A DNA stretch of 36,125 nt from Candidatus Poriferisocius aerobius. GTDB lineage: Bacteria; Actinomycetota; Acidimicrobiia; Acidimicrobiales; Bin134. Where the stretch lies: NCBI GenBank assembly GCA_028278955.1, contig JAPYOC010000180.1, positions 1-36,125 on the forward strand, written 5' to 3'. Every line of letters starts with the position of its first letter. Positions within the stretch are counted from its first letter, which is position 1. This document shows, piece after piece, positions 1 to 36,125 of the stretch. The notes beneath the pieces are model-generated. The model was given only the letters and a program-made list of their open reading frames with translations. It had not been told where the DNA came from and ran no database searches. The position numbers and the translations under genes were made by a program.

Positions 1-15
1 CGAGCTGCTCTGCGG

Positions 16-88
16 AGCCCGAGAGGAGAATCGAACTCCTGACCTATTCATTACGAATGAATTGCTCTGCCGACTGAGCTACTCGGGC
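16..88 (-). tRNA. tRNA-Thr (anticodon CGT)
   Basis: A complete cloverleaf is visible on the minus strand. The 7-bp acceptor stem starts GCCCGAG and closes with CTCGGGC. The D-arm contains AGCTCAGTCGG, the anticodon loop is TTCGTAA (anticodon CGT, threonine) on a 5-bp stem, and the T-loop is TTCGATT. The discriminator base is T and CCA is not encoded, so it must be added after transcription. It lies 21 bp downstream of holB on the same strand. Confidence 0.95.
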
Positions 89-109
89 GCAGAGGGCAGG
101 CTACCAGCC

Positions 110-1210
110 TCATCGGCGGGCGAGGGACAGGAAAAGGGCTTGGAGGAGGAGGGGTTCGTTGGGGTTGCGGACCAGGCAGGCGTGGGCGTCGCGGATGCGG
201 TTGATGGCAGCCACCGCGTCTTGGGGGTGGCGGCCGTCAGCAATTTGGCGGCGGTAGACATCGGCCAGGGTGGCGAGGCCGAATCGCAGTTCGTCGGTCC
301 GCAACAGGCGCTGTTCCCGGCGGTGGCGGGCGTCCATTTCCCGACGCAGGCGGGCCTGGGCGCCCATCTCGGCTTCAACCCGGGCCAAGTCATCGGACTC
401 GGCCTGTTGGCGTGCTGCCAGAGGGGCCTGGGCCTCGTCAATGAGCCCCCTGATGTCATCGACCACTGCCGCCACGGTGTGTCCGGTGCCGTCCAAGCGG
501 CTGGGAATCGCAGTCCACGCCTGCCTCCGGCGGCCAAGACCGGCGTCAGTGGCCAGCAGCCGTGCTCGGCTCACATCGCCGGCCGCGGCGGCGACAATAT
601 CGTCAAGCCCCTCGGGATCGACCCCTTCCCGCTCCAGTATGCGGCGTACATCGTCGTCGGCGAGCGGGTCGAACTCCACCATGACGCACCGGGAGGCCAC
701 GGTGGCGTGATCGGGGGGAATCTCCTCGCTCAGCAGAACAAGCACCGCAGTGGGGGGCGGCTCTTCGATGGTCTTGAGCAGGCTGGCCACCGCCTCGGGC
801 TCGGCCGTGTGGAATCGGTCGCAGATAATCACCTTGCGGGGGGCTTCCAACGGGCTTCGAGACGCCTCGAAGATGATCCCGTCGGCTTCCACCACCCGCA
901 GGGTTCGGCCCTCGGGCTCGTGAATGGACACGTCGGGATGCCGCCCGGCCAGGGCGAGGCGGCGGGTCCGGGAATCGGCCCCGATCAGCGCGGCGGCGAA
1001 AGCCAACGCCGCGGCGCGCTTGCCGGTGCCCCGCGGGCCGCAGAACAGGTAGGCGTGCACCGGCTGGGCGGCCGCCGCGGCGAGAAGCCCGGCGGCTCGG
1101 GGCTGGCCCTCCAACGTGGCCCAGACATCGGTAGCGGCGCTGTCGAGGCCGGGCTGCGAATCGCCCCGCGAATCGAGCGGCCGATCACCTTGGCCCAGCA
1201 GATCAGACAC
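110..1210 (-). CDS. holB: DNA polymerase III subunit delta-prime (clamp-loader ATPase)
   Basis: AAA+ clamp-loader subunit that helps load the beta sliding clamp during replication. An intact P-loop GPRGTGK lies at residues 58-64, the acidic stretch of the helicase-like fold around TIEEPP (148-153), and the clamp-loader SRC arginine-finger motif at 173-175. The cysteine cluster that normally forms the zinc module after the P-loop helix is absent; only SRTRRLALAG is found there (80-89). The GTG start used overlaps the tmk stop by 8 bp. A second GTG at 1126 (just before WATLEGQ) would remove about 28 non-conserved residues and is a serious alternative. The gene order topA-MFS-tmk-holB on one strand indicates co-transcription. 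The family call is firm; only the exact N-terminus is uncertain. Confidence 0.9.
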   Translation of the reverse strand: MSDLLGQGDRPLDSRGDSQPGLDSAATDVWATLEGQPRAAGLLAAAAAQPVHAYLFCGPRGTGKRAAALAFAAALIGADSRTRRLALAGRHPDVSIHEPEGRTLRVVEADGIIFEASRSPLEAPRKVIICDRFHTAEPEAVASLLKTIEEPPPTAVLVLLSEEIPPDHATVASRCVMVEFDPLADDDVRRILEREGVDPEGLDDIVAAAAGDVSRARLLATDAGLGRRRQAWTAIPSRLDGTGHTVAAVVDDIRGLIDEAQAPLAARQQAESDDLARVEAEMGAQARLRREMDARHRREQRLLRTDELRFGLATLADVYRRQIADGRHPQDAVAAINRIRDAHACLVRNPNEPLLLQALFLSLARR

Positions 1211-1805
1211 CGAGTCGGTCCCGGATCGCGGCGTTCACGGCTTCAGCCACTTCGTCAACCGATCGGTCTCCATCGATCACCACCCACCGATCGCGATGAT
1301 GGCCGGCGAGGGCCCGGAACCCGTCGAGCACTCGCTGATGGAACTCGGCGTCCTCAGCTTCAATCCGGTCGCCCGGCGAGGGCCGACGGGCCCGGGCCGC
1401 GTCCTGCGACACTTCCAACAGCAGGTTCAAGTCGCTTTGCAGTCCGCCGGTGGCAAAGCGCGACAGGGCCAGGACATCTTCGACGCCCAAGCGGCGGCCG
1501 ACACCCTGATAGGCCAGGGACGAACCGATGAACCGGTCGGCGACCACGTGAACCCCTGATCGAAGGGCGGGACGAATCACCTCGGCGACGTGCTGGGCCC
1601 GGTCGGCGGCCATCAGCAGCGCCTCGGCGCGCGGCGACAGCGCCAGATCTGGCGAATCCAGCACCAGCGAGCGAATGCGAGCCCCTGCATCGGTGGCACC
1701 GGGCTCGAAGGTCAGCACTGCCCCCAACCGCTCGGCAAGCAGCTTGGCCTGCGTGCTCTTGCCGGCGGCCTCTCCGCCCTCGAACGCAATCAGGCGGCCG
1801 GTCAT
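1203..1805 (-). CDS. tmk: Thymidylate kinase
   Basis: Phosphorylates dTMP to dTDP in the cytoplasm, an essential step of dTTP supply. At 200 residues it is of normal length. The P-loop GGEAAGKS is at residues 10-17, the DRF version of the family's DR[YFH] motif at 90-92 (followed by GSSLAYQG), and a basic LID segment RARRPSPGDR follows further on. The chosen ATG forms an ATGA overlap with the MFS stop codon (1802-1805), and the protein then begins directly with the family-typical MTGRLIAFEGG. A longer in-frame reading to 1886 would add 27 arginine-rich residues that belong to the overlapping frame and is rejected. It is translationally coupled to both neighbours. Confidence 0.95.
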   Translation of the reverse strand: MTGRLIAFEGGEAAGKSTQAKLLAERLGAVLTFEPGATDAGARIRSLVLDSPDLALSPRAEALLMAADRAQHVAEVIRPALRSGVHVVADRFIGSSLAYQGVGRRLGVEDVLALSRFATGGLQSDLNLLLEVSQDAARARRPSPGDRIEAEDAEFHQRVLDGFRALAGHHRDRWVVIDGDRSVDEVAEAVNAAIRDRLGV

Positions 1806-3184
1806 GGGCGGCCGGGTCGGGCGGCACCTTGCCGCGACGCCAGGGTCAAGAACCCGGCGGCCACCACGATGAGGGCGGCCAGCCACAGGGTGAGACGCAC
1901 ACCGGGGATGATCACGTCAAAGCCGAGAATGCTCACATCTTTGTCGAAGAATTTGTCTGACAGCCCGTTGAGGAAGAGGGCCGACGCGGGTCCGAGCAGA
2001 AGGGCGAGCATCACCGACGACCGCACCAGGGTGAAGAGTCCGGCGAACACGCGGGCGCGCAGCTCTTCGGTGGCGCTCTCCTGGAGCAACGTGATGCCCA
2101 ACACGTAGACCGTGCCCGCACACACGCCCAGCCCGCCGACGAGCAGTGCCGAGCCCACCAGCGTCGACATCGACGTGGCCACGAACAGGCAGGCACCAGC
2201 CCCGAAGACCGCGGCCAGAAAAACCTGCTCTTTGTTCAGGCGGTCCTGCCGGAGGGTCAGCCCGGCAACGCCGATCGCCACGCCGATCCCCAGAGCGACC
2301 ATAAAGGCGCGGAATCCGTCGCCGCCGTCGACGTTGAGAACATCCTCGGCAAACACCGGTCCCAGCGGCACGATCATCCCCCCGCCGATCAGCCCGACGG
2401 CCAGGGCAACGTTCACCGTCCGCACCGTGGGGTTCAAGAAGATATAGCTCCACCCCTCGCGAAAATCCTGGAATACCTGCTCCGGCGCCCAGACCCGGGT
2501 GGAGGCGGCGGCCCGCCCGCTGGCCGTTTGCGGCCCTCGGGGCAGGGCAAGCCGGGAGATAATGGCCGCTGAGGCAATAAAGGTTGCCGCATCTAGGTAG
2601 AACGCCATCGACTCGGCGTCGATGCGCAGAAAGTCGACGGCGCCGACGCGCTGGATCACCGTGGCCAAGCTGGCCAAACCGATGGACGCGCCCGCGGCCA
2701 GCGGGAACGTGCCGTAGGCGGCTACCAATGAAAGCGAGTTGACCCCGGTCAGCTTCTCCCGGGGGACCAGGTTGGGCACCGAGGACTCCTTGGCCGGGGC
2801 CCACAGCAGGGCGAAGCCCTCGAGGATGAGCGAGGCCAGCACCAGCTGCCAGACGAAGTCCACGAACGGCAGCCACAGCAAGGTGACGGCCCGCCCCACA
2901 TCGCATACCACCATGGTCCGCTTGCGATCCCAGCGGTCGACCAGCACCCCGGCGGCGGTTCCGAAGACGAGCCCGGGCAGAAATCGGGCGATCATCACGT
3001 AGGCCACCGACGCCTCCGGCGTGCCGCCGCCGATGCGCTCGGCGGTGATGAGTATGGCGAACAGGGCCAGCCAATCACCCCCCGATGACAAAATCTGGGC
3101 GATCCAGAGCCTGAAATACTGGGAGCTGCCGAATACCCGGTTGATTCGAGTCGCTACCGCCTCGGAGGGCTCGTCATTCGCCAC
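1802..3184 (-). CDS. Major facilitator superfamily transporter (exporter-like)
   Basis: Integral membrane protein of 460 residues with about twelve hydrophobic segments. The first starts near residue 25 (YFRLWIAQILSSGGDWLA). A loop-2/3 signature VLVDRWDRKRT follows at about residues 81-91, in the position of the MFS G-x-x-x-D-R-x-x-R-R motif. The overall arrangement resembles the EntS/MFS_3 exporter group. The substrate cannot be told. The GTG start lies 21 bp after the topA stop. A TAGCCT hexamer (3208-3213, minus strand) overlapping the topA stop could give it its own promoter. Its stop overlaps the tmk start (ATGA), so it is probably carried on a topA-MFS-tmk-holB transcript. An MFS gene in this housekeeping block is a passenger whose role is not obvious. 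Confidence 0.85.
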   Translation of the reverse strand: MANDEPSEAVATRINRVFGSSQYFRLWIAQILSSGGDWLALFAILITAERIGGGTPEASVAYVMIARFLPGLVFGTAAGVLVDRWDRKRTMVVCDVGRAVTLLWLPFVDFVWQLVLASLILEGFALLWAPAKESSVPNLVPREKLTGVNSLSLVAAYGTFPLAAGASIGLASLATVIQRVGAVDFLRIDAESMAFYLDAATFIASAAIISRLALPRGPQTASGRAAASTRVWAPEQVFQDFREGWSYIFLNPTVRTVNVALAVGLIGGGMIVPLGPVFAEDVLNVDGGDGFRAFMVALGIGVAIGVAGLTLRQDRLNKEQVFLAAVFGAGACLFVATSMSTLVGSALLVGGLGVCAGTVYVLGITLLQESATEELRARVFAGLFTLVRSSVMLALLLGPASALFLNGLSDKFFDKDVSILGFDVIIPGVRLTLWLAALIVVAAGFLTLASRQGAARPGRP

Positions 3185-3205
3185 GCCGAGCCGCCTTCAC
3201 CCCGA

Positions 3206-5956
3206 TCAGGCTAACGCTGGAGGCCGAGGGGGCGGTTTTTTCTTCGCCGCGGCGGATTTCGGGCCGGTTTTCTTCTTGGCCGCCGCCTTGGTGTTGGCGG
3301 GGGCCTTGCGCCGGGTGGGGGGCTTGCCGCCACCGGCCGCGATCTTGTCCCGGCGGATCTGGAGCAGCTCCGATGCCCGTTCCACGGTGAGCGCCTCCAC
3401 CGAGTCGCCCTTGCCCAACGAGGCGTTGACCTCGCCGTCGGTCACATAGGGGCCATAGCGGCCGTCCTTGACGGTCATTGCCCTTTCGGTGGCCGGGTCG
3501 GGGCCGAGTTCGCGCAAGGGCGGCTTGGCCGTCTGACCTCGGCGCCGCCGGGGCTGCGACAACAGCGCCAAGCACTGCTCCAAGGTGATGGCGAAAAGCT
3601 GGTCTTCGGAATCGAGGCTCCGGTTCTCTTTGCCCTTGCTGACATACGGCCCGTAGCGCCCGTTCTGCACCACCACCTCGATGCCATCAGCCGGATCGGT
3701 GCCCACCACCCGGGGCAGCGACAAGACTTTGAGCGCGTCGGCAAGGGTGACCGACTCCGGCTGCATGCCGGCCAACAGAGACGCCCGCTTGGGCTTGTCC
3801 CCGCCATTGTCAGATTCCCCGCCGACTTGGACGTAGGGGCCGAACCGACCGGTGCGCACGACCACCGGCAAGCCGGTCTCGGGGTCGTCGCCCAGAGTTC
3901 TGCCCTCGGTGGGAGCGGCAATGAGGGCGAGGGCTCGATACGGGGTCAGCTCGTCGGGGGGCAGGTCTTCGGGGAGGCTGGCCCGGTCTTCGCCGCGCTG
4001 CACATAGGGCCCGTAGCGGCCAACTCTGACCACCACCACCTCCCCCTGCTCATCGGCGCCGATGGTAATGGAGTTCACCGCCCGGGCGTCGATCTCCCCC
4101 AAGCGCTCCGACACCGCGATGCGAAGCCCATGCTTGGCCACCCCATGAGCCGCCCCATCGCCGGGGGTCCCTTCGGCGGGGCCGAAATAGAACCTGCTCA
4201 ACCAGGGGGTGGCCTCCCGATCCCCGGAGGCAATGGCGTCAAGGTCGTCTTCCATGCGAGCGGTGAAGGCGTAGTCCACCAGGTTGGGAAAGTGCTGCTC
4301 CAGCAGGCTGACCACCGAAAACGCCGTGAACGACGGAACCAGCGCCGGGCCCTTCTTCCACACGTAGCCCCGGTTCACGATGGTGTTCATGATCGTGGCG
4401 TAGGTGGAGGGACGACCGACGCCCAGCTCCTCCAGCCTCCGCACCAGCGACGCCTCGGTGTAGCGGGCGGGGGGTTGGGTGGCGTGGCCTGAGGGCGCCA
4501 GCTCCTCGATGCCCAGCGGATCGCCAGCCGCCAACGCCGGCATCCGGCGCTCGGCGGTGTCTTGGTCGGCATCGTCGTCGGCGCCCTCGGTATACACCCG
4601 GCGGAAGCCCTCGTGGGTGATCACCGTTCCGGCTGCCGAGAAAGCGGCGTCGCGGCCGTCGGCAGCCGTACCGCCGAGGTCGAGATGGACGGTCTCGCCC
4701 ACCGTGTCGGTCATCTGCGACGCCACCGTGCGCTGCCAGATCAGCTCGTAGACTTGGGACTCCAGCTTGGGGACCTCGGCGCCCACTTCTTGGGGGGAGC
4801 GGAAACGGTCGCCCGAAGGGCGGATGGCCTCGTGGGCCTCTTGGGCGTTCTTGACCTTCTGGGCATAGCGGCGGGGGGCCTCGGGCAGAACCGAAGCGTC
4901 GAAGCGGCCGACAACCGCGGCTCGAGCCGCCCCCAGGGCGGTGTCCGACAAGGTGGTGCTGTCGGTCCGCATGTAGGTGATATAGCCCTTCTCGTACAGC
5001 GACTGAGCCGTCCTCATGGCCATGGCCGCCGACAAGCGCAGCTTGCGGCCGGCTTCCTGCTGGAAGGTAGAGGTCATGAACGGGGCGGCAGGGCGGCGGC
5101 GGTAGGGCTTGACCTCGACAGACCGAACCGCGAAATCGGCCCCGTCTAAGCCCTGGGCCAAAGCGCGGGCTGCCTGCTCGTCGAGATGCACGGCGCTGGA
5201 GCTGCGCAGCTGCCCTTCGCGGTTGAAGTCCTTGCCGGTGGCCACTTTGGCGCCGTCTACTGCGGTGAGCGAGGCGGTAAAGGTCGAAGGGCCGCCGGGG
5301 TCGAGTTGCCCGAGAACCCTGAATTGCGCGCTCAGGCTCCAATAGTCGGCAGCGACGAAGGCCATGCGCTCCCGCTCGCGCTCGACCACGATGCGAGTGG
5401 CCACGCTCTGCACCCGGCCCGCTGAGAGACGAGGCAGCACCTTCTTCCACAGCACCGGGGAAACCTCGTAGCCGTACAGCCGGTCAAGCAGCCGACGGGC
5501 TTCCTGGGCATCCACCAAACGCCGGTCCAGATCTCGGGGCGAGTCGATGGCCGCCCGAATGGCCGACGGGGTGATCTCGTGGAACACCATGCGCTTGACG
5601 TCGATTCCGGCCTTCGGAGAAAGCACTTCCAGCAGGTGCCAGGCGATGGCCTCTCCCTCTCGGTCCTCGTCAGTGGCCAGGTACAGTTCGTCGGCGTCTT
5701 CGAGCAGCTGCTTCAGCTTGCCAATCTGGGCCTGCTTGTCGGAGGGCACCACATACAGCGGCTTGAAGTCGTTTTCCACGTCGATTCCCAAACGGGACCA
5801 CGACTCGTGTCGATAAGCCTCGGGCACCTCGCTGGCGTTGCTGGGCAGATCGCGGATGTGCCCGATAGAGGACTCCACCGTGTAGCCGCTGCCCAGATAG
5901 CCCGCGATGGTCTTGGCCTTGGCGGGGGACTCGACGATCACAAGGGCGTTGGGCAC
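3206..5956 (-). CDS. topA: DNA topoisomerase I (type IA)
   Basis: Relaxes negative supercoils by transient cleavage of one strand. The N-terminal Toprim domain holds the catalytic Glu9 and the D-x-D-x-E cluster TDEDREGE (95-102). The active-site tyrosine is Tyr328 in YITYMRTDS. The usual zinc fingers of the E. coli enzyme are absent. Instead there are four C-terminal repeats with the core GR[YF]GPYV (GRYGPYVQ, GRFGPYVQ, GRYGPYVS, GRYGPYVT) and then a Lys/Ala/Pro-rich basic tail, the actinobacterial architecture. Length 916 is normal for that group. The GTG start gives MPNALVIVESPAKA with nothing missing. No Shine-Dalgarno is seen, but TTGACA (5988-5993) and TACCTT (5963-5968) lie upstream, suggesting a leaderless transcript beginning at or near the GTG. 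Confidence 0.96.
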   Translation of the reverse strand: MPNALVIVESPAKAKTIAGYLGSGYTVESSIGHIRDLPSNASEVPEAYRHESWSRLGIDVENDFKPLYVVPSDKQAQIGKLKQLLEDADELYLATDEDREGEAIAWHLLEVLSPKAGIDVKRMVFHEITPSAIRAAIDSPRDLDRRLVDAQEARRLLDRLYGYEVSPVLWKKVLPRLSAGRVQSVATRIVVERERERMAFVAADYWSLSAQFRVLGQLDPGGPSTFTASLTAVDGAKVATGKDFNREGQLRSSSAVHLDEQAARALAQGLDGADFAVRSVEVKPYRRRPAAPFMTSTFQQEAGRKLRLSAAMAMRTAQSLYEKGYITYMRTDSTTLSDTALGAARAAVVGRFDASVLPEAPRRYAQKVKNAQEAHEAIRPSGDRFRSPQEVGAEVPKLESQVYELIWQRTVASQMTDTVGETVHLDLGGTAADGRDAAFSAAGTVITHEGFRRVYTEGADDDADQDTAERRMPALAAGDPLGIEELAPSGHATQPPARYTEASLVRRLEELGVGRPSTYATIMNTIVNRGYVWKKGPALVPSFTAFSVVSLLEQHFPNLVDYAFTARMEDDLDAIASGDREATPWLSRFYFGPAEGTPGDGAAHGVAKHGLRIAVSERLGEIDARAVNSITIGADEQGEVVVVRVGRYGPYVQRGEDRASLPEDLPPDELTPYRALALIAAPTEGRTLGDDPETGLPVVVRTGRFGPYVQVGGESDNGGDKPKRASLLAGMQPESVTLADALKVLSLPRVVGTDPADGIEVVVQNGRYGPYVSKGKENRSLDSEDQLFAITLEQCLALLSQPRRRRGQTAKPPLRELGPDPATERAMTVKDGRYGPYVTDGEVNASLGKGDSVEALTVERASELLQIRRDKIAAGGGKPPTRRKAPANTKAAAKKKTGPKSAAAKKKPPPRPPALA

Positions 5957-5962
5957 GGGGAA

Positions 5963-5993
5963 AAGGTAGGGGCAGGAAGGGAGTGGATGTCAA
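5963..5993 (-). promoter_or_regulatory. Candidate topA promoter (leaderless)
   Basis: On the minus strand a perfect TTGACA (5988-5993) is followed by a 19-bp spacer and TACCTT (5963-5968), which fits the actinobacterial -10 form TANNNT. The -10 ends 6 nt before the topA GTG, so the start site would fall on the start codon. The spacer is longer than ideal. Confidence 0.5.
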
Positions 5994-6028
5994 GCAAATC
6001 CCAAAACAGAGCCCCGGCGAACGGGAGA

Positions 6029-7366
6029 TCAGTCTTTGTCTGCGCGCTCCAGCGGGGGCTCGGTGCGGGAGAGAATCCCCATGCCGACGACGGCGGCGAA
6101 CAGCGATCCCACCAGAATGCCGATCCTGGACTCATCGGCGATGGGTGAATCGCCGAACGCCAGGCGGGAGATGAAGAGCGACACGGTGAAGCCGATGCCG
6201 GCCACCATGGCCAACCCCACCATGTGGAAACCGGCCAGCGATTTGGGAATGGTGACCCAACCCAGCCGGTGGGCGATCCACGAGAACAAAGAGATGCCCG
6301 CGGTCTTTCCGGCCACCAACCCGATTGCCACCCCCAGCGTCACCGGCGAGGTGACCGCATTGGACAGCACATCACCAGAGAGCTCAACGCCGGCGGCGGA
6401 CAGAGCGAAGAGGGGGATGATGATGTAGCCGGCAATGGGATGCAGCGTCTCCTGAATGCGCAGGCTGACGGGCTGCGACTCTCGAATGTGGAATCCGACG
6501 CGGCGCACGTCGTCGAGATGCACCACGTCTTGCATAGGCAGCCAGTTGGCCCAGCGGCGGGCCTCGTCTTGCGACTGGAGAGGCTTGGCCGGGGTGAGGA
6601 GGCCGAGGATCACCCCGGCGATGGTGGCGTGGACGCCGGATTCCAGCACCGCCAGCCAGAAGGCCACCCCGATGACTAGGTAGAAGGGCAGGTACCAGAT
6701 ATTGAGCCGCCGGGACACGAGGATGCCCGCCAGCAAAAGGGCCGCGGTGAGCAGCCAATTGCCCGACAGGTCGCTGGTGTAGAAAATGGCGATCACCAGA
6801 ATGGCGCCGATGTCGTCGACGATGGCGAGGGTCAGAAGGAACACCTTCATCTGAGAGGGGATGCGATCGCCGAACAGCGAAAGCACGCCCACCGCGAAGG
6901 CGATGTCGGTGGCCATGGGAATGCCCCAGCCGTCTTGGCCGCCGCCGCCGGCGTTGAAGGCGAAGTAGATGGCCGCAGGCACCACCATGCCGCCGAGAGC
7001 CGCTATCGCCGGCAGCGCGGCAAAACGAGGATCGCGGAGCTGGCCGTTCACCAACTCCCGCTTGATCTCCAAACCGACCACGAAGAAGAACACCGCCATG
7101 AGACCGTCTTGGACGATGTGAGCGAGATCGTGCTCGAAGTGGTAGTCGCCCACCCTGAACCCCACGTGGGTGTGCCAGAAGTCGTCGTAGGAGTCCTGCC
7201 AGGGGGAGTTGGCCCACACCAGGGCGGCAACGGTTGCGAAGAGCATGAGAACGCCGCCAGCGGCTTCAATGGCCGCGAAATGGTGAATCGGGCGGCCGAT
7301 ATATCGGGCCAGCCGACTGGGGCCGCCCAAGAACGTGAGATCGCTGAGAAGGTTCTTGTCAGCCAC
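6029..7366 (-). CDS. nhaA: Na+/H+ antiporter NhaA
   Basis: Cytoplasmic-membrane antiporter that expels Na+ (or Li+) in exchange for protons. Eleven to twelve hydrophobic segments are visible. The ion-binding aspartate pair D184-D185 sits in AIVDDIGA, and the TDIAF signature of the discontinuous helix is at 153-157. GLEIKRELV (98-106) is the conserved cytoplasmic segment, and GKTAGI near the C-terminal half carries the conserved lysine. At 445 residues it is somewhat longer than the E. coli protein because of both termini. The GTG start is preceded by TACGTT (7375-7380) ending 8 nt upstream and no Shine-Dalgarno, so the message may be leaderless. It lies between the tad/partner-switch operon and topA on the same strand. 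Confidence 0.95.
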   Translation of the reverse strand: MADKNLLSDLTFLGGPSRLARYIGRPIHHFAAIEAAGGVLMLFATVAALVWANSPWQDSYDDFWHTHVGFRVGDYHFEHDLAHIVQDGLMAVFFFVVGLEIKRELVNGQLRDPRFAALPAIAALGGMVVPAAIYFAFNAGGGGQDGWGIPMATDIAFAVGVLSLFGDRIPSQMKVFLLTLAIVDDIGAILVIAIFYTSDLSGNWLLTAALLLAGILVSRRLNIWYLPFYLVIGVAFWLAVLESGVHATIAGVILGLLTPAKPLQSQDEARRWANWLPMQDVVHLDDVRRVGFHIRESQPVSLRIQETLHPIAGYIIIPLFALSAAGVELSGDVLSNAVTSPVTLGVAIGLVAGKTAGISLFSWIAHRLGWVTIPKSLAGFHMVGLAMVAGIGFTVSLFISRLAFGDSPIADESRIGILVGSLFAAVVGMGILSRTEPPLERADKD

Positions 7367-7374
7367 CGGCGCTG

Positions 7375-7380
7375 AACGTA
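7375..7380 (-). promoter_or_regulatory. Candidate -10 element for nhaA
   Basis: TACGTT on the minus strand fits TANNNT and ends 8 nt before the nhaA GTG. No good -35 box was found and no Shine-Dalgarno intervenes. The call rests on spacing and on similar cases elsewhere in the window. Confidence 0.3.
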
Positions 7381-7414
7381 GCCGCTGTCGGCGCGTTCTA
7401 CTCAGTCGCGTGGT

Positions 7415-7858
7415 TCACTCAGTGGCAGGGGGCAGATTGATGGCCAAGCGCACCTCGGTGCCGTCGGGGCCGCTTCGGATGTCCACCCTGTCGGAGAGAA
7501 CTCGCATCAGATAGATGCCCAAACCCCGTTCGAAGTTCAAACGGCTGGGGTCGTCGGGCTCGGGAAGCACTTGGAGTTGATCGGGGTAGAAGCCGAAACC
7601 CCGATCAACAACGTGGAACTCAAGGCAGTCGTCAGCGAGCGTGCAGCGAATCTGGATGGAATCGTCGCAACAGGCTCGGGCATGGGCCTCGATGGCGTTG
7701 GTCGTAGCCTCGGAGACGGCCACCTTGAAGTCCTCGATGCGCTCCTGGCTGAGGGTTGCGTCCATTTCGGCCGCCTCGACCACCAAAGACCGAACCAGCG
7801 AGAGGTATTCCGAGCGAGCGGGGATTTCAAAGTCGATGCATGCGAGATCGGTGGTCAC
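7415..7858 (-). CDS. Anti-sigma factor, RsbW/SpoIIAB-type serine kinase
   Basis: GHKL-fold ATPase of 147 residues. The N-box is SEATTNAIEAH (49-59), the G1 box DRGFG (85-89) and the G2 box RGLGIYLM (111-118). Such proteins bind a sigma factor and also phosphorylate their STAS antagonist, forming a partner switch. The GTG start overlaps the stop of the upstream STAS gene (GTGA, 7855-7858), so the pair is translationally coupled and almost certainly interacts. From memory, Streptomyces has bldG followed by such an anti-sigma gene close to topA; this pair sits in the equivalent place. The target sigma factor is not identified, although a sigma-70-family gene lies at 35151. Confidence 0.88.
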   Translation of the reverse strand: MTTDLACIDFEIPARSEYLSLVRSLVVEAAEMDATLSQERIEDFKVAVSEATTNAIEAHARACCDDSIQIRCTLADDCLEFHVVDRGFGFYPDQLQVLPEPDDPSRLNFERGLGIYLMRVLSDRVDIRSGPDGTEVRLAINLPPATE

Positions 7859-8250
7859 GGGCTGGAATCCTCAGTGGCGGCCGAGACCGAGTCGAACACG
7901 TCTAGAACGCGGTCGAGTCGCGTGAGCTTGATCAGCTCGGTGAGGTGAGAGCCGGCCGCCACCAGCCGAATGTCGCCGCCGGCGCTTCGCACTCGCTTGG
8001 CCCCGCCCATGAGCACGCCCAGACCGGTGGAGTCGATGAACTCCACCCCAGAGATATCGATCACCACGCATTGGCAACCGGCGCCGATCACTCCAAGCAG
8101 CCGCTGGCGGAACCGGGGGGCAGTGGCCATGTCGATCTCACCGCGGACCGTCAAGACTTCCCACCGCCCGCACGAGGCGGCCGTGACGCCGAATTCCACG
8201 AGAGGAGAGGCTACTTGGCCGCCGTTTGCGTTTCCGAGCAGGCCAGTCAT
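7855..8250 (-). CDS. Anti-sigma factor antagonist, STAS domain (BldG-like)
   Basis: A 131-residue STAS protein. The phosphorylatable serine of the family is Ser74 in FIDSTGLGVL (71-80); in the unphosphorylated state such proteins capture the anti-sigma factor and free the sigma factor. The N-terminal beta strand and the RGEIDMATAP segment are typical. Its ATG forms an ATGA overlap with the tadE stop (8247-8250), and its stop overlaps the anti-sigma start, so it is physically the seventh gene of the tad operon. The DSTGLGVL form and the neighbourhood suggest orthology with streptomycete BldG; that is inference. Confidence 0.88.
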   Translation of the reverse strand: MTGLLGNANGGQVASPLVEFGVTAASCGRWEVLTVRGEIDMATAPRFRQRLLGVIGAGCQCVVIDISGVEFIDSTGLGVLMGGAKRVRSAGGDIRLVAAGSHLTELIKLTRLDRVLDVFDSVSAATEDSSP

Positions 8251-8618
8251 TCCACCCGCACGGTCAGCGTCTCGGTGATGGTGACTGCGGGAAACAGGCG
8301 GCCCACCAGGGGAACGGCGAGTTCGGGGCGGTAGCGCACCGTGACCTTGAGCAGCCCGCCGGTGGTGCGGGGCCCCGCGGTGTCCACCTGCAATTTGTCT
8401 TGGTCTAGTCCGGTGGCGGCAAAGGCCGCAGCAGAAGCCGCCTCGGTGGTGGGATCCACCGCGGCGGCCCGGGCGGCCTCGCGGGCCGAGTGGACCACCA
8501 GAATACGGTCCCGCACCAACAGACCGACCTGCACCAGTGCCAGCATCACCGCCACGATCAGCGGAAGAACCAGCGCAGTCTCCACCGCAGCCTGCCCCCG
8601 GTCGCGGGGGTTCGACAC
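8247..8618 (-). CDS. tadE: TadE-like pseudopilin / pilus assembly protein
   Basis: A 123-residue protein with one N-terminal membrane segment (AAVETALVLPLIVAVMLALV). It starts with RGQAAVE: a Gly at residue 8 and a Glu five residues later form the TadE prepilin-like cleavage site. The TadE-type RDRILVVHSAREAARAAAV segment follows the membrane helix. The GTG at 8618 is chosen because it lies 4 bp after the stop of the preceding pilin gene and leaves only 8 residues before the cleavage site; a longer in-frame reading to 8747 would run entirely inside that gene. Tad systems often carry a second TadE/TadG gene next; none is seen, and the operon passes straight into the STAS gene. Confidence 0.85.
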   Translation of the reverse strand: MSNPRDRGQAAVETALVLPLIVAVMLALVQVGLLVRDRILVVHSAREAARAAAVDPTTEAASAAAFAATGLDQDKLQVDTAGPRTTGGLLKVTVRYRPELAVPLVGRLFPAVTITETLTVRVE

Positions 8619-8622
8619 CCCG

Positions 8623-8829
8623 CTAACCGACGAGGCCGGTGATATGGCGAAAGACGGCGTCGAGAAGGTTGCCAATCCGGTTGGTCTTGGTAACCCAAGA
8701 CACCAGGAGCATGGCCACCGCAGCGGCCCCCAAGAGGATGAGGGCATACTCGGCGGTGGCTTGGCCGCGGTCAGAACGCCGTTGCGCCAGCCAGGAATGA
8801 AGGGCGATCAGCAATCCAAGTATGAGCAT
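8623..8829 (-). CDS. Small Flp-like pilin, DUF4244 type
   Basis: A 68-residue protein with RGQATAEYALILLG at 21-34: cleavage after Gly22 would leave Glu at +5, the hallmark of type IV-like prepilins, followed by a hydrophobic helix. This is the short DUF4244-type protein that in Actinobacteria sits between TadC and TadE and probably forms the pilus shaft. The ATG at 8829 is preferred because GAGG stands 8 nt upstream; a GTG three codons earlier (8838) is possible. No prepilin peptidase gene is in the window. Confidence 0.85.
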   Translation of the reverse strand: MLILGLLIALHSWLAQRRSDRGQATAEYALILLGAAAVAMLLVSWVTKTNRIGNLLDAVFRHITGLVG

Positions 8830-8878
8830 TTGGCACACCTCAAGAAGATGGACGGAGCGGGGGAAGAAGACATCGCGT

Positions 8879-9583
8879 TCATTGGCGCAGGACGGTCAGC
8901 GTCTCGGCGAGAACCGGGGCCAAAGTGAGCAGGATGAAAGCGGGCAGAATGCAGGTCACCAACGGCAGCAGCAGCCGCACCGGCAGCAGACGGGCCTGCT
9001 CTTCGGCTCGGCGCCGGCGCAGCAAGCGGCTGTCGGCCGCTAACTGGGCCAAGGCAGGCTCCAGCTCAGTGCCGTAGCGGTCGGCGTCGATCAGCACTCT
9101 GATCAGCGGCCGCAACGGCTCGCCCACCGAATCGGGAAGCGGTTCCAGCGCATCGCCGAGGCGCGTTCCGGCCCGGGTCCGCCGGACGGCCTCCGACAGC
9201 CCGCTGCCCACCGGGCCCTCGAGCCGCTCACCCACTGCGGCGACTGCCAAATGCACGTTGAGCCCCGACGAAGCGGCCAGGCGGAGCAGGTCGATGGCTT
9301 CGGGCAGCTCCTCGACGACCTCCGCCTGTTTCCGCCGGTGCCGCTGGACCCGTCGGCGGTGAGGAGCGACCCACATCGCAAACCCCGCACCCACCCCGAC
9401 GACCGGGTGAACGGCCACCGCTAGCACCGCGGCCAGGGCGAACCCGGCGGCTTTGGCGGCGAACGGCGAACGGGGCCGCGTCCGGGGCGGAGAGGGGGAC
9501 CGGACTTGGCGCGGCCGCCAGCGCCACCCCCAGAGCACCACCACGGCCATCCACAGCAGCCCGAGGACGATCGGCAGGGCCAT
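8879..9583 (-). CDS. tadC: TadC-like inner-membrane platform protein
   Basis: Type II/IV secretion F-domain membrane protein of 234 residues, part of the platform that couples the CpaF motor to pilus assembly. Hydrophobic segments occur at the N-terminus (MALPIVLGLLWMAVVVLWG), in the middle and at the C-terminus (LLLPLVTCILPAFILLTLA). Between them is the cytoplasmic F domain with ELPEAIDLLRLAASSGLN. The ATG at 9583 follows the tadB stop by one base. An in-frame extension to 9637 would lie inside tadB and is rejected. A gap of about 50 bp separates it from the pilin gene, where that gene's GAGG ribosome site lies. Confidence 0.88.
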   Translation of the reverse strand: MALPIVLGLLWMAVVVLWGWRWRPRQVRSPSPPRTRPRSPFAAKAAGFALAAVLAVAVHPVVGVGAGFAMWVAPHRRRVQRHRRKQAEVVEELPEAIDLLRLAASSGLNVHLAVAAVGERLEGPVGSGLSEAVRRTRAGTRLGDALEPLPDSVGEPLRPLIRVLIDADRYGTELEPALAQLAADSRLLRRRRAEEQARLLPVRLLLPLVTCILPAFILLTLAPVLAETLTVLRQ

Positions 9584-9584
9584 G

Positions 9585-10355
9585 TCAACGGCGGGAATTG
9601 ACGATGCGGCGCATCCACAGCCCGCCGGCCAAGTCAAGGGCCAGTCCGCAGGCGAGGATCGCCAAGCCGAGGCGGGTGGTGAACAGAAAACCAGCCGAAT
9701 GGTCGCCCACGCTGGCCGACATTGCCATGAACCCGAGGGGCAGCGCCGCGATCATCATGGCGGAGGCCCGGGCCTGCGTCGTGAGCGAGCGCACCTCGGC
9801 CTCAAGCGCAGCCCGATCCCGCAGCGTGGCCGCCACGCCATCGATGGCCCGCGCCCGGGCGCCGCCCGCGGTGGCGGCGAAGGCCATCGCGGCGGCGGCC
9901 AACCCGGCGCCGCTGACGGGGCAGCGACGGGCCCAACGGTCGAACACGTCGGCGCTGCGCAGCCCGCGACCGAGCTCTGCGGCCAGCGGTGCTACCTCGT
10001 GGTGCAGCGGGGGCGGCGTGCGGGAAGCGGCTTCTACCGTGGCCGGCCCGATGTGCGATCCGGTGCGCAGTCCGCGGGCAATGGCCTCTAGGAAACCGGG
10101 AAGCTGCGCCTCGATGACCCGACCGCGGCGATGGCGGTTGGCCCGCAACGCCATCAGCGCGACAGCGACGCCCACGACCGCGCCGACAAGCCCGCCGATC
10201 ACGCCGGCCTGCATGTTGGCGAACCCCGCGCTCAGCAGCGCAACCGCCCCCAGCCCCCTCCAGATTTGGGAGCGGGTTATGCCCAGACCGGCCTCAGCAG
10301 CCATGGCCTCAAGCCGCTCGGCGGCCGCCGCTGCGGCCGCTCTGAGGGTGTTCAT
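9585..10355 (-). CDS. tadB: TadB-like inner-membrane platform protein
   Basis: A 256-residue membrane protein of the type II secretion F family, partner of TadC. A first hydrophobic region is at about residues 33-68. The F domain then reads AQLPGFLEAIARGLRTGSHI with a conserved Pro/Leu pattern, and two C-terminal hydrophobic segments follow. Its ATG overlaps the cpaF stop (ATGA, 10352-10355) and its stop is one base from tadC, so all three are translationally coupled. Confidence 0.88.
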   Translation of the reverse strand: MNTLRAAAAAAAERLEAMAAEAGLGITRSQIWRGLGAVALLSAGFANMQAGVIGGLVGAVVGVAVALMALRANRHRRGRVIEAQLPGFLEAIARGLRTGSHIGPATVEAASRTPPPLHHEVAPLAAELGRGLRSADVFDRWARRCPVSGAGLAAAAMAFAATAGGARARAIDGVAATLRDRAALEAEVRSLTTQARASAMMIAALPLGFMAMSASVGDHSAGFLFTTRLGLAILACGLALDLAGGLWMRRIVNSRR

Positions 10356-11377
10356 AGCTGCAGCCAGCGTGAATCGGGCTCGGCGGCGTCAGGCACCCGA
10401 GGCTCGACCGTCGGCAAGCGGCGCAATCGGAACTCGTCGGCGATCAGGCGGAGCCGCGGCCGGCTGCCATCGTCGCGGGCCGCCGTTCGGTCGATCACCG
10501 CCAAAGAGGTGATGCGGCGCCTTCCCTGCGGCCGGCGGGCAACATGGACCACCATGTCCATCGCCGCGGCGATCTGATCCCGCACCGCACCAAGGGGTAT
10601 CGCCCCGCCATCGAGGAGCACCATGGTCTCCAAGCGGCTGATGGCGTCGGCCGGGGTGTTGGCATGGCAGGTGGAGAGCGATCCCTCGTGGCCGGTGTTC
10701 ATCGCCTGGAGCATGTCCAAGGTCTCCGCTCCTCGGACTTCTCCGACGATGATCCGATCGGGCCTCATCCGCAGGGCGTTGCGCACCAGTTGGCGGATGG
10801 TGACCGGCGCCACCCCGTCGGCGTCCACCGGGCGGGCCTCGAGACGCACGACGTGATCGCTGGCCAAGGCCAGTTCGGCGGCGTCCTCCACCGTTACCAC
10901 CCGCTCACCGGGCGAGATCGAAGCGGCCAACGCGTTCAGCAGCGTGGTCTTGCCCGCCCCGGCGCCGCCCGACACCAACAGATTGCAGCGGGCGGCCACC
11001 GCCCAGCGCAGAGCGGCCACCACGCCGGGAGGGGCGAACTCCTCCAAGGGAATCGGGCGGACAGAGAAGCGGCGGATGGTCACATAGGGCCCATCCACCG
11101 CCACCGGCGGCACCACCGCGTTGAGGCGCGAGCCGTCGGAGAGCCGGGCGTCCACCATCGGGGAGCTGCGGTCGATGCGGCGGCCCAGCGGGGCCACTGT
11201 CTGCTCGATGAGCAGCTCGATGGTCTCTCTGTCCAGGATGGTGCCAGTGGTTTCCAAGCGCCCGCGGCGCTCAACCCAGACCGGTCCCGGACCGTTCACC
11301 ATGATCTCCGACACCGAGGGATCCCCCAGGAAGGGGGCGATGGCTTCCTTGCCGCCCCTGCCGCTACTCCACACCAC
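10352..11377 (-). CDS. tadA: CpaF/TadA secretion ATPase
   Basis: Hexameric motor ATPase that powers Tad pilus assembly. The N-terminal domain contains the family phrase [18 protein letters not shown]. The Walker A is SGGAGAGKT (136-144), the Asp box lies in [10 protein letters not shown], and the Walker B/His boxes cover [12 protein letters not shown] and [13 protein letters not shown]. At 341 residues it lacks the long N-terminal extension of some CpaF proteins. Two GTG codons are adjacent (11377 and 11374); a GAGGAG stands about 9 nt before the first, inside the end of the TadZ gene, whose stop is 3 bp away. The C-terminal 60 residues, arginine-rich, are not conserved. Confidence 0.93.
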
Positions 11378-11380
11378 CGC

Positions 11381-12058
11381 TCAAATCTCCTCGGTGAGTC
11401 GGGCGAGGGCTCGTCCGGCCCCTTTGGGCACCCGGGTCCTCAGCATCCCGGCGTCCACTGCTCGGGCGATGTCGGGGTCGACGGCCACGGTGGCGAGCAC
11501 CGGCGCGCCGATGGCCCGCTCGCAGTCAGATCGAGTCAGGGCCCGGCCGGCCTCGGCGACCAAGACCACTCCGCTGGGCCGAACCGAGAGCGACACCGCG
11601 CGGCGCAAGGCCAGATAGCACGCCCGGGTGACCAGCACCGACCGGTCAGCTTCGGCGGCCAGACGCTGGCGAAACTCCTCGTTCGAACCGCAGGCGGACG
11701 GCTGGTTTTCGATGTTCAGCACCCCCGCGTCCACCACGACTACCTCGCCGGCGGCCAGCCACTCGACGAGTTCGCCGGTCCGGTCCGGACGCAGCGGGCC
11801 CCGGCCTCGGGGCAGCAGCGACAGGTTGGGGGTCAGCTCCAACAGCACCCGCTCCAGCGAGCAGGGGGCAAGGTCGCTGCGAAGCCACTCGTGCAGACCG
11901 CTCGACGGCTCGGTGCTGCCGAACACCGCGGGCAGGTCGCCGCAGAGGTCGACGAGGAGCACCGGCCGGTCGCGGTCTTGAGCGGCATAGAGGCCGGCGA
12001 GAGCGGCCATCACCGTTGTGCCCGAGCCCCCCTTGGTTGACCAGCAGGTCACCAGCAT
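11381..12058 (-). CDS. TadZ/CpaE-like ParA-family ATPase (Ssd-like)
   Basis: A 225-residue MinD/ParA-type P-loop protein that in Tad systems positions the assembly machine. A deviant Walker A, STKGGSGTT, is at residues 7-15, so the signature lysine and the GT pair are kept, and VLLVDLCGDLP follows. Later segments are weakly conserved. The ATG at 12058 is chosen because GGAGG stands 5 nt upstream; an in-frame GTG at 12070 would place that ribosome site inside the coding region. In mycobacteria the protein at this position is annotated as septum-site-determining (Ssd); the same caution about function applies here. First gene of the eight-gene operon. Confidence 0.85.
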   Translation of the reverse strand: MLVTCWSTKGGSGTTVMAALAGLYAAQDRDRPVLLVDLCGDLPAVFGSTEPSSGLHEWLRSDLAPCSLERVLLELTPNLSLLPRGRGPLRPDRTGELVEWLAAGEVVVVDAGVLNIENQPSACGSNEEFRQRLAAEADRSVLVTRACYLALRRAVSLSVRPSGVVLVAEAGRALTRSDCERAIGAPVLATVAVDPDIARAVDAGMLRTRVPKGAGRALARLTEEI

Positions 12059-12108
12059 GGAAACCTCCACGAGTTGATCGCATCGGCGAACAGAGGGGAA
12101 CTCAGAAC

Positions 12109-12137
12109 AAACTATGTTGAAAATAATTAAAAGTCAA
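12109..12137 (-). promoter_or_regulatory. Candidate promoter of the tad operon
   Basis: On the minus strand TTGACT (12132-12137), a 17-bp AT-rich spacer and TAGTTT (12109-12114) give an acceptable sigma-70-like promoter. Transcription would start near 12102, some 44 nt before the TadZ ATG. It lies in a region (about 12108-12161) much richer in A/T than the rest of the window. Confidence 0.5.
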
Positions 12138-12139
12138 CA
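12115..12139. repeat. Imperfect palindrome in the divergent tad/ABC promoter region
   Basis: Arms TGTTGA (12115-12120) and TCAACA (12134-12139) are perfect reverse complements separated by 13 A/T-rich bases. The palindrome overlaps the proposed tad -35 box and lies about 23 bp before the first ABC permease ATG. It could be an operator shared by both directions. The arms are short, so chance is possible. Confidence 0.3.
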
Positions 12140-12161
12140 AAAATTGTCTGAAAATTAGAAA

Positions 12162-13247
12162 ATGAGCCGTTACGTGCGGCCATTTGCCGGTCTCGCCGTG
12201 CCCGCAGGCGCGGTCATTGCTGCGTTGGTGGTAGGGGCAATTCTGCTCGGAGCCTTCGGGGCCAACCCGCTCACCGGCTACCGGGCCTTGTTCACCGGGG
12301 CGTTCGGAGGGCCCGACGAGCTGGCCGCCACCGCCTTGAAGTCCATTCCCCTCATGCTGGTCGGTGTTGGCATTTGCATCGCCTTCCGGGCCGGCGTCAT
12401 CAATATCGGCGGCGAGGGCCAGATCATCATGGGCGCCATTCTGGCCACACTGGTGGCGCTGGCGGTGCCCGACGTCCCCCGACCGATCCTCGTGCCGACG
12501 GTGATAATCGCCGGAGGGGTTGGCGGGGGCATCTGGGGGGCGATCCCCGGCGCCCTCAAGGCCTATAGCGGGGTCAACGAGATCCTCAGCACCATCATGA
12601 TGAACATCATCGCCGGGTTCTTCATGAGCTTTTTGCTCGAAGACTGGCTCATCGAGCCCGGTGCCATCAGAATCCAGCAGACCAAGCGGTTGAGTCAAAA
12701 CGCCGACCTGCCCATCTTGGCGGGGGGAACCCGCCTGCATCTGGGCATCCTGGTGGCCGTGATCGTGGCCGTGCTGGGATATCTGCTGCTGTTCCGCAGC
12801 AGCCTGGGCATGCGACTGCGGGCCGTGGGGCACAACCCCCACGCATCGCGCGCCGCGGGCATGCAGGTAGAGCTCAGCATCACCCAGGCGCTGGCCTTGA
12901 GCGGTGCCTGCGCGGGCATTGCCGGCGCGGTCTTGGTATTCGGGAGCGAGTCGCACCGGCTGATCGGCGAGGGCGGCCCGTTGGCGTTCACCCAGAGTGC
13001 GGGGTTCAACGGCATCGTGACCGCGCTGTTCGGAGGGCTGCACCCGCTGTTCACGGTGCTGTCGTCCTACCTGTTCGGCGGAATGCTGGCCGGCGGCATC
13101 TCCCTGCAACGGGCGGTGCAGGTGCCCCAAGCCCTGGTGCTCGCCCTCAACGGCGTGGTGGTGGTGTTCGTGGTGGGGAGCCTCAAACTGCGAACCCGAG
13201 TGCAGCGATGGGCTGAAGGGGATGTCCAGATGGAGGACCGGGCATGA
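12162..13247 (+). CDS. ABC transporter permease, nucleoside/simple-sugar type (YufP/NupP-like)
   Basis: Integral membrane permease of 361 residues in the BPD_transp_2 group. It has an N-terminal helix (VPAGAVIAALVVGAILLGAF), the periplasmic segment GANPLTGYRALFTGAFG typical of the BMP/nucleoside importers, and the coupling-helix phrase RAGVINIGGEGQIIMGA (76-92). A second conserved phrase is LRAVGHNPHASRAAGM. Such permeases work with a second permease, a duplicated ATPase and a BMP/PnrA lipoprotein. Only the second permease follows; the other two are not in the window. No Shine-Dalgarno is evident at the ATG. Its stop overlaps the next start (ATGA, 13244-13247). Confidence 0.92.
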   Translation: MSRYVRPFAGLAVPAGAVIAALVVGAILLGAFGANPLTGYRALFTGAFGGPDELAATALKSIPLMLVGVGICIAFRAGVINIGGEGQIIMGAILATLVALAVPDVPRPILVPTVIIAGGVGGGIWGAIPGALKAYSGVNEILSTIMMNIIAGFFMSFLLEDWLIEPGAIRIQQTKRLSQNADLPILAGGTRLHLGILVAVIVAVLGYLLLFRSSLGMRLRAVGHNPHASRAAGMQVELSITQALALSGACAGIAGAVLVFGSESHRLIGEGGPLAFTQSAGFNGIVTALFGGLHPLFTVLSSYLFGGMLAGGISLQRAVQVPQALVLALNGVVVVFVVGSLKLRTRVQRWAEGDVQMEDRA

Positions 13248-14179
13248 GCGACTTCTTCACCGTCGCCATCATCACCGCCACCTTGGCATCGGGCATCCGG
13301 CTGGCGGTGCCCTTCCTGCTCGCCGCGCTCGGCGAGGCCGTCGGCCAGCGCGCCGGGGTGCTGAACCTCGGGGTCGAGGGCGTCATGTTGATCGGCGCGT
13401 TCGCCGCCTACTACACCGCTCTGGAGACGGGTAGCGCTGCCTTCGGGCTGCTGATGGGGCTGGTGGTGGGAATGGTCATGGGCCTCGTCTATGCCCTCAT
13501 CACCGTGGTGATGCACGCCGAACAAGGCATCAGCGGCATCGGGATCTACCTCTTCGGCTTGGGGTTCACCGACCTGTTGTTCCAAAAGCAGGTGGGCACC
13601 CCAAGGCCCATCAGAGGGCTGCAGACCAGGCCCCTCGACTGGCTGGCCGAAGACACCGGTCGGGCCGGCGAACTGCTGTTCAGCCACACCGTGCTCACCT
13701 ACATGGCCTTCTTGCTCGTGCCCGTGGTGTATTGGCTCATCACTCGGACCACCTTCGGCCTCAACGTGCGAGCTGTGGGAGAAAACCCCCATGCCGCCGA
13801 CACCCTGGGCGTGAGCGTGAACGGCATCCGGACTGCGGCCATCGTCTTCGGCAACACCATGGCCGGGTTGGCCGGGGCGGCCCTGGCCCTGGAGATCGGG
13901 ATTTTCCAGCAGAACCTCACCGCCGGGCGCGGGTTCATCGCCATCGCCCTGGTGTACTTCGGAGCGTGGCGGCCGGTTGGAGTGATGACCGGTGCCCTGC
14001 TGTTCGGGATCGTGTCGTCCACCGTGCTGCGACTGCAGGTTGAAGGCGTCATCTCCGGTTCGGTGGCGTCCATCGCCAACATGGCCCCCGCGGTCTTGAC
14101 GGTGATCGTGCTGGTGGTGGTGAGCCGGCGCATCGGCCAGCCAGCAGCCCTCACCCGGCCGTTCACCCGTGACGGTTGA
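13244..14179 (+). CDS. ABC transporter permease, nucleoside/simple-sugar type (YufQ/NupQ-like)
   Basis: Second permease, 311 residues, partner of the preceding gene. The coupling segment reads QRAGVLNLGVEGVMLIGAF (35-53), followed by QGISGIGIYLFGLG and LNVRAVGENPHAADTLG. It is multi-spanning without a nucleotide-binding domain. The start overlaps the stop of the first permease by four bases, so stoichiometric synthesis is expected. The substrate is unknown; the family covers nucleosides, purine-like compounds and some sugars. The downstream CoA transferase and dehydrogenase suggest a catabolic substrate, but nothing in the permease itself proves this. Confidence 0.92.
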   Translation: MSDFFTVAIITATLASGIRLAVPFLLAALGEAVGQRAGVLNLGVEGVMLIGAFAAYYTALETGSAAFGLLMGLVVGMVMGLVYALITVVMHAEQGISGIGIYLFGLGFTDLLFQKQVGTPRPIRGLQTRPLDWLAEDTGRAGELLFSHTVLTYMAFLLVPVVYWLITRTTFGLNVRAVGENPHAADTLGVSVNGIRTAAIVFGNTMAGLAGAALALEIGIFQQNLTAGRGFIAIALVYFGAWRPVGVMTGALLFGIVSSTVLRLQVEGVISGSVASIANMAPAVLTVIVLVVVSRRIGQPAALTRPFTRDG

Positions 14180-14197
14180 CCCCAAAAAGGCGATTCT

Positions 14198-15436
14198 ATG
14201 AAAGTTGGCGACATCACCGCTCCCGAGCACGCGGCCAACGGCAAGCCGCTCGACGGGATTCGCATCCTGGCCATCGAGCAGATGCAATCGCTCCCCTATG
14301 CCACCCAGCTCATGGCCCGCATGGGCGCCGAGGTGGTCAAGATCGAGCACCCGGTGAGAGGTGATTTGGGGAGGGGCTCGACCCCGGGCATTGACGATCC
14401 CCGCGGCCGACCGGTGGGGGGCACCTATCTGCGCAACAACCTCAACAAGCGCTCGGTGGGAATGGACTTGAAGAATCCCAAGGTCTCAGAGCTCATCGGC
14501 CGGATGATTCCCAACTTCGATGTGCTGGCCGAGAACCTGAAGCCCGGAACCCTGGAAAAGAGCGGCTTGGGGTACAACGACTTGTGCCCGCGGCATCCCG
14601 GCCTCATCTACCTGTCGGTGTCGGGATTCGGGAACCTAGGTGAGTCTCCCTATGGCCATTGGCCCGCCTACGCCCCCATCGCCGAGGCTATGGGAGGCCT
14701 CTACGCCATCAACCGGGCCGAAGGAGAGGACGTGAAGGTGTCGCCGGTGGGAGCGCTGGGCGACACCGGCTCGGGTCTTTATGCCGTGATTGGAGTGCTC
14801 ATGGCCCTGCGCCAGCGGGATCGGCACGGGCGCGGCCAGCATGTGGACATCGCCATGTTCGACGCCATGGTGGCCTTCGGCGACGTAGTGCCCAACTACT
14901 GGTCGCTGGGGGCCGATCCCCGGATTCCCACCGCGATCATCAACGACGGCTTCCCCATCGACTCCGGCGAGCTGGTGATGCAGATTGGCCGCGAGCACCA
15001 GTTCGAGCGCCTGTGCCATCTCATCGGCCGGCCCGAGTGGCTGGCAGATGAGCGGTTCTCCACTCGCAACGGATGGCGGGAGCATCTGGAGGAGATCCGG
15101 GACGCGGTCCGCGCTTGGGCCGGGAACCGGACCACCGTCCAAGCCGCCGACGAGCTGGCCGCGGCCGGGCTGGCCGCGGCGCCGGTTTTTGAAGCGCCTG
15201 ACGTGATAGGCGACCCCCATGTCGCCGCTCGCCACATGATGGTGGAGGTCCCCCGCACCGATGCCGCCGCCCCGGTGCTGACCCCCGGCAATCCAGTGAA
15301 GATGTCAGCGGTCAGCGAGGGCCCCGACACTCGTCCGCCGTGGTTGGGCGAGCACACCGACGAGGTGCTGGCCGCCGAACTCGGGTTAAGCGCGCAAGCG
15401 CTCGCCGAACTCCGAGCCGACGGCGCCATCGGCTGA
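14198..15436 (+). CDS. CaiB/BaiF family CoA transferase
   Basis: Class III CoA transferase that moves CoA between carboxylic acids through an aspartyl-CoA anhydride. The 412-residue length is typical. The N-terminal LDGIRILAIEQMQSLPYATQ and MGAEVVKIEHP match the family start, LNKRSVGMDLKNP follows, and the catalytic residue is very likely Asp189 in GALGDTGSG. HVDIAMFDAM further on is also characteristic. It begins 18 bp after the second permease. Its stop and the SDR start overlap as TGATG (15434-15438). The substrate is not predictable; racemase activity (AMACR-like) is an alternative for this family. Confidence 0.9.
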   Translation: MKVGDITAPEHAANGKPLDGIRILAIEQMQSLPYATQLMARMGAEVVKIEHPVRGDLGRGSTPGIDDPRGRPVGGTYLRNNLNKRSVGMDLKNPKVSELIGRMIPNFDVLAENLKPGTLEKSGLGYNDLCPRHPGLIYLSVSGFGNLGESPYGHWPAYAPIAEAMGGLYAINRAEGEDVKVSPVGALGDTGSGLYAVIGVLMALRQRDRHGRGQHVDIAMFDAMVAFGDVVPNYWSLGADPRIPTAIINDGFPIDSGELVMQIGREHQFERLCHLIGRPEWLADERFSTRNGWREHLEEIRDAVRAWAGNRTTVQAADELAAAGLAAAPVFEAPDVIGDPHVAARHMMVEVPRTDAAAPVLTPGNPVKMSAVSEGPDTRPPWLGEHTDEVLAAELGLSAQALAELRADGAIG

Positions 15437-16344
15437 TGGGCGCACCGCCGATTCGCTTCGACGGGCGCACCGCGGTGGTCACCGGGGCGGGTCGGGGACT
15501 GGGCCGGGCCTACGCCCATCTGCTGGCCGATCGAGGAGCACAGGTGGTGGTCAACGACATCGCGGCCCAGGCCGCCGATGAGGTGGTTGGCGAGATCACC
15601 GCGGCGGGCGGCACGGCCATCGCCGACCACCACAGCGTGACGACGCCGCAAGGGGGCGCCTCACTGGCCGTAAAGGCCCAAGAGGCGTTCGGCGCAGTAC
15701 ACATCGTGATCAACAACGCCGGGTTCAATCGGGCTGCCCAATTCGCCGACGGGGCGCCGGAGACCGGTCAGGCGCTGTTCGATGAGATGATCGCTGTCCA
15801 CCTGCTGGGGCCCTGCCATGTGCTGTGGCCGCTGTGGCCGACAATGCTGGAGCAGGGCTACGGCCGAGTCGTCAACGTCGGCTCCGGCGCCACCTGGGGC
15901 TTGCGGGGCCAAGCCGCCTACGCCGCCTGCAAAGCTGGGGTGATGGGGCTGACCCGGGCGTTGGGGCGCGAGGGCCGCCCTCGCGGGGTGCAGGTCAACT
16001 GCGTGCTTCCCTGGGCGGTCACCGAGTCGAGCCCCAACCGGTCCGGCGAGGAGTTCGGCGCCATCATCGACGCCCACATGCGCCCTGAGAGCGTTGCCTG
16101 CGCCGTGGTCTGGCTGGCCCATGACGACTGCGGTGCCAACGGCGAGTTCTTCACCGTCGACGGCCCCCGGATGGCCCGCCTCGCCTGGATCGCCAGCCGC
16201 GGCCACACCGATCTCACCCCAGCCCCCGAGTCCTACCGCGACCATTGGGACGAGATCATGGACCTCGCCGAGTTCACCGTCCCCCGATCGACAAGCGACC
16301 ACATGCGCAACACGGTTATGCCCGCGTTCCCGCCGTATTCATAA
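15436..16344 (+). CDS. Short-chain dehydrogenase/reductase (3-hydroxyacyl-CoA dehydrogenase-like)
   Basis: A 302-residue NAD(P)-dependent oxidoreductase. The Rossmann glycine motif is TGAGRGLG (16-23), followed by Asp41 in VVVNDI, which favours NAD+. NNAG is at 93-96, the catalytic Ser150 is in VVNVGSGA, and the YxxxK pair is Tyr162/Lys166. The N-terminal RFDGRTAVVTGAGRGLGRAYA resembles the dehydrogenase unit of peroxisomal-type multifunctional beta-oxidation enzymes, which fits a CoA-ester pathway with the preceding CoA transferase. The ATG at 15436 overlaps the upstream stop; a longer in-frame reading from 15340 is rejected because it adds 32 basic residues. The stop lies inside the first copy of a 16-bp tandem repeat. 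Confidence 0.9.
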   Translation: MGAPPIRFDGRTAVVTGAGRGLGRAYAHLLADRGAQVVVNDIAAQAADEVVGEITAAGGTAIADHHSVTTPQGGASLAVKAQEAFGAVHIVINNAGFNRAAQFADGAPETGQALFDEMIAVHLLGPCHVLWPLWPTMLEQGYGRVVNVGSGATWGLRGQAAYAACKAGVMGLTRALGREGRPRGVQVNCVLPWAVTESSPNRSGEEFGAIIDAHMRPESVACAVVWLAHDDCGANGEFFTVDGPRMARLAWIASRGHTDLTPAPESYRDHWDEIMDLAEFTVPRSTSDHMRNTVMPAFPPYS

Positions 16345-16369
16345 ACCGGCTTCTTCATAAACCGGCTTC
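16338..16369. repeat. Perfect 16-bp tandem duplication at the SDR stop
   Basis: The unit TTCATAAACCGGCTTC occurs at 16338-16353 and again at 16354-16369 without mismatch; a third partial copy with ACAAACCGG follows. The first copy contains the SDR stop codon TAA (16342-16344). It is a non-coding duplication just before tRNA-Pro. Confidence 0.95.
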
Positions 16370-16407
16370 ACAAACCGGGGACTCCAGTCGACAACAAGCG
16401 TGTCGGT

Positions 16408-16484
<77 letters not shown>

Positions 16485-16537
16485 TGGCGTTCACCCTACC
16501 AACAAGGGCAACAACTCCGTGAACGCAACCGGGCCGC

Positions 16538-16903
16538 TCAGCTCAGGACGGAAACGAACGCCCGCTGCACGCTCACCGCGTCCAGCGGCTTCACCAACCA
16601 GCCGTCAGACTTCGCCTGCTTCGCCAAGTACACATCGGCCTCGCGGTCCAACAGCATCAGCACCCGAGTCTGCGGCAGCCGCCCCATCTCCGCTTCCATC
16701 CGCAAGTCGAGGCACGTTGCCATCCCCCCCATGTTGCCGATCTGAAGATCGCAGATCACCACGGCCGGCTCCTGTTCCCGCACCGCAGCCGACACGTCAA
16801 CCCCGGCCCGCACTCTTTTGATCTCGATGTCGTCATCGCCCAATGCGGCGTCTACTGCGTTGTACACAGATTCGCTATCAGTGGCCAGGATCACGCGAGT
16901 CAC
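16538..16903 (-). CDS. Stand-alone response-regulator receiver domain
   Basis: A 121-residue CheY-like protein with no output domain. Asp52 in VVICDLQIG is the likely phosphoacceptor, Asp9 lies in the first acidic loop, and Lys105 in WLVKPLD is the conserved lysine-proline pair. The GTG at 16903 starts directly at VTRVILATDSE; a reading to 16990 would add 29 unconserved residues overlapping the promoter region of the divergent STAS gene. It is divergent from the STAS/NfeD pair and about 50 bp from tRNA-Pro. No histidine kinase is nearby, so its partner is unknown. Confidence 0.8.
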   Translation of the reverse strand: MTRVILATDSESVYNAVDAALGDDDIEIKRVRAGVDVSAAVREQEPAVVICDLQIGNMGGMATCLDLRMEAEMGRLPQTRVLMLLDREADVYLAKQAKSDGWLVKPLDAVSVQRAFVSVLS

Positions 16904-16984
16904 ACTCTGATGGTAGCCAACTTGTTGCCGCCGCGTCCGGCAGGGGAAATGGGCCGGGCCGATGGCTTGGGGGCCGGACCGCGT

Positions 16985-17010
16985 TAGCATCAGGGGCGGT
17001 CAAGGGGAGG
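16985..17010 (+). promoter_or_regulatory. Candidate -10 element and ribosome site of the second STAS gene
   Basis: TAGCAT (16985-16990) fits TANNNT, and a strong Shine-Dalgarno GGGGAGG (17004-17010) stands 4 nt before the TTG at 17015. The ribosome site decides the unusual TTG start. No convincing -35 box was found. Confidence 0.5.
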
Positions 17011-17014
17011 CACT

Positions 17015-17371
17015 TTGCTCGAAATCGACGTCGAAAGCTCAGACACCCACACGGTGCTCCGCCCCCGGGGCGAGATCGACGCCTACACCGTGGCCCAATT
17101 TCGGGAGCGCATTGGCGATCTGGCCCTCGAACCCCGGCTGCTCATCGACCTTGGATCGGTTCCGTTCATGGACTCGGCCGGTTTGGGGGCGCTGATCGGG
17201 GGCATCCGACGGATCCGCGATTCCGACGGCGAGGTCGTCGTGGCCTGTGGCGAGGGGGCGCTGGCCCGACTGCTGCACACCACCGGCTTCGACCGAATCG
17301 TTCCGGTGGCAGAGACGCCCGAAGAAGCGCTGGCATCGCTGCTGGGCACCGACCCTGGCGAGGCGCAGTAA
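17015..17371 (+). CDS. Anti-sigma factor antagonist, STAS domain
   Basis: Second STAS protein of the window, 118 residues. Ser54 in FMDSAGLGAL (51-60) is the probable phosphorylation site, and RGEIDAYTV is the typical strand/helix start. The start is TTG, supported by GGGGAGG 4 nt upstream. It differs from the tad-linked STAS protein (DSAGLG versus DSTGLG) and has no kinase gene next to it. It is followed by the NfeD-like gene within 22 bp, so the two are probably co-transcribed. Role by family: reversible sequestration of an anti-sigma factor. Confidence 0.88.
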   Translation: MLEIDVESSDTHTVLRPRGEIDAYTVAQFRERIGDLALEPRLLIDLGSVPFMDSAGLGALIGGIRRIRDSDGEVVVACGEGALARLLHTTGFDRIVPVAETPEEALASLLGTDPGEAQ

Positions 17372-17393
17372 AAAGATGCGCGAAGAGGGGCAC

Positions 17394-18878
17394 ATGGGTC
17401 TCTCGAAACCCAGCAAAATGCCGAGCACGCGATGGCTCAGGTCGACTGGCCGCGCCGCCTCTGAGCCAAGAGCGCGGCCACCGCGGCGCAAGCTGATCGC
17501 CGCCGGCCTCCTCGGTGGGGCCGTCTTGGCCGCCGCCGGTGCCGGGGATGGGGCAGCGGGGCTCAGCGACTCCGATGGCGACGGCTTGGCGGTGGTGGTC
17601 GAGGTCACCGGTTTGCTGGATCCGGTCATGGCCGACCACATCGATGAATCGGTGGCCGGCGCCGCTAAGGCGGGAGCCACCCTTCTGGTGTTCAGAGTCG
17701 ACAGCAATCGTTCGGTGGTCTCCGATGGCCGCCTCGCCGAGTTGGCTGGCGCCATTGCCACCTCGGCGGTGCCCATCGCGGTCTGGGTCGGCCCGAACGG
17801 CGCCTCCCTCGAAGGCAAGGTGGCCCAGCTCTTCGCCGTGGCCGACGATGTGGGCATCGCCCCGGGCACCAGCGTGGGCGATCTTGGACCGCCCCTCGCC
17901 GCGCTGGCCGAGTTCCCCGTCGCTTGGGCAAACCAAGAGCTGATCCGAACCCAGAAGCTGGGTTGGAGACAGCTCATCTCCAGAGGGGTCATCGCCTGCG
18001 ACACCCTCGACATCAACGATTTGCGAGAACGCTACCGAGAGGCAGGCATTGCCTTCGATCCCCAAACCGTGCGAGTGCTTCCCGAAGAAGAACAGTGCGT
18101 GGCCCCGCTCATCGGCGATTACTTGGTCGACCTCAACCATCTCGGCTTCGCCTCCAGCGTGGTCGAGGTGGACGGACAGCCTCGCCTGGAGCCGGCCACC
18201 GGGGTGCAGTTCCGGGGCCTCTCGCTGGCCCATCAGCTGTTCCACACCGTGGCCAGCCCGCCTGTTGCCTACCTGTTGCTGTCCATCGGCATGGGCTTGC
18301 TGTTGTTCGAGTTCTTCACCGCGGGTATCGGGGTCGCCGGGGTGGTGGGCGCGCTGCTGTTCATACTGGCCGGCTACGGATTGTCGGTGCTGCCCCACAA
18401 CACCTGGGCACTGGTGCTGCTGGCCGCTTCAATGGTGGCGTTCGGCATCGACATCCAAACATCGGTTCCCCGCTTTTGGACCGGGGCCGGCATGATCATG
18501 TTCGGTGCGGGCACATGGTGGCTCTACGACGGAGTGTCCATGTCGTGGATCCCCATGGTGGTGATGACCGGGGCGGTGGCGGTGGCCATGTTCTCGGGGA
18601 TGCCTTCGATGGTGCGCACCCGCTTCTCTACACCCACCATCGGACGGGACTGGATGATCGGAGAGACGGGGGAGGTCGTAGAGAGCGTCTCTCCCGACGG
18701 GGTGGTGAGAATTCGGGGCGCCCTGTGGCGGGCGCGATCCAACCGGGCCACGCCAGTGGCCGCGGGCAATCCAGTCAAAGTGGTTGAGATAGACGGCCTG
18801 TGGCTGGAAGTGGAACCGATGGAGGGCGCCGCTCGCGACTACCGAGAGCCCCGGCGAAAAGACTCCCGACCGGCCTGA
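17394..18878 (+). CDS. NfeD-family membrane protein with degenerate ClpP-like protease domain
   Basis: A 494-residue protein in the long NfeD layout. An N-terminal hydrophobic helix (about 33-56) leads into a ClpP/crotonase-like domain (about 63-220), four to five membrane helices (about 280-410) and a C-terminal OB-fold-like NfeD domain (WMIGETGEVVE to the end). Active long NfeD proteases normally carry the catalytic serine in a P-x-G-A-x-A-A-S-A-G loop. Here that loop reads PNGASLEGK (about 134-142) with Gly where Ser is expected, so proteolysis is probably lost. The later IAPGTSVGDLGPP is preserved. The ATG at 17394 has GAGG upstream; an ATG at 17376 is possible. NfeD partners are usually SPFH/stomatin proteins; none is in the window. 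Confidence 0.82.
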   Translation: MGLSKPSKMPSTRWLRSTGRAASEPRARPPRRKLIAAGLLGGAVLAAAGAGDGAAGLSDSDGDGLAVVVEVTGLLDPVMADHIDESVAGAAKAGATLLVFRVDSNRSVVSDGRLAELAGAIATSAVPIAVWVGPNGASLEGKVAQLFAVADDVGIAPGTSVGDLGPPLAALAEFPVAWANQELIRTQKLGWRQLISRGVIACDTLDINDLRERYREAGIAFDPQTVRVLPEEEQCVAPLIGDYLVDLNHLGFASSVVEVDGQPRLEPATGVQFRGLSLAHQLFHTVASPPVAYLLLSIGMGLLLFEFFTAGIGVAGVVGALLFILAGYGLSVLPHNTWALVLLAASMVAFGIDIQTSVPRFWTGAGMIMFGAGTWWLYDGVSMSWIPMVVMTGAVAVAMFSGMPSMVRTRFSTPTIGRDWMIGETGEVVESVSPDGVVRIRGALWRARSNRATPVAAGNPVKVVEIDGLWLEVEPMEGAARDYREPRRKDSRPA

Positions 18879-18897
18879 AACCCGACCGGCCATCTGC

Positions 18898-18936
18898 GGC
18901 TGCGCCCAGGCGCTCTCCCCCGTCTTGTGCGCAGCC
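18898..18936. other. Inverted repeat upstream of whiB
   Basis: GGCTGCGC (18898-18905) and GCGCAGCC (18929-18936) are perfect reverse complements with a 23-nt loop. There is no T-run, so it is not a classical terminator. It lies between the NfeD stop and the whiB -10-like hexamer and could be a weak terminator or a regulator site. Confidence 0.4.
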
Positions 18937-18945
18937 AGCTTCGCC

Positions 18946-18951
18946 TATAAG
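18946..18951 (+). promoter_or_regulatory. Candidate -10 element for whiB
   Basis: TATAAG lies 25 nt before the whiB GTG. TTGTGC (18925-18930) is a possible -35 with a short 15-bp spacer that overlaps the inverted repeat. Suggestive only. Confidence 0.35.
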
Positions 18952-18976
18952 GTCCACACAAAGGGGGTAGCGGAGA

Positions 18977-19240
18977 GTGAGCGCCGTCACCAGTGAGAGA
19001 GCCTGGCAAGTAAAGGCAGCCTGTCGCGGGCCGCAAGCGGCGGTGTTCTTCCCCCCCCCGTCATTTGAGCGCAAAGAGGAGAAGCTAGAGCGGGAGAGCC
19101 GGGCCAAGGCCATCTGCGGCGAGTGCCGTGTGATCGACGAGTGCCGAGATTATGCCCTCGAGATTCGCGAGCAGCACGGAATCTGGGGAGGCCTCAACGA
19201 GCTGGAGCGCCGGAAAATCCTCAGCCAACGGCACAATTAG
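18977..19240 (+). CDS. WhiB-family iron-sulfur transcriptional regulator
   Basis: An 87-residue WhiB-like protein. The four cluster cysteines are Cys16, Cys47, Cys50 and Cys56 (C-x2-C-x5-C for the last three), and the beta-turn signature GIWGG is at 68-72, followed by basic residues (ERRK). These proteins bind a [4Fe-4S] cluster sensitive to NO or O2 and act with the primary sigma factor. The family is limited to Actinobacteria and their phages. Subfamily assignment is uncertain. The segment between Cys16 and Cys47 contains a run of nine C bases (19051-19059) coding for Phe-Pro-Pro-Pro. The GTG start is preceded closely by GGAG. The stop is 3 bp from the convergent selB stop. Confidence 0.93.
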   Translation: MSAVTSERAWQVKAACRGPQAAVFFPPPSFERKEEKLERESRAKAICGECRVIDECRDYALEIREQHGIWGGLNELERRKILSQRHN

Positions 19241-19243
19241 CCT

Positions 19244-20989
19244 TCACAGGCGCGGTCCGGCGATTCGCACATCGCCCCTTCGCCGGGTCATCCCATGGCC
19301 ATCTAGCCAAGCCAAGAGCGGCAACGCGTATTTGCGCGTGGTTTTCAAGCGCTCGCGCACCTCGGCCACGGTGACCCCGTCGGGCTGATCGGCCAGCATG
19401 TCGGCGAGCACCGAGCGGGCCGCCTCCAACGTCGTGGCCGCGAAGAACACGCCGTCTTGCTCCACAACCAACCCCCGCTTCACCAACTCCCGCACTTCAC
19501 TCCGGGCCACGCCCGCCGCTTCAGGGTCGGGGGGGGTGAACGGGGCTGCCTCCAAGGCCGCGGTGTACCGGTGGCTCTCATAAGGATCCGATTGCCCGAT
19601 GGGGCGCACTCGGCCTCCCTCAACCGCCACATCCTCGATGAGGCTCAATACCGCCCTGTCCCTGCTGTTGAGCCCGGCGGTGTCCAGCCCGAAGGGGCCG
19701 GCGGCGTCCACGGCGCTCCGCAGCCGGGTCCGGGCCTCCTCCAGCAGGGCCGGGCTCACCACCCACCGCCCGACATCGGGGGGCCGCCGCCGACCGGTCA
19801 AAAGCACCAGGCGGTCAGCTTCCACCCAGCCCCGTTCGGCCACCACCCTGTCGATTGACAAATCGGGCTTGGCCCGCGACGCGGGCAGCACCGGGTCGAC
19901 GTCGAGCACGGTTCCGCCTCCGATGGTCTCGGCTCGGCCGCTCTCCCGCAGCACGAAGCGGTCGCCGGGCAGCAGCGGCAGCCGGCGGGGGAGATGGAGC
20001 CGGACCGATCCAGTTTCGCCCGGCGACAGGGCCTCGAGCCCGAGGATGCGCATGCGGGCCGGCAACTCGCACGCTCCGACATACACCGCGTGCGCCCCTC
20101 GGCGGGACACGTCGTGGTCCAAGGCGCTCAACACGGTCAAAGAAGCGTCGAAGCGGTCGGTGAGGTGCCATTGCCCGGCCCGGACGAGCACATCGCCTCG
20201 GACAACCTGCTGGTGGGCGACACCCGAAAGGTTGACCGCGACCCGATTGCCCGGCCCGACCTTGGGACGCGGGGTGTGGTGGGTCTGCAAGCCCCGGATG
20301 CGGACCGCGACCCCTCGGGGCCACAGCTCCAATTCGTCTTCGACTCGGATCTGCCCGCCGCTCAACGTGCCGGTTGCCACCGTTCCGGCCCCCCGGGCGG
20401 CGAACACCCGGTCAACCCACAGCCTTGGGCGGCGCTGGTCGACAGCCGCGGGGGCCCGGTCCAACAACTCCTCCAACGCCGCTCGCAGGCCGTCGAGGCC
20501 CAACCCGTCCACCACGTCGGTCTCCACCACCGGCGCCGCGGCCAAGAACGTGCCCTCAACCCGCTCCTCGACCTCCAAACGGGCCAGCTCGGCGATGTCA
20601 GCGTCGCATGCTCCCACCTTGGTCAAGGCGATCAACCCGTGCGACACTCCCAGCAGTTCCAGGATGCGGAGGTGCTCCTCCGACTGAGGCATCCACCCCT
20701 CATTGGCCGCCACCGCGAACAAGCAGGCATCCACCGCCCCCACCCCGGCGAGCATGTTGCGGATGAACCTCTCGTGGCCGGGCACATCGATGATGGAGAC
20801 CGACCGGCCTGAGGGCAAAAGCACCGAGCCGAACCCCAGGTCGATGGTCAAGCCTCGGGCCTTTTCCTCGGCAAATCTGTCGGGGTCCACCCCGGTGAGC
20901 GCTTCCACCAGCGCGGACTTCCCGTGATCCACGTGGCCGGCAGTGGAGATGGTGATGCTCAACGCGCCACCCCGGCCCGCTCGACACAC
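19244..20989 (-). CDS. selB: Selenocysteine-specific translation elongation factor SelB
   Basis: GTPase that brings Sec-tRNA to the ribosome at UGA codons followed by a SECIS hairpin. The N-terminal G domain has GHVDHGKS (18-25), the switch segment with ARGLTIDLGFG and the G3 box DVPGHERF. EF-Tu-like beta-barrel domains follow with VFAARGAGTVATGTL. The C-terminal winged-helix region ends with RKYALPLLAWLD, the typical SelB ending. At 581 residues it is complete. The GTG at 20989 is 31 bp after selA; a TTG at 20962, giving LSITISTAGHVDHG, fits the family start better and may be the real one. Last gene of the mrp-fxsA-selA-selB run. Confidence 0.95.
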   Translation of the reverse strand: MCRAGRGGALSITISTAGHVDHGKSALVEALTGVDPDRFAEEKARGLTIDLGFGSVLLPSGRSVSIIDVPGHERFIRNMLAGVGAVDACLFAVAANEGWMPQSEEHLRILELLGVSHGLIALTKVGACDADIAELARLEVEERVEGTFLAAAPVVETDVVDGLGLDGLRAALEELLDRAPAAVDQRRPRLWVDRVFAARGAGTVATGTLSGGQIRVEDELELWPRGVAVRIRGLQTHHTPRPKVGPGNRVAVNLSGVAHQQVVRGDVLVRAGQWHLTDRFDASLTVLSALDHDVSRRGAHAVYVGACELPARMRILGLEALSPGETGSVRLHLPRRLPLLPGDRFVLRESGRAETIGGGTVLDVDPVLPASRAKPDLSIDRVVAERGWVEADRLVLLTGRRRPPDVGRWVVSPALLEEARTRLRSAVDAAGPFGLDTAGLNSRDRAVLSLIEDVAVEGGRVRPIGQSDPYESHRYTAALEAAPFTPPDPEAAGVARSEVRELVKRGLVVEQDGVFFAATTLEAARSVLADMLADQPDGVTVAEVRERLKTTRKYALPLLAWLDGHGMTRRRGDVRIAGPRL

Positions 20990-21020
20990 GCTCGGGACGT
21001 CTCCGGCGCCGTCGCGCTGG

Positions 21021-22304
21021 TCATGGAAGGCCCCTCAGGGCGGCGACCACATAACGGTCGTCGCCAGCCGCCACCGTCCTCAGGTCGAGCCACGTGCGGT
21101 TGTCGCCCACTCGGGCAATGACGGGGGGGGTGCCGGCCCGCAGGGCCGCGGTCCAGTCGCCAGCCACCACCACTCCGCACGAGCCGATCTCTGTGCCGGG
21201 AAGCGTGCCGCCGCCGGGCACCGAGGCCACCTCGGCCACCTCGCCGACCCCGGACTCGGCCACCACCGCGTGGGCCCGTCGCTCCAGCTCGTCCGCGGCC
21301 AGTGACGCCATCCGCCAGAATTCGATGGCCTGCCCGTCTCGCCGCAGATAGGCCAGCGCCACCTGCTGAAAAGCGCTCAGCACCAGGCTCCCCGGCCTCA
21401 TCGCCCGGGCCAGGGGATGCCGGGCGCATCTTCCCACCAGATCGGCCCGGCCGGCGATAACCCCTGCTTGGGGGCCGCCGAACAGCTTGTCGCCGGAGAA
21501 GGTCACCAGCGCCGCCCCCGCGGCCAGGGTTTGGCGGGCCGCGGGCTCTCCGGCCAACCATGCCGGCGGGCCGTCTTCCAGCCACGGGCAGGCGCTGTCC
21601 ACCAATCCCGATCCGATGTCGGCCACCACCGGGACGCTCAGCGATGCCATCTCGCCCACGGTGACATGCTCGGTGAAGCCCACGATCCGATAGTTGGACT
21701 GATGCACCTTGAGGGCCAGCACGATGTCGTTGGCCGGATCGTCGGCGACCGAGGTGAAATCGGCCAGACGAGTTCGGTTGGTGGTGCCCACTTCCACGAG
21801 CCGAGCCCCGGACTGCTCCATGACCTCCGGGACCCGGAATCCGCCGCCGATTTCCACCAGTTCCCCCCGCGACACTGCTACCCCGCGCCCGGCCGCCAGC
21901 GCGGCCAGCGCCAACAGCACGGCCGACGCCCCGTTGTTCACCACAATGGCGTCCTCGGCCTCGCACAGCCGGGCCACCAAAGCGGCAGCATGGCCGTGCC
22001 GGGAGCCGCGGCGGCCCGACGAGATATCCAGTTCCAGGTTGGTGTAGGCGGCATCGGCGGCGACCGCCAGCGGCGACCGCCCCAGGTTGGTGTGCAGCAG
22101 AACCCCAGTGGCGTTTATCACCGGCTGCAGCAGCGACCGGGCCGCGGCGCGGGCATGGCGCCGAGCCCGCTGGCCCACTTCTTCAGGACCGCCATCGGCG
22201 ATGGCCGCCCGGGCCGCGTCCACCAGCAGCGGATGGGGCAGCCCGGTGTCGGCCAGCGATCGGGCGAGAGCATCCACCGAAGGCGGTCTCACGGATCTGT
22301 CCAA
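21021..22304 (-). CDS. selA: L-seryl-tRNA(Sec) selenium transferase
   Basis: PLP enzyme that converts seryl-tRNA(Sec) to selenocysteyl-tRNA(Sec). Family phrases visible are INATGVLLHTNLGRSPL (65-81), EDAIVVNNGASAVLLAL, GGGFRVPEVM, VGTTNRTRLADF and the PLP lysine Lys274 in TFSGDKLFGGPQAG. Length 427 is slightly short of the usual 450-460, mostly at the N-terminus. The start is TTG at 22304 or GTG at 22292; neither has a clear Shine-Dalgarno. It begins 33 bp after fxsA. selD and selC, which it needs, are not in the window. Confidence 0.95.
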   Translation of the reverse strand: MDRSVRPPSVDALARSLADTGLPHPLLVDAARAAIADGGPEEVGQRARRHARAAARSLLQPVINATGVLLHTNLGRSPLAVAADAAYTNLELDISSGRRGSRHGHAAALVARLCEAEDAIVVNNGASAVLLALAALAAGRGVAVSRGELVEIGGGFRVPEVMEQSGARLVEVGTTNRTRLADFTSVADDPANDIVLALKVHQSNYRIVGFTEHVTVGEMASLSVPVVADIGSGLVDSACPWLEDGPPAWLAGEPAARQTLAAGAALVTFSGDKLFGGPQAGVIAGRADLVGRCARHPLARAMRPGSLVLSAFQQVALAYLRRDGQAIEFWRMASLAADELERRAHAVVAESGVGEVAEVASVPGGGTLPGTEIGSCGVVVAGDWTAALRAGTPPVIARVGDNRTWLDLRTVAAGDDRYVVAALRGLP

Positions 22305-22337
22305 ATGAGCGACAGAGCTCTCGTCATCTGCGGGCGA

Positions 22338-22766
22338 TCAATCGCCGTTGACCAGATCGGTGTCGTGGATGGTTCCCGGCTCCGCCTGCCCAGGGCCAAA
22401 ATAAGCCACGCGGTGGCGGAAACGGCGCATGGCCAGCGGTCGGATGGCCATGCGGGTGGGCGGGCACAACAACAGCAGGCCGACCGCGTCGGTGGCGAAC
22501 CCGGGGGTGAGCATGAGCGCCCCGGCCAAAAGCACCAAGGCGCCGTCCACCAATTCCTGCCCCGGCATCCGCCCCTCGGCCAACTTGTTGCGAACCCGCC
22601 ACAGCACGGCCAGCCCCTGGGCTTTCACCATCCACGCCCCGACGACGCTCACCAAGATCAACAGCCCGATGGTTTCCAGCGTGCCGATGCTTCTCGCTGT
22701 CTCCACGATCACATACAGCTCCACCAGCGGCACCGCGATAAACCCCAGAATCAGCCATACCAGCAC
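22338..22766 (-). CDS. fxsA: FxsA family membrane protein
   Basis: A 142-residue inner-membrane protein. Hydrophobic segments are at about 1-20, 30-48 and 75-98. The FxsA signatures are VPLVELYVIVETARSIG, GAWMVKAQGLAVL and LTPGFATDAVGLLLL. In E. coli the homologue relieves phage F exclusion when overproduced; the native role is unknown. The GTG start has AGGAG 9 nt upstream and lies 12 bp after mrp. A small perfect hairpin GGCGAT-CA-ATCGCC (22333-22346) covers the stop codon. Confidence 0.88.
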   Translation of the reverse strand: MLVWLILGFIAVPLVELYVIVETARSIGTLETIGLLILVSVVGAWMVKAQGLAVLWRVRNKLAEGRMPGQELVDGALVLLAGALMLTPGFATDAVGLLLLCPPTRMAIRPLAMRRFRHRVAYFGPGQAEPGTIHDTDLVNGD

Positions 22767-22778
22767 GGTCGGATACTC

Positions 22779-23969
22779 CTATTGAGCAGCGATGTCGAGT
22801 TTGGCGAGGGCTTGCTCGGCGGCCTCGAAAATCCGGGCAGTGCAACTCGCCATCTCCACCGGGGGGACTTCTTCCAGCAGCCGATCGGCGATAGAGCGGA
22901 ACGCCGCCGCCGCCGAACCGGGAGCTTCCCCGAGCACCACAGGATCCCCCTCGTCTCCGGCGGTGGCCACGGAACCGTCAATGGGCACCTGGCCCAGCAG
23001 GGACACGCCGAGCTCGTCGGCCAGTTCCTGCCCGCCCCCGCGGCCGAAAATCTCGTACGACGCACCGTCGGGGGTTGTGAACGCGCTCATGTTCTCGATC
23101 ACCCCGGCGATCCGGAGATAGTTGGAACGCCCCATCGAGGCGACTCGAGCGGCCACTTTCTGAGCGCTGCGGGCCGGGGTGGTGACCACCACCATCTCCG
23201 CTTGGGGAAGCATCTTGGCGATGCCCATCTGCACGTCGCCGGTTCCCGGCGGCATGTCGATCAGCAGGTAGTCCATCGGCCCCCAACGGACATCCTCCAA
23301 AAAATGCTGGACCGCCCGGTTCAACATGAGGCCCCGCCACATCAGCGCAGCTTCCTCCCGGTCGACCAGGAATCCCATCGACACTACTTCCAGAACGCCG
23401 TCGCCCACCGGCTTGCGGTTGGGAACGATCTTCTTCTCGTCCTCCGCGCCGGCCAGGCGACCCTCCACACCCAGCATTCGGGGCACCGAGTAGCCCCAGA
23501 TGTCGGCGTCCATGACCCCAACCCGCATTCCCCGACGAGCCAGCTCAGCGGCCAGGTTCACCGTTACCGACGACTTTCCCACCCCGCCCTTGCCCGATGC
23601 CACCATCACCACCTTGGTGGTGGGTGCAACTGCGGTGTCGGGGGCGTTCTGGGCCACGTTGAAGCGGGCCTTGGCCATCGCGGCGGCCTTTTGGTCTTGG
23701 GTCAACTCGCTCCAGTGGATCTTGACCTTCTCCACCCCCGGGAGGTCGCCGACCCGGCTGCGCACCTCACGCTGGATCTGGGCCCTCAGCGGGCATCCTG
23801 CGGTGGTGAGCGCCACGGTCACCTCGACAAGGCCGTCGGAGTTGACCACCGCGTCGCGGGCCATGCCCAGCTCAACGATGTCGGTGCCCAGCTCAGGGTC
23901 GATCACCCCGCGGAGCACGCCCATCACATCTTCAACCGTCGGCAGCGCTGCGGCTGCGCCATCGCTCAC
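22779..23969 (-). CDS. mrp: Mrp/ApbC-type P-loop Fe-S carrier protein
   Basis: A 396-residue protein with an N-terminal MIP18/DUF59 domain (VMGVLRGVIDPELGTDIVELG, about 15-35, and TTAGCPLR) and a MinD-like ATPase domain with the deviant Walker A GKGGVGKS (126-133). DADIWGYSVPRMLG and DMPPGTGDVQ follow. Such proteins carry [4Fe-4S] clusters to target enzymes. The CxxC pair present after ENMS in many homologues is missing (FTTPDGASYEIFG), as in other actinobacterial members as far as I recall. The GTG at 23969 is chosen because TAGCAT (23978-23983) ends 8 nt upstream and the upstream frame to 24134 is unconserved and overlaps erpA. It is divergent from erpA. Confidence 0.92.
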   Translation of the reverse strand: MSDGAAAALPTVEDVMGVLRGVIDPELGTDIVELGMARDAVVNSDGLVEVTVALTTAGCPLRAQIQREVRSRVGDLPGVEKVKIHWSELTQDQKAAAMAKARFNVAQNAPDTAVAPTTKVVMVASGKGGVGKSSVTVNLAAELARRGMRVGVMDADIWGYSVPRMLGVEGRLAGAEDEKKIVPNRKPVGDGVLEVVSMGFLVDREEAALMWRGLMLNRAVQHFLEDVRWGPMDYLLIDMPPGTGDVQMGIAKMLPQAEMVVVTTPARSAQKVAARVASMGRSNYLRIAGVIENMSAFTTPDGASYEIFGRGGGQELADELGVSLLGQVPIDGSVATAGDEGDPVVLGEAPGSAAAAFRSIADRLLEEVPPVEMASCTARIFEAAEQALAKLDIAAQ

Positions 23970-23977
23970 AGCCGTCC

Positions 23978-23983
23978 ATGCTA
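23978..23983 (-). promoter_or_regulatory. Candidate -10 element for mrp (leaderless)
   Basis: TAGCAT on the minus strand fits TANNNT and ends 8 nt before the mrp GTG, with no Shine-Dalgarno between. It supports the chosen start and an mrp-fxsA-selA-selB transcript. Confidence 0.4.
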
Positions 23984-24102
23984 CCGGCTGTGGGCGCGTG
24001 TCTCGACGGGAGGGGGAGTGCTGCGCCTGGGTTTTGGTGTGCTGGATCATGGAGCCGGGCGATAACATGGCACCGTTCGCAGCATTCAACAGGGAGAGCT
24101 TC

Positions 24103-24429
24103 GTGATTACCCTCACAGATGCCGCCACAGGCAAAGTCGGCGACCTAGTGCGCCAAGAGCAGGCCGACGACGAAGAGCTGGCCCTACGGGTGGCAGTACG
24201 CCCCGGCGGTTGCTCTGGTTTCAGCTACGAGATGTATTTCGACGCTGACATCGGCACCGAAGACCAAGAGGTGCTCTTCGGGGACGTCAAGGTGGTGGTC
24301 GACTCCTCAAGCGCTGCCCTGCTCGAAGGCGCCGTTCTTGACTACAAAGACGGATTGACCGATGCGGGGTTCTCCATCACCAATCCCAACGCTCAGCGCA
24401 CCTGCGGCTGCGGTCAGAGCTTCAGCTAA
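24103..24429 (+). CDS. erpA: A-type iron-sulfur carrier / insertion protein
   Basis: A 108-residue HesB/IscA/ErpA-family scaffold or carrier of Fe-S clusters. The three ligand cysteines are Cys37 in RPGGCSGFSY, Cys101 and Cys103 in TCGCGQSFS, the classical C-x63-C-x-C pattern. The GTG at 24103 is preferred because GGGAG stands about 8 nt upstream and the protein then begins with the family-typical ITLTDAA; an ATG at 24067 would add 12 residues. It is divergent from mrp, another Fe-S carrier, and 40 bp upstream of the 2x[2Fe-2S] fusion gene, so a shared Fe-S role is likely. Confidence 0.92.
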   Translation: MITLTDAATGKVGDLVRQEQADDEELALRVAVRPGGCSGFSYEMYFDADIGTEDQEVLFGDVKVVVDSSSAALLEGAVLDYKDGLTDAGFSITNPNAQRTCGCGQSFS

Positions 24430-24469
24430 GCACTTCGCCGCTCGTGGCGGCCTGCGCCGGGCGGCCCCA

Positions 24470-25999
24470 TTGGAATTCACCGTAGACGGTCGCCTCATCG
24501 AGATCGCCGACGACGGGGCCTCGCTGATGGAGGTGCTCCGCGACCGCCTCGGCATCCACACGGTCAAGGACGGGTGTAGCCCCCAAGGCCAATGCGGCTG
24601 CTGCACGGTGTGGGTGGACGGGAAGCCGAGAGTGTCCTGCGTGACCCCGGCCCGCCGAGCGGCCGGTCGCGAAATCACCACGCTGGCCGGACTGCCGCCT
24701 GAAATACGAGCGGGGTGGGGGGAGGCGTTCTGCGCCTCTGGCGCCAGCCAGTGCGGTTTCTGCACCCCCGGCATCATCATGCGCCTCGCCGGCCTCGAGG
24801 CGCGGGCGGGCCGCACGCACACCCGCTCCGAGGTCGCCTCGGCACTGGCCGCCCATCTGTGCCGCTGCACCGGCTGGCAGACCATTTTGGAGGCCTGGGA
24901 CGGCTTCGGCACCCCGGCGCCCGGGCGCGACTGGGCTGCGGCCGCTCGGCGGGCCGCGCTTGAGGGGGGCGTTTCGCAGGCAGTGGGGCCGGATGTGGCA
25001 TTGGGACAGGGGGGCTTCGCGGCTGACACCGCGCCCGCGGGGGCCCTCGTCGCCCTGTCCGATGGGCGCGGCGGATGGGCTTTGGGGGAAACCGCGGCCG
25101 AGGCCCGAGCCGCCGCCGGGAAGGTGCAGGGCCGACGCACCCCTGATGAGCGGCCCATGCCCTTGGAACTTCCTGACGGGGACTGGGCAGTACGGCTCCG
25201 CACCTGCTGGGTGGAGCCGGCCTATTTGGAGACGGATGCCTCGTGGTGCGTGCCCGGCGGTGAGCCGGCTGGACCGCTGGCCAACGGCGGGGCATTCGGG
25301 GCCAAGCTCACATCGCTGCTGCCCGGCATCGCCCGGCGGTTGGCCGACGAGCACGGCCGCCCGGTCCGGGTTCTGTGGTCTCGAGAGGACACGGTCCGCC
25401 GTGGCCCCAAGCGCCCGCCGGTGGCCATTGGGGCCGATGCCGACGGTTGCGGCGTGGCCCGGGTGGTCCGCACGCCTGGGGTGTCCGACGTCATCGCCTC
25501 AGCGGCCCCCGGCCTCGAGGTGGAGGAGGTGGATGTCGCCGGGCCGGCGACGTCGATTGCCCTTCGGGGCGCAGGCTGGGTGGAGGCGGCGGTGGCACTG
25601 GACGCGCTGAGCGACGGGACCGGCGAAATGGTTGCCCCCGGCGGTGGATCAGCCTGGGCCGGATGGCACCGGGGTAGCTTGCAGATTCACGTGCAGTGCG
25701 GCGATCCGCTGGATGAGATCGTGCTGCGCTCCTACTGCATCGGTGCCGCCCACATGGCCTACAGCTGGGTCACCTCCGAAGCATTGGCTGTAGACCACAG
25801 CGGGGAGGTGCACGACCTCACCATCCGCTCCTTCGGGGTGGTGCCTGCGTCTCAGATGCCGCCGGTGGAAGTGGAGATCATGCCGTCCGAAGGTGCGCCC
25901 ACCAACGGCTCCGATGCGGTGTTCGCCGCGGTCGCCGCGGCAACCTGGCGGGCGGCAGGGCAGCCTCCCGACTGGCCCACCGGCCCGATCGACGCCTAG
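24470..25999 (+). CDS. Fusion of CoxS-like 2x[2Fe-2S] domain and reduced molybdenum-hydroxylase-like domain
   Basis: A 509-residue protein. Residues 1-150 are a complete CoxS/XdhC-type electron-transfer unit. The plant-type cluster ligands are Cys36, Cys42, Cys45 and Cys57 (CSPQGQCGCCTVW), and the second cluster has Cys95, Cys98, Cys131 and Cys133 (CGFCTPG and LCRCTGW). Residues about 165-509 recall the large subunit of xanthine dehydrogenase-type enzymes: GGAFGAK (273-279), WSREDTVRRGPKRPP and a C-terminal NGSDAVFAAVAAATW where active enzymes have their GE-motif glutamate. The large part is about 340 residues instead of about 750. The catalytic glutamate seems replaced. TTG at 24470 (LEFTVDGR) is the best start; no Shine-Dalgarno is clear. 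The stop overlaps the glnE stop. Substrate unknown. Confidence 0.75.
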   Translation: MEFTVDGRLIEIADDGASLMEVLRDRLGIHTVKDGCSPQGQCGCCTVWVDGKPRVSCVTPARRAAGREITTLAGLPPEIRAGWGEAFCASGASQCGFCTPGIIMRLAGLEARAGRTHTRSEVASALAAHLCRCTGWQTILEAWDGFGTPAPGRDWAAAARRAALEGGVSQAVGPDVALGQGGFAADTAPAGALVALSDGRGGWALGETAAEARAAAGKVQGRRTPDERPMPLELPDGDWAVRLRTCWVEPAYLETDASWCVPGGEPAGPLANGGAFGAKLTSLLPGIARRLADEHGRPVRVLWSREDTVRRGPKRPPVAIGADADGCGVARVVRTPGVSDVIASAAPGLEVEEVDVAGPATSIALRGAGWVEAAVALDALSDGTGEMVAPGGGSAWAGWHRGSLQIHVQCGDPLDEIVLRSYCIGAAHMAYSWVTSEALAVDHSGEVHDLTIRSFGVVPASQMPPVEVEIMPSEGAPTNGSDAVFAAVAAATWRAAGQPPDWPTGPIDA

Positions 26000-28701
26000 T
26001 GGGCCTCACCGTAGAACAGCCGGTCGGTCACCTCTCGCACGGCTTCGGTGATCTCCTGGTAGTCGGCTTCCAAGTCCTCGGGGCTGGGATAGCCGAGGCG
26101 CCGGGCCAGCAGGAGCTCTTCGTGGTCGTCGTCGGGGAACACGTCTGACGAGAGTCCGGAAAGGTGGTAGCGGGCGTTGCGGAACCGCTGGCAGAAGCGA
26201 TGGCCCACATCCAGGGTGGCTCTATCGGCGATGTCCAGCAGGCTGTGCTCCGACAACCCGGCAAGCGCCGAGAGGGTGCGGTTGTCCCTGATCGAGTCTC
26301 GCCTGAAACCGTGCTGGAGCTGCATGAGCTGCACGGTGAACTCGATGTCGCTGAGCCCGCCCGCGCCGAGCTTCACGTCTCGCACCTTGCTGCCGCCACC
26401 GAGCTTCTCGGTTTCGATGCGGCGCTTCATGGCGCGGATCTCCTCTGCTTCGGCTTCGCTGAAGTCGGGCTGGTAGCACCACAGGTCGATTCGCTCGACG
26501 AAGCGCCGGCCCAGATCAGCGTCCCCGGCCACGAAACGCCTTTTGAGGAGCGCTTGGCGCTCCCAGAGCTGGCCCCGCTCGGCGTAGTAGCGCTGGTACC
26601 CCTCAAGCGACCGAGCGAGCTGCCCGTTCTCTCCCTCGGGGCGCAATCGGGCGTCGATCTCCCAGGCCCGACCCTCCGCGGTTTGGGCGCCGATCTCTTT
26701 GAGCAGGCTCCGGGCGGTGCGATTGGCAGCTCTGGCGTCATCAGAGCCCGTGCCCTCGTATACGAAGATCACGTCCAGATCAGAGGCATAGGAAAGATCG
26801 AGGCCGCCATAGCGCCCAAGCCCGACCACCGCGAAAGGCATGTCCGGGGCCAACGAGCCGATGGCCGCGGCCACCGCGGCATCGGCGATGATGGTCAGCT
26901 CTTGGGGGATCTGGATGATCGACGCCAGCCCCAGGATGTCCCGGGCCGCCACCCGCAGCTGCTCGCGCCGCACGAATCGGCGCAGCTCCGCCATTTGGAG
27001 GTCGCGGTCGCCGGCGGCAGACTGCATCGCGGCGGCGGCCTCGGCCATCAAGGCATCCCCGGTGCGGGGCACGGCCAGCTCCTCAGAGCTCATCAGCGAT
27101 CGGGCGAATTCGGGGTGGCTGCGCAGCCACCCCGCGGCCACTCGACTTGATCCCAGCAGCCGAGCAATGTAGCTGATGGCAACAGGGGAGTCGCGCAGCA
27201 CCGGGAGGATGGTGCCGACTCGGTAGGAGCCGTCCAGCAGCCAGGCCAGTCGCACGAGGCCCAGATCGGGGTCGGGGGTGGCGGCCAAGGCCTCCACCAT
27301 GATGACCAGCACCTGCTGACCGACGTTGGCCCGGCGGCCGAGGTTGGCAGTCAAGCGCTCAATGGTTTCGGCCGCCCGGGCGGGATCGGCGAAGCCCAGC
27401 TGCCCGAGCCGGTCGGGAAGAAGCTCGCTCACCAGACCGGTCTCGTGCATCCGATCCAAGGTCTGGCGGTAGAAAACCCGCTGGTGAATCTCCCGCACCG
27501 AAGTCTGATGGCGGTTGTGGGAAGCCTGAAACGCTTCCAGGCTTTGGAACCCGGAGGCCAAAGCCACCCACTGCCGGTCGGCGTCCCCGGAGGGCAGTTC
27601 GTGGGTCTGGCGCTCGTCGCGAAGCTGCAAGCGGTGCTCCACCGTGCGCAGATGGATGTAGGCGGTCGTGAAATGAACGGCGTCGGCCTCATCGATGTAC
27701 TCCCCCCAGCTGAGCTGGCGCAGCGCGGTGAGGGTGTTGGGGGAGCGGATGGTGGGATCGGTGCGGCCGTGGACCAGCTGAAGAAGCTGCACCGTGAACT
27801 CGATGTCCCGCAGGCCGCCGGGACCCTTCTTGATCTCCCGGTCGCCCTTGTGTTTGGCCGACTCCTCCACCCGCAACTTCAGAGCCCGCAGGTGCGGCAC
27901 CGTGTCGGCCTCCAGGTTCTCCCCCCACACTCCCGGCTTGATGGCGTCGAAAAAGGCGTTGCCCAGCTGCGGGTCGCCCGCGCACAGTCGGGTCTTGATA
28001 TAGGCCTGCTGCTCCCACGGCACCGCCCACCGGTCGAAGTAGGCGCCAAATGCCTCCGGGGTGCGGCTCAGCGCTCCGGCCCCGCCCTCGGGGCGAAGCT
28101 CGATGTCCACCCGGTACACCTGCCCCTCGGGAGTGAACGCGGTCAGTATCTCCAGCACCCTTCGGGCTCGGCGGGCGGCCGCGGCGGGATCGCCGCTGTG
28201 GACGAACACGACGTCCACGTCGCTGGCGTAGTTCAGCTCGCTGCCTCCCAACTTGCCCATCCCGATGATGGCCAGGGGCGGGCCTTCATCGGCGATCTCC
28301 AAAGCGCGGGCGAAGCAGGCGTCGGCCAGCAGCGACAGCTCTCGGCCCACGGTGGCCAGGTCGGCCTCGCCCAGCAGGTCGCGCAACGCGATGCGCAGGA
28401 GCTGGCGGCGCTTCCACCGCCGCAGCCCGTCGAGGGCGTCGTCGTCGACGGGGGCGACCAGGGTCATCTTCTCCACCGCGAACTCGGTGGCGGGGTCGAG
28501 CACGCCCAGCAGGCTGGGATCGCGGCGCACCGCCTTGCTCATGCTGCGGGAAGCCCCGGCCAGCATCGCCGCGGCCCGGACCCGGCGCTCATCGGCAATG
28601 CCTAGATCTTCGATGAGCGAACGGGCCTCGGCAGGCCACGGACAGGAAGCGAGCAGGGCGTCGATGTCCTGGATGGGGCGACCCTGGCTACTGGCTTCCA
28701 T
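25996..28701 (-). CDS. glnE: Bifunctional glutamine synthetase adenylyltransferase/deadenylase
   Basis: A 901-residue protein with two nucleotidyltransferase halves. The N-terminal half (removal of AMP) has GMGKLGGSELNYASDVDV (147-164) and GLRDIEFTVQLLQL. The C-terminal half (addition of AMP) has GLGRYGGLDLSYASDLDV (about 625-642) and GGLSDIEFTVQLMQL. It controls GlnA by modifying a tyrosine, and the target site is visible in the glnA product at 31296 (Tyr403). In Actinobacteria this gene is commonly next to glnA and glnA2. The ATG at 28701 lies within a short direct repeat. It is convergent with the Fe-S/Mo-like fusion, sharing CTAG (25996-25999) as overlapping stop codons, and divergent from ridA with a 26-bp gap. 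Confidence 0.96.
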   Translation of the reverse strand: MEASSQGRPIQDIDALLASCPWPAEARSLIEDLGIADERRVRAAAMLAGASRSMSKAVRRDPSLLGVLDPATEFAVEKMTLVAPVDDDALDGLRRWKRRQLLRIALRDLLGEADLATVGRELSLLADACFARALEIADEGPPLAIIGMGKLGGSELNYASDVDVVFVHSGDPAAAARRARRVLEILTAFTPEGQVYRVDIELRPEGGAGALSRTPEAFGAYFDRWAVPWEQQAYIKTRLCAGDPQLGNAFFDAIKPGVWGENLEADTVPHLRALKLRVEESAKHKGDREIKKGPGGLRDIEFTVQLLQLVHGRTDPTIRSPNTLTALRQLSWGEYIDEADAVHFTTAYIHLRTVEHRLQLRDERQTHELPSGDADRQWVALASGFQSLEAFQASHNRHQTSVREIHQRVFYRQTLDRMHETGLVSELLPDRLGQLGFADPARAAETIERLTANLGRRANVGQQVLVIMVEALAATPDPDLGLVRLAWLLDGSYRVGTILPVLRDSPVAISYIARLLGSSRVAAGWLRSHPEFARSLMSSEELAVPRTGDALMAEAAAAMQSAAGDRDLQMAELRRFVRREQLRVAARDILGLASIIQIPQELTIIADAAVAAAIGSLAPDMPFAVVGLGRYGGLDLSYASDLDVIFVYEGTGSDDARAANRTARSLLKEIGAQTAEGRAWEIDARLRPEGENGQLARSLEGYQRYYAERGQLWERQALLKRRFVAGDADLGRRFVERIDLWCYQPDFSEAEAEEIRAMKRRIETEKLGGGSKVRDVKLGAGGLSDIEFTVQLMQLQHGFRRDSIRDNRTLSALAGLSEHSLLDIADRATLDVGHRFCQRFRNARYHLSGLSSDVFPDDDHEELLLARRLGYPSPEDLEADYQEITEAVREVTDRLFYGEAH

Positions 28702-28718
28702 ATGACCCTTCCATATGA
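28695..28718. repeat. Direct repeat in the glnE/ridA divergent promoter
   Basis: CTTCCATATGA occurs at 28695-28705 and 28708-28718, a 13-bp period. The first copy contains the glnE start codon (minus strand). The second contains TATGAT, the probable ridA -10. Possible regulator half-sites or a small duplication. Confidence 0.7.
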
Positions 28719-28719
28719 T
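28714..28719 (+). promoter_or_regulatory. Candidate -10 element for ridA (leaderless)
   Basis: TATGAT matches TATAAT at five of six positions and ends 8 nt before the ridA ATG. No good -35 box is present, which would fit a regulated or extended promoter. Confidence 0.45.
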
Positions 28720-28727
28720 CTTCAGGT

Positions 28728-29075
28728 ATGAGTATTCCGGTTGGACCCTATTCTCCCATTGTCCGAACAGGAAACCTCCTCATCTGCTCGGGTCAGATCG
28801 GGATTGCCGACGGGTCGCTGGTGCCCGGCGGGACCGGCGCTCAGTTCCGCCAAGCGGTGGCCAACGCCAAGGCGGTGCTGGCCACCGAGGGGGCCACTCT
28901 GGACGATGTGGTGAAGACCACCGTCTTCTTGCTGCACATGGACGATTTCGGCGCCATGAACGACGTCTACATCGAGTGCTTCGGCGCCAATCGCCCCGCC
29001 CGCTCCGCGGTCGGCGTCGCCGGCCTGCCCCTCGGCGCCCTGGTGGAAATAGAGCTGTGGGCTTCCGTGGGCTGA
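28728..29075 (+). CDS. ridA: RidA family enamine/imine deaminase
   Basis: A 115-residue member of the YjgF/RidA family, which hydrolyses reactive 2-aminoacrylate and related imines to ketoacids and ammonia. IPVGPYSPIVRTGNLLICSGQIG (3-25) is the family start. The carboxylate-binding arginine is Arg92 in PARSAVGVAGLPLGA, and Glu108 lies in VEIELWA, so the active-site pair of the deaminating subgroup is present. It is divergent from glnE and convergent with glnR, whose stop is 4 bp away, placing an ammonia-releasing enzyme inside the nitrogen-control block. Confidence 0.92.
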   Translation: MSIPVGPYSPIVRTGNLLICSGQIGIADGSLVPGGTGAQFRQAVANAKAVLATEGATLDDVVKTTVFLLHMDDFGAMNDVYIECFGANRPARSAVGVAGLPLGALVEIELWASVG

Positions 29076-29079
29076 GCGG

Positions 29080-29745
29080 TCATCGCTCCCAGCGGGAGAG
29101 CCCGAAGCGATAGCCCACGGAGCGGACAGTGGTGATCAGGCTGGCGTGCTCTTCGCCCAGCTTGGCCCGCAGGCGCCTCACATGAACGTCCACGGTGCGG
29201 GCGCCTCCAAAATAGTCGTAGCCCCACACCCGGCTGAGCAGGGTCTCCCGTGTGAACACCTTGCCCGGCGAGCTGGCCAGGAACTTCAACAGCTCGTACT
29301 CCATGTAGGTGAGGTCGAGGGGCCGGCCGGCGATGGTGGCCTGATACGTCTCCACGTTCAACACCATTGGGCCGTACTCGATCAGTTCGGGGCGCAGCGC
29401 CGTGCCCGACCGCCACACCAAGTGGGCCAGCCGGGCCTCCAGCTCCCGCTGATGGAAGGGGGTCAGGCAGAAGTCGGTGTAGAGGTCGTCGCGCATGTCC
29501 AGCTCGTTCAGATGGGCCCCGGACACCAGCAGCAGTACCGGGATGCCCAGACCCCCGCGGGCCAGAGCACGGCAGAACCCGAAGGCGTCTTCGGGACTTT
29601 CCTCTGCGGCCACCACCGCTCCCAGCCACCGGCCTTCCGGCTCGTGGACGCGGCCCGCGGCCTTCCAGTTGTAACCGGCCAAGTCCAGGGTGCGGACCAG
29701 CTCCGGCGGCGGCGGATCAGGGAAAACGAGCAGCGGCTCGGTCAC
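29080..29745 (-). CDS. glnR: GlnR-like OmpR-family nitrogen regulator
   Basis: A 221-residue protein with a degenerate receiver domain (1-110) and an OmpR-type winged helix (about 124-215: LTYMEYELLKFLASSPGKVF, WGYDYFGGARTVDVHVRR, TTVRSVGYRF). The receiver lacks the usual phosphoacceptor: AVVAAEES stands where the family has its Asp. GFCRALARGGLGIPVLLLV resembles the GlnR version of that domain. GlnR is an orphan regulator that activates glnA and other nitrogen genes in Actinobacteria. The GTG at 29745, 5 bp after the glnA2-like stop, is preferred over an in-frame extension to 29841 lying inside that gene. The pairing with glutamine synthetase genes supports GlnR over other OmpR paralogues. 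Confidence 0.82.
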   Translation of the reverse strand: MTEPLLVFPDPPPPELVRTLDLAGYNWKAAGRVHEPEGRWLGAVVAAEESPEDAFGFCRALARGGLGIPVLLLVSGAHLNELDMRDDLYTDFCLTPFHQRELEARLAHLVWRSGTALRPELIEYGPMVLNVETYQATIAGRPLDLTYMEYELLKFLASSPGKVFTRETLLSRVWGYDYFGGARTVDVHVRRLRAKLGEEHASLITTVRSVGYRFGLSRWER

Positions 29746-29750
29746 AGCGG

Positions 29751-31085
29751 CTACCAGGTGTTCAGGTACCGGCGGAGCTCGAAGGGCGTGACCTCCCGGC
29801 GGTAGTCGGCGAACTCGGCCCGCTTGTTGCGCAGGAACCACTCATGGATGTGCTGGCCCAGCACGCCGGCCATCAGCGGAGACTGCTCCAGCCCATCCAG
29901 CGCTTCCGACAACGACATGGGAAGCTCCTCGAAGCCCTTGGAACGGGCTTGCCCCCCAGTCATGGTGTAGAGGTCGGCGGATGCCTCGGCGGGCAGCTCA
30001 TAGCCCTCCTGCACCCCTTTCAAACCGGCGGCCAGCACCGCGGAGAACGCCAGGTAGGGGTTGGCCGCCGAGTCCAGCGCTCGATATTCGATTCGGGTGG
30101 ACGACTCCTTGCCCGGCTTCACCACCGGCACCCGCACCAGGGCAGAGCGGTTGTTTCGGGCCCACGACACGAACGTGGGCGCCTCATCGCCGGCCACCAG
30201 CCGCTTGTAGCTGTTCACCAGCGGGTTGGTCACCGCGGTGATCTCCCGAGCGTGGTGCAAGAGGCCGGCGATGAAGGCCTTGGCCGTTTTCGAGAGGCCA
30301 TAGTCGTCGCCAGCGTCATAAAAGGCGTTCACGTCGTTCTCGAACAGCGACATGTGGGTGTGCATCCCCGACCCCTGCGCGCCGTTCAGCGGCTTGGGCA
30401 TGAACGTGGCGTGCAGATCCCGGTCCAGCGCCAGCTTGCGCACCACCAACCGCAGCGTCATCACGTTGTCGGCCATGCTCAGCGCCTCGGTGTAGCGCAA
30501 ATCGATCTCGTGCTGGCCGGGACTCTCTTCATGGAAGGAATACTCCACCGGGATGCCCATGGCCTCCAACATGGTGATCGTGCGCTTGCGCAGCGGGCTG
30601 GCCACGTCTGCGGTGGTCAAATCGAAGTAGGAGGCGTTGTCCAGCGGCGCCATCGGCTGAGTGGGATCGTTATGGCGGAAATAGAAGAACTCCACCTCCG
30701 GCGCGGTGTAGAAGGTGTAGCCCAGCTCGGCGGCCACCGCCAGGCTGCGGCGCATCACCCAGCGGGGATCGCCCTCAAAGGGGGTGCCGTCAGGCTTGCG
30801 GATGTCGCAGAAGATCCGGCCGGAGGGCTCCTCGGGGTCGGCCCACGGCAGCAGCTCGAAGGTGGCCGCGTCGGGCACGGCCAGGACATCGCTCTCCTGC
30901 ACCCGGGAGAAGCCGTCGATGGCCGAGCCGTCGAATTGCAGGCCCTCGTCGAAGGCGTCGGCCAGCTCCGCCGGAGAGATTGCCACCGACTTGAGCTGGC
31001 CCAGCACGTCGGTGAACCAGAGGCGGATGAGCCGCACCCCCCGCTCTTCGACGGTGCGGAGCACATAGTCCTTCTGTGGTTCCAC
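29751..31085 (-). CDS. Glutamine synthetase type I, GlnA2-like paralogue
   Basis: A 444-residue GS-I enzyme or related ligase. Present are LQFDGSAIDGF (the beta-grasp signature), the metal-binding EVEFFYF, HEESPGQHEIDLRY, GSGMHTHMSLF, the catalytic NPLVNSYKRLV loop and RIEYRALDSAANPYLAF. The tyrosine adenylylation segment (NLYDLPPEE type) is absent; the C-terminus instead has SADLYTMTGGQARSKGFEELP. It should therefore escape GlnE control. It matches the mycobacterial GlnA2 type next to glnE. Some GlnA-like paralogues act on polyamines, which cannot be excluded. The GTG start is 211 bp from the divergent glnA; glnR follows directly. Confidence 0.92.
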   Translation of the reverse strand: MEPQKDYVLRTVEERGVRLIRLWFTDVLGQLKSVAISPAELADAFDEGLQFDGSAIDGFSRVQESDVLAVPDAATFELLPWADPEEPSGRIFCDIRKPDGTPFEGDPRWVMRRSLAVAAELGYTFYTAPEVEFFYFRHNDPTQPMAPLDNASYFDLTTADVASPLRKRTITMLEAMGIPVEYSFHEESPGQHEIDLRYTEALSMADNVMTLRLVVRKLALDRDLHATFMPKPLNGAQGSGMHTHMSLFENDVNAFYDAGDDYGLSKTAKAFIAGLLHHAREITAVTNPLVNSYKRLVAGDEAPTFVSWARNNRSALVRVPVVKPGKESSTRIEYRALDSAANPYLAFSAVLAAGLKGVQEGYELPAEASADLYTMTGGQARSKGFEELPMSLSEALDGLEQSPLMAGVLGQHIHEWFLRNKRAEFADYRREVTPFELRRYLNTW

Positions 31086-31185
31086 GGCGAGCTACCGGCG
31101 TGTACCGGCCGAAGGCGTCGGCGATTCCATAGGACGCCACTAGAGTGCCCCGGCGCCGGCCCTCGGCGCCAGCCCATTGGCGGCG

Positions 31186-31223
31186 TTCACAGAGCCTTCA
31201 CAATCGGGAAAAACTCCAGAAAC
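31186..31223. promoter_or_regulatory. Candidate GlnR operator between the two glnA genes
   Basis: Four five-base half-sites with exact 11-bp spacing are visible: TTCAC (31186-31190), TTCAC (31197-31201), GAAAA (31208-31212) and GAAAC (31219-31223), each separated by six bases. Known streptomycete GlnR sites are built from gTnAC and GaAAC half-sites with six-base spacers; the elements match, although the order here is a-a-b-b, not a-b-a-b. The site ends about 10 bp before a possible extended -10 (TGA then GAGAAT, 31231-31239) of glnA. Confidence 0.55.
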
Positions 31224-31295
31224 TCGGTCGTGAGAGAATGTACCTCGCCTTCGCCGATTGTGGGAGAGTGAGGGCTGAATAAGGAGGAACCCACC

Positions 31296-32720
31296 GTGCC
31301 AACTTCCCAGGAAGTCATTGCGATGGCCGCGTCCGAGGGAGCGGAGTTCGTGGACATGCGCTTCACCGACGTCCCCGGTGTGCAACACCACTTCTCGCTT
31401 CCCATCCGCGAGCTGACCGAATCGGTGTTCGAGGAGGGACTCGGGTTCGACGGCTCGTCGGTGAGCGGATTCCAGACCATCGACGCCTCCGACATGCTCC
31501 TCATACCCGACCCCGACACCGCGGTCTTCGACCCGTTCACCCAGCGCAAGACCTTGGCGCTGCTGTGCGACGTGAAGGATCCCGTCACCGGCGAGATGTA
31601 CAGCAAAGATCCCCGCGGCGTGGTGCGCCGCTCTTTGTCCTATCTGGCCAGTACCGGCATCGCCGATGCCGCCTACTTCGGGCCGGAGGCCGAGTTCTTC
31701 ATCTTCGACAGCGTGGCCTTCCAAAACCAGCCTGATGTGTCCGGCTATCAGGTCCGCTCGGCAGAGGGCATCTTCGAGAGCGGCCGCCCCTCGGTGAACG
31801 GCGCGCCCAGCCCCGGCCACCGCATCCCCTACAAGGGGGGGTATTTCCCGCTGGCGCCCATGGACACCTTCCAAGACCTCCGTTCGGAGATGGTGGTGGC
31901 CCTCGAGTCGGTGGGGATCCCCATCGAAGTCCAGCACCACGAGGTGGGCACCGCCGGCCAGGCCGAGATCGACATGGTGTTCGACGAGATGCTGGCCATG
32001 GCCGACAAAGTGCAGCTCTACAAGTACGTGGTGAAGAACGTGGGCCGCGAGCACGGTCGCACCGTCACGTTCATGCCCAAGCCCATCTACGGAGACAACG
32101 GCTCGGGTATGCACACCCACCAATCGCTGTGGCGCGACGGCGACACGCTGATGTACGACGAGCGGGGCTATGCCGGGCTCTCCGACCTGGCCCGCTGGTA
32201 CATCGGCGGCCTCCTGGCCCACGCCCCGGCCATCCTGGCCTTCGCCGCCCCTACCACCAACTCCTACAAGCGGCTGGTGCCCGGCTACGAAGCCCCGGTG
32301 AACCTGGCCTATTCCCAGCGGAACCGCTCGGCGGCCATCCGCATCCCGCTGATATCCGACAACCCCAAGGCCAAGCGCCTGGAGTTCCGCTGCCCCGACC
32401 CCAGCGCCAACCCCTACCTAGCGTTCTCGGCGATGCTGATGGCGGGCATCGACGGAATCCAGAACCAGACGGATCCGGGCGAGCCGCTGGACAAGAACAT
32501 CTACGACCTGCCCCCCGAAGAGGCCGCCGGCATCGAGACGGTGCCCGGCTCGCTGAGCGCGGCGCTGGACGCCCTCGAGGCCGACCACGACTTTCTGCTT
32601 GCGGGCGATGTGTTCAACTCTGCGCTGATCGAGTCCTACATCGAGATCAAGCAGGGGGAAGTGGACGCGGTCAATCTGCGGCCCCATCCCATCGAGTACG
32701 AGCTGTACTACTCCATCTGA
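31296..32720 (+). CDS. glnA: Glutamine synthetase type I (adenylylated form)
   Basis: Main ammonium-assimilating enzyme: glutamate + NH4+ + ATP to glutamine. Length 474 is exactly typical of the GS-I-beta class. The beta-grasp GFDGSSVSGF is at 50-59, GPEAEFFIFD at 129-138, HHEVGTAGQAEID at 214-226, GSGMHTHQS at 269-277 and the APTTNSYKRLVPG loop at 318-330. RLEFRCPDPSANPYLAF follows, and the adenylylation site Tyr403 lies in NIYDLPPEEA. The GTG start has a near-perfect AAGGAGG 8 nt upstream. The 210-bp divergent region holds the candidate GlnR site. It is regulated at two levels: transcription (probably GlnR) and adenylylation by GlnE. Confidence 0.97.
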   Translation: MPTSQEVIAMAASEGAEFVDMRFTDVPGVQHHFSLPIRELTESVFEEGLGFDGSSVSGFQTIDASDMLLIPDPDTAVFDPFTQRKTLALLCDVKDPVTGEMYSKDPRGVVRRSLSYLASTGIADAAYFGPEAEFFIFDSVAFQNQPDVSGYQVRSAEGIFESGRPSVNGAPSPGHRIPYKGGYFPLAPMDTFQDLRSEMVVALESVGIPIEVQHHEVGTAGQAEIDMVFDEMLAMADKVQLYKYVVKNVGREHGRTVTFMPKPIYGDNGSGMHTHQSLWRDGDTLMYDERGYAGLSDLARWYIGGLLAHAPAILAFAAPTTNSYKRLVPGYEAPVNLAYSQRNRSAAIRIPLISDNPKAKRLEFRCPDPSANPYLAFSAMLMAGIDGIQNQTDPGEPLDKNIYDLPPEEAAGIETVPGSLSAALDALEADHDFLLAGDVFNSALIESYIEIKQGEVDAVNLRPHPIEYELYYSI

Positions 32721-32761
32721 CTGACACGGACTGCGGCCGCCAGCCAAGCCGGCCCCGCCAC

Positions 32762-32767
32762 TAGCCT
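32762..32767 (+). promoter_or_regulatory. Candidate -10 element for nadE (leaderless)
   Basis: TAGCCT fits TANNNT and ends 6 nt before the nadE GTG; no Shine-Dalgarno is seen. The surrounding TAGCCTGATC also occurs on the minus strand just upstream of the MFS gene (TAGCCT at 3208-3213). Confidence 0.4.
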
Positions 32768-32773
32768 GATCCC

Positions 32774-34429
32774 GTGGCCAAGCTGCGGGTGGCCTTGGGC
32801 CAGATCAACTCGGTGGTGGGCGAGATCGGTACTAACACCGAGCGGGTGCTGGCTGCGCTTGCGGCCGCCGAGGAAGCCGGCTGCCATGCGGCCCTATTCC
32901 CTGAACTAGCCGTCACCGGCTATCCCCCTGAGGATTTGGTGCTCAAGCAGCGGTTTGTGCAGGACAGCCGCCAAGCGATGGAGCACATTGCCGCCTGCTC
33001 TCGATCATGCACCGCGGTGGTGGGGTTCGCGGACAATGCCGGCGGCTGCCAGAATGCCGCGGGAATAGCGGCCAATGGTCGATTGCTGGGCGTCTACCAC
33101 AAGCGCGAGCTCCCCAACTATGGCGTGTTCGACGAGCGCCGCTACTTCCAGCCTGGTAGCGGCGATCCCGTTCTGCACGACATCGCCGGAGTGGCGGTCG
33201 GCGTCTGCATCTGCGAGGACGCGTGGGTGTCGGGCGGTCCGATGTCGCAGATGGCGGCGGGCGGCGCTGAGGTCATCTTCAACTTGAACGCGTCCCCCTA
33301 TCACGTCGGCAAGCGGGATCAGCGGGTGGGCGTTCTCCGCCGGCGCATTGCGGAGAGCGGCCGCCCCATCGCCTATGTCAATCTGGTGGGGGGCCAAGAC
33401 GAGCTGGTGTTCGACGGTGCCTCGCTGGTGTTGGACGCCGGCGGCCGGATCATCGCCGGGGCGCCCTCGTTCCAAGAGCATCTGCTGATCGCCGAGGTAG
33501 AGGTGGCCGACCGGCCCGAGCTGCCGCCGCCGGTGGCCATCCCCGGGGGAATCAATGAGGTCGATCCCGGATTGGACGACCTCGACGAGCAATACCGGGC
33601 CTTGGTACTGGCCACCCGGGACTACGTGCGCAAGAACGGGTTTACCGACGTGGGCATCGGCCTGTCCGGGGGAATCGACTCCTCACTGGTGGCGGCCATC
33701 GCCGCCGATGCGCTCGGCGCCGACCATGTCCACGGCGTGCTAATGCCCTCCCGCTATTCGAGCGACCACTCGGTGGCCGATGCCGAAGCACTGGGCCAGA
33801 ACCTGGGAATCGACTGCCGGGTCATCTCAGTGGAGCCTGGCCATCAGGCCTTTCTCGACATGCTGGCCCCGTCGTTCGACGGCCTCGACCCCGATCTGGC
33901 CGAGGAGAACGTTCAGTCCCGCATCCGGGGGACGCTGCTCATGGCCTTGTCCAACAAGTTCGGCTGGCTGATCTTGACCACCGGCAACAAGAGCGAGAGC
34001 GCAGTAGGCTATTCCACCCTGTACGGCGACACCGCCGGGGCCTACGCCGCGATCAAAGATCTCTGGAAGCTTCAGGTGTACGCCTTTGCCCGCCACCGCA
34101 ACCAGCGGGCGGGGCGGGAGTTGATTCCCGGAAGCGTCTTGGTCAAACCACCGTCGGCCGAGCTGCGCCCCGACCAGCGCGACGACCAGAGCCTGCCCCC
34201 CTACGACGTGCTCGACCCGCTGCTAGAGGCCTACGTGGAGGGCGACCTCACCCCCGCCGATCTCTGCGAGCAGGGCTACGACCCCGCCTTGGTCAGTCGC
34301 ATCACCGGCTTGGTAGACCGAGCCGAGTACAAGCGGCGCCAGAACCCCCCCGGCGTGCGCATCAGCGCCAAGGCGTTCGGCCGAGACCGGCGCTTGCCCA
34401 TCACCAATCGCTACGGCGGGGGACGCTGA
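32774..34429 (+). CDS. nadE: Glutamine-dependent NAD+ synthetase
   Basis: Final step of NAD synthesis: nicotinate adenine dinucleotide + glutamine + ATP to NAD+. The N-terminal nitrilase-type glutaminase domain has the triad Glu44 (LFPELAVTGYPPEDL), Lys110 (VYHKRELPNYGVFDE) and Cys147 (CICEDAW). The C-terminal ATP-pyrophosphatase domain has the P-loop SGGIDSS (298-304), then the TTGNKSE and KTP-like VKPPSAELRP segments. At 551 residues it is of the compact bacterial glutamine-using type, not the roughly 680-residue mycobacterial type. It sits 53 bp after glnA, which provides its nitrogen donor. The GTG start is supported by the TAGCCT hexamer 6 nt before it. Confidence 0.95.
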   Translation: MAKLRVALGQINSVVGEIGTNTERVLAALAAAEEAGCHAALFPELAVTGYPPEDLVLKQRFVQDSRQAMEHIAACSRSCTAVVGFADNAGGCQNAAGIAANGRLLGVYHKRELPNYGVFDERRYFQPGSGDPVLHDIAGVAVGVCICEDAWVSGGPMSQMAAGGAEVIFNLNASPYHVGKRDQRVGVLRRRIAESGRPIAYVNLVGGQDELVFDGASLVLDAGGRIIAGAPSFQEHLLIAEVEVADRPELPPPVAIPGGINEVDPGLDDLDEQYRALVLATRDYVRKNGFTDVGIGLSGGIDSSLVAAIAADALGADHVHGVLMPSRYSSDHSVADAEALGQNLGIDCRVISVEPGHQAFLDMLAPSFDGLDPDLAEENVQSRIRGTLLMALSNKFGWLILTTGNKSESAVGYSTLYGDTAGAYAAIKDLWKLQVYAFARHRNQRAGRELIPGSVLVKPPSAELRPDQRDDQSLPPYDVLDPLLEAYVEGDLTPADLCEQGYDPALVSRITGLVDRAEYKRRQNPPGVRISAKAFGRDRRLPITNRYGGGR

Positions 34430-34469
34430 GCATGAGCGCGGCCAGTCGCCGCCGGGAAAAGCGCTGAGC

Positions 34470-35000
34470 ATGGACATCGAACAGCTGGGCGATGCTTGTG
34501 GCGCACTGGCCTGGATCTCGGAACGGCTGTTCGAGATCGAGGGCCGCTTGGCGAGCGACTCGAGCGTCGAAGCCCCGCTGGACGCCCGCACTCGGATTCT
34601 TTTGTCCCGGTCTGGCCGGCGCCATGGACAGCACGCCCAGTGGTGGCGCGCCGCGCTACCCGATTCGCCCGCCTTAGCCGGGGACAGTCGGGTTCGCCCG
34701 CCCACGGAGGCGTGGGTGCGGCTGTTCGGCCACATGGAAGGCGCCGCCCCGGCGGCCGCCGTGGCCGCGCTCCGCGAGGTGGCTTTGCCCCAGCTGGGTC
34801 TTGTGCTCAAATGGCTGGGCCGCGAGTTGTCGCCGACCAGCGACGGCGCCGTGATCCGCACAGCCCGCATGGTGGCCGCCGATCTGGCCGAAGAACTGGA
34901 CGCGGGGGAGGAGGCGTGGAATCTTCCGAGCATCTCCTCTGACGGCGACCTCGAAGAACTGGCCATGGGCTTTGCCGACGACTACCGCGAAAAAAGATAG
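34470..35000 (+). CDS. Unrecognised helical protein
   Basis: Not recognised. 176 residues, acidic, no membrane segment or signal peptide. It appears almost all alpha-helical with four long helices: about 9-28 (ALAWISERLFEIEGRLAS), 40-62 (RILLSRSGRRHGQHAQWW), 90-118 and 126-150 (IRTARMVAADLAEELDAGEEAW). A Glu-rich first helix and a His-x-x-His (RRHGQH) on the second could suggest a ferritin-like bundle, but the metal ligands cannot be paired with confidence. The ATG at 34470 has no strong Shine-Dalgarno and follows nadE by 40 bp. A tiny 11-codon frame (34432-34467) precedes it. Confidence 0.6.
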   Translation: MDIEQLGDACGALAWISERLFEIEGRLASDSSVEAPLDARTRILLSRSGRRHGQHAQWWRAALPDSPALAGDSRVRPPTEAWVRLFGHMEGAAPAAAVAALREVALPQLGLVLKWLGRELSPTSDGAVIRTARMVAADLAEELDAGEEAWNLPSISSDGDLEELAMGFADDYREKR

Positions 35001-35033
35001 CCTCCGCTGGTGTCGCATCGGTGATAAGGCGGG

Positions 35034-35039
35034 TATCGT
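35034..35039 (+). promoter_or_regulatory. Possible -10 element upstream of the sigma gene
   Basis: TATCGT (TANNNT) lies in the 150-bp gap 35001-35150 between the unknown gene and the sigma gene. It would give a leader of about 105 nt. No clear -35 is visible, and no other feature is seen in that gap besides the ribosome site. Confidence 0.25.
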
Positions 35040-35150
35040 TATCGATCAAGCATTGCCCGTGTCTCTGCTCGGTCAGCGTCGACCGGTTCGATAGCGGCAG
35101 CGGTAATCACCCGGCTTATCGGGCCTCATGACTATCGGGAAGGTGTGACT

Positions 35151-36110
35151 GTGCCGAAAGAGCGTGTTGAGCGAGACGATGAAGATCTTGTCCGCCTCTA
35201 TCTGACCGATATCGGCCAATACCCGCTGCTCACCAAAGACGACGAAGTCGAGCTCGCCCAGAAAATCGAGGAAGGCAACGAGGCGCAAACCCTGCTCGAC
35301 CAGGACAAAAAGTGCGAAACTGGCAGCGCGGATCGGCTCTCGCCCGCCCGCCGGCGGCTGCTGCGCCGTCAAGTCAAGGTGGGGGAACAAGCCGAGCGGC
35401 GCTTTGTGCAGTCGAACCTCCGCCTGGTGGTGTCTATCGCCAAGAAGTACCAGGCGTCCGGCCTTCCCCTGCTGGATCTGATACAGGAGGGCAACCTCGG
35501 CCTGATGCACGCGGTGGAGAAGTTCGACTGGCGCAAGGGCTTCAAGTTCTCCACCTATGCCACCTGGTGGATCCGCCAAGCCATCACCCGGGGCATCGCC
35601 AATACCGGTCGCACCATTCGCCTGCCGGTCCACGCCGGCGACACTCTGGCCCGCCTCCAGAAAGCCCGGGCCAACCTGGAGAAGAAGCTGGGCCGCCCGG
35701 CCACCCTGGCGGAATTGGCAGTGGAGGTGGATCTCTCCGAAGAAAAGGTCACCGAGGCGCTGCGCTTCGCCGCCGAGCCGCTCTCGCTGAGCGAGCCGCT
35801 ACGCGAGGACGGCGACGCGGAGCTGGGCGACGTGGTGGAAGACCGCTCTGCCGAGTCTCCCTTCGAAGTGGCCGCCACTGCGCTCCTGCCCGAGGAGATC
35901 ACCCGCCTGCTCGGCCCCCTCGACGAGCGGGAGCGGGAGATCCTCAAGCTCCGATTCGGCCTCGACCGCGGCGAGCCCCGCACGCTCGAAGAAGTCGGAG
36001 AGCACTTCAACCTCACCCGCGAGCGCATCCGCCAAATCGAAGCCCGGGCCATGTCCAAGCTCCGCCACCCCAGCAGCGACACCGGCGCCCGCGACCTTCT
36101 CGCTGTCTAG
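35151..36110 (+). CDS. RNA polymerase sigma factor, sigma-70 family (group 1/2-like)
   Basis: A 319-residue sigma factor without region 1.1. Region 1.2 starts at DLVRLYLTDIGQYPLLT (about 12-28). Region 2 contains RFVQSNLRLVVSIAKKY, LLDLIQEGNLGLMHAVEKFD and KFSTYATWWIRQAI, identical in style to primary sigma factors. Region 3 (LARLQKARANLEKKLGRPAT) and region 4 (RTLEEVGEHFNLTRERIRQIEARAMSKLRHP) are complete, so it should read TTGACA/TANNNT-type promoters. The short N-terminus suggests a group 2 (SigB/Hrd-like) factor; a primary factor is less likely. The GTG at 35151 is preferred because GGAAGG (35138-35143) stands 7 nt upstream; GTG at 35145 is too close to it. Confidence 0.92.
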   Translation: MPKERVERDDEDLVRLYLTDIGQYPLLTKDDEVELAQKIEEGNEAQTLLDQDKKCETGSADRLSPARRRLLRRQVKVGEQAERRFVQSNLRLVVSIAKKYQASGLPLLDLIQEGNLGLMHAVEKFDWRKGFKFSTYATWWIRQAITRGIANTGRTIRLPVHAGDTLARLQKARANLEKKLGRPATLAELAVEVDLSEEKVTEALRFAAEPLSLSEPLREDGDAELGDVVEDRSAESPFEVAATALLPEEITRLLGPLDEREREILKLRFGLDRGEPRTLEEVGEHFNLTRERIRQIEARAMSKLRHPSSDTGARDLLAV

Positions 36111-36125
36111 CCGCCCCCCCTCAAC

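Follow-up and report, generated by a model that had tools for sequence, protein, structure and literature searches.

A gene in the window, the whole stretch of 36,125 nucleotides that was analysed, encodes a compact protein of the CoxS-CoxL type, very probably an iron-sulfur protein without molybdenum and not a minimal hydroxylase. This assignment follows from the loss of molybdenum-site elements together with the retention of the gene in genomes without detectable MoaA and MoeA. The reading that we prefer, with a probability of roughly 0.55, is that of a Moco-free two-cluster redox protein, which would act in electron transfer or in redox sensing.

Sequence and predicted structure of the compact protein

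The genome holding the window is a 2.48 Mb MAG that is 93% complete. The gene and the parts of its product are the following.

24470–25999, forward strand: compact CoxS-CoxL fusion gene, 509 aa, TTG start, open reading frame without internal stop
24473–24898, forward strand: CoxS-type part, residues 2–143, from family matches and alignment
24926–25999, forward strand: shortened CoxL-like part, residues 153–509, from family matches, predicted structure and profile alignment
25283–25306, forward strand: NGGAFGAK, retained cofactor-loop motif, residues 272–279, from alignment
25565–25576, forward strand: RGAG, counterpart of the RGFG of the parent, residues 366–369, from alignment
25727–25753, forward strand: RSYCIGAAH, in place of EGQIEGAVH, residues 420–428, from alignment
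25904–25921, forward strand: NGSDAV, at the position of the GAKGVGE of the parent, residues 479–484, from alignment

The TTG start at 24470 is conserved and is used by nearly all members of the genus. Residues 2–143 match Fer2_2 of Pfam (1.2e-17) and TIGR03311 of NCBIfam (2.7e-36, covering the CoxS portion only), and in the PDB they match the gamma subunit of 4-hydroxybenzoyl-CoA reductase, 1rm6_C (8.4e-26). The CoxS-type small subunits (1rm6_C, the small chain of CODH) have an equal two-cluster domain with eight cysteine ligands; they are separate subunits of a molybdenum enzyme, whereas in the compact protein this domain is fused to a truncated large subunit. An alignment of 141 distinct orthologues, on which all conservation counts are based, has the ligands C36, C42, C45 and C57 and the ligands C95, C98, C131 and C133 invariant (141/141), and with the Fer2_2 match this bears out the complete two-cluster CoxS domain proposed in the initial annotation.

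Residues 150–509 searched alone gave weak matches to MoCoBD_1 (2.2e-4), pucD (8.4e-5) and MoCoBD_2 (0.099), all below the curated cut-offs. In the compact protein MoCoBD_1 scores 19.5–20.8 bits and MoCoBD_2 12.6 bits, both under the Pfam gathering cut-off of 27, and among 24 orthologues scanned at E ≤ 0.01 the two families were matched in 23 and 12, respectively. The whole compact protein scores 125 bits against TIGR03311, for which the cut-off is 830.45, and is thus not a member of that family. A phmmer search of the PDB with the C-terminal part alone returned chance matches only; a family profile was required to recognise the homology of this part.

The AlphaFold2 model of the window protein (pLDDT 90.4, pTM 0.92) superposes on the aldehyde oxidoreductase 1dgj with an E value of 9.5e-18 and a TMq of 0.70. 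The model of the orthologue from genome G544 (pLDDT 90.4) has the same fold, with a TMq of 0.72 to the aldehyde oxidoreductase. The Desulfovibrio aldehyde oxidoreductase (AOR; MOP, 1sij/1dgj, 907 aa) is therefore the best fold match to the compact proteins, with TMq up to 0.72 for predicted models; it likewise is a single chain with two [2Fe-2S] clusters and no FAD subunit. An additional metal site formed by cysteines of the C-terminal part (C260, C410, C423) was considered and dropped, because Moco-less members do not conserve these cysteines.

Loss of most of the molybdenum site

In a joint alignment with the fused parent, the compact proteins lack the stretch around GGQGxWDD and most of the second Moco-binding domain, including TEMGQGVHT and TTASRGT. 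They also have eight residues fewer at AKGVGEIGLVP, where NGSDAV or a similar sequence stands and the catalytic glutamate is missing. The counterparts of the deleted segments on the Desulfovibrio enzyme are GQG, GGSR and GVGE (E869), and parent segments of the GQG, SRG and GVGE types contact the cofactor in structures of XDH and AOR. The glutamine of EGQIEG, which belongs to the molybdenum site, is replaced by Tyr422 in 138 of the 141 orthologues. By alignment, most elements of the molybdenum site, namely GQG, SRG, the molybdenum-site glutamine and the catalytic glutamate, are lost across the whole family. The Desulfovibrio enzyme has a molybdopterin cytosine dinucleotide and the catalytic E869, whereas little of this site is left in the compact protein. 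In xanthine oxidoreductase the corresponding glutamate, Glu1261 of the bovine enzyme, acts as the base that initiates catalysis (PMC3624778).

Retained in the C-terminal part are NGGAFGxK, KRPP, the arginine of RGxG, HM, Glu437 and the TIRSFG block. G274, F276, G277 and K279 of NGGAFGAK are invariant among the 141 orthologues, R366 of RGxG is kept in 139, and Gln94 of the CoxS part is kept in the compact family. It had been noted initially that GGAFGAK is present and that NGSDAV occupies the place of the GE glutamate, and both observations were confirmed in the sequence and in the alignment. By analogy with relatives, in which R366 and NGGAFGxK correspond to cofactor contacts, a pterin-like or other nucleotide cofactor may be bound, and such binding is still conceivable because these residues are kept.

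Distribution and conservation of the family

When the C-terminal part was used as the query, 151 of 198 relatives gave a match, as did every one of the 21 genomes in the genus of the window. Almost all of these matches span the query, and a small number at the weak end (E near 1e-4) belong to ordinary CoxL. By profile search, full-length members also occur in further orders of Acidimicrobiia, and the compact gene is absent from many families within this class. Among genomes sampled from other classes in this phylum, the profile found no full-length member, only ordinary CoxL fragments of 30–45 bits. When GTDB was scanned with one genome per species, the titles of the best 80 loci pointed almost throughout to Acidimicrobiia or to actinobacterial MAGs without closer specification, including Ilumatobacter, Microthrix and Acidimicrobiales. 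Three loci from records titled Bifidobacterium breve and Acidobacteria (L214, L160, L184) have the typical Acidimicrobiia arrangement, and these MAG labels look wrong. No match to the compact protein was found among the viral contigs and plasmids searched, and a mobile or viral origin was rejected on this ground.

The 141 orthologues are 495–588 aa long (quartiles 508–536), and 92 alignment positions are conserved at ≥ 98%. Against genus members dN/dS is 0.07–0.13 for the CoxS part and 0.11–0.16 for the C-terminal part, which indicates that both halves are under purifying selection. A length far below the usual and the missing active-site glutamate might suggest a decayed remnant, or a gene shortened artificially by deletion or misassembly. 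We consider this extremely improbable: the orthologues come from many assemblies, and their number, their uniform length, a dN/dS of about 0.1 and the near-invariant positions rule out decay or misassembly. In one orthologue (L020) a C-terminal stretch is tandemly duplicated, with PPDWPTGRLDAQS occurring twice.

Persistence without detectable Moco synthesis

The genome holding the window has separate CoxS and CoxL genes and a Moco pathway, all away from this locus. In family f23 the compact gene was found in 50 of 81 genomes. MoeA was not found in 26 of these 50, and a search for the MoaA C-domain in those 26 found none in 25, of which 18 are at least 90% complete. MoeA is missing in 26/50 genomes with the compact gene and in 15/31 without it (Fisher p 0.82), so that presence of the compact gene is independent of MoeA. 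In genus g351, both MoaA and MoeA are missing from 10 of the 11 genomes that have the compact gene. The same searches gave matches in 11 of 14 control genomes. Gaps in MAGs could hide Moco genes, but the double absence in nearly all g351 genomes with the compact gene is hard to explain in this way.

No genuine CoxL was found in four streamlined genomes (G094, G536, G544, G566), and in two of them (G544, G566) MoaC was not found either; the compact proteins of all four have all the cysteines and the retained motifs. A genome of a different family (G065) has the compact gene, and searches of it found neither MoeA nor MoaA. Genome G585, apparently without MoaA, MoaC and MoeA, was dropped as evidence because it has three full CoxL genes. 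An orphan MoaC, that is, a good MoaC match with no MoaA C-domain and no MoeA, was seen in G094, G536, G743 and G065.

These data bear on the new minimal hydroxylase suggested in the initial annotation, in which Moco would sit in a reduced site. Retention of NGGAFGxK, of the RGxG arginine and of Gln94, and the ability of the window's own genome to make Moco, agree with it. Against it stand the family-wide absence of the catalytic glutamate and of three more molybdenum-site elements, and the presence of the gene in genomes where neither MoaA nor MoeA was detected and where, in four cases, CoxL is lacking as well. We therefore disfavour a molybdenum hydroxylase as quite improbable.

Origin from a fused single-chain enzyme

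Ordinary fused chains of the same class and phylum have about 850–900 residues, carry NGGAFG, RGFG and GVGE, and match TIGR03311; two such relatives, L077 and L081, score 970 and 963 bits, above the cut-off of 830. Selenium-dependent molybdenum hydroxylases have been described (PMC2276186). By profile and by tree, a fused chain of the SD-XDH type (TIGR03311, about 850 aa) is closest to the compact protein for both the CoxS and the C-terminal part, and it has the same order, CoxS and then CoxL, in one chain. Common to both are NGGAFGxK, KR-P, TLKSLGI/TIRSFGV and the HM motif. Compared with this chain, the compact protein has only 509 aa, a compressed hammerhead, a deletion of most of MoCoBD_2, and none of GQG, SRG and GVGE.

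The profiles of the compact and the fused family align by hhalign with an E value of 5e-61 and 39% identity over 327 columns. Together with the superposition on 1dgj, this makes it certain that the short C-terminal part is related to CoxL, as initially suggested. The fusion in one chain, which had been regarded as unusual, is not so, because AOR and SD-XDH are also single CoxS-CoxL chains. In a tree of CoxS sequences the compact family forms a single clade (support 98/94) nested among fused forms (97/99). Its nearest neighbours are the fused copies from Acidimicrobiia (91/88), and the stand-alone CoxS genes in the genome of the window lie apart from it. A fused parent of the full-length type is also present in the genome of the window, on contig C188, where it is cut by the contig end. 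As read from these sequence comparisons, the compact family descends once, in an ancestor of Acidimicrobiia, from a fused SD-XDH-type enzyme by internal deletion.

Gene neighbourhood

The genes around the compact gene in the window are listed below.

22779–24134, reverse strand: mrp/apbC, Fe-S carrier ATPase, divergent from erpA
24103–24429, forward strand: erpA, A-type Fe-S carrier, ending 40 bp upstream of the compact gene
25996–28701, reverse strand: glnE, an antisense insertion between the compact gene and ridA in the genus of the window
28728–29075, forward strand: ridA, Rid-family enamine/imine deaminase, separated here by glnE and directly downstream in most relatives
29080–29841, reverse strand: OmpR-type regulator, GlnR-like by position, adjoining glnA
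29751–31085, reverse strand: glnA, glutamine synthetase

The erpA gene in front and mrp on the opposite strand are as first annotated. Neighbours were counted at about 130 loci, each gene being scored where the contig reaches far enough. The erpA gene lies upstream in 116/119 loci, so that orthologues keep this linkage as well as their length, and mrp is present in 107/111. Downstream on the same strand, ridA was found in 107/127 loci, at a distance of ≤ 100 bp in 68. The OmpR-type regulator occurs in 98/118 loci and glnA in 97/116. Upstream of mrp, selB and selA (19244–22304 in the window) have an order that is repeated in about a dozen related loci; a search for a selC tRNA within the window found none. 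At several loci (L049, L052, L121, L128, L131, L144), in many families and not in the window, a divergent gene lies between erpA and the compact gene, and it encodes a secreted, thioredoxin-fold-like protein with a twin-arginine-like signal and CPFH...TPARCQTxxCGPVLD.

The frequency of erpA and mrp would fit an accessory factor that works with ErpA and Mrp in biogenesis or repair of Fe-S clusters, for example as an electron donor or cluster reservoir, and both partners are carriers that deliver clusters (PMC8593673). However, the compact protein has no likeness to a known scaffold or carrier (a scan against Pfam and NCBIfam gave no match to the A-type, Nfu or Mrp carrier families), and the gene is absent from many families of Acidimicrobiia that surely make Fe-S proteins. 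The linkage of mrp, erpA, ridA and glnA may also be merely inherited gene order. We regard such a factor as unlikely.

The proximity of ridA raises a different possibility, that of an Fe-S-only enzyme whose vacated pocket converts a nitrogen-containing metabolite by a redox reaction, with RidA hydrolysing the imine or enamine product, so that the gene pair forms a small pathway. In addition to the counts given above, ridA stays adjacent in Moco-less genomes (L057, L132–L134), the C-terminal part has many invariant charged residues, and N-heterocycles are substrates of the parent. On the other side, RidA is a general housekeeping deaminase, glnE lies between the gene and ridA in the genus of the window, ridA is not nearby at some loci, and we know of no CoxS cluster that catalyses by itself. 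We hold this enzyme to be a tentative alternative. Equally speculative is a rebuilt molybdenum hydroxylase scaffold, a core gene of the class coupled to RidA, in which the emptied pocket by the proximal [2Fe-2S] cluster would be a new substrate site.

Proposed function and significance

As one option, the initial annotation offered a protein of molybdenum-enzyme descent with a role in electron transfer or sensing. The descent stood up, most of the molybdenum site is indeed gone, and the role itself is what we infer. By homology, the Moco-free redox protein would have two [2Fe-2S] clusters and a vacated pocket. ErpA, which in E. coli makes the final handover of clusters to many targets (PMC8593673), would help to fill both clusters. 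The N-terminal cluster would dock a redox partner, as CoxS docks to its flavoprotein, and electrons would move on to the second cluster, beside the vacated cofactor pocket. A ligand or a partner protein would bind in this pocket, for which the near-invariant NGGAFGxK, KRPP, R366, E372, RSY, H428, E437 and DLTxRSF are the predicted lining. Possibly the protein acts together with RidA, whose gene is often directly 3'.

We found no description of the compact family in the open-access literature, and no curated family of Pfam or NCBIfam covers the C-terminal part or the whole compact form above its cut-off; the family appears to be an offshoot of the xanthine oxidase family that lacks the cofactor and is not previously described in these sources. 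Annotation through the CoxS part would mislead, since it would label the protein as a molybdenum-enzyme component. If our reading is true, the xanthine oxidase family has a class-wide and strongly conserved descendant that outlived its molybdenum cofactor, also in lineages where Moco synthesis was not detected, and this opens the question of the independent life of the two-cluster module and of the uses of an emptied Moco pocket.
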